Below are positions 1 through 64,000 of a stretch of 64,000 bases of DNA, one piece after another (the stretch's first letter is position 1; the number at the start of each line of letters is the position of its first letter). The notes beneath the pieces were generated by a model that did no database searches, had not been told where the DNA came from, and saw nothing but the letters and a program-made list of their open reading frames with translations. This stretch comes from Candidatus Poribacteria bacterium (GTDB taxonomy: Bacteria > Poribacteria > WGA-4E > WGA-3G): positions 1 through 64,000 of the forward strand of contig JAPPII010000011.1 in NCBI GenBank assembly GCA_028820845.1. The letters run 5' to 3'. Position numbers and translations under genes: made by a program.

Positions 1-2
1 GT

Positions 3-149
3 GATAACATTAAGAAAACTGAAATTGCCTATGTCCAAAACTACTTATTGCGATATAAAAAACTCTGGGAAACGAAAGGACAGGTTCCTGCTTCATTAGA
101 TATACTATATGAAAATACCACGCAGTCAATATTGGGGTTTACTTATTGA
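3..149 (+). CDS. C-terminal end of an unidentified protein (5' end outside window)
   Basis: An open frame enters from the left edge and ends at TGA 147-149. The translated tail, ending [13 protein letters not shown], has an ordinary soluble-protein composition (YLLRYKKLWETKGQVPA upstream). I do not recognise the family. It would overlap the following ABC transporter start by about 40 nt, which is possible in a tightly packed operon but also leaves room for doubt: the frame could be fortuitous. No domain can be assigned from 48 residues. Confidence 0.4.
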   Translation, partial: DNIKKTEIAYVQNYLLRYKKLWETKGQVPASLDILYENTTQSILGFTY

Positions 150-1854
150 CTACCTCAAACCACAGTGGCCAAGAGTTTTGCTGATGACACTGCTCTTGTT
201 TGGCAGTATCGGTTTACAACTCATCAATCCATTAATTGTGCGTCATTTCATTGATACTGCGAGATCCACCGAGGCACTACAGAAATTGATTCAAGCCGGG
301 CTCCTGTTCATTGGTGTCGGATTGATTCATCAGGCTGTATCTGCCTTCTCAGTATACGTCAGCAGTGATGTGAGTTGGCGGACAACCAACCGCCTACGGA
401 CAGATTTGACCCTTCATATTTTAGGATTGGATACTTCCTTCCATACCACCCACACGCCCGGTGAATTGATTGAACGCGTTGATGGCGATGTAGATAGGCT
501 TGCTAACTTTTTTTCTCAGTTTGTGATGGAGATATTAGGTGGCATTCTGTTATCAGTTGGCACATTGATTGTCCTCTTTTACGAAGACTGGCGACTGAGT
601 GCGATCCTCGGAGTCCTTGTGACGGTCTATTTGATGGTTCATATTCGCTCACAGCTTCTCGCTGAGCCTTATTGGGACACTGAGAGACAGGCGAGTGCCG
701 ATCTGTCGAGTTTTCTTGAGGAACGTCTTTCTGGACTCCGAGACATTCGGGCTAATGGCGCAATCGCTTATGTGATGCGGCGTTTTCATGAGGTCATGAG
801 ACGATCAGTCCTATCAAAATTCAAAGCCGATGTTATCACTGATGTGGGGTGGACTATATCGAACGTTGTATTCGCTGTCGGTTTCGCGACTGTGATGGGA
901 CTTAGTGCATACCTATTCCAAGCCGATGCTATTACTATCGGGACAGTCTATCTTGTTCTCCATTATCTCCAGATGTTGCATGCACCCCTGAACAGGATTC
1001 AACGCCAGATAGAGGACTTCCAAATGGTTAAGGTTAGCATCAGGCGTGTTCGGGAACTTATGCTAACTGAACCCAAAATCCAAGATGGTTCAGGAGCGGT
1101 TCTTCCTATGGGAGCATTGTCAGTTGAGTGCCAAAATATATCCTTTTCCTACCAGCCGGGGCAACCCATTCTCAAGAGCCTGTCATTTCATCTAAGTCCG
1201 GGTAAAGTACTGGGTCTGCTCGGACGCACCGGAAGCGGAAAAACCACGCTTTCTCGTCTTCTATTTCGTCTCTACGACACCAGTGATGGCACGATTTACT
1301 TAGGCGACACAGACCTAAAGAACCTACAATTGTCTGACCTGCGTCGGCACATCGGCATCGTCACACAGGATGTCCAACTCTTTCAGGCATCTGTTCGAGA
1401 TAACTTAACCTTGTTTGATCGAACAATTGAGGATGATCAAGTCCTTGTGGGTCTCCGAGCCTTGGGATTGGGTGCTTGGTACGATGCGCTGCAGGACGGA
1501 CTTGATACAGAACTTCCTTCAGGGGGCGGTGGACTTTCTGCTGGCGAAGCGCAGCTGTTGGCATTTACGCGAGTTTTCCTCAGGGAACCCGGATTGATAA
1601 TCTTGGACGAAGCCTCATCGCGTCTGGATCCTGCCACTGAAAGGCACCTTGAGCGAGCAATAGACACACTCCTGAGAAATCGGACTGCGATTATAATTGC
1701 ACATCGGCTTTCGACTGTGCAGCGCGCAGACGAAATTATGATTCTCGAGGAAGGGCGGATCAGAGAATATGGAGAATATGAAAATCTGGCAGCGAATCCC
1801 AATTCCATTCTTTTTGGTCTCTTGCGAACAGGGTTAGAGGAGTTTCTAACGTGA
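109..1854 (+). CDS. ABC exporter half-transporter, subunit A (permease-ATPase fusion)
   Basis: Type IV ABC exporter subunit of 581 residues: six-helix transmembrane domain (about residues 20-320) followed by a nucleotide-binding domain. Visible motifs: Walker A GRTGSGKT (about 372-379), Q-loop VTQDVQLF, Walker B LIILDEA with catalytic Glu about 501, and H-loop IIAHRLS. The ABC signature is degenerate, LSAGEAQ (about 476) instead of LSGGQ. The stop overlaps the GTG start of the next half-transporter, so the two are translationally coupled and probably form a heterodimer. Its site built from its own Walker motifs and the partner's normal signature should be the hydrolytic one. Substrate is unknown; drug, lipid or peptide export are all possible. 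Confidence 0.93.
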
Positions 1855-3686
1855 AAATACTACCGCTCAACAGTGAAAGGAAACGACACTATTTCTGGCG
1901 GCTAATCCGTTTTAGCCCGCTGTTGTATGGTCTTAGTTTTATTTTTTCCTTGGCTTATTATGGTTTGCCACTCCTCATTGGGTTAATCATACGTGAGTTT
2001 TTTAACGCCTTAACAGGTGAAACACCGGTCCGTTTCGATCTGTGGACCTTGGTGATTCTCTTCTTGGGCACGCGGTTGACTATCCAAATATTTGAACAGA
2101 GCTATGCTGCAACCTATGCCTATTTTGAAGGTAAACTTCAAACACTGATTCGCAAGAATTTGTTCAGATCCCTCCTGCGAGACGCAGATATTCATTCTGT
2201 GCAAAACCCCGGTGAGATAATCAATCGTTTTGATGATGATGCGCAAGGTGCAGTTGCTCCCATCACAATAGTTATTGAATTGAGCGGACACGCGCTATCT
2301 GCTCTTATTGCGTTGGTTGTGTTGTTGCGTGTCAATGCTTTCATTACACTATTCGCCTTTCTACCCATGATAGCAATTGTAGCCCTAACGAACGGGCTGG
2401 GTCAGCGCATTCAAACTTATCGGCGTGCAAACCGTGAAGCCACAGGTCGTGTCACCGGCTTTCTCAGCGAACTTTTCGGGGCAGCACAGGCGATCAAGGT
2501 GGCAGACACCGAGGCGAATGCCGTTCACCATTTTGATAGACTCAGCGAGGCAAGACGCAAGGCTGTTGTCAAAGATCAACTTTTCAACCAATTGCTAACT
2601 TCGATGAATTCGACAACAATCAACCTCGCGATGGGCGTGATTTTAATATTGGCTGGCGAGATGATGAGAGGCGGCGTTTTTACCGTAGGTGATTTCGCAC
2701 TGTTTGTTAATTACATCGCGCTCGGACAGATTTCGGTATTAGGATTCGCCAATTGGCTTGGACGTTTGTTAGCAGCGTTCAAGCAGGCCGGTGTTTCTCT
2801 GAAACGACTTTCTGAACTGACAGCCGATGATACACAAGAGAAACTACTCAGACTTGGACCGGTATACCTACGCGGTAACTTTCCGAGCGTTCCCCTCATC
2901 GTCAAAAACAGAAGTCATCATCTAAGTCGCCTTGAAGTCGAAGAGTTAACCTATCGTTACCCAGATACCGGACGCGGGATTGAAAATATCAACCTCAGCC
3001 TTGAAGCCAGGACCATTACTGTCATTACCGGACGGGTTGGTTCTGGTAAAACAACGCTTTTAGAGGTCCTATTAGGGCATCTACCTCGAGACACCGGAAA
3101 CGCTTACTGGAATGGTAAACCCATCGTGGATGCGGCATCGTTCCTCGTACCCCCACGCTGTGCATACACGCCTCAAGTTCCACGACTTTTCAGCGATGCC
3201 CTTCGAGACAATATTCTGATGGGGCTACCGGAAGATAACGTCAATCTTCCGGCTTCGATCTGGGCAGCAGTGATGGAGGACGATCTCAAAGCATTTGAAA
3301 GTGGACTGGGTACAGTGATTGGTCCCAGAGGTGTTAGACTCTCCGGTGGACAACGCCAGCGAACAGCAGCGGCGCGAATGTTGGTGCGTGAGCCTGAGTT
3401 ATTGGTGTTTGATGATCTTTCCAGTGCACTTGATGTGGAAACAGAGCAAAAGTTATGGAATCGGGTATTTGCAAGACGCGGGCGGACTTCAAATAGTTTA
3501 CCCATAAGCACGTACATTGTCGTGTCACATCGCCCTATTGCCTTACAACACGCCGATAATATAGTCGTTCTCAAGGACGGAAGAATAGAAGCGGAAGGAA
3601 CGTTAGAGGTGCTTTTGGAAACATGCGAAGAGATGCAAAGGTTGTGGCAAGGAAATATGAATGTAGTGGAAAATGAATCCACCTAA
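1851..3686 (+). CDS. ABC exporter half-transporter, subunit B (permease-ATPase fusion)
   Basis: Partner exporter subunit of 611 residues starting at GTG inside the previous gene's end (4-nt overlap). The transmembrane domain covers about residues 15-325. The ATPase has Walker A GRVGSGKT (about 394), a canonical signature LSGGQRQR (about 497) and H-loop VVSHRP, but Walker B reads LLVFDD, so the catalytic Glu is replaced by Asp (about 522). Together with the degenerate signature of subunit A this places one degenerate ATP site exactly where heterodimeric exporters of the TM287/288 and BmrCD type have it. A linker of about 30 extra residues lies between the membrane part and the ATPase. Confidence 0.93.
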
Positions 3687-3765
3687 ACATCCCAACCTGC
3701 GCTGCACCTTGAAGTTCGTCACTATTGCCATCGCCTAAATCGAAAATAACTACCTTTACAGCCAT
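3687..3765 (-). pseudogene. Remnant of a HAD hydrolase with an internal deletion
   Basis: On the minus strand an ATG at 3765 encodes MAVKVVIFDLG, a HAD motif I start, which runs directly into GDGNSDELQGAAQVGM, which resembles a HAD motif IV region. The roughly 150 or more residues normally between these motifs are missing. The frame then runs into antisense of the ABC gene. It sits just beyond the 3' end of an intact HAD gene on the same strand, but motif I differs (VIFDLG versus VFFDLY), so it is a distinct paralogue rather than a duplicated end. Interpretation as a deletion remnant is inference from motif order. Confidence 0.5.
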
Positions 3766-3815
3766 TTCTATGCTCCCATGCTAATGCTTATTGATGTTGG
3801 TTAGAGACATAGGGT

Positions 3816-4556
3816 TTAAGGAAACAGTGTTAGCAGTTCAGAAAGTTTGGTTATTGTCTTCACATCCGTTATGTATTCTTTTTCGTTCATATTGTGTTTA
3901 TTGACGCTGAAGTCAAAGGCATTGCCTTCGTTATCTCTTTGTATCAGTATTGGAATAAGACCTGCGCCGCGGGCGGCATTAGTATCATCCTTTGTGTCCC
4001 CGACATAAATGGCTTCTTCGGGATTCATTCCAGTCTGCTCAAATACCGAGTCAAATATGCGCGGATCCGGTTTCTTGACCCCTACTTCAGCGGAAATAGC
4101 AATCGAATCAAAATAGGGTGTGAGATCGAGTTTGTTGAGGACCGAATGAACGTGCGGAGGGTGATCGAAATTGGACACGAGAGCAAGTTTTTTGGAACGA
4201 TGGAGCGTATGCAGCACGTGGTGTGCTTCAGAATCGAGCGATATATGTTTTTGCCAAGCGTTGGCAACTTTATTCGCTATCACCTTTATATCTTCAGCGG
4301 CGAGATTCAGTTTTAAATCAAAGCAGAGGTTTTGGATACGCTGTTCAAACACCGTCAAATCGTGCTGTCGTGGCGTTGGCTCACTTTTACTGTAAAACTG
4401 ATCGCACGCTTTGGCAAGTGACTCAATTGAAAGAGTCAATCCGCACAACCTGAGCTGCGCATGCAGGGTCTTTAACCAATCGGACCATGCGGCATCCATA
4501 TTTCCGTATACCAAGAGTGTTCCGTATAAATCAAAAAAGACCCCGTTAATTGTCAT
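3816..4556 (-). CDS. HAD-superfamily hydrolase (phosphatase-like)
   Basis: Haloacid-dehalogenase-fold hydrolase of 246 residues. Motif I is VFFDLYGTLL (nucleophile Asp about 9), motif II LVSNFD, motif III lysine in GVKKPD and motif IV YVGDTKDD; a helical cap lies between motifs I and II. This is the set of a subfamily I phosphatase acting on a small phosphorylated metabolite, which cannot be named from sequence. An upstream in-frame ATG would add 36 residues without HAD character; the ATG at 4556 is preferred because GGGAG lies about 12 nt upstream and motif I begins at once. Confidence 0.88.
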   Translation of the reverse strand: MTINGVFFDLYGTLLVYGNMDAAWSDWLKTLHAQLRLCGLTLSIESLAKACDQFYSKSEPTPRQHDLTVFEQRIQNLCFDLKLNLAAEDIKVIANKVANAWQKHISLDSEAHHVLHTLHRSKKLALVSNFDHPPHVHSVLNKLDLTPYFDSIAISAEVGVKKPDPRIFDSVFEQTGMNPEEAIYVGDTKDDTNAARGAGLIPILIQRDNEGNAFDFSVNKHNMNEKEYITDVKTITKLSELLTLFP

Positions 4557-4685
4557 TTCAGTTACATCTCCCGAGATGGATTCCGTTATTGAAAATAGCG
4601 TAGATACATACGATTTTAGTCCAATAATTGTGAAGGCATCACAAGGTAATGGCAGCAAACACATTATGGAAAGAATCTGGAATCA

Positions 4686-5765
4686 TCAATGACTTTCGTA
4701 AACTGCTGCGACTTGCGCAAATATACGTCCTATCCGTGGCAGACACTCAATTTCATGGCTCAGACATGCGACCGCTTTACACCGACATACGAGCGAATCA
4801 ATCCCTTTCATCGTATTCCCACGCGTCCGCGGAACGGGACCAAGACGTAGCAACCAATATATCCAAGCTGCCAGTGTTCCCTTGTAATAAATACTATCAT
4901 CCAGTGCTCCTCGAAAACCAGAAGATAATTCTGCCCGATAGGCACTTTCGATTTCTTTCGCCAGGATATCATCATACTCCCAACGCACTGGAAAGGGATA
5001 AGGACCGAGAGGTGCATCAAGTAGAAAGTGCCCGTAGACACTGTACTCAAAGTCAACAATCTTTGCACCGTCATTAAACAATAGATAATTCTGGGGCGCG
5101 ATGTCCACATGCCTGAGGGCAGAGAAGAGGTCGGCATCCGAAAGCATCTCCTTTAATTCAGATAACTCAGTCTCAACGGCGACAGATACGGGTTGTTCAA
5201 CAAATGTTGCGAGCCTGCGAAAAGTTCGGAGAATTCCATCAAATGTGCTTGGGTCCGCCTGTAGGAATGTTCCGAGACTCGTACGCAAACGGAGCCACTG
5301 GTTTCTTCTGCTATAGGTAGCTCCGTGCATACGTCCGATTGCCTGCGCGTAAGTCAATAGGGCATGTCTTCGCTCGTGTGCGTTGGCATTACGTAAGATA
5401 TCTCTGAGTGAACGTGCTTTCGGCACGTACTCAAATGCGATGAAACCCTGAACAACATCGCCCGTAATGAACTTGGGACTGATTGTCTGAGTGCTATCAA
5501 TTTCACCCAAGAATTGAAGTGCAGCCCATTCATTGAAGAATTTCCAAGCCGGGCTTCCAACGCAATCCGATTTAGGATTATATGGTTCACGTTTAGTATG
5601 TCTCGCCATCTTGACGAGAAACATCTCTGGCAAGGAACTCGGTCCATCGGCGACCCAACAGCGAAAAATACGATTCTTCTTGAACTTCGTGCATTTTGCG
5701 AGCCGAATCTCGTATTTGAGAGATTTTGAGAGGCTATTCTCTATAAGTGATAACGGGACGTTCAT
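4686..5765 (-). CDS. APH/choline-kinase-like phosphotransferase
   Basis: Protein-kinase-like small-molecule phosphotransferase of about 359 residues. The catalytic loop HVDIAPQNYLLF matches the HxDxxxxN Brenner motif, and IVDFEYS is the metal-binding Asp of the DFG equivalent. Residues before it (PEMFLVKMARH) carry a probable ATP-binding lysine, and FIAFEYVPKA is the hinge. Members of this family phosphorylate aminoglycosides, choline, homoserine or sugars; the substrate here is not predictable. The ATG at 5765 is chosen over an upstream TTG (5822), with AAAGGA about 13 nt upstream. It lies upstream of the HAD hydrolase on the same strand. Confidence 0.8.
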   Translation of the reverse strand: MNVPLSLIENSLSKSLKYEIRLAKCTKFKKNRIFRCWVADGPSSLPEMFLVKMARHTKREPYNPKSDCVGSPAWKFFNEWAALQFLGEIDSTQTISPKFITGDVVQGFIAFEYVPKARSLRDILRNANAHERRHALLTYAQAIGRMHGATYSRRNQWLRLRTSLGTFLQADPSTFDGILRTFRRLATFVEQPVSVAVETELSELKEMLSDADLFSALRHVDIAPQNYLLFNDGAKIVDFEYSVYGHFLLDAPLGPYPFPVRWEYDDILAKEIESAYRAELSSGFRGALDDSIYYKGTLAAWIYWLLRLGPVPRTRGNTMKGIDSLVCRCKAVACLSHEIECLPRIGRIFAQVAAVYESH

Positions 5766-5941
5766 CTTTGATGGGAGTCCTTTGTAGTGGTAGAGCTGAC
5801 ACTTCGCTTTTAGGATTGCCAATTCGTCTAAAGTTAATCGAAACTGTATCTCAACAGTATATCACACAAAATGGGGAGACGCAAGATGGTAGAACGGAAA
5901 CCCTGGATCCGAACATCTGACCGCTGATTGCTGACTGCTAA

Positions 5942-7885
5942 TCAATAATAAAACGTATACGTCGGCCTATCGAGGATGATGCTTAAGATATTCCAGAAAC
6001 TTCCCATCACAAAATCTCCTAATGCCAAGCCAAGAAAGAGTGGAACTGCCTTTCGGTAGAGACCGAGCCCACCGTATTTAAGGACGCTCCATTTGGCGAG
6101 CGCGCTGATAATAAACGCTGCCCAAAAGAGATGGAGATGGAAGGAGACTCCATAACCGAGCGGATGGATCGGCCACCAAAACAGCCGACTCCGTACGGCT
6201 GAAAGTAGGAGTGTTAGGGAGAAGCCGATCGTTATCGCGGCGATATGACCGCTGTTTGGGTCTTGTGGCGAAGTGAGCCACCCCTCAAGGAAGCGATACG
6301 CTCTCCCGCCGAAACTATTAATCTGTCCGCCTACTTTACCGGTATTAACGCCGAGGTTGAAGAACGTCTCTACTAACATGAAGATACACAACGGCATTGC
6401 GATGACTGTTAAGGTGAGCATAAGACGGGACAGACCTTTTACGTCAAGGTTGCCGCGTTCGGCGAGTTTGAATGCTTCAAGTTGATGCGGCATTGGATGA
6501 CTCCGGTTGTCTCTGTTGAACCAGAAAAAGAGGGAAAACCAGGTCAGGTTTTGTGCCTTGATGCGCCGCGTGCCGAGTATGCTGACGAGGCTATGGTGTG
6601 GACCAATAAAGGTTGTTGAGTGAATAGGAAAGCCGATTTGTGCTCGGATGCGTGTAAGTGGAATCGCAATCGTTGCGAAATGTGCGGCAAAAAATAGGAT
6701 CGCAATCCACAGTGCCATTCCGCCGCGCATTGCGAATCCGATGATGAATATTCCACCGAGAACGAGACCCAGAAATGCGCTTCTGTATCGCATCGGTTCA
6801 GCGGCATCGGCTGTTCCTCTTTGTCCAAACGCCGTACGAAATGCCCGCCAGATGTGCCGACGTGTACCCCAAAGGGCGACCGCGCAGATACCAATATACG
6901 CCCCGATGTTCTGTTCGTAAGGATAAGGAAAACCAGGAACGTTCTCCAGCCCTGTTAGGATCGCAATGAAATATTGCACTTTATAGAGAAAGAAAAAGAG
7001 GAGACAGGATGAAAGCAGTTCGAGTGGCATGAGGAATCCGAGTCCGACTGCGAATGGGTAGATAATGATTGCATTTCCGCCCCGGAGGAGTGCCGTCCAC
7101 GGTTTTTCGGTGAATAGCGCGTTGAGAGGTATGTGCTTATTGGGGAATGCTGGAATAGATGGGAAAAAGATGTTGAGTCCGTTGAAAAGACTGATGATTG
7201 CGGCAATGCCAAAGCCCCACCACATCGCCCGATTGCGAAGGAATCGGTTTGTATTGTAGGCGAGTTGGTACGGGAGTTCAACGATCGGATATACGAGCCG
7301 TTCTTGTTCTGTCCACTGCTTTCGGAGGATAACGTTGATACACTGCATCACGAAGATAAGCGCGAAGGTGAAGGCGCACCACCAGAACGTCGGGATCGCC
7401 CATTTCATTAAATAATAGGTCTCAAAAAACGGTTCATCGCCGAGATAAAAGGCGCGCAGCACGCTTGAATCGTTGATTGTTAGCCAATCTGGTAAGTAGC
7501 TCCAAAACAGTTCGCGCCACTCGTTTTCGGGTGTGCCGAAATAGAAGGCGTGGACAATAATTGAGACGAGCGGGAGGAACATATCGTAAGACATGAACAG
7601 AAGTGTTATGGACATTAGCACATAGAGGCTAATCAGTTCGCCACCTGTTAGGGCGTGCTTGGCTACATATTTTTTTAACACGAGGTTGATTGTGGCGATG
7701 ACCAAGAGCGTGAACACAACACTGTAGAAGGGTGCCATCAACGTCGGGAACGTGTATCGGAGTGCTTCACATTCGATATGCCATTTGTAGATGAAAGGTA
7801 AAAGTAGCAGAGATATAAGAATGGTACGGGCGGTAATTTTTTCACGGTTTGGTGTTTCTGTAGGTGTGCGTGCTGATGAAGACAT
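5942..7885 (-). CDS. Polytopic membrane protein, probably DUF6785/DUF6784 family
   Basis: A 647-residue protein with about twelve or more hydrophobic segments, starting after a short hydrophilic N-terminus (TARTILISLLLLPFIYKW). Features such as KHALTGGELISLYVLMS and long aromatic extracytoplasmic loops resemble the DUF6785/DUF6784 membrane proteins of Planctomycetes and Poribacteria, which are distantly like oligopeptide transporters; this assignment is from memory and needs a profile search. It is transcribed divergently from an enolase-superfamily enzyme with 159 nt between them, so uptake of a sugar acid or similar nutrient is a reasonable guess, not a demonstrated role. Confidence 0.8.
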   Translation of the reverse strand: MSSSARTPTETPNREKITARTILISLLLLPFIYKWHIECEALRYTFPTLMAPFYSVVFTLLVIATINLVLKKYVAKHALTGGELISLYVLMSITLLFMSYDMFLPLVSIIVHAFYFGTPENEWRELFWSYLPDWLTINDSSVLRAFYLGDEPFFETYYLMKWAIPTFWWCAFTFALIFVMQCINVILRKQWTEQERLVYPIVELPYQLAYNTNRFLRNRAMWWGFGIAAIISLFNGLNIFFPSIPAFPNKHIPLNALFTEKPWTALLRGGNAIIIYPFAVGLGFLMPLELLSSCLLFFFLYKVQYFIAILTGLENVPGFPYPYEQNIGAYIGICAVALWGTRRHIWRAFRTAFGQRGTADAAEPMRYRSAFLGLVLGGIFIIGFAMRGGMALWIAILFFAAHFATIAIPLTRIRAQIGFPIHSTTFIGPHHSLVSILGTRRIKAQNLTWFSLFFWFNRDNRSHPMPHQLEAFKLAERGNLDVKGLSRLMLTLTVIAMPLCIFMLVETFFNLGVNTGKVGGQINSFGGRAYRFLEGWLTSPQDPNSGHIAAITIGFSLTLLLSAVRSRLFWWPIHPLGYGVSFHLHLFWAAFIISALAKWSVLKYGGLGLYRKAVPLFLGLALGDFVMGSFWNILSIILDRPTYTFYY

Positions 7886-8044
7886 AGTGAGCGTCTACTG
7901 GATGACTGGAAGTCCATGAAGGATCGTTGGCGTGTTAGCGGGAAAAATGAACCATCTGCTCATATTTTACGTTGATTTAGGTAAAAGTTCAAGGAAATCC
8001 GTGAGAAAGATTGAGGTTAATCCCGCCTCCAGAGGTATTGAATT

Positions 8045-9187
8045 ATGAAAATTACACACGTTGAGGCGTTCGCGCTTCGGTTCCAACCCGAGAGATCATC
8101 AACACAACAGGGACCGCATTATTCCGTTGCCCCCGAAGGGTGGCGTTCCATCTATTCACGCCACCATGAGACGACGGTTGTCCGAATCACTACGTCAGAC
8201 GGAATCGTCGGCTACGGCGAAGCACAAAGTCCGGTCTCCCCACGCACATCCAAAACGATTGTCGAAGATTTATGTCGTCCAGTACTCATGGGAAAAGATC
8301 CGTTTGATGTGGAATACCTCTGGCAGCGCATGTTTACCTCCATGCGGGAGCGTGGGCACTATACGGGATTCTTTATTGATGCGCTCGCTGGATGTGATAT
8401 TGCGTTATGGGACATCATCGGACAGGCGTCTGGCAAACCCGTTCACAAAGTCCTCGGGGGTCGGTATCGGGATAGGATTCCTTTGTATGCTGGCGTAGGA
8501 GGCACCACACCGGAGAGAGCCGTCGAGCAAGCGACTAAACACGTTTCACAAGGCTATGGTGGGTTAAAGATTCACGCAACGCACGGGCGCGCCGAGATTT
8601 TGGAGATTGTCGCGGCAGTCCGCGAAGCCGTGGGTCCAAAAATCAAATTGATGGTCGATCTCCATACCCAATACAGCGTCCCAGAGGCGATTATGCTCGG
8701 ACGTGGGCTTGAGGAATTGGATGTATTGTGGTTAGAATCGCCGACGGCACCTGAAGACATCCCTGGGCAAGCAGCATTGGCAGCGGCGTTGGATATGTCG
8801 GTTGCGATTGGGGAGTGGACGCGCACGCGTTATGAATTGCGGGAGGTGTTTGAACGGCGCGCCTGCGACATCACGATGCCTGACATCGGTCGAACTGGCC
8901 TCACAGAGGGCAAACGCATCGCAAGCCTTGCTGATACCTACAACATTCCAGTGACACCACACATCGGTGGCGGTGGTATCTTATCAATTGCTGCAACCGT
9001 TCAATTTTCCGCAGCGATTCCGAACTTCCTGATTATGGAGCATTCCCCGGAAGCATATCAGATGAAAGGGCAGATCACCACACGAAAACCGACTGTTGAG
9101 AACGGGGCTTTCGTCCTTGATGATGTGCCCGGAATTGGTGTCGATATTGATACCGATGCGTTAGCAGCATTGGCGATAGAAGATTAA
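8045..9187 (+). CDS. Mandelate racemase/muconate lactonizing enzyme family protein
   Basis: Enolase-superfamily enzyme of 380 residues with an N-terminal capping domain and C-terminal (beta/alpha)7beta barrel. The barrel shows GLKIHAT (Lys at the second-strand position), metal ligands in VDLHTQYS, LESPTAPED and IGEWTRT, and a late-barrel histidine in TPHIGGGG. This is the pattern of acid-sugar dehydratases and related enzymes that abstract an alpha proton from a carboxylate. The exact substrate cannot be read from sequence. Its 3' end overlaps the convergent dehydrogenase gene by 4 nt; the two may act in one sugar-acid pathway. Confidence 0.92.
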   Translation: MKITHVEAFALRFQPERSSTQQGPHYSVAPEGWRSIYSRHHETTVVRITTSDGIVGYGEAQSPVSPRTSKTIVEDLCRPVLMGKDPFDVEYLWQRMFTSMRERGHYTGFFIDALAGCDIALWDIIGQASGKPVHKVLGGRYRDRIPLYAGVGGTTPERAVEQATKHVSQGYGGLKIHATHGRAEILEIVAAVREAVGPKIKLMVDLHTQYSVPEAIMLGRGLEELDVLWLESPTAPEDIPGQAALAAALDMSVAIGEWTRTRYELREVFERRACDITMPDIGRTGLTEGKRIASLADTYNIPVTPHIGGGGILSIAATVQFSAAIPNFLIMEHSPEAYQMKGQITTRKPTVENGAFVLDDVPGIGVDIDTDALAALAIED

Positions 9188-10131
9188 TATCCCTTTTCCT
9201 TATCCACAACGTTGATTAAGGGTTCGCCGTTCACATAGCGATGCATGTTGTCAAGGAACGTCTGCATTGCGCGTTTGGCAATGTTCTGGGATGCACCGGC
9301 AGTATGAGACGTTAGAATCACGTTCGGAAGGGTCCAGAGTAGATTGTCGGGTGGACACGGTTCGGTATAGGTGACATCCAATCCTGCGCCTGCCACTTTT
9401 CCACTTTTTAGTGCAGCGACCAAGGCATCCTCATCAACCACCTTGCCGCGACTGACGTTGATAAAGAAGCAACCCTCTGGCAGGGCATCAAATTCGGCAT
9501 GAGACAGCAATTTGTGGGTTTGCGGTGTGATTGGGCAACAGACCGTCAGCACTTCGGAACGGGAGAGAAATTCGTGTAACTGATCGAGTTGTCCTAATTC
9601 GTCAACGGTGTCCGGTTTTTCCATCGGTTCTGGGTCTACCGCAATCACTTCAAAATCGAATGCTTTGGCGCGTTGGGCGACTGCCCGACCAATACCGCCG
9701 AGTCCGAGGATTCCCATTGTCATTCCAGACACTTCGACGCATGGGAGCCACTTCCACTCTTTCTCACGCATCAGGTCGAGTTGTGTGTTGATGCCACGGG
9801 TTAGGGAAAGTAGCAACGCGAAGGCGTGCTCAGCAAGTTGGGGTCCATACAGACGCTTGCTGTTTATGAGTGTGATGGGACTCTCTTTGAAGGCGGGATA
9901 CATCGACCTTTCCACCCCGACGAAGGGCTGCATCACCCATTGCAAGGATGTCGCGTGTGGGAGTGCCTCCTCCGACACCACGCCGTAGAGAATTTCAATA
10001 TCTGAAATATGGTCCTTCAGTTGTCCGCCTTCGGGTAGAAATTGGATTTCCATTTCTGATGGGGCATCCTGCAGCATATCTGCAACTTCTTGGCTGATTC
10101 CACTGGCAATCAAGACTTTGTGTTTAGCCAT
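9184..10131 (-). CDS. D-isomer-specific 2-hydroxyacid dehydrogenase
   Basis: NAD(P)-dependent 2-hydroxyacid dehydrogenase of 315 residues. The nucleotide-binding motif is GILGLGGIG (about residues 138-146). Catalytic residues are Arg in NVSRGKVVD, Glu in DVTYTEPCPPD and His in TSHTAGAS. This matches glyoxylate/hydroxypyruvate reductase and phosphoglycerate dehydrogenase relatives, without the C-terminal ACT domain of SerA. The start has GGAG about 8 nt upstream. Located tail-to-tail with the enolase-superfamily enzyme, which suggests, but does not prove, a common sugar-acid or hydroxyacid pathway. Confidence 0.93.
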   Translation of the reverse strand: MAKHKVLIASGISQEVADMLQDAPSEMEIQFLPEGGQLKDHISDIEILYGVVSEEALPHATSLQWVMQPFVGVERSMYPAFKESPITLINSKRLYGPQLAEHAFALLLSLTRGINTQLDLMREKEWKWLPCVEVSGMTMGILGLGGIGRAVAQRAKAFDFEVIAVDPEPMEKPDTVDELGQLDQLHEFLSRSEVLTVCCPITPQTHKLLSHAEFDALPEGCFFINVSRGKVVDEDALVAALKSGKVAGAGLDVTYTEPCPPDNLLWTLPNVILTSHTAGASQNIAKRAMQTFLDNMHRYVNGEPLINVVDKEKGY

Positions 10132-10736
10132 TGATAGTCTCCTTCGTTATAGAATTTCCTGTGATAGCCTTTCACATGTGCCGAAGTTTAGCACAAATTG
10201 GGGGGACTGTCAATAGGAAGTTTCTCCTTAAAAACAGATAGGCGCGGTTTCCCAACCGCGCCTATCGTTCCTAATACGCATTCGTATGATTGCTGACGGC
10301 TATTTGAGAATCTGATTTCTCAGATTTCGCTTTATCCAATCCGTTTTTGGCGGGCGTTGATAGCATACCATAGAAGCCTTGTAATGCTGAGGGGCTGAGG
10401 ACTTTTCGATGACCGACTCCCATAGCGAATGTTACGATGCCTGCGTCCCATCGCGCTGTAGAGGGCAGTCCTTTTCACGCGTATCCGTCTTAAGGCTCCT
10501 GGACCCGTCAATTTTGACATTTCCGCATCCTCCGAGCAAGTCGCATCTTGGTTTTTCAAATCGTAACGTAAAAAAGCGGCATTGGGTTACAGAATTGTGC
10601 ATAATCATAGTGAGGAGTCGGAGTTAGAAACCCCTCCCACAGGTATTGGGGTACCGCCTCCATCATAGTTAGAAGTCGCGACTGCGAGGTCGCTCCTACA
10701 GAGGAACTGAATGCGCTACCGACGACCATTTTCCGC
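10132..10736. other. Gene-poor spacer with several palindromic repeats
   Basis: About 600 nt with no convincing gene. It holds the perfect hairpin at 10237-10266, a GGAGTCGG...CCCCTCC partial palindrome near 10613-10640, and the segment 10674-10700 with palindrome AGTCGCGACT followed by GCGAGGTCGCTCC, which looks like a small dispersed repeat. Short ORFs on both strands (10332-10627) have no recognisable content. Confidence 0.6.
10237..10266. repeat. Perfect hairpin repeat (GGTTTCCCAACC core)
   Basis: Arms GATAGGCGCGGTT (10237-10249) and AACCGCGCCTATC (10254-10266) are perfectly complementary around TCCC. Member of a dispersed family sharing the core GGTT-TCCY-AACC (other copies at 12576, 40811, 52382, 63927; related at 14191 and in the 28773 array). 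There is no T-run after either arm, so it is not a standard terminator. Confidence 0.85.
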
Positions 10737-12572
10737 TTGACAGATTCCACTAAAACCCTTACGCTCAAGGAAAACCGAATCTCCCTTTACGGCGCGAAAG
10801 CGAGCAACACTATGCTGCAGCTAAAATATGCACGTTATACTCCACACGACGCGTATCTCCGTTTAACCAATGCACATTACATGCTTGACGTAGATAGACG
10901 AAGCGGTGTTATTAATTGAGAGTTCGTTTGTCTCCGGTCATTCTTCCTATATCCTCGCGACGCGGGCAAGCGGCAAAGGCGACCACCTGCTTATTGTCCC
11001 ACAAGGCGACACTCCCTTGGAAGCGATCTCTGGGTATGGGCTTTTTCCTGAAACGGAGATGCGGTAGAGACCTTGATGAAGGCGCGGGCGAGGTTCATCG
11101 TGGAGAATCAACGCGTCATGGATCCGGACGATCTCTGCCACTACAGTTTTCGGATTTGGAATAACGATGCCGAAAGGCTGATTGTAGAAGAAGAGGCACC
11201 TTGTGGTTCAATTGATATGGGGGGCAGCGATGATCGGTGCTTCGCGCCACCGGTATTCCTCGCCGGAAAGAACGTCTATTACCCCAACGAGCAGGAAATT
11301 CACGCCCTTGATGAATTTATAGAGAACTTTCTCTACCGCAAACTGCAGGATAAAGACAACTATCAGGTACTGAACTCGCTCATTGGACTCCGTGAGGGGT
11401 CGTGGCGGCGATGGGACTACGTCTGGCGTATCTACAACTATCCGCATGTCTATAACATCTACTATCAAATGTATCGGATTACGAAACTACACGGAATAAA
11501 GACGACTCGCGAACCCTTGGAGTACCTCAGACTTGCCTATCACACGGCTTATGCTTCTTACCAAGATTCCACTTACGAAAGCGTCTACGAGACGAAGAAT
11601 TACATCGACTACCACCGTGGGAACATGTCCAAAACGCATGCCCCGATGGGTTCGCCGATTCTGGCACATCTTCTGAGATCGCTGAAAATGGAAGGTATGC
11701 GGACGGAATACCGGATGCTCTTAGACGCTATTGAGGGATGTCTCCCGTTTTTCCTTGAGGAGGAATATCCGTTCGCGTCGGAGTATTGTTTCGATCACGC
11801 CTCAAAAGCGGCGTTATACTACTTAGCGCAGGTCGCTGACGATGAACCGTTGAAAAAGCGCACTGTGCAGACAATCCTCGCCAGTCGCGATACAACCCCG
11901 ATGTGGTTCTCCTACTGCACGAACATGCGGTATATCGGGTGCTACCCGACACCGCTCTTGGCGCGTCCGCTCTTTGATAGATTTGAACAGACGGGGGATC
12001 TCCACTACTTACAAAAGGCTTACGGTGCGGCTTTGGCTGTCTGGAGTTGTGTCGATCCATCTGGCAAGGGCTACAACGGCAGGGAGTGGCGGTTCAACCC
12101 ACCGGAGAAAGGATCACCGGAATACAACTATTATCGCAACGGCTGTTTCTCTGGCGAAGTCGGCATGGGATTATACGGCAACTTGAGTATGCTGAAATCC
12201 TATCTCATCCAGGATCCTGATTTCGGGCTTGTCGGTTACGGATGCGCTGTCTCCGAGACAGCGGACGACTACACCCTCATTCCACAAGACGGGTTAGGAG
12301 TCAGGGGCTCCTTCGTACCGCTCGGTGTGACACTGGAGACGGTAAAGGCACGCATTGAGAAGGCGACACTCGCAAAGGACCTACGACGGTTGGAACTGGT
12401 CTTATCGAAGCCGTCCAAGCACGCTGATTGCGCGCATATCTCTATCCGTGGGATGCGGTTCGGTGCGTACCGATGTAGTACAGGCAGGGTCAAACATGGC
12501 GAGCAACTTGAATGGGAAGTGCCTTATGCAGAAGGACAAGAAACCCTCTGCCTAACGCTAACTGCCAAATAG
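10737..12572 (+). pseudogene. Broken large gene, probably DUF5695 family (alpha/alpha-toroid-like)
   Basis: Three pieces read in two frames. Piece 1 (10737-10919) ends HYMLDVDRRSGVIN then TGA. Piece 2, in another frame from 10918, reads SSYILATRASGKGDHLLIV through GYGLFPETEM to TAG at about 11064. Piece 3 returns to the first frame at 11073 (TTG) or 11076 (ATG) and is open for about 499 residues, rich in Tyr/Trp (GLREGSWRRWDYVWRIYNYP, DHASKAALYYLAQ), ending at TAA/TAG 12572. Pieces 2 and 3 join by a single frameshift near 11055-11064. Between pieces 1 and 2 a large stretch seems deleted, because DUF5695 proteins are roughly 800-900 residues. Family assignment is from memory. The long third ORF could still make a protein. 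Confidence 0.6.
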
Positions 12573-12575
12573 GTA

Positions 12576-12597
12576 GGCGAGGTTTCCTAACCTCGCC
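12576..12597. repeat. Hairpin repeat, GGCGAGGTT type
   Basis: Perfect 9-bp arms GGCGAGGTT and AACCTCGCC around TCCT, immediately after the stop of the decayed gene. Same family as the copies at 40811, 52382 and 63927. Confidence 0.85.
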
Positions 12598-12610
12598 GTT
12601 CTTCTTGTTA

Positions 12611-12643
12611 AAAAGGGAAGGGGACTGGTTAGACCAGTCCCCT
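12611..12643 (-). terminator. Rho-independent terminator of the STAS gene
   Basis: Perfect 11-bp stem, AGGGGACTGGT (12619-12629) and ACCAGTCCCCT (12633-12643) with loop TAG. Read on the minus strand the stem is followed by TTCCCTTTTTAAC, giving a U-rich tail. It lies 26 nt beyond the stop of the STAS gene. Confidence 0.75.
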
Positions 12644-12669
12644 CTTGACGTTTCACCAAGTTTTAGATG

Positions 12670-13011
12670 TTATGCTGCTAATGCCGAAACCGCAGCATCC
12701 TCGCTATCGAAGTGTTCAAAGAGACTCACAATCCGGCTCACAGCCACCAAGTCTTTGATGTGTTTCCCAACGTTGATGACCCCGATACGTCCTTGTTTCC
12801 GAGCTGCTGTGGCACGTGCTTCCATGAGGGCAAAGAGTCCTGAGCCGTCAATCTTATTGACCTTCTCGAAATTGATAAGGATACGGGGTGCATCGGAGGT
12901 CTCTATCTGTGGTGAGATGACTTCCCGTAATTCTGTTACTGAGGGTCCTACTATCTTTCCGTTGGGTTCCAAGATTGCGATGCCATTTTCCTGGCGAATT
13001 TGGGTTCTCAT
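12670..13011 (-). CDS. STAS-domain anti-sigma factor antagonist-like protein
   Basis: Single STAS domain of 113 residues. The phosphorylation loop KVNKIDGSGLFALM has the family's conserved position with Ser in D-G-S-G-L (about residue 57), and the N-terminal strand IAILEPNGKIVG is typical. Such proteins bind or release an anti-sigma kinase of the RsbW/SpoIIAB type, or act in similar partner-switching signalling; no kinase or sigma gene is adjacent. The start has AAGGAG about 8 nt upstream. It is divergent from the EcfT gene with about 230 nt between the start codons. Confidence 0.9.
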   Translation of the reverse strand: MRTQIRQENGIAILEPNGKIVGPSVTELREVISPQIETSDAPRILINFEKVNKIDGSGLFALMEARATAARKQGRIGVINVGKHIKDLVAVSRIVSLFEHFDSEDAAVSALAA

Positions 13012-13243
13012 GATACTTTCTCCTTTTTATTTCCTAAACCATTTGCGTTTAATTTTTTTATACTCTCTTAGCGTTCTATTGATGTATTCGTTACGTTAGT
13101 CAGATTCTATGAAAAAAGGTTCGTTTTTCGCCAATCTTTCTTATCCAACCTCGCACGTTCTGACGGAAGTATCTCTAATCTGTGTCATCCGCGATTCAGA
13201 CAATTAAATAGCAAACATGCCCCAAACCTGCTATACTTATAGT

Positions 13244-14101
13244 ATGCGCAATACGATACTCGAACCCCGCACAAAAATCCTGATGATGCTCATTGCAGGG
13301 TGTCTCGTTATCCTGCTGGATAGTCCGACGGCATTGTTCGTCTGTTTTCTCGGTAGCCTAACGCTGATTGCCGCCTCCGTGCCGACGTGGCGGCAAATCG
13401 GACTCCTCTGTACCTTCCTCTTTTTCACGACTTGGGGCTTAATTTACAGTCAAGCAATCTTCTATAATGAGTTTCCGCGCACCGTGCTATTCACACTCGT
13501 GCCTGCCGATCTACCGCTCATCGGGAAGATGACAGGCGGCATCCGCGTCTATCGGGAAGGCTTGTTTCACGGCATTGTCCAATCTCTGCGCTTCAACACG
13601 ACGCTGGTCATAGGGTGTTTTATCGTCTGGACGACGCAACCCCGCGATCTCCTCCTCGCACTGACACAATTGCGCGTGCCATCGACACTCGCTTTCATGG
13701 TGACAACGGCACTGCATTTCATTCCAGTTATTGCAAATGAAGCAGCGACAGTTCTCCGCTCGCAACGGTTGCGAGGGTTCCGGTATCTTCGGCTCAATCT
13801 ACTCGCCACGTGTCGTGGGGTGCTGAATAGTTTTCGTCCAATCTTGGCGGGGAATATTCGGCATGCGACGCATCTCAGCGAATCCGTTGAAAGTCGAGGA
13901 TTTTCAGCAGAGACGATGGCGGAACGCACTTCACTGCGGACCCTGAAGATGGGAATGTTGGATTACAGCCTGCTGACGATCCTGTTTGCCTGTTTGGTTG
14001 GCATCATCGCGTTGAAGCTGCTCTATTTTTTCTATGCGAACGGTATCTATTACGGGTCGTGGTTGCGGGGTATTTATACTTTTACGCGTGAGGTGTTGTG
14101 A
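13244..14101 (+). CDS. Energy-coupling factor transporter transmembrane protein (EcfT/CbiQ family)
   Basis: Membrane coupling subunit of an ECF vitamin/metal transporter, about 285 residues. It begins with LEPRTKILMM, typical of EcfT, has five to six hydrophobic segments, and two coupling-helix motifs of the A-R-G type, SQRLRGF (about 170) and SVESRGF (about 210), which contact the ATPases. No EcfA ATPase or S-component is in the window, so partners must be encoded elsewhere. The ATG at 13244 is preferred over 13217; a TATACT at 13232-13237 would then put the transcript start almost at the ATG, i.e. possibly leaderless. Confidence 0.85.
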   Translation: MRNTILEPRTKILMMLIAGCLVILLDSPTALFVCFLGSLTLIAASVPTWRQIGLLCTFLFFTTWGLIYSQAIFYNEFPRTVLFTLVPADLPLIGKMTGGIRVYREGLFHGIVQSLRFNTTLVIGCFIVWTTQPRDLLLALTQLRVPSTLAFMVTTALHFIPVIANEAATVLRSQRLRGFRYLRLNLLATCRGVLNSFRPILAGNIRHATHLSESVESRGFSAETMAERTSLRTLKMGMLDYSLLTILFACLVGIIALKLLYFFYANGIYYGSWLRGIYTFTREVL

Positions 14102-14190
14102 GGGGTTACGGGTTTTGGGTACTGGGTTGTGTTTAGGGGTTAGCGGTCAGATTTGGGTTGATGAATTGGGGTGTTTTGTTAGGAAGAATT

Positions 14191-14211
14191 GGCGAGGTTA
14201 GAAACCTCGCC
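14191..14211. repeat. Hairpin repeat, GGCGAGGTT type with AGA loop
   Basis: Arms GGCGAGGTT and AACCTCGCC with loop AGA, between the convergent EcfT and MoaB genes. Same arms as the 12576 copy but the loop is the reverse-oriented variant. It could work as a factor-independent barrier between convergent genes, but has no T-run. Confidence 0.75.
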
Positions 14212-14234
14212 TACCGTGGTTGGTGAGAAGCGGG

Positions 14235-14756
14235 TTAGCGTCCGACCTCCCATGCAAGATGCTGCAATTCCGGTCCAATCAGTTTTTCCCATGCCAATTC
14301 CACTGCAGCCGTTGATCCCGGCGTGGAGATAACCACTTTCCCACGATAAACACCAGCCGTTGCTCTTGAGAGCATCGCCGCTGCGCCGACCTGATCATAG
14401 CTGAACATCCGAAAGAGTTCCCCAAATCCGGGGAGCGTCTTTTCCAACTTACGATTGAGAATATCGAACGTCGTGTCGCGTGGCGCGATACCTGTGCCGC
14501 CGTTGAAAAGGATAACCTGTGCATCGCTTTCCGCCATTTTATTTAACACAGCAGCGACTTGGTCGGGTTCGTCTTTGATGATCTGATAGGCAGCGACGCT
14601 GTTTCCCTCTGCAGCGAGTTGTTCACGTAAAAATGCTGCATTTTTGTCTGTTTCGGGGGTACGTGTGTCGCTCACGGTGACAATAGCGACAGCGACAGGC
14701 CCCTCTTCGGTTGCCATTTCTCTGTGTTGTTGTGTGCTTGTGGAAGTTGTTGCCAT
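14235..14756 (-). CDS. moaB: MoaB/Mog-family molybdenum cofactor biosynthesis protein
   Basis: MoaB-like molybdopterin adenylyltransferase-fold protein of 173 residues, acting late in molybdenum cofactor synthesis. Diagnostic segments: [15 protein letters not shown] near the N-terminus, the binding loop [28 protein letters not shown], and STPGS near the end. The first about 20 residues (Ser/Thr/Gln rich) precede the domain. GGAG lies 7 nt before the ATG. No other moa/moe gene is nearby. Confidence 0.93.
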
Positions 14757-14807
14757 AGTAGCTCCTTTTTGTTGTTATGATGAATTGTCCAAATATGTAA
14801 GCGGCTG

Positions 14808-14831
14808 TAGGGACACTCCTTGTGGGTGTCC
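14808..14831. repeat. Imperfect hairpin repeat of the GTAGGG type
   Basis: TAGGGACAC and GGTGTCC flank TCCTTGTG. Related in layout to 15205-15230 and to the degenerate copy at about 40978. Intergenic between MoaB and a small ORF. Confidence 0.5.
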
Positions 14832-14840
14832 GAAGCGTCC

Positions 14841-15137
14841 TTAAACTTCGTTCAGAGAAAACCTCAGCGTTGCGTTTGGTCTCTTGTCGAGATAACTGTG
14901 AGAACTGGTGTCATCTGCTGCCGCAGGACAGATGAGTTCAACATGATAGTCTGTATATTTTGGTTCCCCAAGGTTCATCCATGCCTCCATTAGTTTAGTG
15001 AAGCGTCCGACGTGTTGTTGGTTGCCATAGACCTCCATACGTTTCTCCGATCCAAAGAGCCAGCCGGAGTAAGGAAGATATAAGGCAGGTGCTTCCCTGT
15101 GAAGATTTTCTATGTGGGATTGGATCGTTGCATCCAT
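14841..15137 (-). CDS. Hypothetical protein (98 aa)
   Basis: Small soluble protein with balanced composition and several Trp/Tyr residues (LYLPYSGWLFGSEKR, LMEAWMNLGEPKYTDYHV). No signal peptide, membrane segment or familiar motif. No clear ribosome-binding site precedes the ATG. It lies between a TAGGG-type repeat and the VWA gene on the same strand. Function unknown; the coding call rests on protein-like composition and the absence of a competing gene. Confidence 0.5.
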   Translation of the reverse strand: MDATIQSHIENLHREAPALYLPYSGWLFGSEKRMEVYGNQQHVGRFTKLMEAWMNLGEPKYTDYHVELICPAAADDTSSHSYLDKRPNATLRFSLNEV

Positions 15138-15204
15138 GGTAATTCGTAATGTGATTGTCAGTTGTTGGTTATTATGGTAGATCCAAAAAATAAATACACA
15201 TCTT

Positions 15205-15230
15205 GTAGGGGCAGCCCTTGTGGCTGCCCA
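15205..15230. repeat. Hairpin repeat of the GTAGGGGCAGCC type
   Basis: Arms GGGCAGCC (15209-15216) and GGCTGCCC (15222-15229) around CTTGT, preceded by GTAG. Same layout as the repeat at 14808. Confidence 0.7.
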
Positions 15231-15236
15231 CTCATC

Positions 15237-17447
15237 TTATTGGTTTGGAAATGCTTGGTTTAGGTGCTTCGGCATTGTAAAGAAGCGTCCGCCTGTCTTT
15301 TCAACAAGAGTCTTTTGAAAATCTGTGGGACCCGGATGTCCGATAATATAAGCACGGATGCCTAATGACAGACATAGATTAAGCGCATCTTCAGGTGGAT
15401 ATTTTCCGGTTGTCGGTTCGTCTGTCAGGATGAGCAAAAATCGGCTGGCATACGGACTAAATTTCACTTTCGGAACGCCTTCGACGATTGCATCAATGAG
15501 GTGTTCGTCGCCGCCAAATGGGTCTTCCATATAACTCTCCAACATCGCCTCGTTGAGGGGCATCTGCGTAACGACAGCACCGTTGATGACCTTGATTGCG
15601 TCTTTCGCTTCAGCAAACCGGATGAGTCCAATGCGATAGTTAATCGGTAGAATGTCTAACCTACCGAGTAGCGTGCTTAAACCGAGCATGACGGCTTGAG
15701 ACTTCCCCCCCATACTCCGGCTGTAATCGAGCATAACGACGATATCCACAGCCGGTTCGTATCCTTTTACCGCCTTGTCAGGCGACGCGCTGAGTGCTGC
15801 GCCGTCGTAGATGTTCAATCGGTTATCTTCACTGCGAATGGTGAACATCCGCCGCCGATTCCGGTCGTTCATGAGCCATCGGCTTCCCCGTTTTTGCGTC
15901 ATAGCCGTGAGGCTTGTAGAGGCGTTCCAACTTTCGGGGTAGATACCGGAGTAGACGTTCAACTTGTTGTCCTCTTTCCGAACCGTGTAGATACGTCCGT
16001 TAGTATAGTCGGTGATGACCCATAAGTCACCCTTCTGTTTCTCCCAGACCGTCGCACTTCCGAATAGGTTGTCAATACCGGCTAAGCGGGCACCGTTTTT
16101 TCTGAATTCACGCTGTAGTTTCTTCATTGGCACGTCGCCGTCTTCGAGAAAGACTTCAAACTGAGATTCCATGCTGAACAGGAGTTTACCACTGTTGCGG
16201 CGCAGGTCAGTAGCGATGTCTCGAAACACCTTCATGAACCCTTCATTGGCGACGCGATCACTCGGAAGCGTGGAGGCATTGACGACATCTCCGGGAATCC
16301 GCTGCCAGAGTCCGCCTGTCATCTCCGCTAACTCTTGCTGAAACTGCTCTGGATATCCGAGCACGTTGACGCGTATATCCTCAAGTTGATAGAGTTCGAT
16401 AACCTTCTGCCGCATCGTTTTGTAAGCGTCCGCCTTTTTGAGATGTGTTGAGGCGGGTTCGTCGGTTACAAGGACGATATACTTATCGGCATCGGCGTGG
16501 AAGTCGATGTAATGCGGTGTGTCTGTGAGTGCGTCAAGCGCGTGTTCGTTGCCGCTGAGGGTGGCTTTTTGCATCCGCCTGCGGAGCATGCTGACTTCGG
16601 GTAACAGGGAGCGGATTTCAATCCTTTGACCCTCTCGCCGGACGCTGAATTCGGACATACCGAGGTGATACTCCAAGTTGACGAGATCGAATTCATCCGT
16701 CATAGCGTAGAGGTTTGCAGCGACTTCTTGGATGTTATCCCGCATGCTGGCACTGGTGTCGAGGACGAACACGACGTTTACTTTATCCAATTCCCGCGTT
16801 CCGATGATATGGTCAGCAATGTTTTTGAGTGCTTTGGCGAACGGATTGCCGGGACCCTTACCGCTGCCTTCGCCAGTGTCCCCACCGTCTCCCTCCCCGA
16901 CAGTCCCGATTTCAGAGACACCTGTAGATTCCAGCCTGTGGAATCCACCGCCGCCCTCGCCTTTGACGCGTTGCCGTAGGCTCTCTACGCCCGCTCCCGG
17001 TGTCGTTTGAAAAGGGCTGTCTACCGATTCAGCGATCGGTGTTGCACGGCTATTGTACCGTTCAGCATCCGTCGTTACGTCTGGGAGTATTGTTTCCGTG
17101 TCCGACACAGATTTCGTCGCGTTGTTAAGCAGTGCCTCCTCCGACTGCCGAATTGTCTCATCCATTAAGTTGGCAGAAGCGAGTAAATCTAAATGGCGTT
17201 GATTTGCGTCAGTAGTGTCATCGGTACGCTTCGGAATGAGAATTGTCTTAGGTGGCGGCGGTTTGAGGGTACGCCGCTGTTCTCGGAAGGCTTTGGGATT
17301 GATGAGTTCCACTGCCAGCGCGTCTTCATTACCGATGTGTCGGTCCGCGTAGAAAGAGAACATAAAGATAATGGCAAGGGTCAGGTGGACAATACCCGCA
17401 AAGAGCAATGCGCACACTGAACGTTGTCGTCTACGGGACCGGTTCAT
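15237..17447 (-). CDS. Membrane-anchored protein with two von Willebrand factor A domains
   Basis: 736 residues. An N-terminal basic stretch and one membrane helix (LLFAGIVHLTLAIIFMFSFY, about 14-33) are followed by AVELINPKAF and KPPPPKT, the layout of TonB/TolA-like proteins, then a disordered Gly/Ser-rich linker. VWA domain 1 starts at VVFVLDTSASM (MIDAS DxSxS, about residue 229), with LVTDEPAS as its third metal loop; VWA domain 2 starts at VVMLDYSRSM (about 569) with LTDEPTT. Between them lies a segment with KGDLWVITD and repeated TVRKEDNKLNVYSG-like strands. Probably an envelope protein binding a partner through metal-dependent adhesion sites. It follows the TolB-like gene by 30 nt, so the two are likely cotranscribed. 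Confidence 0.85.
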   Translation of the reverse strand: MNRSRRRQRSVCALLFAGIVHLTLAIIFMFSFYADRHIGNEDALAVELINPKAFREQRRTLKPPPPKTILIPKRTDDTTDANQRHLDLLASANLMDETIRQSEEALLNNATKSVSDTETILPDVTTDAERYNSRATPIAESVDSPFQTTPGAGVESLRQRVKGEGGGGFHRLESTGVSEIGTVGEGDGGDTGEGSGKGPGNPFAKALKNIADHIIGTRELDKVNVVFVLDTSASMRDNIQEVAANLYAMTDEFDLVNLEYHLGMSEFSVRREGQRIEIRSLLPEVSMLRRRMQKATLSGNEHALDALTDTPHYIDFHADADKYIVLVTDEPASTHLKKADAYKTMRQKVIELYQLEDIRVNVLGYPEQFQQELAEMTGGLWQRIPGDVVNASTLPSDRVANEGFMKVFRDIATDLRRNSGKLLFSMESQFEVFLEDGDVPMKKLQREFRKNGARLAGIDNLFGSATVWEKQKGDLWVITDYTNGRIYTVRKEDNKLNVYSGIYPESWNASTSLTAMTQKRGSRWLMNDRNRRRMFTIRSEDNRLNIYDGAALSASPDKAVKGYEPAVDIVVMLDYSRSMGGKSQAVMLGLSTLLGRLDILPINYRIGLIRFAEAKDAIKVINGAVVTQMPLNEAMLESYMEDPFGGDEHLIDAIVEGVPKVKFSPYASRFLLILTDEPTTGKYPPEDALNLCLSLGIRAYIIGHPGPTDFQKTLVEKTGGRFFTMPKHLNQAFPNQ

Positions 17448-17477
17448 GATATTTTCTCCATTGTATTTCTAAAGAGA

Positions 17478-18476
17478 CTATCTCTTTTTAACTTCTCCCC
17501 AGGTCATGGTTAGCAGGTTCGGTTGGGGTGAAACCGGCAACGCGTATGCCGGGTCAAACCAGTCTCCTCCAGTATTCCATGAAAGATGATGCGTCAACTG
17601 GGTCCGAACACCACTGTTCAGATCCAGTTTGAAAATCTGAAAATTTCCATGAGTTTCCTGTGTATAAAGCACCTCTTTTCCGTTGGGTGATAGAGCAGGA
17701 TATTGTGCGTAGGGGCCGTCTTCTTCGATAAGTTGCTGGAGTCCGGTACCGTCTCGGTTTACGATATAGATTGTCATTTTCGCCTGCCATACATCCCACA
17801 CGCCTCTCTTCGCCTCGACCGGTGGCAGCGGATGCTTATTCCAAGTAAAAGCGAGGTTGTCTCCTGCAGCAGACCAGGACGGATCGCGTTGAAAATTCAC
17901 TGCTTTCTTGGGGAGGAGTTGTTTTTGTGCGCCTGTGCGGACGTTGATAAGTGTGAGGCGTCCACCAACATTACAAGCAATTTCCATGCCATCTGGCGAC
18001 CATGCAGGAAAAGAGGCATCCGCAAGCGGTTCTGCATCTTGTTCTCCAAGGGTCGCAATATGGAGAGTAATCGATAATTTTCCCCAGTTTATGCGTTCGT
18101 AAGCGAACTGCGTACCATCGGGTGACCAAGTTGGATCTGTCCTCCAATCTTCTATCTTGAATTTAAAGTAGCGTCGTACATTGGATCCATCGGGATCCAT
18201 CCAGTACAAGTCCCGCGTACCACCGCGATCGGAGACGAAAAGAATCTTCTCACCGGTAGGAGACCAGACGGCTTGTTGGTCATCTGCGCGGTGTCGTGTT
18301 AGGTTCACTTGTTCACTACCGTCGGGGTTCATAATGAAAACGTCGCGATTGCCATCGCGCGTGGAGGTAAACAGGATTTTGGGGGTCGTCGGTGCTTCTG
18401 CGAAAATTGGAGGAACGCTTGTATTCAACGTCCATAGGATAGATATTGCAAAGGTTAACAATCGTCCCATTTTCAT
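17478..18476 (-). CDS. Secreted TolB-like (PD40) beta-propeller with WGxxK C-terminal motif
   Basis: 332 residues with a signal peptide ending near IFAEA. Repeats of the PD40/TolB kind recur: ILFTSTRDGNRDVFIMNPDG, ILFVSDRGGTRDLYWMDPDG, FPAWSPDGMEIAC, YPALSPNGKEVLY. These build a periplasmic or extracellular propeller used for protein interaction. The extreme C-terminus VSPQPNLLTMTWGEVKKR resembles the tail shared with seven other secreted proteins here. A good promoter lies upstream at 18560-18588 on the minus strand. First gene of a probable two-gene operon with the double-VWA protein. Confidence 0.88.
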   Translation of the reverse strand: MKMGRLLTFAISILWTLNTSVPPIFAEAPTTPKILFTSTRDGNRDVFIMNPDGSEQVNLTRHRADDQQAVWSPTGEKILFVSDRGGTRDLYWMDPDGSNVRRYFKFKIEDWRTDPTWSPDGTQFAYERINWGKLSITLHIATLGEQDAEPLADASFPAWSPDGMEIACNVGGRLTLINVRTGAQKQLLPKKAVNFQRDPSWSAAGDNLAFTWNKHPLPPVEAKRGVWDVWQAKMTIYIVNRDGTGLQQLIEEDGPYAQYPALSPNGKEVLYTQETHGNFQIFKLDLNSGVRTQLTHHLSWNTGGDWFDPAYALPVSPQPNLLTMTWGEVKKR

Positions 18477-18559
18477 AAAGCGTAACCCAAGAAATCAAAA
18501 TCCGTTTTCATAATAGTAGCGAAAGGGCATCGGTGTTTTTGCAGAATTCAGATTATTTT

Positions 18560-18588
18560 ATTATACCATAGGAAACGGAGTAGAACAA
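18560..18588 (-). promoter_or_regulatory. Sigma70-type promoter for the TolB-like/VWA operon
   Basis: On the minus strand TTGTTC (18583-18588) and TATAAT (18560-18565) are separated by 17 nt, with an extended TGG before the -10. It gives a leader of roughly 80 nt before the ATG at 18476. Confidence 0.6.
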
Positions 18589-18657
18589 ATTAAAGTTGAC
18601 AAGTTCTCTGCTTAATGATACACTTTTAAGAAATTTTTCAGAAAATGTACTTTTTTC

Positions 18658-18687
18658 TTGCAATTCAACGTTAAAAAGTGCTATAAT
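18658..18687 (+). promoter_or_regulatory. Sigma70-type promoter for the secreted protein at 18939
   Basis: TTGCAA (18658-18663), 18-nt spacer, TATAAT (18682-18687), leaving a 5' leader of about 245 nt. A second possible promoter (TTGACA 18596-18601, N17, TACACT with extended TG) lies just upstream. The remainder of the 460-nt intergenic region is AT-rich without further recognisable elements. Confidence 0.55.
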
Positions 18688-18938
18688 TTGTTATCGTGAT
18701 TCCATTATTTTCTTGGAGTGACGTATACTACTCTGCAGAAAATATAAAAAGAATCACAACGCTGACAAAAACCGACATCGGTTTACCGGTGGAACATCAG
18801 CATTAAAAAACGTGATTTGCATGCAGTACTGCGATCACCGAATGTAAAATCTGATGAGGTGCTGAGGCTTTGAGAAGCGCGCTTCTTGCTCGAAACCCGG
18901 AACCTTGTGAATATTGAAGAAAAGGAGATTTCATAGCT

Positions 18939-19661
18939 ATGAAAAAAATCACAATCTTTATCACACTTGCTTGTGTTGTCATGATTACACCGATGGCACT
19001 CGCACAAAATTGGCAGCCAGCGGGTGATAACTGGATTGCAAAATGGTGGGGAATGGATCTGGTAACGAATACCGGTGGCTTTGGTACTTCTGCTGGTATT
19101 GATTATCTCGCTGAAGGCAGCAGCGGTCTTATCTCAAACGCTTCCGTTTCCACACGCGACGGTGCTGGAAAAACGGCGAACGCTATCGTCAACCTTCCGG
19201 ATAACGGTGGTTCACTCGCTTGGTCGATCGTTGACATTAATGTTGAGGATCAGGTGAATATGTCGACAAGCCACGGGCATCCAGATGCAAGAGACATCAC
19301 ATGGCACGGCATTATTGCTATTATTTCACCCGACGAACGGACGACAGTAATGCACCCGGCGCACGATGACCACGCACAGATCTGGATCAACGGGGAGCAA
19401 GTCTATGACAACTCCGCGTGGACTGGCGGTGTTCAGGTCGTCACAACACCGACTGAGATTCAACTCAAGAAGGGTGAGAATTTCTTGCACTTCAAATGCG
19501 GTGAATCCGGTGGTGCCGATTACGTCAACCTCCACTTTGAACCCACGGACACTGATCTGCTCATCGCACCGACGACGAATAACCTCTTCTTAGATGTTTT
19601 GACACCTGTCGAGCCGCAAGGCAAACTCGCAACCCAGTGGGCAAACCTCAAACGGAACTAA
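18939..19661 (+). CDS. Secreted protein of unknown fold with WGxxK-like C-terminal motif
   Basis: 240 residues with a clear signal peptide (MKKITIFITLACVVMITPMALAQ). The mature part has aromatic-rich strands (QNWQPAGDNWIAKWWGMD) and a segment AQIWINGEQVYD...LKKGENFLHFKCGE, typical of jelly-roll carbohydrate-binding modules, but I cannot name the family. The C-terminus is VEPQGKLATQWANLKRN, the variant of the shared tail with Ala replacing Gly after Trp. AAGGAG lies 11 nt before ATG. A strong terminator follows, so it is monocistronic. Likely exported and surface associated. Confidence 0.88.
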   Translation: MKKITIFITLACVVMITPMALAQNWQPAGDNWIAKWWGMDLVTNTGGFGTSAGIDYLAEGSSGLISNASVSTRDGAGKTANAIVNLPDNGGSLAWSIVDINVEDQVNMSTSHGHPDARDITWHGIIAIISPDERTTVMHPAHDDHAQIWINGEQVYDNSAWTGGVQVVTTPTEIQLKKGENFLHFKCGESGGADYVNLHFEPTDTDLLIAPTTNNLFLDVLTPVEPQGKLATQWANLKRN

Positions 19662-19680
19662 GTTTATTTCCGAACAGAGA

Positions 19681-19712
19681 ACCCGTATCCTTGCTTGGAT
19701 ACGGGTTTTTTG
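19681..19712 (+). terminator. Rho-independent terminator
   Basis: Perfect 10-bp stem ACCCGTATCC (19681-19690) and GGATACGGGT (19697-19706), loop TTGCTT, followed by TTTTTGTTGTTT. It ends the secreted-protein transcript and lies just before the convergent CRTAC1-like gene. Confidence 0.92.
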
Positions 19713-19716
19713 TTGT

Positions 19717-21366
19717 TTATTCCGGCTCCACAATCGTCAAATACTGATTGATAGACACCGCTGTTAGTTCTTGTGTTGCGCCGCTCTGCCAGACAATATT
19801 AATCTTCTCAACATGTTGGTTTTCACCTAAACCGAACAGGAGGCGCATATCGCTTCCTGATGCGTAACTTGAACCGCTCTTTACCTCCCGAATCTGTGCC
19901 ACGCCTCCTGCTACGAGTCGGACCTTCGCGCCGATACCGTCGCGATTGCTACGGGTACCGACCAGTTTAAGACCCACCCAATTTTTCAGATTTCCACCAT
20001 CGTTCCGAAGGAGAACAGCACGTTGATTGGAGCTCATGATGACAATATCGGTATCGCCGTCGTTGTCGTAGTCAGCCATAGCGGCGGCTCTGCCGACAAG
20101 TGGCTCTGTGAAATAGGAACCAGCGGTTTCTGAAACGTCCGTGTAACTGCTGTCTCCCTTGTTCCAAAAGAGTTGGTCGCGCTGCGCGTAAGTCTCATGG
20201 TCGGTTAAGATGCCGATAACATCTTGGGGGTGTCCGTTTGCACAGAACATGTCGAGATAACCGTCGTTATCGTAATCCAAGAAAAGCGGACTGAAGCCGA
20301 CGAAGGGTAGTGTTGGCTGCTCCAATCCACTATCCGCTGTCGCATCAACGAAAAAAAGACCCTCCTCGTTCTTATAGAGGGTTGCCTTCTCCGAATTCGC
20401 AACGATGAGGTCAAACCATCCATCTCCGTTATAATCTCCGGCGTCCACACCCATAGAGCCTTCGGCGACTCCCTTTTCGTCATAACCGACCCCAATGAAT
20501 AGGCTCTCGTCGGTGAAGGTGCCGTCCCCATTGTTGTGATACATGAAATTGCGGTTGGTATCGTTAGCGACGTAAATATCAGGGAATCCGTCGTTATCGT
20601 AGTCACAAGCGATTGCTGCCATGCCTCTGCCTTCGCTCGGATTTGTGACACCCGCCGTTTCTGCGATATTGGTAAACGTGCCGTCCCCATTGTTCCGGTA
20701 GAGCACATCCGGTGTTCCCTCGTAGCTGCGCGGATGTCCGTAACCGACAATACCTTTATAGGTCGTTACCGGCATCGATACTTCATACACGAGATAGTTG
20801 ACGACGAAAATATCCAAGTCGCCATCGGCATCGAAATCGAGATAGACGGCTGCGATGCTCCAGAGGGAGTTATCAATCCCGGCGACTTCGGTGATGTCGG
20901 TAAAAGTGCCGTCTCCATTATTTCGGTAAAGCCTATCGTTTCCGAAGTTTGCGACATAGAGGTCGGCATCACCGTCGTTGTCAATATCGCCAGCGGAAGC
21001 CGCCATCCCGTAGCCTGCGTCCCCTACACCTGCTGTCTCGGTGACATCTATAAAATGCCCGTCTCCTTCGTTGCGATAGAGGACATTTCCGAGTTTGGCT
21101 TGTGTTGGATTTTGCGTCTCTTCGGGGATAGGACCGCCGTTAACAAAATAGAGATCGGCATCGCCGTCTGTGTCGTAATCGAAGAAGACGACCCCCGAAC
21201 CCATCGTTTCAATGATGTGTTTGTGTTCAGTTTTACCGTTGTTGTGTTTGAATTGGATACCGACTGCTTCGGTGACATCCGTGAAGGTGGGAAGTTCTGC
21301 GGCAACACTGCCGATGGTTAGCAGGAGGAATATTTGTATGAATAGCCCAAGTTGCCGTTTATTCAT
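19717..21366 (-). CDS. CRTAC1-like protein: FG-GAP/VCBS repeats plus ASPIC/UnbV domain
   Basis: 549 residues with a signal peptide (LFIQIFLLLTIGSVAAE). About seven integrin-alpha-like FG-GAP repeats carry calcium-binding DxDxDGxxD loops (DYDTDGDADLYF, DIDNDGDADLYV, DYNGDGWFDLIV, DYDNDGDTDIVI). The C-terminal 100 residues form the ASPIC/UnbV domain (NWVGLKLVGTRSNRDGIGAK ... INIVWQSGATQEL). Likely an extracellular calcium-binding propeller. It is the last gene of a minus-strand set TPR, SUMF1-like, CRTAC1-like; a second TPR/CRTAC1 pair occurs at 46951-50225. Confidence 0.92.
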   Translation of the reverse strand: MNKRQLGLFIQIFLLLTIGSVAAELPTFTDVTEAVGIQFKHNNGKTEHKHIIETMGSGVVFFDYDTDGDADLYFVNGGPIPEETQNPTQAKLGNVLYRNEGDGHFIDVTETAGVGDAGYGMAASAGDIDNDGDADLYVANFGNDRLYRNNGDGTFTDITEVAGIDNSLWSIAAVYLDFDADGDLDIFVVNYLVYEVSMPVTTYKGIVGYGHPRSYEGTPDVLYRNNGDGTFTNIAETAGVTNPSEGRGMAAIACDYDNDGFPDIYVANDTNRNFMYHNNGDGTFTDESLFIGVGYDEKGVAEGSMGVDAGDYNGDGWFDLIVANSEKATLYKNEEGLFFVDATADSGLEQPTLPFVGFSPLFLDYDNDGYLDMFCANGHPQDVIGILTDHETYAQRDQLFWNKGDSSYTDVSETAGSYFTEPLVGRAAAMADYDNDGDTDIVIMSSNQRAVLLRNDGGNLKNWVGLKLVGTRSNRDGIGAKVRLVAGGVAQIREVKSGSSYASGSDMRLLFGLGENQHVEKINIVWQSGATQELTAVSINQYLTIVEPE

Positions 21367-21383
21367 AATGCGTGTAAATCAAC

Positions 21384-21444
21384 GGGCAATGAATTGCCCT
21401 ACTACAAACAGGAAATCGGTTTGTAGTAGTGCGATTTATCGCAC
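21384..21444. repeat. Cluster of three adjoining palindromes
   Basis: Three hairpins in series between the SUMF1-like and CRTAC1-like genes: GGGCAAT-GA-ATTGCCC (21384-21399), CTACTACAAAC/GTTTGTAGTAG (21399-21409 and 21419-21429), and GTGCGAT-TT-ATCGCAC (21429-21444). The middle pair can instead bring the outer two together, so the segment is one composite fold. Likely a mobile palindromic repeat. Confidence 0.7.
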
Positions 21445-21523
21445 GTAAGTTTATAGCTCGTTAGAATTTCTGTTGATTGTTAGATTTTATAATAGTTTGC
21501 AGTACAAGTAAACACACGTTAAC

Positions 21524-22381
21524 CTACTTTTCGCTTTTTTCAGCAGTTTTTGCGAGTCGAAAACCGACAAAAGCGGTTTTCAGGTTCGGGTATAGATAAA
21601 ATCGGAATGTCGTGCTGCACCGAGTGAGCGCATCGATCCATGAACCGCCTCGGAGAACCCGCCAACTGCCGACCGCTGGTCCCGTTGGATTCTTTTTTGG
21701 ACGTTTTGCGGCGGCTTGTGAACTGTACGAATAATACACATCGCTGTACCAATCGGCTGTCCATTCCCAGGCGTTGCCAGCCATATCCAGGGCACCGTAA
21801 TAACTTTTGCCTTTCGGAAAGCTCCCGACGGGTGCGATGCGGTTCTCGTAGCCATCCTTTGCCTCAGCAGTGTTCGCGTGCGGTTCCATTGCGCTCCCCC
21901 AGGGCCATATCCTGTTGGTATACCCGCGCGCCGCCTTCTCCCACTCCGCTTCAGTTGGCAGGCGCATCCCTTTCCACGCTGCATAAGCGGCAGCATCGTG
22001 CCACGATACACCAACAACAGGATAATTCGGGAACTGTTCAGCGCGTGCGGGCCAGTCGCCGATATGCGGGAGATGTGGGAAACTTTCGGGAGTGTGTTGA
22101 GGCGTTGCGTCTGGGACGTTGCTTTCTGATTGCGATTTCCAAAATTCGTAGTATTCGGCGTTCGTCACTTCGTATTTACCGATATAGTAGCCATCGAGAT
22201 AGACTTTGTGCATCGGTCTTTCATCGGCGGCGCGACGCTCACTGCCCATCGTAAAGGTGCCAGCGGGTACCAATATGAGTCCTGGTTCTGCTGCGAGGAT
22301 ACCGAAACAGGTGCCGAAACTGAATATCAAGGTGCATACAATACCGAGACAACTATTTTTCTTTGGACATGAGATATTCAT
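21524..22381 (-). CDS. SUMF1/formylglycine-generating-enzyme-like domain protein
   Basis: About 285 residues from the ATG at 22381, with a hydrophobic N-terminal signal segment (LGIVCTLIFSFGTCFG). The FGE-sulfatase fold is plain: VPAGTFTMGS, YEVTNAEYYEFW, YPVVGVSWHDAAAYAAW, RLPTEAEWEKAARG, NAWEWTADWY, VLRGGSW and FVGFRLAK. The canonical FGE cysteine pair after RGGS is not present (RGGSWIDALTRCSTTF has one Cys only), so it is probably not a sulfatase activator but a family member with another role. The start overlaps the end of the TPR gene by 29 nt, with AGGAG upstream, which indicates translational coupling. Confidence 0.88.
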   Translation of the reverse strand: MNISCPKKNSCLGIVCTLIFSFGTCFGILAAEPGLILVPAGTFTMGSERRAADERPMHKVYLDGYYIGKYEVTNAEYYEFWKSQSESNVPDATPQHTPESFPHLPHIGDWPARAEQFPNYPVVGVSWHDAAAYAAWKGMRLPTEAEWEKAARGYTNRIWPWGSAMEPHANTAEAKDGYENRIAPVGSFPKGKSYYGALDMAGNAWEWTADWYSDVYYSYSSQAAAKRPKKNPTGPAVGSWRVLRGGSWIDALTRCSTTFRFYLYPNLKTAFVGFRLAKTAEKSEK

Positions 22382-23519
22382 AAATGCGGTGATGCTCCTG
22401 CGCGAGTCGTTGGTTACCCATGCCTTGGTAGAGTCTTGAGAGGTTAAGATGGTAGAAGGGTTCTTCACCATCGAGTTCTATGGCTTTTTGGAACGCAACA
22501 ATAGCATTTCGGCTATTGCCTTGCATCGCATAAAGGCTACCGAGGGTGTTGTAAAGGATGGCTTCGTTCGGCATGAGTTGGATTGCCTTGTTAGCGGCTT
22601 CCACTGCGGGTTTGGGATAGTTGAGGTTCATAAACGCTCGGCTCAGTCCGTGATAAAAGGTGGCGTTGTTCGGATCGAGTGCGATGCACTTCTGAAAGAC
22701 CTGAACGGCTTGTCCATAGTTCTTTTGTTGCATGAGCAGACTGGCTAAACCTGTCCATGCTTCGAGATTGTTCGGTTCGTTGCGTGTAAGGCGTGTGAGA
22801 CGTTCGTATTCGGCGGACTCTTTCTGATATTGTTGGAAGATTTGCATTTCCGCTCGGCTTTTCTCTCGATCGCCTAAGCGGAGGTACGCCGTCCCGAGTC
22901 CAAAGTGTGGGTCGGCATAACGGGCGGGTCCGAATGCTATCGCCTGTTTGAAGTTCTCTATCGCTTTAGCGTATTCTTTGAGATTGAGGTATGCAGTGCC
23001 AAGTTCGTAGTAGGTGCCTGCGGCGTTCGGTTTCAATGCGAGTGCCTGTTTCAAAATTGGGACGACTTCTGCGTATCGGCGTAGTCGGACGAGTGATTTG
23101 CCGAGCACCTCATGCCCGCGGGCGTGTTGGGGATCGAGTTCAACGACCCGTTGTAACGGCACAACTGCCTCTGCCCATTTATCGAGTTTGAAGTAAGCGA
23201 CACCGAGTGAATAGAGTGCCTCGATATTATCCGGCATCAATGCGAGGGAACGTTGGTAGTTCTCGACGGCTCTGTTCAGAAGCTCTTCTTGAGCATACGC
23301 CATTCCGAGATAGTGTAAAATCTCAGCATGTTCAGGCTCAATGGCGAGCGCGGCTTCAAACGCGTTGATGGCTTCCTTATTATTCCCCTGAAATGTGAAC
23401 ACAAAGCCTTGCTCCACGTGTTGGACGTATTTGCTGTGGTCACTCGGTTCTGTATCGGCGATACCGAATAGTGGTGCACAGAGTGAAAGGAGAGTAGCAA
23501 TTGTCAACCAATTTCGCAT
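22353..23519 (-). CDS. Secreted/periplasmic TPR-repeat protein
   Basis: 388 residues: signal peptide (MRNWLTIATLLSLCAPLFG) then about nine TPR repeats with the usual spacing, for example AINAFEAALAIEPEHAEILHYLG, AVENYQRSLALMPDNIEALYSLG and AIVAFQKAIELDGEEPFYHLNLS. Acts as a protein-interaction scaffold. First gene of the TPR / SUMF1-like / CRTAC1-like set on the minus strand. AGGA precedes the ATG. Confidence 0.92.
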   Translation of the reverse strand: MRNWLTIATLLSLCAPLFGIADTEPSDHSKYVQHVEQGFVFTFQGNNKEAINAFEAALAIEPEHAEILHYLGMAYAQEELLNRAVENYQRSLALMPDNIEALYSLGVAYFKLDKWAEAVVPLQRVVELDPQHARGHEVLGKSLVRLRRYAEVVPILKQALALKPNAAGTYYELGTAYLNLKEYAKAIENFKQAIAFGPARYADPHFGLGTAYLRLGDREKSRAEMQIFQQYQKESAEYERLTRLTRNEPNNLEAWTGLASLLMQQKNYGQAVQVFQKCIALDPNNATFYHGLSRAFMNLNYPKPAVEAANKAIQLMPNEAILYNTLGSLYAMQGNSRNAIVAFQKAIELDGEEPFYHLNLSRLYQGMGNQRLAQEHHRIYEYLMSKEK

Positions 23520-23644
23520 GAGACTTGTCCTGATTTTTTCCTGTTTTATTCGGTACTGTTTGATGGTATGTTTTCATTTTAACCTGTAGTGGGAAAAAAG
23601 TCAAGGGTTTCGACTTCTGCACTTCTGCGTCCCCAAAAACCCAA

Positions 23645-23673
23645 TTGACACCAACCCTTCTTTTTGATAAAAT
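23645..23673 (+). promoter_or_regulatory. Sigma70-type promoter of the redoxin gene
   Basis: TTGACA (23645-23650), 17-nt spacer, TAAAAT (23668-23673). The expected transcription start is about 23680, the A of the ATG, so the mRNA may be leaderless; there is no ribosome-binding site before this ATG. Confidence 0.6.
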
Positions 23674-23679
23674 GCCTCC

Positions 23680-24174
23680 ATGCCACGAAAAAACAAAATT
23701 CTCAGTATCGGTGATACCGCACCACTCTTTACGCTCCCCTCGCATCAGCGAGTGGAGATTTCGCTTGAAGTGTATCGGGACGTTCAGAACGTCGTTTTAA
23801 CCTTCTTTAGGGGGACATGGTGACCGAACAGCCGCCGCCAGTTGGCGACGGGGCAGGAATATATGGAGGCATACTCGGAATGGACGGCTACGCCGCTCGC
23901 GATTGCTGGACAGTGGCCCCGTGAACTCCGGGGTTATGCCGATAAAAATCGTATTACATTCCCGCTGTTGGTTGACAAGACGCGAGAGGTCATCAAAAGT
24001 TATGGAGTCTATCACTGGCTGAGTCTGGAGGCTTACAACATCGCCCGTCCCGCAACGTTTGTCATTGACAAAGCCGGGGTTATTCAATATATGTATATCG
24101 GTTCGCACCAGTTCGATCTCGTCCCGCAAGAAGAAATTCTTCAGTGTCTAAAAGAGATAACGGTCAGCCGTTAG
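23680..24174 (+). CDS. AhpC/TSA-type redoxin with in-frame TGA at the active-site cysteine: candidate selenoprotein
   Basis: Reading from ATG 23680, one frame runs to TAG 24172-24174 with a single TGA at 23821-23823. Before it, LSIGDTAPLFTLPSHQRVEI and VVLTFFRGTW are the N-terminal half of a peroxiredoxin-like thioredoxin fold; after it come PNSRRQLATGQ, FPLLVDKTREVIKSYGVY and ARPATFVIDKAGVIQYMY. The TGA falls exactly where related proteins have the first Cys of W-C-P-x-C, so the product would be W-U-P-N-S with selenocysteine; the second Cys is Ser. A stem-loop with a short apical loop starts 9 nt after the TGA. The frame is unbroken on both sides, which argues against an assembly indel. The alternative is a nonsense mutation in a decaying gene. 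Length with Sec: 164 residues. Confidence 0.65.
23832..23851 (+). promoter_or_regulatory. SECIS-like stem-loop just after the in-frame TGA
   Basis: CCGCCGCC (23832-23839) pairs with GGCGACGG (23844-23851) except one C/A mismatch; apical loop AGTT carries a G in its second position. The loop is 16-17 nt after the TGA, inside the range reported for bacterial SECIS elements (stem-loop inside the reading frame, small loop with an early G). Seen in sequence; function is inferred. Confidence 0.45.
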
Positions 24175-24264
24175 CAATCTTAAAAGTCAGACGTGACCTG
24201 TTACAAACACACTTCTTAACTGACAACTAACAACCAACAACTGACAACTGTATAAAAATTCATT

Positions 24265-24292
24265 TTGATTTCTGAACAAAATATGATATACT
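24265..24292 (+). promoter_or_regulatory. Sigma70-like promoter
   Basis: TTGATT (24265-24270), 16-nt spacer, TATACT (24287-24292), upstream of the small membrane protein and possibly of ribD and ribE. Confidence 0.4.
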
Positions 24293-24386
24293 ATTAACCT
24301 AACTGCTGAAAAAATAATACCCTGGCAGCAACCTTTTTACTGGAGTACTTTTTTTAAATAGAAGTGAGAGTGACTATGTATCATTA

Positions 24387-24812
24387 GTGAGGATCCCGCG
24401 AAAATGGTTCCGTCTCTTTGTATGGACTTTTTCAGGTTTGGTAATTCTCAATGTTTCAGCAGAGCTTTTATTGGATTGGACTTGGAAGGCTTTGGGTGAA
24501 ACGATATTAACCCGCATGGCGGTTCTAATGACGCTCATAGTCGGTTGGTTTTTCATTCTATCCCATGTAGTGGAGGGCATCATGTTAGGATATGCGAAAC
24601 TCTATAGAGACAGGATTCGTGCCGAGGGCGTAGAAATTGGTAAAGCCCAAGGTCTTGAACAAGGCAGAGCTGAAGGCAGAGCTGAAGGCATCAGACAAGC
24701 ATATCAGGAAATCGCTGATTGGAACAAGCGTCGACTCGAAGCGGAAGCCAAAGGCGTCCCATTCGACGAGCCGCCTCCTATAGGAAACGGCAGTAACACG
24801 GATTTATCCTGA
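24387..24812 (+). CDS. Small membrane protein with charged repeat tail
   Basis: 141 residues from GTG 24387. Two hydrophobic segments (LFVWTFSGLVILNVSAELLL and MAVLMTLIVGWFFILSHVV) are followed by a hydrophilic helix containing GLEQGRAEGRAEGIRQAY, a short Glu/Arg/Gly repeat likely to form a coiled coil, and a Pro/Asn-rich end. Function unknown. No strong ribosome-binding site is seen. It precedes ribD closely and may share its transcript. Confidence 0.65.
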   Translation: MRIPRKWFRLFVWTFSGLVILNVSAELLLDWTWKALGETILTRMAVLMTLIVGWFFILSHVVEGIMLGYAKLYRDRIRAEGVEIGKAQGLEQGRAEGRAEGIRQAYQEIADWNKRRLEAEAKGVPFDEPPPIGNGSNTDLS

Positions 24813-24877
24813 CAATGGAACTCAACACGAATGGGGGTCCGAGCCCGCACGCCAGCGGCGTGTTATGTCTATTCTTC

Positions 24878-25981
24878 ATGGATGAAGCACATAGAACCTT
24901 TATGAAACGCGCCTTGAATTTAGCGCGTCGGGGCAAAGGACGCACAAGTCCAAATCCGCTCGTCGGTGCGGTTGTTGTGAAAGCCGGACGGGTCGTCGGT
25001 GAAGGGTATCATCAAAAAGCCGGAACCCCACACGCCGAGGTCCACGCCTTGAACGCCGCAGGCGAAAACGCCAGAGGTGCGACGCTTTATGTGAACCTTG
25101 AACCGTGTTGCCATTGGGGACGAACACCGCCTTGCACGGAGGCAGTCCTTCAAGCAGGTGTTGCTGAAGTCTATGTTGCAGAGGTTGATCCGAATCCGAG
25201 TGTCGCAGGCAACGGGATCCGTCAGTTGCAAGAGGCGGGGATTCGTGTCCATGTCGGCACGTGTGCTGAAGAAGCAGCGCAGTTGAATGAGGTCCATAGG
25301 AAATACATTCAGACCGGCAAGCCGTTTGTTATTTTGAAAACCGCCATGAGCCTTGACGGGAAAATCGCCACTGCCTCAGGCGAATCGCAGTGGATTACCT
25401 CTGAGGGATCACGACAGCGCGGACATGAAATTCGCGACGCAGTAGATGCTATACTCGTCGGCAAAGGGACAGTTGACCGCGATAATCCGGCATTGACGAC
25501 GCGGCTTCAGGATAGAGAAGGACAGGACGCAACTCGAATTGTGTTAGATTCACACGGGAGAACCTCCACGGACGCACGCATCTTCAACCCTGCGAGCAGT
25601 GCAGGAGTTATTATTGCTGTCACACCGGACGCACCCGCGAAGAACATCGGTGCTCTTGAAAAGGTGGGGGCAGAAGTAATAATCGTTCCAGAGGAAAAGG
25701 GTAAAGTGTGTTTCGAGCGTTTGATGGAGATATTGGGTGCGCGTGAGATAACAAGCGTCTTGGTGGAAGGTGGTGGGGAAGTCAATGCCTCGGCGATAGC
25801 CACAGGCGTTGTAGATAAGATGATGTGTTTTATCGCACCGAAATTGATTGGTGGGCGGGATGCCCCTGGACCTATCGGCGGTGAAGGGCTTGCAAGTTTA
25901 AAGGATGTACCGCATTTGAAACGCGTCAGTATCACACCTATTTCTGATGCTGCCGACTTTCTCATTGAGGGGTATCTGTAG
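24878..25981 (+). CDS. ribD: Riboflavin biosynthesis protein RibD (deaminase/reductase)
   Basis: Bifunctional diaminohydroxyphosphoribosylaminopyrimidine deaminase and 5-amino-6-(5-phosphoribosylamino)uracil reductase, about 367 residues, two middle steps of riboflavin synthesis. Zinc site of the deaminase: HAEVHAL and PCCHWGRTPPC; SPNPLVGAVVV precedes it. The reductase half shows KTAMSLDGKIAT, SQWITS, DAILVGKGTVDRDNP and VLVEGGGEVN. The ATG at 24878 is chosen because RibD proteins start about ten residues before the first helix (MDEAHRTFMKRALNLA); an upstream ATG at 24815 is possible. One nucleotide separates it from ribE. Confidence 0.95.
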   Translation: MDEAHRTFMKRALNLARRGKGRTSPNPLVGAVVVKAGRVVGEGYHQKAGTPHAEVHALNAAGENARGATLYVNLEPCCHWGRTPPCTEAVLQAGVAEVYVAEVDPNPSVAGNGIRQLQEAGIRVHVGTCAEEAAQLNEVHRKYIQTGKPFVILKTAMSLDGKIATASGESQWITSEGSRQRGHEIRDAVDAILVGKGTVDRDNPALTTRLQDREGQDATRIVLDSHGRTSTDARIFNPASSAGVIIAVTPDAPAKNIGALEKVGAEVIIVPEEKGKVCFERLMEILGAREITSVLVEGGGEVNASAIATGVVDKMMCFIAPKLIGGRDAPGPIGGEGLASLKDVPHLKRVSITPISDAADFLIEGYL

Positions 25982-25982
25982 C

Positions 25983-26654
25983 ATGTTTACCGGGATCGTT
26001 GAAGAACTTGGAACCGTTGGAAGTATCCAACGCAAATCGGAAGGTGCGATCCTTGAAATTCAGGCGAGTGAAGTCCTCACGGATGCGAAAGTCGGCGACA
26101 GTATTGCCGTTGACGGTGCTTGTCTTACGATCGTTTCTCTAACATCGGAGGCGTTCGCTGGGGATATATCTGCTGAAACCTTACGCCGGACGACGTTAGG
26201 TGAGCGGAAAGTCGGTGAACAGGTTAACTTGGAACGTTCACTCCGGTTAAGTGACAGACTGGGTGGTCATCTGGTCCTTGGACACGTGGATGAAGTGGCG
26301 ACAATCTGCGCTTGGAAAGACGAGGGCGATGCCTCTCTAATGCGGGTAACGATAAGCGATAATACCAGACGCTACATCACTTACAAAGGTTCTGTCACCG
26401 TTGACGGTATCAGTTTAACTGTGTCAGATGTTTCTAAAGATTCCTTTGAAGTCGCTTTGATTCCGCATACGAAGGCGGTCACGACTTTGGATATGAAACG
26501 GACTGGGACCAGGGTCAATCTTGAAGTCGATCTTATTGCGCGTTATATTGAAACACTTCTGAAAAATAGTGACGAGGTGTCGGGTTGGACTGAGCAAACC
26601 GGTTCCGAGACCCTCAATTTGAGTTTTTTAGCGAAACACGGCTATATGGATTGA
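25983..26654 (+). CDS. ribE: Riboflavin synthase alpha chain
   Basis: Final enzyme of riboflavin synthesis, dismutating two lumazines. 223 residues with two homologous lumazine-binding barrels: the first from MFTGIVEELGTV through DSIAVDGACLTI and FAGDISAETL, the second from LGGHLVLGHVDEVATI through GSVTVDGISLTVSDV and VALIPHT. The ATG is 1 nt after the ribD stop, so the two are cotranslated; an upstream in-frame start inside ribD would add residues that do not fit the family. Also called ribC in some species. Confidence 0.96.
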   Translation: MFTGIVEELGTVGSIQRKSEGAILEIQASEVLTDAKVGDSIAVDGACLTIVSLTSEAFAGDISAETLRRTTLGERKVGEQVNLERSLRLSDRLGGHLVLGHVDEVATICAWKDEGDASLMRVTISDNTRRYITYKGSVTVDGISLTVSDVSKDSFEVALIPHTKAVTTLDMKRTGTRVNLEVDLIARYIETLLKNSDEVSGWTEQTGSETLNLSFLAKHGYMD

Positions 26655-26721
26655 TCATCGGCTGTCAGTTTTTGGTTAAGCGTCTGATGTTATAGCAGGC
26701 AACTTTTTTATGATAAAAGCC

Positions 26722-26878
26722 TTTCATAACTCAAAGGCGGTTGGACTTAACCGAAAACCCGGGGAATGCCATGCGGCATTCATACCGTTGATTTGTGAAA
26801 CGAAATTGTGAGTGATCAGCGAACAATTTGTCTGAGCTTTACATTGTGGAACGGTGACCAGATTTAATAATTAAAAAT
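26722..26878 (+). promoter_or_regulatory. Leader of ribBA, similar to the ribH leader
   Basis: The 5' part has TTTCATAAC-TCAAAG-GCGGTT...CTTAACC-GAAAACC, and the last 33 nt before the ATG (26846-26878) match the ribH leader with two differences, including the identical 20-mer GGAACGGTGACCAGATTTAA. An extra stem (GAATGCC/GGCATTC, about 26763-26777) sits in the middle. The classic FMN riboswitch consensus is not visible. It may be a regulatory RNA or a dispersed repeat. Confidence 0.5.
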
Positions 26879-28111
26879 ATGTCAAATACATTTAACACCA
26901 TTCCTGAAGCACTCTCTGCAATCCAAAATGGGGAACTGATTGTCGTTGTTGATGAACCCGATCGCGAGAACGAAGGCGATCTCATCATGGCGGCTGAAAA
27001 GGTGACGGCAAAGACTATCAATTTCATGGCGAAATATGGTCGTGGCTTGATATGTTTGCCTACCTGTTCAGAGAGGCTTGCCGAACTCGAACTCTACCCC
27101 ATGGTCGCATCGAATACCGCACAGATGCAAACCGCCTTCACTGTCACAATCGACGCGAAAGAGGTCACGACAGGTATCTCGGCGCAAGAGCGCGCCTATA
27201 CCATCCGCAAATTCATTGACCCAAACGCTACACCCTCAGACTTTGTCCGACCCGGACATATCTTCCCATTGGAAGCGAAACCGGGTGGCGTGCTCCGGCG
27301 CGCCGGTCATACAGAAGCCACTGTCGATTTGGCACGTATGGCAGGACTCTATCCCGCAGGCGTTCTCTGTGAAATACTCAACGAGGACGGAACTATGGCA
27401 CGCGTGCCTGAGTTGCTGGAGTTTGCTGCACAACACCGACTGAAAATTATTACAATTTCCGATTTGATTGCATATCGCCGTCAGACAGAAACCTTGATTC
27501 GGCGAGTTGCGACTGCAGATATTCCAACAGCACACGGTGAATTCAAACTTTACGCCTACGAAAGCACAGATACCGACGGCGAGAGTGTTGAAACCGATAA
27601 AACCCATATCGCACTCACAAAGGGCGATGTTGCCAACGCAGCACCTATCTTGGTCCGTGTCCATTCCCAATGCCTGACGGGTGATGTCTTTGGATCCCTC
27701 AGATGCGATTGTGGTGAGCAGCTTGAGATCGCCTTGCAAAATATTGAGAAAGAGGGCAGGGGTGTGCTCGTCTATATGCGCCAGGAAGGCAGAGGCATGG
27801 GACTCAAAGGGAAACTCCGCGCCTATCAGCTTCAGGACAGCGATGGATTGGACACCGTTGAAGCCAACGAACACCTCGGTTTTCCCGCCGATCTCCGAGA
27901 TTACGGCATCGGGGCGCAGATACTCGCCGACTTGGGGGTTCGGAAAATGCGATTAATGACGAACAACCCCCAGAAAGTTAGAGGGTTAGATGGACATGGA
28001 CTTGAAATTGTCGAACGCGTTCCTTTACAAACCGAGCCGAACCCCTTTAACCGCCGATATTTACAGACGAAACGTTCTAAACTTGGACACCTCCTCTTAG
28101 ACGAGGAATAA
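26879..28111 (+). CDS. ribBA: Bifunctional DHBP synthase / GTP cyclohydrolase II
   Basis: 410 residues supplying both branches of riboflavin synthesis. The N-terminal RibB half makes 3,4-dihydroxy-2-butanone 4-phosphate: acidic loop [30 protein letters not shown] and [17 protein letters not shown]. The C-terminal RibA half hydrolyses [25 protein letters not shown] gives the zinc cysteines, and [21 protein letters not shown] and LTNNP-type [11 protein letters not shown] complete it. Lies 224 nt after ribE with its own leader, so it may be regulated separately from ribD-ribE. Confidence 0.97.
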
Positions 28112-28197
28112 ATTTCTGTCTGGGATCAGGCATCCAGATTCCTGCTGGCTTGTTGTTCCCGAAAATTGTTCAAACTTTGGTGAATTGTTAGGAAACT

Positions 28198-28280
28198 TTT
28201 CATAACCCAGATGGGTTCAACTTAACCAGAAACCACCGTGAAACGAAGTGGAACGGTGACCAGATTTAATAGTTAAAAAA
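28198..28280 (+). promoter_or_regulatory. Leader of ribH, similar to the ribBA leader
   Basis: TTTCATAAC, a small stem CCCAGATGGG, CTTAACC-AGAAACC, then CCAC/GTGG closing CGTGAAACGAA, then GGAACGGTGACCAGATTTAA and TAGTTAAAA up to the ATG. It matches the ribBA leader in the same order, without the insert. Possible shared cis-regulatory RNA. Confidence 0.5.
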
Positions 28281-28766
28281 ATGGCAAATGTTTATGAAGG
28301 ACATCTTCTCGGCGAAGGTCTCACATTCGGGATTGTTGTAAGCCGATTCAATAGTTTTGTTACCGAAAAACTCCTTGGCGGTGCGTTGGATGCCCTAAAG
28401 CGACACGGCGTTGACTTGGATGAGGTCGATGTTTTTTGGACATCGGGTGCTTTTGAGATTCCCGCAATCGCCAAACGTCTTGCAGGCAGTGAAAAGTATG
28501 ATGCCGTTCTCTGCTTGGGTGCCGTCATCCGAGGCGCGACACCCCATTTTGACTACGTTGCTGCTGAGAGTGCGAAGGGAATTGCCCAAGCATCTGTCAA
28601 TACAGACACGCCAGTCATCTACGGGGTCATCACCACAGATACAATAGAGCAGGCACTTGAACGCGCTGGAATAAAGGCAGGAAACAAAGGCTTTGAAGCG
28701 GCTGTCGCTGGGATTGAGACGGCGAATCTTTACAGAACGATTGATAAAGCCCTGAATAATAGATAG
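28281..28766 (+). CDS. ribH: 6,7-dimethyl-8-ribityllumazine synthase
   Basis: Lumazine synthase, 161 residues, joining the ribBA and ribD products before riboflavin synthase. Motifs: [39 protein letters not shown] (with the catalytic His of the RGxTxHxDYV segment), [11 protein letters not shown] and AGNKGFEAA. It normally forms an icosahedral or pentameric assembly. The stop codon TAG straddles the left end of a MITE-like element: the T is host sequence and AG belongs to the element's terminal repeat. Confidence 0.96.
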
Positions 28767-29009
28767 GACTTACGCATTCCAGTGGTAGGTGCGGTTTGTA
28801 ACCGTACCTTATGCATTCCAGTGGTAGGTGCGGTTTGTAACCGTACCTTACGCATTCCAGTGGTAGGTGCGGTTTGTAACCGTACCTTATGTATTCCAGT
28901 GGTAGGTGCGGTTTGTAACCGCACCTTATGTATTCCAGTGGTAGGTGCGGTTTGTAACCGCACCGGCTGCGTCGGAATGAGTGAATTTCTTTGATTCTGC
29001 GTAAGTCCT
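28765..29009. mobile_element. MITE-like element carrying a hairpin array
   Basis: Terminal inverted repeats AGGACTTACGCA (28765-28776) and TGCGTAAGTCCT (28998-29009) are perfect over 12 bp. The 7-mer AATAGAT directly precedes the left end (28758-28764) and recurs 1 nt after the right end (29011-29017), as expected for a target duplication. No transposase is inside; the interior is mostly the 39-bp array. Confidence 0.7.
28773..28967. repeat. Tandem array, five 39-bp units, each a hairpin
   Basis: The motif GTGGTAGGTGCGGTTTGTAA starts at 28782, 28821, 28860, 28899 and 28938, exactly 39 nt apart. Each unit contains GGTGCGGTT-TGT-AACCGCACC or its AACCGTACC variant, so each folds alone. Units differ at 1-3 positions. 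39 is a multiple of three, so ORFs cross the array without stops; these are not genes. Confidence 0.93.
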
Positions 29010-29059
29010 GAATAGATAAACATAAGTTCAATACGGGAGCGTTTATTTTTTTAAATTTC

Positions 29060-29174
29060 CATCTGGAAGCCCGAACTTGTTCGGGACAGAACGAGGCGTT
29101 TATTTTTTTATAATTTGCATCTGGGAAGCCCGAACTTGTTCGGGACAGATCGCACGGACCCGAATAAATTCGGG
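29060..29174. repeat. Three hairpins of the CCCGAA/TTCGGG type
   Basis: CCCGAA-CTTG-TTCGGG at 29070-29085 and 29129-29144, and CCCGAA-TAAA-TTCGGG at 29159-29174. The first two lie in a directly repeated block of about 58 nt (GCGTTTATTTTTTT... CATCTGG...GGACAGA). Related copies are at 43466 and 60286. Confidence 0.8.
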
Positions 29175-29237
29175 CATCCGAGTACGAATGAACTATAGGG
29201 ACCCCCGTCTGAGTCGCGGATTATATACAGAAAAAAT

Positions 29238-29858
29238 ATGGTTGCAATCATAGATTACGATGCCGGTAACCTAACGAGTGTTGCGCGCGCATTGGCACAT
29301 CTCGGTTACGAAAATCGGATTACCTTTGATGCTGAAACGATAGCCGCCGCTGAACGCGTTATTTTCCCTGGTGTCGGCGCGGCAAAAGCCACGATGGAGA
29401 CGCTGCAAAAGCGCGGACTCGATGAGGTCTTGGTTGATTTTTATCGGACTGGCAAGCCGATGCTCGGTATCTGTATCGGTATCCAGATTCTTTTTGAGCA
29501 CAGCGAAGAAGAGGACGCCGAGTGCCTCGATCTCCTACCGGGATATGTAAAAAAGTATCCGACGACCCGGACAGGTTCGGGGACCGAAATGTTAAAGGTA
29601 CCACAGATCGGATGGAACGAAGTCTACCAAACGGCATCACACCCAATCTTCAAAGACGTTCCGAATCCTGCGCACTTCTATTTTGTTAATTCCTATTACC
29701 CTGTTCCGGCAAAACAGGGCATTGTTATCGGAAAAACGAAGTATGGGCTTGAGTTCTGTAGCGCGATTGCGCATGATAATCTCATTGCAACACAGTTCCA
29801 CCTCGAAAAGAGCGGACGCGTCGGGTTAAAGATGCTCAATAATTTCTTAGCTTTGTAA
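29238..29858 (+). CDS. hisH: Imidazole glycerol phosphate synthase glutaminase subunit HisH
   Basis: Class I glutamine amidotransferase of 206 residues, supplying ammonia to HisF in histidine synthesis. MVAIIDYDAGNLTSV starts the domain; the oxyanion/nucleophile segment is PMLGICIGIQILFE (Cys about 77), and the His-Glu pair is in ATQFHLEKSG. PQIGWNEV and HFYFVNSYY are typical of HisH. No other his gene is in the window, so it is separated from its operon. Confidence 0.93.
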   Translation: MVAIIDYDAGNLTSVARALAHLGYENRITFDAETIAAAERVIFPGVGAAKATMETLQKRGLDEVLVDFYRTGKPMLGICIGIQILFEHSEEEDAECLDLLPGYVKKYPTTRTGSGTEMLKVPQIGWNEVYQTASHPIFKDVPNPAHFYFVNSYYPVPAKQGIVIGKTKYGLEFCSAIAHDNLIATQFHLEKSGRVGLKMLNNFLAL

Positions 29859-29882
29859 TCGTGTCTGAACCGTTAAAAAACC

Positions 29883-29965
29883 TTTCATAATCTAAAACAG
29901 GGCTTTAACCAATTTTAGATCGGTGTTGACAACGGAAACACCGCTCAGACATAATCGTTAAAAGG
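29883..29965 (+). promoter_or_regulatory. Structured leader of the sensor kinase gene, weakly like the rib leaders
   Basis: CTTTCATAATC at the start, CTTTAACC in the middle and TAATCGTTAAAA before the ATG echo the order in the ribBA and ribH leaders. Two stems: TCTAAAA/TTTTAGA (29891-29918) and CGGTGTT/AACACCG (29921-29943). Similarity is short; it may be the same repeat family or chance. Confidence 0.3.
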
Positions 29966-31549
29966 ATGCTAACGTTTTTTCTCGCGCTTCTTGTCCTCCT
30001 CGTCAATGTTGGTACGCATCTGTTTCAGATGCAGGAATATTATATCGCAGTGAGCCACTGCTACTATGGCGTGATGATTCTCGCTGTGATATATGCTCGA
30101 CCTCGTGAACAAAACGTCTTGTTCGGCATTACGACGGTAGCCAATTGGGCTTATGTTTTTCGCTATCCGACGCACACTGAAAGCACGATTGTCGCGCTCC
30201 TTTATCCGTTTCTTGTCTTCGGTATTATCCGTGTCATTCGTCAATTCCAGACCCAACGCCGTAGCGGTGCCGCCGAAATAGAGGAGATTAACAGTGTCAA
30301 TGCGAATTTAGAGAAACAGGTCCGGGACATTTCTACGCTGTTTGAGGTGAGCCAAGCGGCGAACGCGAACCTTGAGTTAAAAGGTCTCTTTCAACGCATC
30401 ATTGAGATCCTCTCTAAACGGCTTGGTATATACCGCGGGGCTTTGCATCTCTATGAGAATGGGAAGGTCGTTACTTCGGTGGAAACCGTCTTAGGACTTA
30501 CACCCGCTGAGATGAAACGCGGCACTGACAATCAGATAGAAGACATTCAGCGACAGGTGCTTGAATCCGGTAAAGCGATCGGTGTTCCGCAAACTCGGAA
30601 TCCGCGGAGCTACGTTAAACTCTTTGAACCGGAGAGTGTTGAGTCGAAAGATATAATCGCCTTCTGGTGTATCCCGATTATTATAGAAGAGCAGGTCATC
30701 GGTACATTAACGATTGACAAGGCATCGGATGAATTTTCAGCAGAGGACGACCGACGACTATTGACGATTATTGCGTCAACCATCGCGCAACGGGTCAAGA
30801 TTCAACAAACAATTGACGCACTCGTCGAGTCAGAACGGATGGCAACGCTTGGCAGATTGGTCCGAACCATCGCACACGAGGTGCGAAATCCTTTGGGGAG
30901 TATCCGACTTGGCACCCAATTGCTTCAACATGCGGATACGGTGGAATCGGATTCTCAAGTCGAGACGTATTCCGATCAGATACAGCTCTCTCAAAATGAG
31001 ATTAAGGAATACACCGGAATCATTATCAAAGAGGTGGACAGACTCAACCGATTTATTGAGCAGTTGCTCGCCTTCAGTAAACCGGCGATGCAAGCCGCAA
31101 AACAGAAGGACATTCATCACCTACTTGAGAATAGTCTCGCTATCTGTCGTCCCGAATTAGAACATCGGGCAATCACAATCGCCACCCAATATGACAGCAA
31201 TTGCCCGCTGGTCAAGATAAATGAAGATGGGATTACACAGGTGCTCCTCAACCTGTTTTACAATGCTATTGAGGCAATGGATACAGAAGGGACATTAACG
31301 GTTCAGACAGAATACCTACAGGAAACTGGGGTCGTCCGGGTACGAATTCAGGATGATGGTCCCGGAATTTCGTCCGAAGATGTGCCAATGCTTTTTGATC
31401 CATTTTATACGACCAAACAAAAAGGGACGGGGCTCGGACTTTATATTAGCCAAAAAATTCTCGCCGAACACCAAGCGAGTATTGAAGTTGATCCGAACCT
31501 TGATGTCGGCACAGCCTTCATTATGTCGCTGCCAGTGAATAGCAGTTAG
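29966..31549 (+). CDS. Membrane sensor histidine kinase with GAF domain (NtrB-like)
   Basis: 527 residues. Three to four hydrophobic segments occupy about residues 1-95, a short helical linker leads to a GAF domain (about 115-275: LFEVSQAANANLELKGLFQR, CIPIIIEEQVIGTLTID), then HisKA and HATPase. H-box TIAHEVRNPLGSI gives the phosphorylated His (about 303); N-box LLNLFYNAIEAM, G1 QDDGPGIS and G2 GTGLGLYIS are intact. Phosphodonor for the sigma54 regulator encoded next, 78 nt downstream. The signal sensed is unknown. Confidence 0.93.
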   Translation: MLTFFLALLVLLVNVGTHLFQMQEYYIAVSHCYYGVMILAVIYARPREQNVLFGITTVANWAYVFRYPTHTESTIVALLYPFLVFGIIRVIRQFQTQRRSGAAEIEEINSVNANLEKQVRDISTLFEVSQAANANLELKGLFQRIIEILSKRLGIYRGALHLYENGKVVTSVETVLGLTPAEMKRGTDNQIEDIQRQVLESGKAIGVPQTRNPRSYVKLFEPESVESKDIIAFWCIPIIIEEQVIGTLTIDKASDEFSAEDDRRLLTIIASTIAQRVKIQQTIDALVESERMATLGRLVRTIAHEVRNPLGSIRLGTQLLQHADTVESDSQVETYSDQIQLSQNEIKEYTGIIIKEVDRLNRFIEQLLAFSKPAMQAAKQKDIHHLLENSLAICRPELEHRAITIATQYDSNCPLVKINEDGITQVLLNLFYNAIEAMDTEGTLTVQTEYLQETGVVRVRIQDDGPGISSEDVPMLFDPFYTTKQKGTGLGLYISQKILAEHQASIEVDPNLDVGTAFIMSLPVNSS

Positions 31550-31558
31550 CGGTCCGCG

Positions 31559-31601
31559 ATTCGCAAAGAGGAGGTTCCGTAACGCTTGCATCTTTGCGAA
31601 T
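31559..31601. repeat. Inverted repeat between kinase and regulator genes
   Basis: ATTCGCAAAGA (31559-31569) and TCTTTGCGAAT (31591-31601), 11-bp arms around a 21-nt loop, followed by the short direct repeats TAATAGCGAATAGCGAAT. Similar GCTAATCGC/GCGAATAGC-rich sequence fills 34458-34530. Confidence 0.65.
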
Positions 31602-31627
31602 TGCTAACGACTAATAGCGAATAGCGA

Positions 31628-33061
31628 ATGGTTAAAAGTATGTCAAATGTAGTGCTTATTGCTGACGATGATGATAGTCTTCGACACATCCTCGCGGCCA
31701 CCCTTGAAAAAGCAGGATACAAGACCCTCAGAGCGCGAAATGGGAATGAAACTTTGGCGCATGTCAAGCGCGCCGATATTGATGTTATTCTGCTCGATAT
31801 TTGGTTAGGCGATGTCAATGGACTTGAATTAATCGAGGAAATCCAAAAATATAATAGCACCGCCGCAATCGTTGTAATTACCGCACACGGGACGACGCAG
31901 ACGGCCATTGATGCAGCGAAGCAACGGGCGTATGGGTATCTGACAAAACCGATTGATCAGAGGCAGCTCCTGGATCTTGTGTCGCGCGCTGCCGCCGCTA
32001 CGAACCAAACGAAGGATGTCAAAACATCGGTGTTGCCTGATGTCAATAGACAAGGCAGAATGGTCGGGCAGAGTCCAGCGATGCAGGAGGTATATCTTAA
32101 GATTGGGCGCGCTGCGGTTAGCGACGAAACGGTTCTTGTTTTAGGTGAAAGCGGGACAGGTAAGGAGTTGGTTGCCCAATTGATACACCAAAACAGCCAT
32201 CGGGCACACAATCCTTTCGTCATCGTCGATTGTGGTGCTATGCCGTCGAGTCTCATAGAGAGCACACTCTTTGGACACGTCAAAGGGGCGTACACCGATG
32301 CGCACACCGCAAGGACAGGGAAATTTCAGCAGGCAGATGGCGGGACTATCTTTCTCGATGAAATCGGAGAATTGCCGGTTGAGGTCCAAATGAAACTGCT
32401 CCGTGTGCTACAGGAGCGCGAAGTAGAGCCGATGGGTGGGATGGAAACGCACCCTATTGATGTTCGTATTATCGCCGCCACCAACCGCAGCCTTGAAGCC
32501 GCAATTGCGCAGAAGGCGTTCAGGGAGGATCTTTACTATCGTCTCAACGTCATCCCGATCTCTCTACCACCGCTCCGTGAACGGAAAGAGGACATCTCAG
32601 AACTCATAGATCTGTTTACCCACCGGTTCGTCGAGGAATACCAGCTCCCGGAAATCCGCATCTCTACAGAGGTCGTCAAACTCCTCACGGCTTATGAATG
32701 GCCCGGCAACGTTCGCGAATTGGAAAATGCTATCAAACGTGCATTGGTGATGTGTGCTGGACAGATGCTGCTGCCTGAGCATTTCGACCCGATTCTGAAT
32801 GAACCGAGTTCGCTGAGTCCTGCGCAACAAGGAAACCTTGATGCACAGATTTATGGGTTGCTTCATGCGTATGTGGAACAACACATGGAATCCGAAACGC
32901 CGCCGGGTGAACTTTACGCTGAGATCCGCGCTATCTTTGAGAAGCCCCTCTTTAAAATTGTGCTGGAACACACCAACGGAAATCGAAGTAAGGCGGCAGA
33001 CATCCTCGGTATTAACCGAAACACACTCCATACGAAACTTGTTGAGTATAAATTGGTTTAA
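31628..33061 (+). CDS. Sigma54-dependent response regulator (NtrC family) with GAYTDA loop
   Basis: 477 residues. Receiver domain: acidic pair DDDD near the start, phosphoacceptor Asp in VILLDIW (about 56), TAHG and KPID. AAA+ domain: Walker A GESGTGKE, Walker B GGTIFLDEIGEL, PPLRERKEDI, and YEWPGNVRELENAI. The sigma54-contact loop reads GAYTDA (about residue 220) rather than the usual GAFTGA. A Fis-type helix-turn-helix ends the protein (NRSKAADILGINRNTLHTKL). Start may be the internal ATG at 31640. Partner of the kinase encoded upstream. Confidence 0.94.
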   Translation: MVKSMSNVVLIADDDDSLRHILAATLEKAGYKTLRARNGNETLAHVKRADIDVILLDIWLGDVNGLELIEEIQKYNSTAAIVVITAHGTTQTAIDAAKQRAYGYLTKPIDQRQLLDLVSRAAAATNQTKDVKTSVLPDVNRQGRMVGQSPAMQEVYLKIGRAAVSDETVLVLGESGTGKELVAQLIHQNSHRAHNPFVIVDCGAMPSSLIESTLFGHVKGAYTDAHTARTGKFQQADGGTIFLDEIGELPVEVQMKLLRVLQEREVEPMGGMETHPIDVRIIAATNRSLEAAIAQKAFREDLYYRLNVIPISLPPLRERKEDISELIDLFTHRFVEEYQLPEIRISTEVVKLLTAYEWPGNVRELENAIKRALVMCAGQMLLPEHFDPILNEPSSLSPAQQGNLDAQIYGLLHAYVEQHMESETPPGELYAEIRAIFEKPLFKIVLEHTNGNRSKAADILGINRNTLHTKLVEYKLV

Positions 33062-33062
33062 A

Positions 33063-33237
33063 GGTTATAAGTTAACGTGAGTTCGATAATAGGTTCTACT
33101 TGTAGCGCAAACTGTTAGTTTGCGCAGGACACGCTACAAACTAAAAAGTTTATGGCACAATTTATGTTGTAACTGGGTGCAGATTGTCCGTTTAGCACTG
33201 ACGAAGTGTTTAATCGAATTGATGTTAACTTATAACC
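33063..33237. mobile_element. Second MITE-like element (175 bp)
   Basis: Perfect 14-bp terminal repeats GGTTATAAGTTAAC (33063-33076) and GTTAACTTATAACC (33224-33237); pairing extends inward to 24 bp with three mismatches (GTGAGTTCGA against ATCAATTCGA). It contains a perfect hairpin GCGCAAACT-GTT-AGTTTGCGC (33105-33125). No ORF. It starts 2 nt after the stop of the sigma54 regulator gene. Confidence 0.65.
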
Positions 33238-33282
33238 AACAACCCTAAATAAATTGAAGGACAACAAGGAAAAATAAAACTA

Positions 33283-33585
33283 ATGGATTTAGGAAAAGTT
33301 ATTGGCACTGTCGTCGCGACCCGAAAAGATCCGAGCTTGGAAGGCACACGTCTCTTGCTTGTACAACCTTTAGACGAGAAATATAAGCCCATTTCTGAAC
33401 CGCTCGTGGCAGTTGACACCTTACACGACGCAGGTGTGGATGAAATTGTCTACATCGTTACTGGCGGTGATGCCATGGGCATTGTACCGGGAAAACGGAT
33501 GCCGGTTGATGTTGCCATCGTTGGCATTGTCGATTCGCTTTCTCTGCTTGATGAAGCAGACACAGGCTCAGAAGTGGGAAATTGA
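33283..33585 (+). CDS. EutN/CcmL-type microcompartment vertex protein, copy 1
   Basis: Pentameric BMC-P shell protein of 100 residues. The family pattern is clear: MDLGKVIGTVVATRKDPSLEGTRLL, LVQPLD, LVAVDTLHDAGVDEIVYIV, GDAMGIV and DVAIVGIVDSL. Such proteins cap the vertices of bacterial microcompartments. The next gene, 3 nt downstream, encodes a second one. No hexameric BMC-H protein or encapsulated enzyme is in the window. Confidence 0.93.
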   Translation: MDLGKVIGTVVATRKDPSLEGTRLLLVQPLDEKYKPISEPLVAVDTLHDAGVDEIVYIVTGGDAMGIVPGKRMPVDVAIVGIVDSLSLLDEADTGSEVGN

Positions 33586-33588
33586 AAA

Positions 33589-33876
33589 ATGTACCTTGCC
33601 AAAGTAATCGGAAAAGCCGTTTCTGTCGTTAAACATCCTGCATACCAAAATCGGACGCTGCTGCTTATTCAACCGCTGAGTCTGAAATCGCAACTTGTTC
33701 GCACCCCAACGATTGCTGTTGACTATGTGGGTGCGGGTGAGGGGGACACCGTGATTGTAGGAGCAGGTCCTGGTGTCGCACAAGAGGTCTTCGGTGTTGA
33801 AGATGCACCGATTCGTGAGCTCGTCATGGGTATTGTAGACCATTTTGATATAACTTTTCAGGAGGAGGAAGCATGA
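33589..33876 (+). CDS. EutN/CcmL-type microcompartment vertex protein, copy 2
   Basis: 95-residue BMC-P protein, diverged from the preceding one: MYLAKVIGKAVSVVKHPAYQNRTLLLIQPL, AVDYVGAGEGDTVIVGAGPG and VMGIVDHFDI. The glycine-rich AGPG loop at the pore end replaces GGDAMG of copy 1. The last codons overlap the start of the lipoprotein gene by 4 nt. Two different vertex proteins in tandem suggest paralogous pentamers for one shell or for two shell types. Confidence 0.93.
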   Translation: MYLAKVIGKAVSVVKHPAYQNRTLLLIQPLSLKSQLVRTPTIAVDYVGAGEGDTVIVGAGPGVAQEVFGVEDAPIRELVMGIVDHFDITFQEEEA

Positions 33877-34463
33877 AACGCGCTATTACACTTTTCGGTA
33901 CTGTTTTGTTTTTCTGCTTACACTTCAGTGCTTGTAGAATGGCACAGGTGTTATCGACCCAATACAGCCAAAATATTGCACAAGCCGCCTACGGCACGGA
34001 GTCAAATCATCCGGGTATGAACGATGGGAACCTTGAGACGCTTGCCACACTTCCGGCGGAAAATGAGCGGAACTTTGTTATCCGGTTTGCTGAGATCCAT
34101 CCCGTGCGAAAGATCGTTATTCACAATGGGAACCTTTTCCGGTTTGAAATGCAATATTTAAACGATGAAACTGGAGAGTGGGAGACTTTTGATACGATTA
34201 TTCAGCGACGTAATATTGGCGACGAACGCGCACAAGCCGAATTCGTTTTTGATAGATTGAACTTTCAGACGCGGATGATTCGGATTGTTGTTACCCGAAC
34301 TGTTGATGATGTAATCGTGAATAAGATGATCGCGGAACCCGATGATAAAATTGTTGACCAGCGGAAAACGCTTGCCGGTTTCTACTACCCACATTATCGT
34401 GTCATGCAGCCCGCGATGGCTCAAATTCGAGAAATTGAGATTTACCATCTTGCTAATCGCTAA
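33873..34463 (+). CDS. Predicted lipoprotein, discoidin-like beta-sandwich
   Basis: 196 residues. N-terminal hydrophobic leader ends in lipobox FSAC (Cys 21), so it should be lipidated. NIAQAAYGTESNHPGMNDGN followed by FVIRFAEIHPVRKIVIHNGN and WETFDTI resembles an F5/8 type C (discoidin) galactose-binding fold; the assignment is by pattern only. Its ATG overlaps the stop of the second vertex protein gene (ATGA), which couples it to the microcompartment genes although a lipoprotein cannot be inside a shell. Confidence 0.75.
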   Translation: MKRAITLFGTVLFFCLHFSACRMAQVLSTQYSQNIAQAAYGTESNHPGMNDGNLETLATLPAENERNFVIRFAEIHPVRKIVIHNGNLFRFEMQYLNDETGEWETFDTIIQRRNIGDERAQAEFVFDRLNFQTRMIRIVVTRTVDDVIVNKMIAEPDDKIVDQRKTLAGFYYPHYRVMQPAMAQIREIEIYHLANR

Positions 34464-34565
34464 TCGCGTACCGCTATTCGCTTTACGTTTTTCCTTCTTT
34501 GCTATTCGCGGTTTGCTAATCGCTTCTTCGCGGACCGCGATGAGCTATTTTGGAGTTACTCTTTA
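34464..34565. other. Spacer rich in GCTAATCGC/GCGGTCCGCG short repeats
   Basis: About 100 nt of related short words (CTAATCGC, GCTATTCGC, GCGGACCGCG), similar to those around 31550-31625. Probably expanded low-complexity repeat. No gene. Confidence 0.5.
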
Positions 34566-37500
34566 ATGCAAGTTCGCCCGATAAAACGTTGCATAATTAC
34601 CTGTTTTGTATTTTTTTCCCTTCTCTTTTTTCTCGGAACAGATCCCTTTTGGTCTTTCACCTACATCGGTTCGTCCAGCAATGCAGAGGCAGCACCAGTT
34701 TCGCCCAGCAATCGGCATGCCAGAACTGCCGTGCGTGAAGGCGTAGGCGCACAACGAGAGATTGAATTGGTACGGACAACACCGCAAGGCGTAACGATTC
34801 AACTTTTCATCCCAGCGTCCGATTTTGAAATACGGACAGAGGGCGATAACGACGATCAATTTCAAGTATCTCGTGTTGAAACGCAGACTGTCTCTTTTCC
34901 GGGATGCCGTTTTACTGTCCAGTCTCCGGGTGCGCTACGACTCCCTGTGCAGTCTACCTTCATCAGTGTCCCCGTAGATGCCAATTTTCAAGTGCGTGTT
35001 GTTGAACAGAATTTTAGCACGCATAAGATCGCTGCAGATGTTCTGCCTTCCGATCTTCCCTCCTTCCATTCGGACTCCAACACCCCTAAAACCGACCGCT
35101 TTTTTCCTGCCAATCTCGTAGAGACCAGAGAAGCGGGTTGGATCCGGGAGAACCGGGTCCTTCCAATTCAATTCAATCCGGTCCAATACAATCCTGTGCG
35201 TCGGGAGTTGCGACTTTATCACAGGCTTATCGTTGAAGTTCGTTTTCTCCGGTCAGGTGAAGCGTTGTTAGCACAACGGGGACCCTTGATGCCTGAGTCC
35301 GCTGCTTACGATGCGATTTTTGAAAGCGTCTTGGTGAATCCGCAAGATGCCAGGCAGTGGCGTGGGACGACCTTCCGAGTTCCACAAGCACCAAGTATTG
35401 CTGCCATAGCACCTCGCCATAAACTCAGTATTACTCAGGATGGGATGTATAGCGTTACTGGACGAGACTTGGAGGCAGTCGGGGTTGATATAGGCGCGAT
35501 TACACCCAGGACGTTGACAGTGACAAACAGAGGGAAACAGGTGCCAATCTTTGTTCGAGGTGAGGGCGACGGAAGACTCAATCCAACGGATGAAATTATT
35601 TTCTACGGCGAGCAGCTTCATGGAGAAGCAAGTTATATCAACCCGTTTTCTGATGAGAATGTGTATTGGCTCTCGTGGAACGCCGGACCCGGAAGCCGAA
35701 TGGGGACGCGGACCTCTCTTGATGGAAGCGTTGACGCTCAAAGCTACCCGCACTTTCTCACACGTGCTCACTTTGAAAAAGATAGCCACTTTAGAAGGTT
35801 TCCCAATGCGAACCTGACGGAGGACCAGAGGTATCAGGAATTCAGTCAAGGACTGCAGGAGCGTTGGTTTACTTTAGCGGAACTGCCACCACTGCCAAAT
35901 GACAGTTGGTTCTGGGCACAATTGACCGCCCCTGAGTCAAAACCGTTCGGTGTTACCCTCACGGGTGTCGCGGAGACTGCTGTACCCGCAACAATACGGA
36001 TCGGATTTTATGGGAGATCTAACACAGAACACCAAGCGGATGTATGGCTAAACGACGCGGTTAGCCTCGGCGAGGTACGTTGGAAAGGTGAAGCCGAATA
36101 TCAGCTTCAGAATCAACGACCGCAATCTTTTCTCCAGAATGGACGGAATGTCATTCGTATCATCAATCCCGGAAGTAGCGATCAACTGCTGGATATCGTT
36201 CTGCTTAACTGGATTCAGATTGATTATCGCCGGACTTTTGAAGCGAAGGGGAATGTGCTACCCTTTGCTATCACGCCCTTTCCTGATGAAACTGGAGCTA
36301 TCAACCCAAACTTTGAGGTCGTTTTAGAGAATTTCTCTACGCCTGACATAGAAATTTATGGTATTGACGGGACCCGTTATGTCGGTTTAGCACCGATTAT
36401 TGACGATTCTGCGTCTGAGACTTACCGACTCCCGTTCCGTTCAACGCAGATTCGACCGAAGGATGTGGATGATACCGCCATCCAATATATCGCACTCGCG
36501 CGTAACCGGTTCCAAAAACCGAAAATTTCGGTAGACACGCCGTCCGATTTACGTAGCACGCACAACGCCGCGGATTACATCCTCATTACACACAAAAGTT
36601 TCATTGAAGATGTTCAACCACTTGCCGATTTTCGTAATCAGCAAGGTATGCGGACCAAAGTTGTCGATGTCCAAAATATCTACGACGAATTTAATCACGG
36701 CATCCTCAACCCGAATGCGATCCGTGAGTTCCTCAGTTACGCCTACGACAATTGGCAGCCGCCTGCCCCAACTTACGTCTTCCTCGTCGGTGATACACAT
36801 ATTGATCTTAAGAACCAACCCAATTTCGTTCCGACAACGCAGGTGCAAATCCCAGGATACGGTGCTTCGGCAAGCGACCACCAATTCGTTACTTTTCGAG
36901 GCACAGACAGTTTCCCAGATATGCTGATTGGACGGATGCCAGCGAACAATCGTGTAGATGTCCGTATCTTTGTTGAACGGACAATCAACTATGAAACGAC
37001 CTCGCAGGTCGGCCCGTGGCACAAGAAACTTCTCATGCTTGCCGGTTCGGATCTTCGGTTTCACTCTCAGACAGACCGACTTATCTCTCGTAATCAACTC
37101 AACGGTCGATATGAAACTGAACGTATCTACGCACCGCACACAGAGGAAGCAACTTTCGATGAACGGATCCGATCGCCTATCGCGAGGCGCGTGATTGACG
37201 GTTTCAACGACGGTGCCAGCCTCGTTAACTATATCGGACACGGTGGCGGTGGTATCTGGTCATCCAGTCGGATGCTTGACTTTGAAGATCCTGAGCAGAA
37301 CTTAACCAATATTTCACAACTCCCGTTGGTTATCAGTATGACCTGTTACACAGGTTCCTTTGACAGCAATAAAAATAGCCTTGTTGAGGAGCTCCTCCGA
37401 TCTGAAAATGGCGGTGCGATTGCAGTCATTGGCGCAACCAGCATCGGGCTGTTAGACGGTGATTATCTGCTGAACTTGGAAATTTTCAATGTTATCTTCA

Positions 37501-39653
37501 AACAACGAACGCAGCATATAGGGGCGGTGCTCGCTGAAGCCAAGACGCAGTTTCTTATCAACGCTCCGGGGTATCTCGATCTCGCTGAAGTCTTTACACT
37601 TTTCGGGGACCCAGCGACTCGGCTGAAACTGCCGAACAAACAGATGCAAGTTGAAGTAGAAATCGGGACCTCGCCGAGTCGAGAGACTTTACTGACTGTC
37701 TCTGGGACATTACCCGATCGCACTTTTAGCGGAGATGCCGAGATTATCGTTGTGCCTGCGATTGAAGAGGCGGTTGACATGCCGTCGGAACAGGAAAATG
37801 TCACTGTTACCAACGGACGGTTCACCACAGAAATAGAAATCCCAGCGAGTGTTGAATTTGATGTCGGCGATGTACAAGTTTACGCTTGGAATGCCGATGA
37901 AGATTTAATCGGTCATGCCTCCTATAATGTTTTATCTCGATACGTTGATAATGTCCGTATTGCACCTTATCCGGTTGAACCGCATCAACCTGTTCACCTT
38001 TATACAGAAGTGTTGGATGAAAGCGGTATTGAAGAACTAACGCTTTTCTGGAGTTGGGACGGCATCGAGTTTTTCACGATTCCTGTGAGTCATCAGACCG
38101 GGACAACCTATAAAAGCGAACGCCCGATTCCGGGATACCCTGAAGGGGACCTCATTGACTATTACTTAGCAGTGAAGGTAGGAGATGGACGGACGTTGCA
38201 AACAGAGGTCGTCACTTATGAGTTTGGACAGGCCAGATCTGAGGTCGATCTTCTCCTTTTGGACCAGACGATCGCTTGGACGACAACACCGCCGTTTGTG
38301 CTCTCGGCGCAAGTCCGCAATCAAGGCAGCGCACCTGCCCGAAATGTACCTGTCCGCTTCTATCTGCAAACCTTGAGCCCTGAAGCTGCTGCGGCTATTC
38401 CGCATACCACTTCCGTCTCAACGATTGAGGATTTACAGAACGCGACACCGCTTGGAGATGTTCAGATTATTCCCGAAATCTTGCCCGGCAGTCAAGGCGT
38501 TGCAAGGGTGCCGTGGGAACCGACACCGGGGGAATATCTTATCTCTGTCTACGTAGATCCACCGTCTGAGGAACTTCCGCGTGGGAGTATCCTTGAGCAG
38601 CGGGAACTAAATAACAGCGCAGCGAAACGGTTTACGGGGAATCGGTTCGTTCTTACACCGGATACGCTTGATCAACCGATCCGAAGCGCAGACGGAACTT
38701 TCCAAGTTACTGTGCCATCGGACAACCTTCAAACCACTACGATACTAACCTATTCGGAAGAAGCCTTGACGATTACAAACCAACCCGATATCGCTGCGGT
38801 TTCGGAAGCTGCGCCACAGGTTGCCTATCACCTCGATGTGGCTGAACAGACGGAGTTGGTGGCGACTGTTACGTTCCTAAAAGGGGAAACCAGTGACGAT
38901 GCATACATTTATAGGCGAGACGATGATAACGGCAATTGGGTGCGGGTAGGTCAGGAGACTGCTGATGACGAGCATATCTCCGCGGAGGTCGAGTTACCGG
39001 GGACGTTCGCGATGTTATCCCATAGCGATTCAACACCGCCTTCAGTTGAACTAACCTTTGAGCATCAGGGCTTCATTGATGGGGATTATGTCTCGGATAC
39101 GCCTGTTATCTCTGCACGGATTGAGGATGCGAACGGCGTTGACTCGCGTTCAGCACACATCATCCTCACGAAGAACGGGCAGCGCGTGCCAGAAGACGAA
39201 TATGTAATTGCTGCGTCACCAACGAATAACAATCTCTTGTTGGTAACCTATACGCCTGTTTTGGAACCTGGAGAGTACCGCGTCCGGCTACAGGCACAGG
39301 ACACAAACGGCAATGTATCAGACACCGAGCGTACGGGAACAGTCGCTGGTGAGTTTGAGATTGCGAATATTGCTAACTTTCCGAACCCTTTCACACCCAG
39401 AAGCGGCACGCATTTTGCTTACTATCTCACGGAGAGTGCTGACGAGGTGAGCCTGAATATCTACACAATCACGGGTCGGCGTATCGTGGCGATTGACACG
39501 CTTGATGCCTCTGTCTCTTACAACGAATACCACTACGACGGCTACGATGCCGACGGCGAACCGCTTGCGAACGGTGTTTATCTCTACAAATTCACAGCAC
39601 AGAAAGGCGATATCCGTAAACAGAAGGTCGGGAAAATCGCCGTGCGGAAATAG
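34566..39653 (+). CDS. Secreted C25 (gingipain-like) cysteine peptidase with FlgD-like C-terminal domain
   Basis: 1695 residues. A signal peptide precedes a long N-terminal prodomain-like region (to about 660). The C25 peptidase domain follows (TDRFL-type start YILITHKSFIEDVQPLADFR, YVFLVGDTH, GRMPANNRVDV); catalytic His is in YIGHGGGGIW (about 891) and catalytic Cys in VISMTCYTGSFD (about 926). Several Ig-like/CARDB-like domains follow, with a final FlgD-like/type IX sorting-like domain (NFPNPFTPRSG, IYTITGRRI, YDGYDADGEPLANGVYLYKF). PorU, the type IX secretion sortase, belongs to this peptidase family. It could be a PorU-like processing enzyme or simply an exported protease. Confidence 0.9.
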   Translation: MQVRPIKRCIITCFVFFSLLFFLGTDPFWSFTYIGSSSNAEAAPVSPSNRHARTAVREGVGAQREIELVRTTPQGVTIQLFIPASDFEIRTEGDNDDQFQVSRVETQTVSFPGCRFTVQSPGALRLPVQSTFISVPVDANFQVRVVEQNFSTHKIAADVLPSDLPSFHSDSNTPKTDRFFPANLVETREAGWIRENRVLPIQFNPVQYNPVRRELRLYHRLIVEVRFLRSGEALLAQRGPLMPESAAYDAIFESVLVNPQDARQWRGTTFRVPQAPSIAAIAPRHKLSITQDGMYSVTGRDLEAVGVDIGAITPRTLTVTNRGKQVPIFVRGEGDGRLNPTDEIIFYGEQLHGEASYINPFSDENVYWLSWNAGPGSRMGTRTSLDGSVDAQSYPHFLTRAHFEKDSHFRRFPNANLTEDQRYQEFSQGLQERWFTLAELPPLPNDSWFWAQLTAPESKPFGVTLTGVAETAVPATIRIGFYGRSNTEHQADVWLNDAVSLGEVRWKGEAEYQLQNQRPQSFLQNGRNVIRIINPGSSDQLLDIVLLNWIQIDYRRTFEAKGNVLPFAITPFPDETGAINPNFEVVLENFSTPDIEIYGIDGTRYVGLAPIIDDSASETYRLPFRSTQIRPKDVDDTAIQYIALARNRFQKPKISVDTPSDLRSTHNAADYILITHKSFIEDVQPLADFRNQQGMRTKVVDVQNIYDEFNHGILNPNAIREFLSYAYDNWQPPAPTYVFLVGDTHIDLKNQPNFVPTTQVQIPGYGASASDHQFVTFRGTDSFPDMLIGRMPANNRVDVRIFVERTINYETTSQVGPWHKKLLMLAGSDLRFHSQTDRLISRNQLNGRYETERIYAPHTEEATFDERIRSPIARRVIDGFNDGASLVNYIGHGGGGIWSSSRMLDFEDPEQNLTNISQLPLVISMTCYTGSFDSNKNSLVEELLRSENGGAIAVIGATSIGLLDGDYLLNLEIFNVIFKQRTQHIGAVLAEAKTQFLINAPGYLDLAEVFTLFGDPATRLKLPNKQMQVEVEIGTSPSRETLLTVSGTLPDRTFSGDAEIIVVPAIEEAVDMPSEQENVTVTNGRFTTEIEIPASVEFDVGDVQVYAWNADEDLIGHASYNVLSRYVDNVRIAPYPVEPHQPVHLYTEVLDESGIEELTLFWSWDGIEFFTIPVSHQTGTTYKSERPIPGYPEGDLIDYYLAVKVGDGRTLQTEVVTYEFGQARSEVDLLLLDQTIAWTTTPPFVLSAQVRNQGSAPARNVPVRFYLQTLSPEAAAAIPHTTSVSTIEDLQNATPLGDVQIIPEILPGSQGVARVPWEPTPGEYLISVYVDPPSEELPRGSILEQRELNNSAAKRFTGNRFVLTPDTLDQPIRSADGTFQVTVPSDNLQTTTILTYSEEALTITNQPDIAAVSEAAPQVAYHLDVAEQTELVATVTFLKGETSDDAYIYRRDDDNGNWVRVGQETADDEHISAEVELPGTFAMLSHSDSTPPSVELTFEHQGFIDGDYVSDTPVISARIEDANGVDSRSAHIILTKNGQRVPEDEYVIAASPTNNNLLLVTYTPVLEPGEYRVRLQAQDTNGNVSDTERTGTVAGEFEIANIANFPNPFTPRSGTHFAYYLTESADEVSLNIYTITGRRIVAIDTLDASVSYNEYHYDGYDADGEPLANGVYLYKFTAQKGDIRKQKVGKIAVRK

Positions 39654-39696
39654 TTGTGGGCATAAGTTATGAGCGTAGTTCCTAATGCGATAGTGG

Positions 39697-40740
39697 TCAG
39701 TCAATTACTAACTGTTTGAGCGTACCCCAGAAGGTGATTTGTTTTTCTGTAGTAGGGGAAACGGAGAAGAAAGTTTCTGGCACCCATACTGGATTTAAAC
39801 CGAGTGAGAATCCATTCGCCACCTCAATGGGTTCATTGACATCACCTGTAGCCTTTACGAGATAGATGGCACTATCACCAAAGACTTCATTGATGGGGAC
39901 TCTCTCACCGGGTTTCAGCTGGCGGACCACCTTTTTGAAGGCATAGGCGATCCACTGTCCATCGGGGGACCATGCTGGCTGACTGGCCTCAGCCCATGCA
40001 CCGACGCGCGTAAGTCTGCCGAGATTGTCGCCATCGGTATCCATAACGTAGATGTTGATGCCTTGATCTCCGGGATTCCCAGCAGCGAAGGCAATCTGTT
40101 TGCCATCGGGCGACCATGTGCATCCCAATAAGTTTGGAGCACCTCTGAGTTGTTCCGTCCTACCGCCATCGGCAGCCATTCTATAGAGATAATGCCGTCC
40201 AGGAACGCCTGCGTTGTGGTTCCCACCGCGATAGGAATCATAGACGATCCATTGGCTGTCTGGCGACCACGCGGGGTTGTTGTTGTCTCCCCTATTTGTC
40301 AATCGCCTTAGATTTGAACCATTCACATTAATTCTATAGATATCCATATTCCCTGTCCGATCCGAGACGAAGGCGATCCATTTTCCATTAGGCGACCACG
40401 CGGGGTATAGGTCTCTGCTGGGATGGCCTATCAACTGACGGGTCTCTTTGTTTCTGATGTCCATCACATAGATGTCGGGACTACCAGCATGATTGGAGTG
40501 GTAGGCGAAAAAGCGTCCATCCGGGGACCAAGTGTGAGAGGATTTATTCGTGTTATTGGTTTCGAGTTTTTGAAGATTTTGTTCTGTGCTATCTATAAGA
40601 TAAAGATTAGATTTGCCTTCGTGCTTGGAAGTAAAAGACAGGGTTCCGGCTGCAGCGGCTTGTAAATATATGATGAGAAAGCTGCTACTGAGCAACAACG
40701 CAGTCCATAAGGTTTTATATCCGAACTTTCTTTTTTTCAT
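39697..40740 (-). CDS. Secreted TolB-like (PD40) propeller with WGxxK C-terminal motif
   Basis: 347 residues: signal peptide (LWTALLLSSSFLIIYLQAAAAG), then PD40 repeats such as LSFTSKHEGKSNLYLIDS, FAYHSNHAGSPDIYVMDI, YPAWSPNGKWIAFVSDRTG, PAWSPDSQWIVYDSYRGG and CTWSPDGKQIAFAAGN. The C-terminus SPTTEKQITFWGTLKQLVID contains the shared tail with K-x-x-T-x-W-G-x-L-K. Strong ribosome-binding site AGGAGAA before the ATG. Convergent with the C25 peptidase gene, 43 nt apart. Confidence 0.9.
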   Translation of the reverse strand: MKKRKFGYKTLWTALLLSSSFLIIYLQAAAAGTLSFTSKHEGKSNLYLIDSTEQNLQKLETNNTNKSSHTWSPDGRFFAYHSNHAGSPDIYVMDIRNKETRQLIGHPSRDLYPAWSPNGKWIAFVSDRTGNMDIYRINVNGSNLRRLTNRGDNNNPAWSPDSQWIVYDSYRGGNHNAGVPGRHYLYRMAADGGRTEQLRGAPNLLGCTWSPDGKQIAFAAGNPGDQGINIYVMDTDGDNLGRLTRVGAWAEASQPAWSPDGQWIAYAFKKVVRQLKPGERVPINEVFGDSAIYLVKATGDVNEPIEVANGFSLGLNPVWVPETFFSVSPTTEKQITFWGTLKQLVID

Positions 40741-40810
40741 GGGTTCTCCTCATAAAGTTTGCCCGACTGCAGAAACGCGTAGGACAGATGCACACACTAC
40801 TGCCACCGCT

Positions 40811-40832
40811 GGCGAGGTTTCCTAACCTCACC
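40811..40832. repeat. Hairpin repeat, GGCGAGGTT type
   Basis: Arms GGCGAGGTT and AACCTCACC (one mismatch) around TCCT. Flanks CCGCT on the left and CCAATTAATTCT on the right also recur at the 63927 copy, so the repeat unit is longer than the hairpin. Confidence 0.8.
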
Positions 40833-41500
40833 AATTCTAATATCCAATTAATTCTGAACTATACTAATTATGCCATAAATCCGCTGGTATATCAAGGGTT
40901 TTTTACAACTTTTTCAGACATGTTTCGTTTCCATTCTTCAGCCCCATATTGCGGTACTGTCTTTTGGGATATCCATCTCGTAGGGACACCCTTTGTGTAG
41001 CCATAGGTTGGATGCAGTGGGGTTGTGATTCATAGTTTTCATACTTAACGCTATGAAAATTACGGGTTTAGAAACCGCATAAAGTCAGGCGTGACGTGGG
41101 TTTGTCGGGGGTCTATGAATCTGGAGCAGGATTTGCAGGATTGTTTAACGGTTGACGGTTAGTTATTAATTGTCTGAATCAGGATTTGCAGGCTTTTCAA
41201 GATGATTTCGGTGATCAAGCTCAATGGAGCTCAACTGCTGGGTTTTACTGAATACTACAAATGTTAAAATTTTTCCAACTTAAAATGCACAAAGGGTGTG
41301 TCCAGTTTTTGACACTTACTATTCCGACACGTTTGTAGAAGTGGTGTTCAGCCGCCATAGATAAGCCTGGGTTTGATAGGACGTAGTCTGAAAATCCGTG
41401 TTATCCGGATCATCCGAGAAAATCCGCGATTCAGACATTCTGATAATCGACAAAATATTTACATACCCATACACAAAGCAGACATGTCCCCCAATTTCTT

Positions 41501-41530
41501 TTGACACGACACTTCAAGCTGTGGTATAAT
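41501..41530 (+). promoter_or_regulatory. Consensus sigma70 promoter of the toxin-antitoxin genes
   Basis: TTGACA (41501-41506), 18-nt spacer, TATAAT (41525-41530) with TGG extension just before the -10. It is the best promoter match seen in the window. The toxin start is 41 nt downstream. Confidence 0.8.
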
Positions 41531-41571
41531 TCCTCTCAGTTTGTTGATCCCTGATAGACGAGAAATCATCA

Positions 41572-41912
41572 ATGCGTAATGCATATCCGAGAGCAATAGA
41601 TTTTTATCAGATTCCAAACGGTCACGAACCTTTCACAGAATGGTTCTTTTCAATTCAAGATACAAGAGTACGACAACGGATTCAAGCACGACTCACTTCT
41701 GTCACAACTGGGAACCTTGGAGACCATAAATTTGTCGGAGATGGAGTTTGGGAACTACGTCTCAATTTCGGGGCAGGCTATCGCATCTATTTTGGTAAAG
41801 TCGATAACACAATTATTCTTCTGCTGTGCGGGGCGACAAGTCTTCACAGAAACGGGATATTAGACTCGCAAAAAACTATTGGAACGAATGCAAAGAGAGG
41901 CACAAACGATGA
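41572..41912 (+). pseudogene. RelE/HigB-family toxin with a C-terminal frameshift
   Basis: The start MRNAYPRAIDFYQIPNGHEPFTEW, the helix RIQARLTSV, and VWELRLNFGAGYRIYFGK match RelE/HigB-type mRNA interferase toxins. The annotated frame continues to 41946 with non-family residues after LLLCG. One extra base at the GGGG run (about 41830) would give GGDKSSQKRDIRLAKNYWNE, the standard end of this toxin family, with TGA at 41910-41912 overlapping the antitoxin ATG by 4 nt. Either a real inactivating frameshift or a homopolymer error. Confidence 0.75.
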
Positions 41913-42319
41913 AGATTTATGGAACATGGGACACCCTCCTCATTGAGCAACTTGCTGAACAAGAGAATGTAAGCGGCTATCTATCTGCTGTTATGGAAGA
42001 ATATCAGTTTCACGGAAATTTCACCACAGTTCAATTAGCACTCCGGTATGTCGTTGAAGCACAAGGCGGAATTTCCAAACTCGCCAAAAGAACAGACATT
42101 GATCCCCAGCTCCTCTCGAAGGTGTTAGCAAGTGAGAAAGCACCGCGGATCGATACCCTTAGAACCGTTCTCAGTGCTTTGGGATGCTGTCTTTCAATTA
42201 CATCTTTAGAAACTGTAAGTACCCATATTAACGCTGCTACTGAAGAGTCTACAAGCGCGCCACTAAGGAAGACAAACGCCAACCTCGAGCTTGATGAATA
42301 TCACGCTTCTACAGAGTAG
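41909..42319 (+). CDS. HigA-like helix-turn-helix antitoxin
   Basis: 136 residues from ATG 41909 (MKIYGTWDTLLIEQLAEQEN). The helix-turn-helix region GGISKLAKRTDIDPQLLSKVLASEKAPRI is that of addiction-module antitoxins, followed by LRTVLSALGCCLSI. It should neutralise the upstream toxin and repress the shared promoter. The start lies inside the restored toxin end, the normal coupled arrangement. The acidic Glu/Thr-rich tail is unlike the core. Its 3' end overlaps the convergent GNAT gene by 19 nt. Confidence 0.85.
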   Translation: MKIYGTWDTLLIEQLAEQENVSGYLSAVMEEYQFHGNFTTVQLALRYVVEAQGGISKLAKRTDIDPQLLSKVLASEKAPRIDTLRTVLSALGCCLSITSLETVSTHINAATEESTSAPLRKTNANLELDEYHASTE

Positions 42320-43302
42320 CAGGAATTACCCCGCCCAAATACCAAAACATCATAATCCTGTCCACCATACACAAACTGCTTTTCAAACCGACCTTCGCAG
42401 GCAAATCCTGCTGTCTCTAAAACCGCCGCCTTCTGCTCAGCACCGCTATCAACATAACACTGCACCTTCACATCGGGAAACGTCACCGCCGAAAGCAACG
42501 TCGGAACAGCGTCCGTGAAATTCGGATGAAAAAAGAGGTCCAATACCGCAGTCGCCGGTTTCCAGCGTCCGTCACGGTTTACAGTCGCCCACCCAACGAT
42601 GGCACCCTCCGAAGTAACCAGCAATTGGGCAGCGTCATAAGCATCTTCGACTTCCAAAGCGTGCTTGAAGCCGAGAAAGCCGCCTTCCATATTCGTGGGA
42701 CCGTAGACATCCCACGCCAGACTCCGGAGTGCGTCCCATCCGACAATCCCTGAGAGTGCCGTGACTTTCGGCCAGTCATGCCATTCAACCGATTTCGGTG
42801 CCGCAGGTGCCGGTGCGAAATACTGTTCCTCAAAGTCCACATTGACATGATACTTCATAAATCCAGATGCTGGAAACACACTCTCAAATCCAAAACTGTG
42901 ATAGATGTAATACGGATGGCTGTTGTAGCCCGTGCCGAGGTAGAGGGCGCGACCGGTACGCTCTCGGAAATCCTTCATCTGGTATCCCATCACCCCTTTA
43001 CATGCCCCTTTCCTGCGTTGGTTCGGGAGCGTAAAGACATGCCCTAAGATACCGATGCCTTCATGCTCGACCGTCATAATGTTGGTAATCACGCGGCCGT
43101 CGAGTTTGCCGACATAGAAACGGGTTTCCAAAGCATCAAGTGCTTCCGTGACGCACCGTTCAATATGCCATTCCCAGTTGCCGCCTTTATGCCCGAGGAA
43201 TTGTTTCACCTCTTCAGCGTGGGACGCATCGGGGGCAGTAATTACACCGACTTCCATCCGTTCTTCTGTCTTTAATATCGCTTCTCCGAGTTTATCGTAC
43301 AT
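42301..43302 (-). CDS. GNAT-family N-acetyltransferase
   Basis: 333 residues from ATG 43302 (AGAGG 5 nt upstream; a farther in-frame start at 43386 lacks support). The acetyl-CoA-binding segment is GHVFTLPNQRRKGACKGVM (compare R/Q-x-x-G-x-G/A), followed by LYLGTGYNSHPYYIYHSFGFE. A second part (about 190-333: GWATVNRDGRWKPATAVLDLFFHPNF) looks like a second, degenerate GNAT fold. Substrate unknown. Confidence 0.85.
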   Translation of the reverse strand: MYDKLGEAILKTEERMEVGVITAPDASHAEEVKQFLGHKGGNWEWHIERCVTEALDALETRFYVGKLDGRVITNIMTVEHEGIGILGHVFTLPNQRRKGACKGVMGYQMKDFRERTGRALYLGTGYNSHPYYIYHSFGFESVFPASGFMKYHVNVDFEEQYFAPAPAAPKSVEWHDWPKVTALSGIVGWDALRSLAWDVYGPTNMEGGFLGFKHALEVEDAYDAAQLLVTSEGAIVGWATVNRDGRWKPATAVLDLFFHPNFTDAVPTLLSAVTFPDVKVQCYVDSGAEQKAAVLETAGFACEGRFEKQFVYGGQDYDVLVFGRGNSCYSVEA

Positions 43303-43338
43303 AAACACCTCTATTAAATCTATTTTAGGGAAATAAAA

Positions 43339-43367
43339 TTGAAACCGTCTCGAAAATATGATATACT
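43339..43367 (+). promoter_or_regulatory. Sigma70-type promoter upstream of ndk
   Basis: TTGAAA (43339-43344), 17-nt spacer, TATACT (43362-43367). The leader to ndk would be about 260 nt and contains two hairpins (43466-43481, 43495-43510). Confidence 0.6.
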
Positions 43368-43465
43368 TAAAAAGACTTGATGTCAAGTCTGAGATGCTTG
43401 TATTACAGGGCTATTTAGTTTTAAGAGTTAAGTTTACATATCTGAAGCCTTCACGCTTCCGGAAG

Positions 43466-43510
43466 CCCGAATTTATTCGGGACAGCACACTTTTCCCCAA
43501 CAAGTTGGGG
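43466..43510. repeat. Pair of hairpins, CCCGAA/TTCGGG type and CCCCAA/TTGGGG
   Basis: CCCGAA-TTTA-TTCGGG (43466-43481) and CCCCAA-CAAG-TTGGGG (43495-43510) in the ndk leader. The first belongs to the same family as 29070, 29129, 29159 and 60286. Confidence 0.75.
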
Positions 43511-43630
43511 CATCCGGATGTAAATTATTGGAAAACTGAATGGCCCTGGCTTGTATTACGGTAGTCAGTCGCTCAGGTTTAAAGTGTATGTGCTATGTAG
43601 GCACACGTAAAGGGTTCAGATGGAGGGATA

Positions 43631-44095
43631 ATGGAAACAGAACAGACATTGGTGCTGATTAAACCCGATGGGGTCCAACGTGGACTTATCGGGGAAGTTA
43701 TTGCACGCTACGAGCGCAAGGGACTGAAGATTGTCGGAATGAAACTACAACAACTCCCGCGCGAGGCGGTAGAAGCACTCTACGCCGTCCATCAAGGACG
43801 CTCTTTTTACGATGTACTTATTGAATTCATGACTTCGGCACCCATTGTCGCTTTAGTTGTTGAGGGTCGAGGCGCGATAGAATTAGTGCGTATTATCAAT
43901 GGAGATACCGATCCGACAAAATCGCAACCCGGAACAATTCGAGGCGATTTATCAGTGAACGTAACACATAACATTGTACACGCCTCCGACTCCGAAGAGA
44001 GTGCTAAGCGTGAACTCGACATCGTATTCCGATCCGAAGAACGCTACAAGTATGACCGAGTAGACGAGGTAATCTTGCATCCTATAGTTGTGTAA
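43631..44095 (+). CDS. ndk: Nucleoside diphosphate kinase
   Basis: 154 residues; transfers phosphate from ATP to NDPs via a phosphohistidine. TLVLIKPDGVQRGLIGEVI, FYDVLIEFMTSAPIVALVVEG and NGDTDPTKSQPGTIRGDLS are diagnostic, and the active-site His is in NIVHASDSEESAKRE (about residue 118). GGAGG lies upstream of the ATG. Slightly longer at the C-terminus than typical about 140-residue homologues. Confidence 0.97.
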   Translation: METEQTLVLIKPDGVQRGLIGEVIARYERKGLKIVGMKLQQLPREAVEALYAVHQGRSFYDVLIEFMTSAPIVALVVEGRGAIELVRIINGDTDPTKSQPGTIRGDLSVNVTHNIVHASDSEESAKRELDIVFRSEERYKYDRVDEVILHPIVV

Positions 44096-44196
44096 TATAG
44101 ACAAATAGTATTTTTAGCCAATACGCACAAATGCTAAAAACTTATTTGAGGCTTATTGTGCAAAAAATACGATAAACAGATGGAGGTTTACAAAAA

Positions 44197-44973
44197 GTGA
44201 AATTTATTAATGTATCTGCTTTAGTCGTCATGCTTCTTGTTGGATTCGCTTTCAGCGTCCACGCTGCGAAGAGCGACTGTGAGAACTTAGATGGGGACGG
44301 AGCGAAACCGGTCAAGGAAGTCAACAAAGAAGGCGATGCCGTTCAGAACGATTATGATGAGGTCGTTGAAGAAGATGAGCGAAAGGGTGTCACCTACCTC
44401 GCCTTGATTGGCGGTAGCGAACCGAAACCGAACGCTTGCGGACTGAACCCATCAAATGATGAAGGCGAATGGACGGGATGGGGCGGTCCCCTTGATACCG
44501 ACAATGCTACGATCGGCGAAGGCGGAGGTACCCGCAACGAAATCGTTATCGGTGGTATCTACTTTGAGCGTGGTATTGGATCCCATAGTATTGCTACACT
44601 CGTCTACGATTTAAGTGGCGACAATTACCTCAAATTTGAAGGTTATGTCGGCATGTCCGATGAGAAAGACCCCGCAGAGTGTGGACACGGCGGTAGTGGT
44701 GATTTCGTCTTCAGTGTTGACGGGAAACAGGTCTTCAAGTCTGATGTACTCCAAGGCACTGATGGCGGAAAAAATGTTGATGCCGTCAAGGTCGAATTCG
44801 ATATCCCTGCGAACGCAAGCGAACTTGAAATCATCATGGGCGATGGGGGTGATGGTGCGGGTTGTGATCACTCCGCAATCGGCGATGCGAAACTCCTCAA
44901 CGCACAAGCACTCGCTGTTGAACCCGCGAACAAACTTCCGACAATCTGGGGACATCTGAAGGCAAGTTATTAG
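44197..44973 (+). CDS. Secreted NPCBM-like protein with WGxxK C-terminal motif
   Basis: 258 residues from GTG 44197 (GGAGG upstream). Signal peptide FINVSALVVMLLVGFAFSVHAA. The middle resembles an NPCBM/NEW2 carbohydrate-binding domain: GIYFERGIGSHSIATLVYDL, YLKFEGYVGMSD and GDFVFSVDGKQVFKSDVL. The C-terminus is VEPANKLPTIWGHLKASY, the shared tail. Acidic (many Asp/Glu). A strong terminator follows. Probably a surface carbohydrate-binding protein. Confidence 0.9.
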   Translation: MKFINVSALVVMLLVGFAFSVHAAKSDCENLDGDGAKPVKEVNKEGDAVQNDYDEVVEEDERKGVTYLALIGGSEPKPNACGLNPSNDEGEWTGWGGPLDTDNATIGEGGGTRNEIVIGGIYFERGIGSHSIATLVYDLSGDNYLKFEGYVGMSDEKDPAECGHGGSGDFVFSVDGKQVFKSDVLQGTDGGKNVDAVKVEFDIPANASELEIIMGDGGDGAGCDHSAIGDAKLLNAQALAVEPANKLPTIWGHLKASY

Positions 44974-45064
44974 CGTTAATGGCTCTGGGTTGAGAGTTGT
45001 TGGTATTAACGATTACAACCGCCACACCAGGAACTATTAACCATTAACCAACAACCATTTTAAG

Positions 45065-45124
45065 CCTGATTTAGACAAGTTGCATCGTATGTGCACACAA
45101 AATTTTGTCTGAATCAGGTTTTTT
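45065..45124 (+). terminator. Rho-independent terminator after the NPCBM-like gene
   Basis: 14-bp stem with one G/T wobble: CCTGATTTAGACAA (45065-45078) and TTGTCTGAATCAGG (45105-45118), then TTTTTT. It abuts the promoter region of the next gene. Confidence 0.88.
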
Positions 45125-45125
45125 C

Positions 45126-45147
45126 TTGCAATTTTGTGCAATATAAT
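45126..45147 (+). promoter_or_regulatory. Palindromic operator-like site and -10 box before LamG gene 1
   Basis: TTGCAATTTTGTGCAA (45126-45141) is immediately followed by TATAAT (45142-45147). The same 16-nt palindrome layout, TTGCA-N6-TGCAA, occurs at 50399-50414 before LamG gene 3. Candidate binding site for a shared regulator. Confidence 0.5.
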
Positions 45148-45181
45148 TTACGATGAAGTTATACTGAGAACAAAATCTAAT

Positions 45182-45215
45182 CGTAGCAGCGCGCTTCCGA
45201 AGCGTGCTTACGATA
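45182..45215. repeat. Hairpin before LamG gene 1, repeated before LamG gene 2
   Basis: GTAGCAGCGCGCTTCCGAAG and CGTGCTTACG form an imperfect stem. The related block GTGGGCGCGCTTTGCCAGCG CGCTCACG lies at 46028-46058, each followed by RTAAACAT and a Shine-Dalgarno. Confidence 0.55.
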
Positions 45216-45234
45216 AACATCGGAGGAGAAAACT

Positions 45235-46005
45235 GTGAAAAAAGTTTTATTCACCCTCGGCGTGATGTGTTTCAGCCTTATCGCGGTTCACATCAGCACC
45301 GCCGAGATTGACTTTGATACTGCGGTCGGTATATGGTTGTTCGACGAAGGCAGAGGCGGGGTCGCTGGAGACATTTCTGTGGGAGGAAACGAGGGTGAGC
45401 TCGTCAAATCCCCCAACTGGGTAGATGGTAAATGGGGCAAGGCACTTGAATTCGATGGAAAAGCCAGTTGTGTGCAAACTGGTCAGAAACTCCTTGACAA
45501 TCTCGAAGAGTTTACCATTCTCACATGGGTAAAAACGAATGACGCGCCGCCGAACCGGACTGGACTCGTCGGGCAAAACGATGCCCCTGAATTCGGCTTT
45601 ATTAATGCCAATTCTATTAATCTCTGGACACCTACTGCTGGTGGCACACAGAACCCTTGGAAATACAAACACGGGGACGGTGAATGGCACCACGTCGGGT
45701 GTGTCGCTACGACGGACTACGTCCATACCTATATTGATGGTGAATACGTTGAGCAAAAAGGCGGTTGGGCAAATCACGGCGCATCTGCCTTTAATGTCAA
45801 TATTGGTGGGTGTGGAGTCTGGGATCCCGGTGGAAACTTCTTTTCAGGGGCAATGGACGAAGTCGCTATCTTCCACTCCCCCTTGGAACAGGAAGATATT
45901 CAAGAACTGATGGACGTAGGGTTTGAACAGTATTTGGCGGTTGACCCGGAAGGTAAACTCGAAACAACTTGGGGTCGTATTAAGGCGACTAACCATTTTA
46001 GGTAA
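45235..46005 (+). CDS. Secreted LamG (concanavalin A-like) protein 1 with WGxxK C-terminal motif
   Basis: 256 residues from GTG 45235 (GGAGG 10 nt upstream). Signal peptide KKVLFTLGVMCFSLIAVHIS. LamG fold: VGIWLFDEGRG, GKALEFDGKASCVQTGQ, EEFTILTWVKT, NRTGLVGQNDAPEFGFI, EWHHVGCVATTDYVHTYIDG and FFSGAMDEVAIFHSPL. C-terminus VDPEGKLETTWGRIKATNHF is the clearest form of the shared tail. Nearly identical in design and equal in length to the next gene, so it is one half of a tandem duplication. Predicted surface glycan- or protein-binding module. Confidence 0.93.
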   Translation: MKKVLFTLGVMCFSLIAVHISTAEIDFDTAVGIWLFDEGRGGVAGDISVGGNEGELVKSPNWVDGKWGKALEFDGKASCVQTGQKLLDNLEEFTILTWVKTNDAPPNRTGLVGQNDAPEFGFINANSINLWTPTAGGTQNPWKYKHGDGEWHHVGCVATTDYVHTYIDGEYVEQKGGWANHGASAFNVNIGGCGVWDPGGNFFSGAMDEVAIFHSPLEQEDIQELMDVGFEQYLAVDPEGKLETTWGRIKATNHFR

Positions 46006-46078
46006 TAACGATTTCTATTTCCAACACGCGTGGGCGCGCTTTGCCAGCGCGCTCACGGTAAACATAGGAAGGAAAACT

Positions 46079-46849
46079 GTGAAAAAAGTTTTATTAACCC
46101 TCGGTGTAATCTGTTTCAGTCTCATTGTTGCACACATCAGTCCTGCCGAGATTGATTTTGAATCTGCGGTCGGTATCTGGTTGTTTGACGAAGGCAAAGG
46201 TGGGGTCGCTAAAGACTTATCCGGGCAAGGAAACGACGGCGAGGTCGTCAAAGCACCGTGGGTAGATGGTAAATTCGGCAAAGCACTCGATTTTGATGGA
46301 AAAGCGGGCTGTGTCAAGACTGGGCAGAAACTTCTTGAGGCTCTTGAAGAGTTTACTATTCTTGCATGGATACAGAGCACGGACGATCCGCCCGCCCGGA
46401 CTGGACTTGTTGGACAGAACAACGCACCTGAATTTGGTTTTATTACGACCAATGAACTTAGCCTCTGGACGCCTTCAGCGGGGCTGACAAATAATCCATG
46501 GAAACATAAACACGGTGATGGGAATTGGCATCACGTCGGGTGTGTTGCGACTCAGGACTACGTCCACACTTATATTGATGGTGAATACGCCGAGCAGAAG
46601 GGGAAATGGGGGAATCATGGCGCAGCACCTTTTGATGTTAACATCGGTGGCTGTGGGGTCTGGGATCCAGGCGGAAACTTTTTTCCGGGTCTGATGGACG
46701 AAGTCATGATTTTCCACTCGGCATTGGAGCAAGAGGATATCCAAGAGTTAATGGACAAAGGATATCAAAATTACTTGGCAGTTGATCCGGAAGGCAAACT
46801 CGAAACAACGTGGGGTCGTATTAAGGCGACTCATCATATCAGGCAATAA
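46079..46849 (+). CDS. Secreted LamG protein 2 with WGxxK C-terminal motif
   Basis: 256 residues from GTG 46079 (AGGAAGG upstream), the same length as its tandem neighbour. Signal peptide KKVLLTLGVICFSLIVAHIS; LamG segments VGIWLFDEGKGGVAKDLSG, EEFTILAWIQS, TGLVGQNNAPEFGFI, WHHVGCVATQDYVHTYIDG and MDEVMIFHSALEQEDIQ. C-terminus VDPEGKLETTWGRIKATHHI. A longer frame upstream (from 45923) runs through the previous gene's end and is not used. The duplication includes the upstream hairpin. Confidence 0.93.
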   Translation: MKKVLLTLGVICFSLIVAHISPAEIDFESAVGIWLFDEGKGGVAKDLSGQGNDGEVVKAPWVDGKFGKALDFDGKAGCVKTGQKLLEALEEFTILAWIQSTDDPPARTGLVGQNNAPEFGFITTNELSLWTPSAGLTNNPWKHKHGDGNWHHVGCVATQDYVHTYIDGEYAEQKGKWGNHGAAPFDVNIGGCGVWDPGGNFFPGLMDEVMIFHSALEQEDIQELMDKGYQNYLAVDPEGKLETTWGRIKATHHIRQ

Positions 46850-46950
46850 CTTTCCTTTTTTCTTGCTCGTAGGCGCGCTTGGTGATGTCTAAGTGCGTCT
46901 ATGAGGGACTTTCCCGAGCACATACCTTCTTCTTACACATACTGAAGTCG

Positions 46951-48546
46951 CTACTTCGATTCATGCAGCTGCTGGAGCAGGTCTAACGCAACCTTATTAC
47001 CCGGTTCTAATTCTAAAACCTTTTCAAAGGTACCAATCGCCTCTGAAATATGTCCTATTTTCTGGTAAGCGACGCCTAACGCACCATACGCGCGAACGTG
47101 CGTTCCGTCAATTTCGATAACTTTTTTAAAATGGGAGATGGCTTCAAGGTAGTGATTCTTCATTACAAAGATTAAACCTAATCTGTAAATGGCTTGGACA
47201 TCCCTTGCTTCGTGAGCTATAACCTGTTTGTAGTGCGGCTCGGCTTCCACATAACGGCGTTTTTTCCAATAGACACCAGCAAGGTTGCTATGCAGAGACA
47301 GTTTTACTGGCTGTAGTTCAAGGGCTTTTTGATAGTGTCCAATCGCCGCTTCAAGTTGATTTGTGTTCTCATACACCATTGCCAGATTCGCATGCACATT
47401 CGAGAAAAAAGTGCCGTAAGCCGAAATGCCCAATTGTCCTTGAGGCTTGCCATTTTCTCCGCCCCTGATGAGTAATTCTCCGAACTGAAGTGTCTTTTGA
47501 CAGGCGAGAACTGCTGCGTCTGTCTGTCCAATTTCATAGTAGATCTGTCCCATGTAGTTATAGGCTTGTGCTTTCAAATACGCTATTTCGTCTGTACTTC
47601 TCTCTTTCTGAATCTCCGCATCGTTATGGAGTAACCATTGGGTGCGTTCAAACACAGCAAGGGCTTCAGTATGTTGCCTTGTATGCATGAGTGAAATCCC
47701 GTAGTCAAACCACACTTTTATATCTTTTTGCGTATCTGTGATGAGCGGCGCAAATTCAGCCACAGCATGGGCATAATCCCCTCTTGACATATAGTGTCTC
47801 CCGCGTTCGGCATACAGAGGCGCAGTGACACCGGCTTGTAGGACTTCCCACCACGCTGGATCCGATAATTCATTGTACTGGCTCGGTTGGCGTGCTGCTT
47901 GTGCGTGCTGTTGTGCCGCTTGTGTATCCCCTGCCGTAATCGCGATTTGTGCCATCAAGGCGTGTGCTTCGCTCTGCCCCGGATTCAGGCGCAGAGCTCT
48001 CTCCAAATGCGTCCGAGCGTCTTCTATCTGCTGCCTCGACAGCGCGATTTCGCCGAGCCAGAGTTCAGAGAAGGGGTTGTCAGGTTGGAGCTGCTTCGCG
48101 CGTTCCAAATGGTGGCGTGCTTCATCAAGCCGTCCTAAAATACGGAGTGCCGAAGCGAGATAGAGATGTGCAGGCACGTATTTTGGATCCAAAGCGAGCG
48201 CACGGGTTAGGTATTCGACAGATTCTTTTGGGTAGTGCTGCTTGTTGAGTCTTCCGAGTAAGTAGTACCACCGGAATTCATTCGGAGCGAGTTGGCTGGC
48301 TTGGCGATAACACGGTATCGCTGGAATTTCCCAGCCGTGACTCAGATAGACATCCCCCAAGTGTCCCCATACATTCGCATCGTCTGGAGCGTTTCGGACT
48401 GACCCTTGGGCAGCTTCGATAGCATCTAAAAGGAGTTTTTCTTTTACTAAACCGAGGTCCGCGGGTTGTGGGACATCAATCTCACTCTCTACGGGTGTAA
48501 ATGTGTTGATGAGCATGAGAGATAAACAGAGCGTTAATTTCTTCAA
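46951..48546 (-). CDS. TPR-repeat protein paired with a CRTAC1-like gene
   Basis: 531 residues from TTG 48546 overlapping the previous stop by 4 nt (TTGA). Short signal segment (KKLTLCLSLMLINTFTPVES). More than ten TPR repeats in two blocks, for example AVEYL-type SVEYLTRALALDPKYVPAHLYLA, ARTHLERALRLNPGQSEAHAL, AIGHYQKALELQPVKLSLHSNLA and AIGTFEKVLELEPGNKVALDLL. Interaction scaffold coupled to the CRTAC1-like product upstream. Confidence 0.92.
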   Translation of the reverse strand: MKKLTLCLSLMLINTFTPVESEIDVPQPADLGLVKEKLLLDAIEAAQGSVRNAPDDANVWGHLGDVYLSHGWEIPAIPCYRQASQLAPNEFRWYYLLGRLNKQHYPKESVEYLTRALALDPKYVPAHLYLASALRILGRLDEARHHLERAKQLQPDNPFSELWLGEIALSRQQIEDARTHLERALRLNPGQSEAHALMAQIAITAGDTQAAQQHAQAARQPSQYNELSDPAWWEVLQAGVTAPLYAERGRHYMSRGDYAHAVAEFAPLITDTQKDIKVWFDYGISLMHTRQHTEALAVFERTQWLLHNDAEIQKERSTDEIAYLKAQAYNYMGQIYYEIGQTDAAVLACQKTLQFGELLIRGGENGKPQGQLGISAYGTFFSNVHANLAMVYENTNQLEAAIGHYQKALELQPVKLSLHSNLAGVYWKKRRYVEAEPHYKQVIAHEARDVQAIYRLGLIFVMKNHYLEAISHFKKVIEIDGTHVRAYGALGVAYQKIGHISEAIGTFEKVLELEPGNKVALDLLQQLHESK

Positions 48547-50225
48547 AAGGACACCCCCTCTCCCTGGGACACCGTTACACGCCGGTTGGCAGCTGAACCC
48601 GGAAATTTTTCACGATCCCCATCCGGCCAGTGTACTTCAATCGCCTTGACGGCATCGATTTTTCCCAATCCGAAGTGGACGCTCGGTTCACTACTACTGA
48701 GGTAACTCGTTCCCGGCAGGACGTGAGCCATCAGATCGCGGGATTCGGTGCGTAGTGTCACGCGGGCACCGAGTGCATCTCGGTTCTGCGTGATGGCTTG
48801 AACAAAAAGATAGTTGTTCTGCGATGGCGCGCCATCATTTCGGAAAAGGCGCATCCGATTGTCCAAACTGCTCACCACCATATCGACATCGCCATCTCGG
48901 TCAATATCCCCAAAAGCCATGCCGCGGCTCACTTCAACCGGGTGTGTGAAATCGGGAGCAAGCGCGCTTACATCCTTGAAAGTGATGGTTGATACTGGAT
49001 TTTCAGATGCCGTCCGAGAATTTTGGAAAAGCAAATTCGGCTCAGCGTAGAAGTTCCAGAATTCGCCAACGTTGGCACCCTCTAAAATAGTCCCACGCTT
49101 CACACGTCCATTGACAAGGGCAATATCGAGGTCGGCATCGTTGTCGAAATCGAGAAATCCGCACCCGAAGCCTGTAAAAAGCAGATCGTGTCCAGCGAAG
49201 CCTGAGACTTCAGTCATATCAACAAACACGGCATAAGGCGTAGTGATGTAAAGCGTGTTCGTTTCGCCGGACAAATGGGTTGCGAAGAGATCCGCCCGCA
49301 TATCACCGTTGACATCTCCGACTGCAATGCCCATGCTGCCTTCAGGTTGTCCGTAAGCGTTAAAGGCGAGCCCACGCACGATCGCTTCCTCACTGAAGGT
49401 GCCATCTGTCTGATTGACCCAGAGTTGATTTGCTTCGCCGTCATTTGCAACGTAAAAATCCACCCATCCATCACCCGTCAGATCGAGACAAACAACGCCG
49501 AGCCCTCTTCCCGGCATTGCAGCGATACCCGCTTGTTGTGTCACATCTGTAAACGTGCCATTTCCGTTGTTTCGGAATAGACAGTCTGGAGCGGCATCAA
49601 AAACTTGCGGATTACAATAATCTGGCGCGCTGTGCTTTCCACGACACACCGCTGCTGGATCAAATTGAACGTAGTTGGCAACATAGAGATCGAGGTATCC
49701 GTCCCTATCGTAATCGCCGAAAGTCGCCGATGTCCCCCACCCCTCGTTTGAGATACCTACGTCTGCGAGACTAAAAGTACCATCTCCGTTGTTTCGGTAA
49801 AATGCATCGGGTCCGTAGTTCGTTACGTGGACATCAGCGTCCCCATCATTATCCACATCACCAATTGCAACCCCTTGTCCGTAACCCTTGTCTCCGATGC
49901 CAGCCGCATCTGTAACGTCAACAAACGTGCCGTCGGGTTGTTGTTGAAAAAGTCGGTTAGGCGCGGGTGTATCGGTTTTTCCCGGTGGTGGAAATCGGAT
50001 GTGCAGGATGTCCAATGCGGCGTCGTTATCATAATCAAACAGAGCGACACCGCTCCCGATGACTTCGGGCAGAGCATGTGTGCCTGCTGGCCAAACCGCG
50101 TCTGTTTGTGTCAAACCAAGTGCCGAAGTTACCTCTGTAAAAACGGGTGTATCGGTTTCTGCTTCGGCTGTCCATAAGATACTCGTAAGAAGAATAAAAA
50201 TTGTTGTGTATCGTTTAACAAACAT
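48543..50225 (-). CDS. CRTAC1-like protein: FG-GAP/VCBS repeats plus ASPIC/UnbV domain (second copy)
   Basis: 560 residues with signal peptide (YTTIFILLTSILWTAEAE). FG-GAP calcium loops: DYDNDAALDILH, DVDNDGDADVHV, DYDRDGYLDLYV, DVNGDMRADLF, DFDNDADLDIAL, DIDRDGDVDMVV. ASPIC/UnbV end: NNYLFVQAITQNRDALGARV and AIEVHWPDGDREKF. Same architecture as the protein encoded at 19717-21366, but with the genes in the order CRTAC1 then TPR and no SUMF1-like partner. Confidence 0.92.
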   Translation of the reverse strand: MFVKRYTTIFILLTSILWTAEAETDTPVFTEVTSALGLTQTDAVWPAGTHALPEVIGSGVALFDYDNDAALDILHIRFPPPGKTDTPAPNRLFQQQPDGTFVDVTDAAGIGDKGYGQGVAIGDVDNDGDADVHVTNYGPDAFYRNNGDGTFSLADVGISNEGWGTSATFGDYDRDGYLDLYVANYVQFDPAAVCRGKHSAPDYCNPQVFDAAPDCLFRNNGNGTFTDVTQQAGIAAMPGRGLGVVCLDLTGDGWVDFYVANDGEANQLWVNQTDGTFSEEAIVRGLAFNAYGQPEGSMGIAVGDVNGDMRADLFATHLSGETNTLYITTPYAVFVDMTEVSGFAGHDLLFTGFGCGFLDFDNDADLDIALVNGRVKRGTILEGANVGEFWNFYAEPNLLFQNSRTASENPVSTITFKDVSALAPDFTHPVEVSRGMAFGDIDRDGDVDMVVSSLDNRMRLFRNDGAPSQNNYLFVQAITQNRDALGARVTLRTESRDLMAHVLPGTSYLSSSEPSVHFGLGKIDAVKAIEVHWPDGDREKFPGSAANRRVTVSQGEGVSF

Positions 50226-50573
50226 ATTACGTATTAAATTTATGGGGTTTGGTGTGTAAAATCTCTACGTTCTTTACTACTAAGAAAATTCGTATATTCC
50301 TGTCGTATTCTATCAGAATTTTGTTCTTCTGACTATTTATTTTTTGAGAATTATTGCACTTTATGCTATACTAACAAAATAGTGCTTCTAAAAAAAACTT
50401 GCATTTTAATGCAAAATGTGTCAAAATATAATTTAATCTGCTATTTCTGGTAACGCTGCGGAAAGCATCGGGCAGTCAACATGTCCTGATGACTTCAGGA
50501 ACAGCGGAATAGGTTCAAAAGACAAACCCGCCTCGTGACGCGGGAAATCTCTAAAGAAAGCGAGAGGATTCAA
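50226..50573. other. Intergenic region upstream of LamG gene 3
   Basis: 348 nt, AT-rich, between divergent genes. Holds the palindrome and -10 at 50399-50432 and, at about 50360-50375, TATGCTATACT as another possible -10. No gene seen. Confidence 0.5.
50399..50432 (+). promoter_or_regulatory. Palindromic operator-like site and -10 box before LamG gene 3
   Basis: TTGCATTTTAATGCAA (50399-50414) is followed 12 nt later by TATAAT (50427-50432). Same TTGCA-N6-TGCAA palindrome as 45126-45141. The differing distance to the -10 is a caution. Confidence 0.45.
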
Positions 50574-51347
50574 ATGAAATTTAATGCTTTAACATTTATT
50601 CTGTTCAGTCTTGGACTGATGGCTATGAGTCTCGTTGCTGTCAACAGCAGTAGTGCCGAAATTGATCCCAGTAGTGTCGTAGGTCTTTGGTTGTTTGATG
50701 ACGGGGCAGGAAGCATAGCGATGGACTCATCAGGAAATAACAATCATGGAACTATCGTCAACGCTCCAATTTGGGTGGATGGTCGGTTTGGCGGTGCTTT
50801 GGGCTTTGATGGCACGGGCAACTGTGTCAGCACCGGTCAAAGACTCCTCAACGGTCGGCGCGAGTTCACTGTTGTCGCTTGGGTGAAGCCGGGGAATATT
50901 ACCTCTAACCGTGTCGGATTGATAGGACAAAACGATTCACCGGAGTTCGGTTTTATTAACCCAACGACTGTTGCCTTGTGGACACCTACTGCCGGCAGCA
51001 ATAATAATCCGTATCCACATCCATCTGGTGAATGGCACCACGTTGCTGCTGTTGCGACGCGCGAATTCACCAAAGTTTACGTGGATGGAGAGGCAACAAC
51101 GGTAGAAGGCAGCTGGCCCAACCACGGTCGGTCGGATTTCAACGTCAATATCGGCGGGTGTGGCATTTGGGATGGTGATGGCAACTGGTTCACGGGTGCT
51201 ATGGACGAAGTCGGGCTTTTCCATGCCCCCTTGACCGATGACGATATTGCTGACGTTATGAATAACGGTTTACAGGTCTTGGGTGTCGCGGTAGAACCTG
51301 CTGGAAAAATCGCTGTCACTTGGGGCATGCTTAAGCGGCAAGATTAA
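50574..51347 (+). CDS. Secreted LamG protein 3 with WGxxK C-terminal motif
   Basis: 257 residues from ATG 50574 (GAGAGGA 5-10 nt upstream; the longer frame from 50535 is not needed). Signal peptide FNALTFILFSLGLMAMSLVAV. LamG segments VVGLWLFDDGAGSIAMDSSG, GALGFDGTGNCVSTGQRLL, EFTVVAWVKPG, RVGLIGQNDSPEFGFI, WHHVAAVATREFTKVYVDG and MDEVGLFHAPL. C-terminus VEPAGKIAVTWGMLKRQD. A third, more diverged member of the LamG set at 45235-46849. A terminator follows. Confidence 0.93.
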   Translation: MKFNALTFILFSLGLMAMSLVAVNSSSAEIDPSSVVGLWLFDDGAGSIAMDSSGNNNHGTIVNAPIWVDGRFGGALGFDGTGNCVSTGQRLLNGRREFTVVAWVKPGNITSNRVGLIGQNDSPEFGFINPTTVALWTPTAGSNNNPYPHPSGEWHHVAAVATREFTKVYVDGEATTVEGSWPNHGRSDFNVNIGGCGIWDGDGNWFTGAMDEVGLFHAPLTDDDIADVMNNGLQVLGVAVEPAGKIAVTWGMLKRQD

Positions 51348-51353
51348 TCCAAT

Positions 51354-51417
51354 AGAGATGGAGATGCTGCGGATGCGGTAGTTTCTATCGCATCCGCAGC
51401 TGTCGTCTCTATTTTTA
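51354..51417 (+). terminator. Rho-independent terminator after LamG gene 3
   Basis: Perfect 12-bp core stem GCTGCGGATGCG (51366-51377) and CGCATCCGCAGC (51389-51400) within an outer AGAGA/TCTCT pair, followed by ATTTTTA. Confidence 0.8.
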
Positions 51418-51440
51418 CCCCGATGCTTTTAAAGAGAAAA

Positions 51441-51488
51441 GCCCCGGTTTGGAACGTGTTTAAATAAAACATGTCCCAAAACTGGGGC
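51441..51488 (-). terminator. Terminator of the RRM gene
   Basis: Long imperfect stem: 51441-51461 (starts GCCCCGGTTT) with 51468-51488 (ends AAACTGGGGC), about 17 of 21 positions paired. On the minus strand it is followed by TTTTCTCTTT. Lies 110 nt beyond the RRM gene stop. Confidence 0.65.
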
Positions 51489-51598
51489 AAAAATTTGCAA
51501 GTCACATCGCAGCAGATGTTACCAACTTGGCGACATCGCTTCAATCCGATTCCACAAGTTATATGGGTGTACTCCTAAGGAAGACACCCGAACGGAGA

Positions 51599-51880
51599 CT
51601 ACATCTCCGCGTTATACTGACGAGGCTCACGGCGTTGCTCGCGAGGACGTGCTGGGTTGACCTTCAACGGACGTCCCATCATTTCTTGACCGTCCAACGC
51701 TTCTATCGCTCGCTCGCCATCCTCTTGGTTTTCCATTTCAACGAAGCCAAATCCTTTGGAGCGACCATCGTACCGGTCACGGATAATTGTAGCAGTCGCA
51801 ACCGGACCGTACTCACTAAAGAGTGCTTCAAGGTCCTCTTCCGTGGCCGCATAAGGCACGTTGCCAACGTAGATATTCAT
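51599..51880 (-). CDS. RRM-type RNA-binding protein
   Basis: 93 residues: one RNA recognition motif with RNP2 IYVGNV (residues 3-8) and RNP1 KGFGFVEM (about 42-49), then a short Arg/Pro/Gln tail. Members in bacteria are small single-RRM proteins that often act as RNA chaperones. Very strong ribosome-binding site AAAGGAG. A consensus promoter 330 nt upstream implies a long 5' leader, as in cold-shock genes; regulation by the leader is inference. Confidence 0.95.
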   Translation of the reverse strand: MNIYVGNVPYAATEEDLEALFSEYGPVATATIIRDRYDGRSKGFGFVEMENQEDGERAIEALDGQEMMGRPLKVNPARPREQRREPRQYNAEM

Positions 51881-52215
51881 CTCGTTTCTCCTTTTAGAAA
51901 TTATATGTATCCCAACCCAGTATTATGAATACAAACGGCACATCCATGCGTACCGACATCTTCCAAAACACAAGGAATGGGATAAGAATACGGGAAAATG
52001 AGAAAACTGAGCACTGTCAGCATTTTCAAAGGCAGAAATTTGGCAGCAAGCGTAGGAAAGATTGGCAAAAAGTAATTCTTATCAATCTCTTGTTGGACCC
52101 TCGTCACATCGCATATTGAGAATGCTCTGGTTCCAAACCGTAAAACTGTCAAAACACTACTCGTAACTTTGCCAGCGGACACTATCACATTTCCCTTAAA
52201 TTTACCTTAACCTAA

Positions 52216-52244
52216 ATTATACCATAATTAATATTGTTTGTCAA
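52216..52244 (-). promoter_or_regulatory. Consensus sigma70 promoter of the RRM gene
   Basis: Minus strand TTGACA (52239-52244), 17-nt spacer, TATAAT (52216-52221): both boxes perfect. Predicted leader about 325-330 nt. Confidence 0.8.
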
Positions 52245-52381
52245 CCTTAATAATTTTCGGGCTTACCCATTTCCTTTTAAAGTCCATCTGATGACGGGGA
52301 TTTAACGGGTTAAATACAACAAAATGTGCCGGTCTTCAGCAAAATGTGCCGATTTTCAATACCTACGGCCCACACGCCGCT

Positions 52382-52403
52382 GGTGAGGTTTCCTAACCTC
52401 ACC
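52382..52403. repeat. Hairpin repeat, GGTGAGGTT type
   Basis: Perfect arms GGTGAGGTT and AACCTCACC around TCCT, preceded by CACACGCCGCT. Compensatory change (C to T with G to A) relative to GGCGAGGTT/AACCTCGCC supports selection on the fold. Confidence 0.85.
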
Positions 52404-52463
52404 CAGTAGAGGAGCTGCGTGAGTCTTGTAAATTCTGAAATTTAAGCGTCGAAGATGTTACTG

Positions 52464-55346
52464 TTACTTCGCGATCATCCAATTATCACCGATACCCGCT
52501 TCTGTCCGCAGCGGTACTCGCAAGGACATTGCGTTCTCCATCTCCTCACAAACAATCTCAGCGTATGCTTCGGCGTGTGCTTCGGGTGTCTCAAGCACTA
52601 ATTCATCGTGAATCTGTAGGAGCATTTTCATGGGGAGCCTGTCTTTATCAATACGTTGCTGCACACGAACCATTGCCGCTTTCATTAGGTCTGCAGCGGA
52701 ACCTTGCACCACTGTATTGATTGCCAGCCGTTCGCCGAGGCTTCGCTGCCTTTGGTTGGAAGCGTAAATTTCTGGGATTGCCCGTCGCCGTCCGGTAAGC
52801 GTGCTAACGTATCCCTGATCCGATGCCTCGCGGACACACGCCTGTAGAAAGCCCTCTATCCCCGGAAAACGGGTCTTATAATCCGCAATGAGGGCTGCCG
52901 CTTCCTGTACCTGCATCCCTTTAATCCGGCGCGAGAGACCTGTGGGGGATACACCATAGATGATACCGAAATTGATAGTCTTTGCTTTATCCCGAAGCTC
53001 CCGCGTAACGGCATCAGTCGGCACCTCGAACACCTGCGAAGCGACTGCTGTGTGGATGTCTAAATCCTCAGTGAACGTTTCGATTAAATGCTCGTCTTCG
53101 CTGAAGTGCGCAAGGATGCGAAGTTCAATCTGTGAATAGTCGGCACAGATTAACTTATGGCCCTCGGGTGCTATGAAGGCACGCCGCAACTGTCTCCCGA
53201 TTTCTGTCCGGACTGGAATGTTCTGTAAATTCGGTCGATCCGACTTCAAACGTCCTGTTGCTGTTGTGAGTTGGTAGAGATGTGTGTGGATACGCTCGGT
53301 TTTCGGATCTACTGCTGCCTGAAGCTGCGCCAAATAGGTACTCTGCAACTTTCGGAATTGGCGATATTCGATGATCAGACGCGGCACACTCGTCTTCGGA
53401 TTATTGATATCCTCTCTCAAAGAGAGGGCTTCCAAAACCGTCACATCCGTAGAAACTTTACCACCGCGCGTCCGTTTCACCGGTTTGAAACCGAGTTCCT
53501 CAAATAGGACTTGTGCTAATTGTCTCGGCGAATCAATATTACACGGATACCCAACTATTTCGTGAATCTCTTCTTGCCGTGTGTTAACGAGTTGGCTGAT
53601 CACGCCGCTTTGATGTTTGAGTTCCTCTCTATCACAAACGATGCCGTTATATTCCATCTCAGCGAGAATAGGGGCGAGCGGTGATTCTATATCACGGACT
53701 AACGCCGTAATGTCCATCTCTTCCAATTTCGGGGTCAGGAAGTGATGAAGCCGTAACGCAATATCAGCGTCTTCTGCAGCATAGATTGTCGCTTGTTCTA
53801 ACGGGATCTCATCAATTGTTCTCTGTTCTTCTGCTTCTGCCTCAAAGAGTTCTCCTAAATCCTTCATTTCATCACTGTTGTTATCACTCGGAGCTGCGGT
53901 TAACTCCTGAAAGGAGATCATTTTATGATTCAAATGAAGGAGTGCCAACGTATCAAGATTATGAGAGGGAGTCCGAGCGTCAACCAATTGACTTGCCAAT
54001 AAGGTATCGAAAACAGCACCTTGGAGTTTAATCCCGTTTCGGATGAGGATACCCGTATCAAATTTCAGGTTATGCCCACATTTCGGTAGGTCCGGGTCTT
54101 CCAAAATCGGTTTGAGTGCGGAAAGCACCGTATCGGCATCGAGATGACCCTCAGGTTGCGGTGAGCGGATTGGGACATAAACGCCCTGCTTCGGTGCCCA
54201 CGAAAAACTGAGACCACAAAGCGTTGACTCGCGCTCCAAACCGTCCGTTTCGGTGTCAAAACTGAAAATCGCTTGTGCCGAAAGCGTCTCGACGAGCTCT
54301 TTTAATTCGGTGTGTGTAACAATTGCCGAATAGGTGCCTGTTTCCGCGGTGTCGTAGTCCCCTTTATCCAAGATAGAATCCGTCTTTCGCGCCAACGCTG
54401 CAACGCGTTCTTTACGAGTTGTCGGTTGGGTGAGCGTAGAACTATCCGAACCAGCGTCGCCCTCGGCGAGTTCTGTTACAACCTGTTGATAACGTTTAAG
54501 TTCCAATTCTTCAAACAGCGGTAGGATTTTCTTCAGGTCAAGTGGTTTAACGCGAGCCTGCTCCAGTGAGAAGTCTAAATCCGCATCTCGCCGCAACGTC
54601 ACGAGTTGTTGCGCCAGAGCAATTTGCGAACGTGCCTTCTCCAGATTCTCGCGACGTTTTCCCTTAATTTCCTCAATATGCGCAAAAATACCGTCAACAG
54701 AATCGTACTGCTGAATCAGTTGTGCTGCCGTCTTGGGACCGATTTTTTCAACACCCGGGACGTTATCTGAGTTATCTCCCATCAACGCAAGCATATCGAC
54801 GACCTGCGACGGTTTTATGCCTTTCGTCTCCCACAAGGATTGAACGTCGATGATCGTATCTTTGTGAAGGTCTAACATCGCTACCCGATCACAGAGAAGT
54901 TGCTCAAGGTCTTTGTCTCTCGAAACGATGGTAACATCTACGTGGCCTGCTTCCGGGGTATCGAGAATTGTTTGTGTGAGAGATGCTATAATGTCATCCG
55001 CTTCCAACTCAGGTTTACCAAGCGTTAGGATACCGAATGCCTCAAGTAATTGCAAAATGCGATGAATCTGGGTCACGAGATCGTCAGGGGGTGCGGATCG
55101 GTTTGCTTTGTATGCTGAGTAAAGATCATTGCGAAACGTTTTGCCGGGTGTATCGATCGCAGCGACGAGATATTGCGGCTTAAGTTGCGAAAGGATTCTA
55201 ATGAGCGTTCCCGCAAATCCAAACACGGCGTGTGTCGCTTCACCGGTGACGCTGCTCGTTAATCCGTTGCGGATGGCGTAGTACGCTCGGAATATCTCGG
55301 CGTGTGTATCAATGATGTAGAAAGTATCTCTCTGTTCATCTTGCAT
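52464..55346 (-). CDS. polA: DNA polymerase I
   Basis: 960 residues with all three domains. The 5'-3' exonuclease: IDTHAEIFRAYYA, LEADDIIASL, SRDKDLEQLL and MGDNSDNVPGVEKIGPKTA. The 3'-5' exonuclease is intact: FSFDTETDGL, CGHNLKFDTG and YAAEDADIALRL. The polymerase shows motif A CADYSQIELRILAHFS (about 733), motif B RDKAKTINFGIIYG and motif C QIHDELVLE (about 915). Phe rather than Tyr at the motif B position discriminates against dideoxynucleotides. Last gene of a tightly spaced minus-strand cluster. Confidence 0.98.
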   Translation of the reverse strand: MQDEQRDTFYIIDTHAEIFRAYYAIRNGLTSSVTGEATHAVFGFAGTLIRILSQLKPQYLVAAIDTPGKTFRNDLYSAYKANRSAPPDDLVTQIHRILQLLEAFGILTLGKPELEADDIIASLTQTILDTPEAGHVDVTIVSRDKDLEQLLCDRVAMLDLHKDTIIDVQSLWETKGIKPSQVVDMLALMGDNSDNVPGVEKIGPKTAAQLIQQYDSVDGIFAHIEEIKGKRRENLEKARSQIALAQQLVTLRRDADLDFSLEQARVKPLDLKKILPLFEELELKRYQQVVTELAEGDAGSDSSTLTQPTTRKERVAALARKTDSILDKGDYDTAETGTYSAIVTHTELKELVETLSAQAIFSFDTETDGLERESTLCGLSFSWAPKQGVYVPIRSPQPEGHLDADTVLSALKPILEDPDLPKCGHNLKFDTGILIRNGIKLQGAVFDTLLASQLVDARTPSHNLDTLALLHLNHKMISFQELTAAPSDNNSDEMKDLGELFEAEAEEQRTIDEIPLEQATIYAAEDADIALRLHHFLTPKLEEMDITALVRDIESPLAPILAEMEYNGIVCDREELKHQSGVISQLVNTRQEEIHEIVGYPCNIDSPRQLAQVLFEELGFKPVKRTRGGKVSTDVTVLEALSLREDINNPKTSVPRLIIEYRQFRKLQSTYLAQLQAAVDPKTERIHTHLYQLTTATGRLKSDRPNLQNIPVRTEIGRQLRRAFIAPEGHKLICADYSQIELRILAHFSEDEHLIETFTEDLDIHTAVASQVFEVPTDAVTRELRDKAKTINFGIIYGVSPTGLSRRIKGMQVQEAAALIADYKTRFPGIEGFLQACVREASDQGYVSTLTGRRRAIPEIYASNQRQRSLGERLAINTVVQGSAADLMKAAMVRVQQRIDKDRLPMKMLLQIHDELVLETPEAHAEAYAEIVCEEMENAMSLRVPLRTEAGIGDNWMIAK

Positions 55347-55362
55347 TTAGCCGTCTTGCCTC

Positions 55363-56433
55363 CTAATCTGGGAAATGCCATCGGCGCAGGGAGTCTGACG
55401 CTGACAAGCCAGCCTCTTGTCCGAGGGCAAACGCCGTCGCAATGAGGTTCCGCTCGCCAGATATGATGTCGCCCGCGGCGAAGAGCCCAGGAATCGGCTC
55501 GCCGCTGCTATCCAGCATCTGCATATCCTCGTTTGTGATAATCAATCCTTCCTCGTCCTTCTGATAGTCCCAGCCTTCAAGGAATTTTGTGTTTGGGATT
55601 AACCCTTCGTCAACGAGGAATCCGTGGAAGAACAACTCGCTACCATCAATCATCTCAAACCCCAAGAGGTCTGTTTTTTCGCCAATGTGCCGTTTGATTT
55701 TTGTTTCAATAATATTAATTTTACGTTTTTGGATCTGTTTCAACACAGGTGGCGACATACCGTGCGGTCTGCCGTTCGTTAGGATTGTAATTTTATCTGT
55801 GAAGTCCTGTGCGCCGATCGCTGCCTCGTAGATATAGTCGCCGACACCGAGGAGTGCGAGATGTTCATTCACGTGCAAATGCCCATCGCAACGGATGCAG
55901 ACGTGCCACCCTTTTCGATTGCCAGCATAGCGAAAGACGGTAGCGTACTGTTTATACAATCGCTCCTCACCGGGTTCAAACTCAATATCGGGCCACTTGT
56001 CATCAAATCCAGCGGCGACAACAATGGTTCGAGACTTAAAGTTCTCTATTTCTAAATTCCTACCGCGTTTGAGTGTTTTTGTAGACGCTTCGAGTTCAAA
56101 CAATTCGCCGTTCCGTTTGAGTTTCGTTACCAATCCGTCGCGAATATCAATACCGGTTTTACGTTTCTCACCACCAATCATGAAGTCCATGACCGGGCGG
56201 CTTTCCATCCAGCGCATGAGTTCTTTTGCAAAATGGGGTCCGATAATCCCCGGGAATACCGGCGCATCTTCAATCTCAACCGACTTCGACCAGTAAGCAC
56301 GCCCTCTGCTAAAACTCACTTTGCCAGAGTGGAGGACCAAAACATGCCGCATCTGGTGACTCGCTGAGACCGCCGCTTGCGCCCCTGCGGGGCCCGCACC
56401 AATGACTGCAACATCGTAAATCGTTTCTGCCAT
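55363..56433 (-). CDS. Thioredoxin-reductase-like FAD/NAD(P) oxidoreductase
   Basis: 356 residues. FAD-binding GAGPAGAQAAVSA near the start, a second dinucleotide region LALLGVGDYIYEAAI, the redox-active pair CIRCDGH (about 186-191) and the C-terminal FAD motif GLFAAGDIISGERN. The arrangement matches low-molecular-weight thioredoxin reductases, though the sequence between is divergent (for example SRGRAYWSKSVEIEDAP) and the NAD(P) fingerprint GVGDYI lacks the usual GGGxxA. Thioredoxin or another disulfide partner is a likely substrate. Ribosome-binding site AGGAG. Lies 18 nt after ubiD and 16 nt before polA. Confidence 0.88.
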   Translation of the reverse strand: MAETIYDVAVIGAGPAGAQAAVSASHQMRHVLVLHSGKVSFSRGRAYWSKSVEIEDAPVFPGIIGPHFAKELMRWMESRPVMDFMIGGEKRKTGIDIRDGLVTKLKRNGELFELEASTKTLKRGRNLEIENFKSRTIVVAAGFDDKWPDIEFEPGEERLYKQYATVFRYAGNRKGWHVCIRCDGHLHVNEHLALLGVGDYIYEAAIGAQDFTDKITILTNGRPHGMSPPVLKQIQKRKINIIETKIKRHIGEKTDLLGFEMIDGSELFFHGFLVDEGLIPNTKFLEGWDYQKDEEGLIITNEDMQMLDSSGEPIPGLFAAGDIISGERNLIATAFALGQEAGLSASDSLRRWHFPD

Positions 56434-56451
56434 CGTTTTTCTCCTAATTTC

Positions 56452-57897
56452 TCAAAGCCCATATTTCTTCCACTTTTCATTCACTAACGCGATAACCTCA
56501 TCAGACATCCGAATCTCTTCGGGCCACTCGCGTTGATAGCCTTCTTCGGGCCATTTCGTTGTAGCATCAATGCCCATCTTTGACCCAGCACCCATGAGTG
56601 GCGAAGCGTGATCCAGCACATCGACAGGTCCTTCAACAATTGTTACATCGCGTTTCGGATCGACATTGCTTCCCACGTAGAAAAGTACCTCCTCCACGTT
56701 CTGAACGTCAACGTCTTTATCAACAACGATGATAATCTTGCTGAACATCAGCTGCCCAAGTCCCCACAAACTGTGCATCATCTTTTTCGCCTGATACGGG
56801 TATCGCTTATCAATCGAGATAAGTGCGAAATTGTGAAATACACCGAATAAAGGTAAATTCATGTCCACGAGTTCCGGGAGCTGCGTCTTAATAAGTGGCA
56901 TAAAGATGCGTTCGGTCGCCTTTCCCATGTAACAGTCTTCCATCGGCGGTTTGCCAACGATGATGGTCTGATAGATCGGATTCTTGCGATGTGTGATTGC
57001 TGTGATATGGAGCAGTGGATATTCATCCGCTAACGAATAAAAGCCTGTATGATCCCCAAAGGGTCCCTCTATACAGGTCTCACCCGGCTCAATATACCCT
57101 TCAATCACAATGTCTGCATCCGCAGGTACCAGCATGTCAATGGTTTTGGCAGGCACCATCTCAACGTTCGATTTTCGGAGAAACCCTGCGAACAGGAGTT
57201 CATCAATCCCAGAGGGCAGCGGTGCTGTCCCGATATAAGACATCACGGGATCTCCACCGAGTGCGATCGCAACAGGCATCTGTTGCCCTGCCTGTTGATA
57301 CTCCCGATAATGCGCCGCACCGTCGTGGTGAATCTGCCAATGCATCGCCAACGTGTATGGGGTTAACTTTTGTAAACGATACGTACCGACATTTCGTTGA
57401 CCGGTTTTTAGGCTATGCGTAAAAACTTGTGGTAAGGTGATATACCTATCGGCATCAAGGGGCCAACATTTAATGAGCGGCAGGACATCCAAGGATGCCT
57501 CTTCATCCGTCAGCACGACTTGTTGACAGGCACCCCGTTTGACCGTCTTCGGTGGAAAGTTTGCCAATTGGGACAGGAGGCGGAGAATTTTCATCTTATC
57601 CAGAAGCGAATCGGGGGCTTCCAGCTTAATCATCGCCTCAATTTCGGATGCAATCTGGGCGAGATTATCAACACCGAGTGCCATCGCCATCCGTCGATAT
57701 GAGCCGTAAGTGTTAATCAGCAGCGGCATCCGACTGCCTTCGACATTCTCAAATAGGAGCGCAGGACCCCCTGCTTTACTCACGCGATCGGTAATCTCAC
57801 TGATCTCTAAGTCTGGTGATACAGTCGTTTTAATGCGTTTGAGTTCGCCTGCCCGGTTCAAGGCTTTCACGAACTCTTCAAGGCTTGCGTATGCCAT
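56452..57897 (-). CDS. UbiD-family decarboxylase
   Basis: 481 residues; prenylated-FMN-dependent (de)carboxylase of the kind that acts in ubiquinone or menaquinone synthesis or aromatic acid breakdown. Family features: SLEEFVKALNRAGELKRI at the start, PLIKCWPLDADRYITLP, NVGTYRLQ, MHWQIHHDGAAHY, IEGPFGDHTGFYS (the conserved E-x-P-F-G segment) and a C-terminal IDATTKWPEEG. UbiX, needed for the cofactor, is not in the window. AAGGA precedes the ATG. Cotranscribed with the TPR gene before it (11-nt gap). Confidence 0.92.
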   Translation of the reverse strand: MAYASLEEFVKALNRAGELKRIKTTVSPDLEISEITDRVSKAGGPALLFENVEGSRMPLLINTYGSYRRMAMALGVDNLAQIASEIEAMIKLEAPDSLLDKMKILRLLSQLANFPPKTVKRGACQQVVLTDEEASLDVLPLIKCWPLDADRYITLPQVFTHSLKTGQRNVGTYRLQKLTPYTLAMHWQIHHDGAAHYREYQQAGQQMPVAIALGGDPVMSYIGTAPLPSGIDELLFAGFLRKSNVEMVPAKTIDMLVPADADIVIEGYIEPGETCIEGPFGDHTGFYSLADEYPLLHITAITHRKNPIYQTIIVGKPPMEDCYMGKATERIFMPLIKTQLPELVDMNLPLFGVFHNFALISIDKRYPYQAKKMMHSLWGLGQLMFSKIIIVVDKDVDVQNVEEVLFYVGSNVDPKRDVTIVEGPVDVLDHASPLMGAGSKMGIDATTKWPEEGYQREWPEEIRMSDEVIALVNEKWKKYGL

Positions 57898-57908
57898 GCG
57901 AGTCCTTT

Positions 57909-59432
57909 CTATTTCGATCCCACTTTGCCAGAAATCTGCTTTAGTCCTTGTTGATAATTCGGATTTTCAGGATCCAGTTCCAACGCCTTTCGGATTGCCT
58001 GCTCTGCCTGCAAATAGTCTCCACATCGAAACGCAATGAGTGCAAGCGTATTGTAGTAAGTTGCAACGTTCGGATTCAAGCGGATGGCTTCCTGTGCGTA
58101 ACGACGCGCCGCTTCTAAATCTGCGTCCGCTTGGCGTGCATAGCACATACCGAGGTTATGATATAGCTCCGCATTGTCGGGGGATAATGCCGCGCTCGCC
58201 CGATATGTATCCACTGCCGCCGCATAACGCTTCTGTTTCAGCAGAATTTTTCCAATCTTCAGATGGGCATCTAAAAGATCGGGTTCCAGCGCGACAGCGT
58301 GCCGGTAGTGTTCCAACGCCAGTGCTAACTTATTCTGCATGAAATATGCCAACCCCAGTCCTGCGTGTGCCTTCGCGAAATCGGGTTGGAGTTCCAACGC
58401 TTTCTGCTGTGCTACAATCGCTTCTGGATATCTTTCAAGCATCGTGTAAGCAATACCGATGCCGTTATACGCCAGCACTAATTCAGGGTTCATTCCCAGT
58501 GCTTTCTGGTATTCCCAGACCGCCTTCTCATACTGTCCGTTTTTGAGGTAAAGTCTACCGATGTTAGCAAGGATCTGAGCCCTGTCTTTTGTCCCTTGTG
58601 TCCTTTGCAATGCGCCGCGTAACTGCGATAGTGGTGTTAGTGTCGCTTTCTGTTTCTCAAAAAGTGCCATCTGCTCGCGTGCCGCCGCCGTATCCCCAGT
58701 ACGAAGATAGGCTTGCGCGAGGTTGTAGAGGGCTTCGACTAACGTTGCGTCGTGTGAATATGCAGTCCGATAGGACGCAATAGCATCAGCCCACTGTTTC
58801 TCTTGAGCATAGAGGAGTCCGAGTTGATAGTGTGCAGCTGCGAACGCCGGTGCGATCGCAATTGCCTGTCGTTGATGCCGTATCGCTGCTGCGCTTTCCC
58901 CGCGTTTGCTATAAACATTCCCAAGTTGATGATGAATCATCTCGTCGGTCGGATCCAGTTTAACAGCGATTTTATAGGCATCAAGGGCTTCAGTATAACG
59001 GTGCATATTGGCGTAAGCACTCGCTAACGCCGCGTGGCTATATGCCCAATTGGGGCTATACGTAATCGCCCGCTGGTGTGCAGCGATAGCGTCTTCAAAC
59101 CCTTCAAGCCCGGTATATGCCAGTCCCAAACCGTAGTAAGCCTCGGCTAAAATATCCGAGTGAGGGACTCCTTCGACAGCGGCTATTAATTGTTGATACG
59201 CCTCAACCGCTGCCGTATAAGCCTCAATTTGGAGGTAAACCTTTGCGAGTTGAAGCCGAGTCTCGATCTGAGTGCTATCGGCAGCAAGTTGTGCCTTATA
59301 GGTGCGGATCCGTTCTGCGATGTTCGCAACATCTGTTTCTTGACAGAACCCGTCTGAGACGTACCCGAAGATAAGGCGGCACCCGACGAGTGCCACCGCT
59401 GCGACTGTGTAATAGGAAAGTCTCCGTCCCAC
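57909..59432 (-). CDS. Membrane-anchored or secreted TPR-repeat protein
   Basis: 507 residues from GTG 59432. N-terminal hydrophobic segment YYTVAAVALVGCRLIFGYVS, then about twelve TPR units such as AVEAYQQLIAAVEGVPHS, AIAAHQRAITYSPNWAYSHAALA, AVWEYQKALGMNPELVLAYNGIG, ALEHYRHAVALEPDLLDAHLKIG and AEQAIRKALELDPENPNYQQGL. Protein-interaction scaffold. It begins 3 nt after the stop of the LamG/DUF1080-like gene, so the two are coupled. Confidence 0.92.
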   Translation of the reverse strand: MGRRLSYYTVAAVALVGCRLIFGYVSDGFCQETDVANIAERIRTYKAQLAADSTQIETRLQLAKVYLQIEAYTAAVEAYQQLIAAVEGVPHSDILAEAYYGLGLAYTGLEGFEDAIAAHQRAITYSPNWAYSHAALASAYANMHRYTEALDAYKIAVKLDPTDEMIHHQLGNVYSKRGESAAAIRHQRQAIAIAPAFAAAHYQLGLLYAQEKQWADAIASYRTAYSHDATLVEALYNLAQAYLRTGDTAAAREQMALFEKQKATLTPLSQLRGALQRTQGTKDRAQILANIGRLYLKNGQYEKAVWEYQKALGMNPELVLAYNGIGIAYTMLERYPEAIVAQQKALELQPDFAKAHAGLGLAYFMQNKLALALEHYRHAVALEPDLLDAHLKIGKILLKQKRYAAAVDTYRASAALSPDNAELYHNLGMCYARQADADLEAARRYAQEAIRLNPNVATYYNTLALIAFRCGDYLQAEQAIRKALELDPENPNYQQGLKQISGKVGSK

Positions 59433-59435
59433 TTC

Positions 59436-60116
59436 CTACTGCCCCTTGAGGCGACCCCACATCGTTGCCAGTTTCTGATTTGGATCAACGGCAAGGGTAT
59501 CTACGACATTATCCCCAGTAATCATAACATCATCAAAACTCGCGCCGGTTTCCCAGCCCCATACACCAATCATACCAGTTTTGTAGTCGCCGTCTGTTTG
59601 TTCACCCTGAAGTTCGCCGTTGACATGAAGTTTGAAAGTATCGCCTTCAACGATAACCTTAACGTCATACCACTCTTCGTTTTCTATCTTCAGTTTTCCA
59701 GCAGCACCGATATTGCTGTTCAGCGCGACGCGCGTATCCCACGCGCCTTTGCTGTGCTTCCAGAGTTCTGACTTGTTGTTCGGAATGTTCATGTAGTAGA
59801 TGTAATACTCCATCTCACTCTGTGCCCGAAAGACAACGCCTGCCCAGTTACCTTCGTCCAGCCGAACCTTCGCTTCAACGGTGTAATCGTCCCAGTCCTC
59901 TTCACCGACGAGGGAGTGCTCGGCTTTCCCGCCTTTATCGAGTTGATAGATACCGTCCTTGATTGCCCAATTGCCATTCGCAACTTCCCAGTCATCGTGC
60001 TTTTCTTCAAAGTCCCACAGTTGGGTCCCCGCGAAAGTTGGTAGTGAAAGCACCATACCTAAAAGCACAATGAAACCCAGAGTCGTTGACTTCAGTAATC
60101 TCATAGTCATTTCCAT
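59436..60116 (-). CDS. Secreted LamG/DUF1080-like protein with WGxxK C-terminal motif
   Basis: 226 residues from ATG 60116 (GGAGAAG upstream). Signal peptide RLLKSTTLGFIVLLGMVLSL. Concanavalin A-like fold: LWDFEEKHDDWEVANGNWAI, YTVEAKVRLDEGNWAGVVFR, YYIYYMNIPNNKSELWK, EWYDVKVIVEGDTFKLHVNG and GMIGVWGWETGASFDDVMI. This is the pattern of 3-keto-disaccharide hydrolase (DUF1080)/LamG-like domains. C-terminus VDPNQKLATMWGRLKGQ, the shared tail. First gene of a five-gene minus-strand cluster ending with polA. Confidence 0.9.
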   Translation of the reverse strand: MEMTMRLLKSTTLGFIVLLGMVLSLPTFAGTQLWDFEEKHDDWEVANGNWAIKDGIYQLDKGGKAEHSLVGEEDWDDYTVEAKVRLDEGNWAGVVFRAQSEMEYYIYYMNIPNNKSELWKHSKGAWDTRVALNSNIGAAGKLKIENEEWYDVKVIVEGDTFKLHVNGELQGEQTDGDYKTGMIGVWGWETGASFDDVMITGDNVVDTLAVDPNQKLATMWGRLKGQ

Positions 60117-60434
60117 AATTCTTCTCCATCTTTTGTTAAGGGAGTTTAGACCTTCGTTAATGGACCTCGCTATTGCGGCAATAGCAGAGGTGCTATAGAT
60201 AGAATAACGTTAAAGAACAAAAAAAGCAACATTTTTCCCGTAAAATATAGGGTCATTTAATTTTCCAAAAATTCATGCGAGGATGCCCGAACTTGTTCGG
60301 GGTAAGCGTGTTTGCTGACCGCGGATAACCAACAGCCAAATACTGCTTGCTTTTGAATCTACAATCGCGTATGATAAATAACGTTGGAACGCTTCATCTC
60401 TATCTATCCAAAAACAAATTGAAAGGAAAATATT
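60117..60434. other. Divergent intergenic region
   Basis: 318 nt between the LamG/DUF1080-like gene and the BMP gene. It contains a hairpin at 60286-60301 (CCCGAA-CTTG-TTCGGG) and the likely promoter at 60347-60375. Confidence 0.5.
60347..60375 (+). promoter_or_regulatory. Sigma70-like promoter of the BMP/ATPase genes
   Basis: TTGCTT (60347-60352), 17-nt spacer, TATGAT (60370-60375), 60 nt before the GTG start. Confidence 0.4.
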
Positions 60435-61412
60435 GTGTACATAAGGATTCTCATCGCGCTTCTTATAGCGTATTTTGTTACGATCGGGACAGCACCCGCA
60501 GCACTGAAAGTAGGTCTCATCTATGATGTGACAGGACGTGGGGATCTCTCATTTTGTGATGCTGCTTACGCAGGTGCGAAAAAAGCCAAAGACGAATGGG
60601 GCTTCAAACTCACAGAAGTTACCCCAAGCCAGAGTACCGATACCGAATTGACACTCCGCAGGCTCGCAAAACTCAAATACGATCTTATCATTGGGGTCGG
60701 CTTTCTTTTTCAAGAGCCGATGAACCGCGTCGCAGGCGAATTTCCTGATGTCAAGTTCGCACTTATCGACGCAATCATAGAACAACCCAATGTCGCATCA
60801 CTCACCTACCGCGCACACGAGGGTACGTTCTTAGCAGGTGTCATCGCAGCGTTGAAAACGGAGACAAAGCAGATCGGTTTTGTCGGCGGAATGAAAGTGC
60901 CGCTGGTGGAGGCTTTTGAAATCGGCTACCGTGCCGGTATTAAGGCGACGAACCCCGATATTGAGTTTGTGGCGGACTATGTCGGTGTTACACCCCAAGC
61001 GTTCAACGATCCGACACGGGGCAAAGAACTCGCACTGGCGCAATACAACCGCGGTGTGGACATTATCCTCGCCGCTGCGGGTGCCAGTGGTCTTGGGGTC
61101 TTGGAAGCCGCGAAGACTCTAAAAAAATCAATTATTTGGGTCGATTCTAATGGGAATAATCTCGCCCCAGGCTTGGTTCTCACAAGCGTTATCAAAGGTG
61201 TAGAAATATCTGTCTACGAAACGATAAAGAGCGTTCAGGAAGGCAGTTTTTCTGGCGGTCTAAAAGATTACGGACTGAAAGAGGGAGGCGTTGAATACAT
61301 CGTCGATGATGTCAACCGTTCATTGCTTCCAGACGAAATTTTGGAACGGGTCGAAGCATTTAAGGCAAAAATTATCGCTGGCGAGATCGTCGTACCACAC
61401 GAACGAGAGTAG
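60435..61412 (+). CDS. BMP-family substrate-binding protein (nucleoside-type ABC importer)
   Basis: 325 residues from GTG 60435 (GAAAGGA about 8 nt upstream) with signal peptide (ILIALLIAYFVTIGTAPAA). BMP/PnrA-like fold: LKVGLIYDVTGRGDLSFCDAAYAGA, DLIIGVGFLFQEPMNRVA, FALIDAIIEQPNVASLTYRAHEGTFLAG, IGFVGGMKVPLVEAFEIGYRAG and ILAAAGASGLGVLEAA. Family members bind purine nucleosides or related compounds. No lipobox Cys is visible after the signal. Followed 2 nt later by the ATPase gene. Confidence 0.92.
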   Translation: MYIRILIALLIAYFVTIGTAPAALKVGLIYDVTGRGDLSFCDAAYAGAKKAKDEWGFKLTEVTPSQSTDTELTLRRLAKLKYDLIIGVGFLFQEPMNRVAGEFPDVKFALIDAIIEQPNVASLTYRAHEGTFLAGVIAALKTETKQIGFVGGMKVPLVEAFEIGYRAGIKATNPDIEFVADYVGVTPQAFNDPTRGKELALAQYNRGVDIILAAAGASGLGVLEAAKTLKKSIIWVDSNGNNLAPGLVLTSVIKGVEISVYETIKSVQEGSFSGGLKDYGLKEGGVEYIVDDVNRSLLPDEILERVEAFKAKIIAGEIVVPHERE

Positions 61413-61414
61413 AG

Positions 61415-62971
61415 ATGAAAAACGCACCCATCATTGAGATGCGAGGCATCCATAAGCGGTTTGGAAAAGTACAGGCGAACGCCGACGTAGATTTTACACT
61501 CCAACGTGGGGAAATCCATGCCATCGTTGGTGAGAACGGTGCAGGTAAATCTACACTCATGAAGATTCTCTACGGCTTGTGTCGCCCCGATGCCGGTGAG
61601 ATTTTTGTTGATGGACGTGCTGTAACGATCTCTTCTCCGCGGCAAGCCATGCACCTCGGACTGGGAATGGTGCAGCAACACTTCACCCTCATCCCGATTT
61701 TCACGGCACTTCAAAACATCGTCCTTGCCAAAGAACCTCGCAAATTGGGCGTGTTACTCGATGAGCAGCAAGCAGAAGAACGGATTACAGCACTCGCAGC
61801 GCAGCTCGGTTTTGATGTGCCACTGAACACACCTGTTGAATCTCTGCCGATTGGGACGCAACAACATACTGAAATCCTGAAGGTTCTCTATCACGGTGCG
61901 GACATCCTCATCATGGATGAACCGACGGCAGTGCTTGCACCACAAGAAATCGAGGGCCTTTTTAACTGCATGCGCAACCTCAAAAATGAGGGAAAAAGTC
62001 TTATTATTATCACGCACAAACTCGATGAGGTGATGGCAATCGCCGACACGGTTACAGTAATGCGGCGCGGGCAGTCTGTCGCTACGTCTCCTATCGCCGA
62101 CACCAATCCGACAGCCTTGGCGGAAATGATGCTCGGTGAACCTGTCATTCCAACTGTTGTAACACGAGAACAGACCGAAAATCCAACACCCATGCTCCGT
62201 TTGGAAAAAGTTACGCTCTCCGCAGATGCAGATGCCAAAACAGGTTTTACGCAATTCATTCGGAGACGGGTCCACAAAAAACGGCCTTCAAATTCAAGTG
62301 AGGTCGGCAAAAAGCACCTCAATCAGATTAATCTTGAAGTATTTCCCGGTGAAATCGTCGGAATCGCCGGGGTCGAAGGAAATGGGCAGACACAACTCGT
62401 TGAAGTCTTGACAGGTTTACGACAAATCCATAGCGGGAGTCTTACCTTAAACGGTGAACGGATTGCTCATATACCTGCCGATAGACACCGACACGGTATC
62501 AGCTTGAATGACCGAATTGACAATAATTTCATTATCGGACACCATAAAAGTAGACGCTATTGTCAGCACGGATTTCTCCGGCGAAAGCCGATTCAGCGAG
62601 CTACGCTGAACGCTCTGGATAAATACCAAATTCAGGTTGGGGATATAGTTGACCCGATTAAAACGCTCTCTGGCGGGAATCAACAGAAAATCGTTGTCGC
62701 GCGGGAGTTAGAGGGTAGACCCGAACTTATTCTCGCCGCCCATCCGACGCGGGGATTGGACATTCACGCCGCAAGATTTGTCCATTCGCGTCTGCTATAC
62801 GCTCGCAACCGTGCGAGAGCCGTTTTGCTCGTTTCCTCTGAACTCGATGAACTCCTCCACCTTAGCGACAGGATCGCCGTGATGTACGACGGCAAGATCG
62901 TCGGTATTGTCAAGCCAAGCGAGACAAACAAACAAGAATTAGGTGCCTTGATGCTCGGATTAAATGGATAG
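61415..62971 (+). CDS. Duplicated ABC ATPase of a nucleoside-type importer
   Basis: 518 residues with two ATPase halves. Half 1: Walker A IVGENGAGKST, signature-like SLPIGTQQ, Walker B ILIMDEPTAVL and IIITHKLDE. Half 2: Walker A degenerate GVEGNGQTQ, signature LSGGNQQK, and Walker B LILAAHPTRGL, with Ala-His replacing Asp-Glu. This asymmetry is usual for RbsA/NupA-type sugar and nucleoside importers. Immediately follows the BMP binding protein. The two permease genes normally next in such operons are not here. Confidence 0.94.
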   Translation: MKNAPIIEMRGIHKRFGKVQANADVDFTLQRGEIHAIVGENGAGKSTLMKILYGLCRPDAGEIFVDGRAVTISSPRQAMHLGLGMVQQHFTLIPIFTALQNIVLAKEPRKLGVLLDEQQAEERITALAAQLGFDVPLNTPVESLPIGTQQHTEILKVLYHGADILIMDEPTAVLAPQEIEGLFNCMRNLKNEGKSLIIITHKLDEVMAIADTVTVMRRGQSVATSPIADTNPTALAEMMLGEPVIPTVVTREQTENPTPMLRLEKVTLSADADAKTGFTQFIRRRVHKKRPSNSSEVGKKHLNQINLEVFPGEIVGIAGVEGNGQTQLVEVLTGLRQIHSGSLTLNGERIAHIPADRHRHGISLNDRIDNNFIIGHHKSRRYCQHGFLRRKPIQRATLNALDKYQIQVGDIVDPIKTLSGGNQQKIVVARELEGRPELILAAHPTRGLDIHAARFVHSRLLYARNRARAVLLVSSELDELLHLSDRIAVMYDGKIVGIVKPSETNKQELGALMLGLNG

Positions 62972-63007
62972 ATACAAAAATCAATGTATTTCTGCTTAGG
63001 AGAAAAA

Positions 63008-63841
63008 ATGATAATTGACTCACATACACACGCCTGGCCCCGATGGCCCTACCAACCCCCAGTCCCCGATGATGAAAGTCGTGGCAAAGTCGAACAACTC
63101 CTCCACGAAATGGACCTGCACGGCGTCGATAAAGCAGTGCTTATCTGTGCCCGCATCGACAGGAATCCAGAAAACAACGATTACGTCGCAGAGTGTGTCA
63201 AGCGTTACCCGGATCGGTTAATCCAATTCGCCGATGTGGATTGTTCGTGGACAGACACCTATCATACAGTGGGTGCATCTGAACGACTCAGGACAGCGGC
63301 GGAAAAATATGCCCTCAAGGGTTACACCCATTACCTTAGAGGCGATGATAACGGAGATTGGTTCTTTTCCAACGAAGGGCAGCGTTTCTTTCAAACGACC
63401 GCCGAACTCGGATTAATCGCCAGCATTGCCATGGGAAGCCATCAGCACGAACCGCTCCGAAAACTCGCAGCACAATTTCCGGACATCCCTTTTCTCTGTC
63501 ATCACATGGGCGGCGCGCGTGCCGGTGAAGCGCATCCGTATCCACAGCTCAAGCAGGTGCTTGCCTCGGCAGACGTTTCGAATATCCACATCAAAATGTC
63601 AGGTTTCGCTTATGTCTCGCAGGTACCCTGGGATTATCCGCAGTCGGATACCCACTGGATTGTCCGCGCCCTCTACGAGCATTTTGGGCCTGGGAGGCTC
63701 TGTTGGGGTTCCGACTATCCCGTTGTTCGGAACTTTATGACCTATAAACATGCACTTGAAGCATTTCGGACGCACTGCACATTTATCCCAGAACCAGACA
63801 AAGCAGAAATTTTGGGCGGAACGCTCCAGCGTTTGCTCTGA
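63008..63841 (+). CDS. Amidohydrolase-2 family metal-dependent hydrolase
   Basis: 277 residues from ATG 63008 (AGGAG 6 nt upstream, which decides the start). Starts with MIIDSHTHAWPRWPYQ, the HxH metal ligands of the amidohydrolase barrel; further ligands and catalytic residues are in FLCHHMGGA and LCWGSDYPVV. Similar to 2-pyrone-4,6-dicarboxylate lactonase, gamma-resorcylate decarboxylase and uncharacterised sugar-lactone hydrolases. It follows the ATPase gene by about 36 nt and may process the imported compound. Confidence 0.92.
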   Translation: MIIDSHTHAWPRWPYQPPVPDDESRGKVEQLLHEMDLHGVDKAVLICARIDRNPENNDYVAECVKRYPDRLIQFADVDCSWTDTYHTVGASERLRTAAEKYALKGYTHYLRGDDNGDWFFSNEGQRFFQTTAELGLIASIAMGSHQHEPLRKLAAQFPDIPFLCHHMGGARAGEAHPYPQLKQVLASADVSNIHIKMSGFAYVSQVPWDYPQSDTHWIVRALYEHFGPGRLCWGSDYPVVRNFMTYKHALEAFRTHCTFIPEPDKAEILGGTLQRLL

Positions 63842-64000
63842 ACGCTGATGAATAGCCAGGGTCATTTATGGTAAACCAGATAAATAAACAGACATTTCAG
63901 AGAAGACGGGCTGCCCTGCTGCCGCTGGCGAGGTTTCCTAACCTTGCCAACTTAGTGTGTCCAATTAATTCTAAGGTTTACCATAGTTTTCCAATAATTT
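63842..64000. other. Right edge with hairpin repeat and no gene
   Basis: Hairpin GGCGAGGTT-TCCT-AACCTTGCC at 63927-63948 (one G/T wobble), preceded by GCCGCT and followed by CCAATTAATTCT as at 40811. GGTTTACCATA/TATGGTAAACC words flank it: TATGGTAAACC at 63867 and GGTTTACCATA at 63974, an 11-bp inverted pair about 97 nt apart, so the hairpin may sit inside another small element. Confidence 0.6.

Follow-up and report, generated by a model that had tools for sequence, protein, structure and literature searches.

In the window, a stretch of 64,000 nucleotides from the genome of a sponge-associated Candidatus Poribacteria bacterium, an in-frame TGA at 23821-23823 was, with little room for doubt on sequence grounds, assigned as a selenocysteine codon in a full-length protein of the AhpC/TSA fold. 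The first-pass annotation had described one frame broken by a single TGA, with redoxin sequence on both sides. We found the ATG (23680), the TGA and the TAG (ending at 24174) as described, and reading the frame showed that the TGA, in the context FFRGTW-U-PNSRRQL, was the lone internal stop. The read-through product matched PF00578 over its full length (E = 3.7e-25, 88.7 bits versus a curated cut-off of 26). A standard six-frame listing retained only 23842-24174 with a TTG start, exactly the piece that a gene caller had been expected to keep. The features of the locus are listed in Table 1.

Table 1. Features of the predicted selenoprotein locus, in window coordinates
Feature	Position	Strand	Basis or remark
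-35 hexamer TTGACA	23645..23650	+	Motif scan; conserved position in 53/65 orthologues
-10 hexamer TAAAAT, TG before it	23668..23673	+	6 nt from ATG; +1 predicted at the A of ATG
Predicted selenoprotein coding sequence	23680..24174	+	164 residues, AhpC/TSA (PF00578) peroxiredoxin-like, one Sec
UGA codon, predicted selenocysteine 48 (FRGTW-U-PNS)	23821..23823	+	TGA conserved; TGT in L109
Ser51 codon, second position of UxxS	23830..23832	+	Cys in CxxC homologues; peroxidatic Cys position in AhpE
Predicted bacterial SECIS stem-loop	23832..23851	+	Apical loop AGUU 23840-23843
Arg123 codon (NIARP-TFVID)	24046..24048	+	Invariant in orthologue alignment A1
ribD-ribE-ribBA-ribH, conserved downstream neighbourhood	24815..28766	+	Family matches

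The orthologue was present in 67 of the 85 phylum genomes searched, and 66 of these 67 kept the TGA. Exactly one TGA was found in the orthologues of 35/36 genus genomes (source genome counted) and also in families of the order that are further removed, and the search of the 85 genomes returned no orthologue from order family f3 or from other families of the class. The 102 records fetched were reduced to 65 distinct coding sequences, one of them cut by a contig end. All 65 carried FRGTW-U-PNS with the TGA at codon 48, none had a further internal stop in codons 1-160, and dN/dS was ~0.08-0.10 upstream and downstream of the TGA alike, so that the pattern was far beyond chance and both halves of the gene were under strong purifying selection. 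Orthologues keeping the TGA had been proposed as a check and random additional stops in relatives as a refutation; the former were found and the latter did not occur. A pseudogene or a sequencing error, with the TGA being a real stop or a base-call error, was thereby rejected. A recent nonsense mutation would indeed leave one in-frame stop, but the identical TGA recurred in the 66 independently assembled genomes, and selection after it equalled that before it with no stops added, which left this explanation a negligible probability.

The source genome, a 5.7 Mb draft, contained selA (519 bits), selB (351 bits, above cut-off), selD (363 bits) and selC, the last as a tRNA-Sec with anticodon UCA directly adjoining selB. 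All four genes that the first-pass annotation proposed to look for were therefore present, and the absence of selenocysteine machinery that would have spoken against its reading was not observed. SelA and SelB have been reported to be enriched in sponge symbionts (PMC5649159). The selD gene (L042, G000:C123:5786-6709) itself carried an in-frame TGA near its N-terminus, in the context KCAG-U-ASK, which was taken as the active-site Cys position, so SelD is itself a probable selenoprotein. Since several genes of this genome have an in-frame TGA, we weighed a genome-wide reassignment of TGA, for example to Trp or Gly, instead of selenocysteine. However, the in-frame TGAs read in detail all lay at redox Cys positions, the genome encodes a dedicated tRNA-Sec(UCA) with SelA, SelB and SelD, and the residue naturally replacing the TGA was Cys. 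Moreover, TGA terminated confident genes, namely ribE and 25 orthologues of the selenoprotein gene, and on this ground reassignment was rejected as having scarcely any chance of being correct.

At least 8 further thioredoxin-fold matches (PF00578, PF13098) with one TGA were seen in the source genome, on contigs C5, C22, C30, C31, C35 and C99, and in those read in detail the TGA was at the redox position; the full selenoproteome is probably larger than these matches. A separate read-through frame (L152, G000:C5:38650-39468, minus strand) had two peroxiredoxin domains in tandem with a separate TGA in each, at a TxxU-like catalytic position (FTGGU and FGTGU), and could possibly encode a double-selenocysteine fused peroxiredoxin.

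Cys equivalents at the TGA codon were found at two distances. In one close orthologue (L109, 5001-5494; 77% identical), TGT replaced TGA and the Ser three residues on was retained; its genome kept selB and tRNA-Sec, and the stem-loop sequence was still largely intact. The sole phylum orthologue without TGA came from genome G074, probably the same genome as that of L109. Since G073, a genus-mate of G074, retained the TGA, the switch to TGT seems to be a point replacement of recent date. Among Armatimonadota and Chloroflexi, distant homologues (L139-L142) had CxxC at the aligned site in single continuous frames. With TGT in L109 and CxxC in these homologues, the expected alignment of TGA with Cys was borne out, and by sequence alignment the predicted Sec48 corresponds to the first Cys of CxxC, with Ser51 standing in for the second.

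A SECIS-type stem-loop with loop AGTT had been placed just downstream of the TGA, and it was present and satisfied the published constraints on bSECIS elements, which are a loop of 3-9 nt, a stem of 4-16 bp, a G in the first two loop positions, a distance of 16-37 nt from the UGA and an MFE of <= -7.5 kcal/mol (PMC13188914). In the window gene, the stem-loop had 8 stem positions with one C/A mismatch, the loop AGUU and 16 nt from UGA to loop, and the 39 nt after the UGA folded at -12.9 kcal/mol. Over the family the stem was uneven, with the -7.5 kcal/mol limit reached in 48/65 orthologues. The mean predicted probability of exact loop closure was 0.29 versus 0.10 in synonymous recodings, and exceeded 0.5 in only 17/65. 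Since the folding z-score after the UGA against synonymous recoding was modest (mean -0.95), folding energy alone was weak evidence. The synonymous freeze of the loop codons was stronger evidence: the loop Gln codon was CAG in 65/65, as against 208 CAG and 206 CAA (~50% CAG) elsewhere in the gene, and the loop Leu codon was TTG or TTA in 65/65, as against 25% TTR and three quarters CTN elsewhere. A shift of the helix that gives a 5-nt loop is possible in the 7 sequences with TTA. Stem pair 18-25 was partly compensating (C-G, T-G, T-A, A-T), yet mismatched in 19/58 sequences. Most of the TGA-bearing paralogous redoxins read in the phylum had a different and longer hairpin, of the CAGCUC-GGN-GAGCUG type, and no Rfam element was found in the 64-kb window.

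The stem-loop also bears on whether the locus is made in two functional pieces, with a leader peptide of 47 residues, a protein of 110 residues started separately at TTG 23842, and the UGA as a regulated stop. A standard caller does report the second piece only. However, the UGA and the flanking FRGTW and PNSRRQL form the active-site loop of one fold, the CxxC homologues run uninterrupted through this site, and the TTG start is a codon of the SECIS loop that is not constant, being TTA in the sequences mentioned above. The split gene was accordingly rejected as very improbable. For selenocysteine insertion, SelB and tRNA-Sec(UCA) would decode the UGA at 23821 under the guidance of the downstream stem-loop.

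The AlphaFold model of the protein (pLDDT 87) showed a thioredoxin fold in which Sec48 immediately precedes helix 49-60, so that it would lie at the N-terminal end of the first helix following the central strand. Its best PDB matches were Bcp4 and the one-Cys peroxiredoxin AhpE (TM 0.87-0.89). In the alignment with AhpE, the peroxidatic Cys fell on Ser51, away from Sec48. The claim that the TGA lies at the catalytic Cys was thus upheld for the first Cys of the CxxC Prx-like homologues, but not for the peroxidatic Cys of AhpE and true peroxiredoxins. When compared with the TxxC/TxxU motif of typical peroxiredoxins, the protein had Ser51 at the last motif position; when compared with Prx-like UxxC, it lacked a resolving Cys at the second position, since UPNS was found in 65/65 distinct sequences, as the proposed UxxS had implied. 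No other Cys was conserved, and 64/102 records had no Cys at all in codons 1-160. We therefore regard the protein, from its sequence, as a putative one-Sec UxxS enzyme without a conserved resolving Cys. The Sec48 selenolate would reduce hydroperoxides or disulfides with the help of Ser51, of the helix dipole and of Arg123, probably the counterpart of the active-site Arg conserved in peroxiredoxins, and would pass to a selenenic acid or a mixed selenosulfide. With Ser in place of Cys51 and no further conserved Cys in the protein, its resolution would have to fall to thioredoxin or a small thiol acting from outside, as it does in one-Cys peroxiredoxins or in glutathione peroxidases. The enzyme may be a peroxidase or a thiol-disulfide oxidoreductase, as the sequence is compatible with either role.

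Selenoprotein tables list Prx (TxxU) and the Prx-like thiol:disulfide oxidoreductases (PF00578, UxxC/UxxU; PMC1088965, PMC9312934, PMC13188914). They also place under PF13911/cd02970 a UxxS family of the AhpC/TSA type, known from the symbiont of a gutless worm (PMC9312934, PMC13188914). The poribacterial protein shares with the Prx-like UxxC/UxxU selenoproteins, which are found in marine microbes, the PF00578 family and a predicted Sec that is first in a CxxC-like motif after the central strand. It departs from them in having Ser at the second position without exception and in lacking any other conserved Cys, and an intramolecular selenenylsulfide is therefore not expected. The UxxS motif, the AhpC/TSA type and the symbiont source are shared with the selenoprotein of the Olavius algarvensis Delta 1 symbiont, whereas the two differ in family, a comparison made by family assignment only: the window protein gave E = 0.19 (12.5 bits, cut-off 27) against PF13911 and ~1e-25 against PF00578. 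The poribacterial family thus fell outside PF13911, the best of 15 members reaching E 0.00088. Selenoprotein Prx (TxxU) has the same fold and belongs to the same Pfam family; there Sec replaces the peroxidatic Cys, the last of TxxC, whereas the poribacterial Sec lies three residues earlier and Ser occupies that position. The closest fold class was that of M. tuberculosis AhpE (PDB 1xvw, 4x1u; TM 0.87, ~28% identity), which likewise has a single redox residue, but its catalytic Cys aligns with Ser51 rather than Sec48. Since UxxS AhpC/TSA selenoproteins are already listed, the poribacterial protein, as predicted here, is an order-wide addition to a recorded kind. Our literature search found no paper describing poribacterial selenoproteins. 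Standard annotation would shorten the gene to 110 residues or label it a pseudogene, so that annotations of sponge symbionts probably lack a conserved redox enzyme. The UxxS motif offers a clean natural test of how selenocysteine works when no resolving Cys is present, and the variant with TGT in place of TGA gives a natural pair for comparing Sec with Cys.

The promoter that had been said to set the transcription start at the ATG was found as TTGACA-17-TAAAAT (23645-23673). TTGACA-17-TANNNT stood 6 or 7 nt upstream of the ATG in 53/65 distinct orthologues, and no Shine-Dalgarno-like motif was seen in any of the 65; the promoter geometry was not found in order families f2 and f4. Synonymous variation was low at codons 2, 5, 8 and 12, which fits a constrained 5' end. 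Because the conserved promoter puts the predicted start on the ATG, the mRNA is probably leaderless, and a strong promoter starting transcription there would have the protein made from a leaderless message. Among 406 crude ORF starts, leaderless promoters in general gave no clear signal in the genomes. We judge it an even chance that the Poribacteria possess, order-wide, a peroxiredoxin-like family that almost always uses Sec, has one selenol, the UxxS motif and no conserved Cys, and is expressed from a leaderless mRNA. If so, the ribosomes inserting selenocysteine would have begun on a message lacking a 5' leader, only 47 codons ahead of the UGA.

Downstream, ribD-ribE-ribBA-ribH came after the selenoprotein gene in most loci, and ribD was present in 46/58 flank loci. 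Inspection of the 3' flanks by eye indicated that ribD appears to have its own promoter, and since it seems separately promoted, the link of the selenoprotein gene with the rib genes is only suggestive. Between the two genes in the window lay a small membrane-anchored ORF (24387-24812); none of the related loci had a match to it in their flanks, and it looks like a lineage-specific insertion. Further on, between ribH and hisH, short tandem repeats occupied 28730-29031, the reverse strand reading as repeated GYKPHLPLECIR.

Follow-up and report, generated by a model that had tools for sequence, protein, structure and literature searches.

The window analysed here is a 64,000-nt stretch of a Candidatus Poribacteria genome (contig JAPPII010000011.1, positions 1 to 64,000, forward strand). 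It carries two tandem genes of the BMC-P (EutN/CcmL) family of microcompartment vertex proteins, P1 (33283–33585, forward strand, 100 aa) and P2 (33589–33876, forward strand, 95 aa), followed by a gene for a lipoprotein-like exported protein (33873–34463, forward strand). P1 and P2 are 3 nt apart, and P2 overlaps the lipoprotein gene by 4 nt. Both proteins match PF03319 over the whole length of the profile (positions 1–83) and above its curated cut-off of 25 bits, P1 with 94.8 and P2 with 74.9 bits, and they share 32% identity over 88 residues; the initial annotation had thus described the two diverged copies and their coupling to the lipoprotein gene accurately. Among solved structures, the best relatives of P1 are CcmL and EutN/CcmL-type chains, and P2 has relatives there too. 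From this family membership, P1 and P2 would be expected to form pentamers capping a shell. Relatives of P1 are found within Poribacteria and in Sumerlaeota and Omnitrophota. P2 is the more conserved of the two, with a mean column identity of 83% (18 sequences) versus 65% for P1 (20 sequences), and contains the motifs DYVGAGEGD and APIREL.

The lipoprotein begins with a signal segment followed by a cysteine at position 21, which is invariant across 40 sequences and which we take to mark a lipobox. No Pfam or NCBIfam family matched this ORF, and a comparison with the sequences of solved structures returned no credible match. An AlphaFold2 model based on 40 sequences (pLDDT 75.6, pTM 0.66) consists of a signal helix and an all-beta domain, and a Foldseek search gave 36 matches at E ≤0.001 (best E 7.8e-5), to CBM32/discoidin domains; chains made up of a single CBM32 domain had TM-scores by target of 0.43–0.60, with high rmsd. 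The modelled fold is therefore galactose-binding-like, and it is plausible that the protein is exported and sugar-binding-like. Downstream of it, in the window as in many relatives, lies a gene for a PorU-like C25 peptidase with a T9SS-type tail (34566–39653, forward strand; PF01364 and the PorU and Por_Secre_tail models).

The pair is preceded by a conserved context that includes ribD, ribE, ribBA and ribH (24815–28766, forward strand; NCBIfam equivalogs); hisH (NCBIfam) lies upstream as well. The gap between ribH and hisH contains a tandem repeat of five 39-nt copies with 96% matches (28769–28964), and a second repeat of 1.9 copies of 59 nt lies at 29039–29149. Next come a GAF-containing sensor histidine kinase (29966–31549, forward strand; PF02518, PF00512, PF01590) and an NtrC-type response regulator with receiver, sigma-54 AAA+ and Fis HTH domains (31628–33061, forward strand; PF00072, PF00158, PF02954). 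Among the Poribacteria loci with enough upstream sequence, a regulator of this type with >50% identity precedes the pair in 59 of 66, and the histidine kinase is present in 56 of 61; the regulator lies 18–60 nt from P1 in 19 of 59 relatives. The kinase and regulator genes are probably co-transcribed with P1–P2. A scan of the window for tRNA genes and Rfam families returned nothing.

A shared NtrC/sigma-54 regulon of the scattered shell genes described below was considered, using a simple sigma-54 consensus score over nine stretches located before P1, the regulator and other scattered shell genes. The score reached shuffle P values of 0.022 before P1, 0.024 before the regulator and ≥0.07 at the other stretches. 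The candidate site before P1 has the wrong spacing, as judged by eye, and a score of at least 11 of 14.9 was reached in only 6 of 59 relatives, the sites in those six being unrelated save in the near-identical locus L121 and the pair L166/L167. The common regulon consequently found no support.

Between the regulator and P1 lies a MITE-like inverted-repeat element (33042–33258; 46-nt arms, 72% complementary), which the initial annotation had noted correctly and suspected of having rearranged the locus. The genome contains at least one full copy and 43 partial matches (40 of 98 candidates scored). Among 69 Poribacteria relatives compared by BLAST, the full element precedes P1 only in L121, whose P2 is 100% identical to that of the window; in L122, a partial element lies elsewhere and the gene order is unchanged. 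Since the gene order is the same in relatives without the element, its role as the cause of a rearrangement was rejected, and the element is outside the system and irrelevant to it.

To survey the pair across genomes, P2 was used to scan named genomes, and the best 80 of 87 confirmed loci were retained, comprising 70 from Poribacteria and 10 from outside the phylum, so that relatives outside the phylum are undersampled. In 66 of the 70 Poribacteria loci listed, P1 is the gene immediately preceding P2. Among the remaining four, a contig end truncates three (in L192, part of P1 is retained), and L183 genuinely lacks P1 at this position. The dN/dS ratios of P1, P2 and the lipoprotein range from 0.04 to 0.12 in six pairwise comparisons, with similar values for the kinase and regulator. 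The conserved order and these ratios argue that P1–P2 is no chance pair of ORFs. Of the 65 Poribacteria loci whose sequence extends far enough downstream, 58 have the lipoprotein gene after P2 (misses: L180, L183, L186–L189 and L192), so the grouping of pair and lipoprotein is conserved there, but it fails in deep branches, where the lipoprotein gene does not adjoin the pair. A rhomboid protease gene (Pfam) is placed between P2 and the lipoprotein gene in 13 loci, and P1–P2 is kept without a lipoprotein in L180, L186, L187 and L189. The lipoprotein is probably a conserved operon neighbour outside the compartment, and no part of the shell.

The window's genome is assembled in 125 contigs and 95.5% complete, with the pair on contig C11. 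A profile search of this genome detected PF00936, the family of the hexameric shell proteins (BMC-H), only on contigs C61 and C115 (two matches) and not on C11, confirming that no hexamer gene is nearby. PF03319 has three matches: P1, P2 and a further paralogue, P3, on C26. The five shell genes (two BMC-H and three BMC-P) are therefore distributed over four places, none of which has both types. Downstream of BMC-H_A (C61) come genes for a PduL-type phosphate propanoyltransferase and for a 244-aa protein with weak similarity to TIGR02536, and downstream of BMC-H_B (C115) one for an aldehyde dehydrogenase (AldDH; NF011927, 569 bits). In PduL, AldDH and the 244-aa protein, a short N-terminal amphipathic stretch of the encapsulation-peptide kind was recognized by eye. 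Of the two possibilities that the initial annotation had offered for the missing hexamers, their encoding elsewhere is thus borne out, with two BMC-H genes beside PduL and AldDH and P3 on a further contig; a different purpose for the pentamers gained no support. Genes of the DUF5683-SnoaL-Wzz type also lie near BMC-H_A, and in two class-level genomes (G003 and G004; loci L094 and L095) a P1 gene without P2 stands before genes of these types, which hints that P1 and BMC-H_A may once have shared a neighbourhood. Two further observations concern the surroundings of these genes. A citrate-synthase-like protein (518 aa, PF00285) and, as judged by eye, an isocitrate-dehydrogenase-like ORF are divergently encoded beside BMC-H_B and AldDH (L007:6139–9063), and a 5-formyltetrahydrofolate cyclo-ligase gene directly follows P3 (L008:6227–7117), many of the relatives inspected having a match to the same enzyme in the vicinity of P3.

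Across the phylum, PF03319 was found in 83 of 84 genomes and PF00936 in 79, with exactly three matches in 71 and exactly two in 64 genomes, respectively, these exact counts being made by eye. Among the five genomes without PF00936, four are 61–79% complete, and G002, at 91%, has neither family. In six single-contig genomes (G023, G046, G079, G081, G082 and G083), more than 350 kb lie between the pair and the closest BMC-H gene, which shows that the scattering does not stem from assembly. Five of the six genomes of genus g8 have two BMC-H genes separated by ~25 kb, which recalls group D of Kamke et al. (2014; PMC3909097), as far as it is described in the sections of that paper used here.

Scattered groups of PF00936 and PF03319 genes in Poribacteria were reported in that study as groups A–C, with no function assigned to them in those sections. 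Riboflavin genes are part of group B, and two-component systems occur in three of the four groups. Both in group B and in the window, the PF03319 genes lie near riboflavin genes and apart from the PF00936 genes, and PF03319 genes outnumber PF00936 genes in the published groups as they do here. The window's locus is equated with group B on the strength of the riboflavin genes that the paper mentions in its text (PMC3909097). In addition to what those sections report, the BMC-P triplet is here followed into other phyla and a linkage to class II aldolases is described. In the relevant part of Axen et al. (2014; PMC4207490), Poribacteria loci are termed 'satellite-like', and PduL or AldDH is mentioned; a satellite locus in their sense has contiguous shell genes of PF03319 only or of PF00936 only, as is the case for P1–P2. 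The FRAG types of Sutter et al. (2021; PMC8217296), as summarized in that paper, occur in many candidate phyla and have shell genes in several places, a BMC-P triplet, in some cases a proximal AldDH, and no obvious signature enzyme. The window's genome likewise has its shell genes in separate places and no defined locus, and the six single-contig genomes agree. With five shell genes in four places, and hexamers and pentamers apart, either term, 'satellite-like' or FRAG, can be applied. The FRAG triplet is composed of one grey-clade, one orange-clade and one other member (PMC8217296). P1, P2 and P3 resemble it as three paralogue groups, which were defined from our own tree and not from the clades of Sutter et al. 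This paper was not among the literature that we found to name both Poribacteria and the microcompartment.

Outside Poribacteria, P3, P1 and P2 are contiguous in that order in 4 of the 10 loci listed: L191 (Sumerlaeota), L197 (RI_285), L198 (Omnitrophota) and L199 (Armatimonadetes). In L199, a class II aldolase gene and two BMC-H genes precede P3-P1-P2, after which come a flavoprotein-like gene, a further ORF and AldDH. This is the one instance in which a complete BMC locus, named by the initial annotation as evidence against a stand-alone pair, adjoins the group; none of the Poribacteria loci read has such an arrangement. Of the remaining loci, L196 contains only P1–P2, the Sumerlaeota loci L190 and L193–L195 contain P2 without P1 or P3 at the threshold used, and L200 (Clostridium magnum) has only a P3-like gene, accompanied by BMC-H, PduL and AldDH. 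In a BMC-P tree of 89 rows and 99 columns with long branches, a single branch separates P2 from all other rows, and another does so for P3 (SH-aLRT 91 and 81, neither starred). P1 requires two changes in the free tree, the Armatimonadetes row falling outside it, and a single P1 group is not rejected (p-AU 0.79). Together these data provide moderate evidence that the three BMC-P paralogues predate Poribacteria.

A candidate for the signature enzyme is suggested by deep-branching relatives. An aldolase of the FucA/AraD type (class II) adjoins BMC-H and AldDH in G004, G005, G008, G009, G011 and G012, which are the class-level genomes whose AldDH-linked BMC-H locus was fetched; in G004, one ORF separates the aldolase from BMC-H/AldDH. 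The other class-level genomes (n = 4) have no PF00936 match. The HxH site is present in the four FucA-type aldolases checked, and all six end in encapsulation-peptide-like tails, such as DEELIDKITKMVLKELERS and DDEIADIVARVTTKVLEALNG. In G001, the deepest genome with BMC-H, the order is H-H-AldDH, with no aldolase on the 5.9-kb contig. Neither L007, the H_B-AldDH locus of the window's genome, nor L237, that of G023, gave an aldolase match. A class II aldolase within a shell locus, as in the PVM type, is therefore found in the six class-level genomes and not in G001 or the window's genome. G002, which has no shell gene, contains three PF00596 matches, so a class II aldolase is not specific to the compartment. 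G016 and the six genomes of genus g8 (f3) have a second, FucA-type protein, with no link to shell genes by coordinates.

The single PF00596 protein of the window's genome is a remote RhaD-like protein, encoded on C70 away from the shell genes. Such proteins were found in 70 of 84 genomes, all of them members of the window's order, which has 72 genomes in the set and lacks the protein in G059 and G030. In all three genomes of family f4, the gene is directly downstream of P3, at a distance of 9 nt in L232 (the same locus as L037), where it is followed, as on C70, by CapA-like and membrane-protein ORFs recognized by eye. No aldolase gene is beside the window's P1–P2 pair, and this one family has it by P3. 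The protein scores 56.9 bits against the NCBIfam rhamnulose-1-phosphate aldolase model (cut-off 170) and has HLQ, recognized in 30 of 34 loci, in place of the HxH of RhaD; the pattern used also gave three matches of other triplets, taken as chance. Given the HLQ and the remote score, its activity as an aldolase is uncertain. An encapsulation-peptide-like helix in this protein overlaps the end of the RhaD match.

We consider it likely that the pair is a satellite locus and that its two paralogues serve as vertices of a class II aldolase metabolosome encoded at dispersed sites. At the level of sequence, the firm part of this reading is the complement of two BMC-H and three BMC-P genes, the location of PduL, AldDH and the 244-aa protein beside BMC-H, and conservation within the phylum. 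P1, P2 and P3 would cap the vertices of one shell, assembled from all the scattered parts and made of two BMC-H proteins encoded elsewhere. Inside it, the class II aldolase would split a sugar phosphate, AldDH would convert the released aldehyde to acyl-CoA, and PduL would convert the acyl-CoA to acyl phosphate. The signature enzyme of the deep-branching families would be the FucA-type aldolase with its C-terminal encapsulation-peptide-like helix, and the candidate in the window's order is the RhaD-like protein. Counting against this reading are the position of the only PF00596 protein of the window's genome away from its shell genes, the HLQ triplet, remote score and overlapping helix of that protein, the aldolase-free 5.9-kb contig of G001, the class II aldolases of G002, the six loci outside Poribacteria that do not show the triplet, the moderate tree support, and a search of the window's genome that did not find L-rhamnose isomerase. 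A lone pentamer pair would then be a piece of a published dispersed organelle and would involve no new use of vertex proteins.

More tentatively, and with somewhat less than even confidence, we hypothesize how this arrangement came about: the scattered compartment of Poribacteria would be a class II aldolase metabolosome whose FucA-type enzyme with an encapsulation peptide was kept near BMC-H/AldDH in deep families, and was swapped in the window's order for the RhaD-like protein, whose metal site is altered (HLQ), at first tied to P3 and later moved away, while the locus broke up into about five chromosomal places and P1–P2 ended behind the two-component NtrC operon. A class II aldolase (PF00596) is the signature of the PVM, ACI and GRM5 metabolosomes as presented in two surveys (PMC4207490, PMC8217296), and the proposed reading shares it. 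ACI is also similar in having a C-terminal encapsulation peptide on the aldolase, a BMC-P triplet and an AldDH encoded in a satellite locus. In contrast to these three types as described there, which have a main locus, none was seen in Poribacteria, and the window's genome has no aldolase beside its shell genes. Another candidate phylum, Latescibacteria, has been assigned a fucose/rhamnose BMC (PMC4454575, in the part consulted). The FRAG types were reported without an obvious signature enzyme in the corresponding section of PMC8217296, whereas the deep relatives here suggest a class II aldolase. The scattering of Poribacteria shell genes is already published; the proposal for their function is unproven and is new within the searches made, since a literature search, with subscription journals and preprints outside its scope, found no paper assigning an aldolase to the Poribacteria compartment. 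Should the proposal be correct, cleavage of a sugar phosphate in Poribacteria would take place within a compartment, and comparison with outgroups might be tried in the same way for further compartments with scattered genes.

A different substrate was proposed by Jahn et al. (2016; PMC5087111), who, in the sections used here, derived degradation of 1,2-propanediol at the cytoplasmic membrane for BMC-A from PduL, expression and immunolocalization; applied to the dispersed compartment as a whole, this would leave P1 and P2 as vertices. The BMC-H signal was seen in rings at membranes (PMC5087111), a picture unlike free polyhedra that counts against the reading preferred here. PduL is present in the window's genome too. 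However, according to the pertinent part of PMC4207490, many metabolosomes have PduL and AldDH, and the two enzymes do not identify the substrate; class II aldolase genes, moreover, lie beside shell genes in relatives. We therefore regard propanediol as an unlikely substrate.

It is less likely still that P1, P2 and the lipoprotein serve something other than a compartment, for example a membrane- or signalling-linked assembly. The lipoprotein gene directly downstream in 58 of 65 loci and the membrane rings reported for a BMC-H protein in that part of PMC5087111 would be consistent with such a role, but the lipoprotein looks exported, is separated from P2 by the rhomboid gene in 13 loci and is missing from four loci that keep P1–P2, and in L199 the P1/P2 genes accompany P3, BMC-H and AldDH. 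That the genes are a decaying remnant of a lost microcompartment, as might be read from their scattering, the transposase genes in clusters B and D, the lack of function mentioned as a possibility by Kamke et al. (PMC3909097, in the sections used) and the MITE-like element at the locus, is very improbable in view of the dN/dS of 0.04–0.12 for P1 and P2 in six pairs, a two-H, three-P complement common in the phylum, and the transcripts reported for the BMC-A region in the part of PMC5087111 consulted.

With regard to the dispersed class II aldolase metabolosome, which we prefer, three observations on the window's genome and its relatives may be added. A DeoC-type aldolase (SPU type) was considered as the signature enzyme and set aside: the one PF01791 match, a 354-aa protein on C124, has a prenyl-synthase-like ORF beside it, as judged by eye, and no shell gene in its 3.8-kb locus. 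L-rhamnose isomerase (RhaA) was not found in the window's genome, where four FGGY kinases score over the cut-off. In L119 (1021–2103) and its relatives, the RhaD-like aldolase ends, after a variable stretch, in a conserved SENVYNYP-like motif, which by its sequence looks like a short binding motif.
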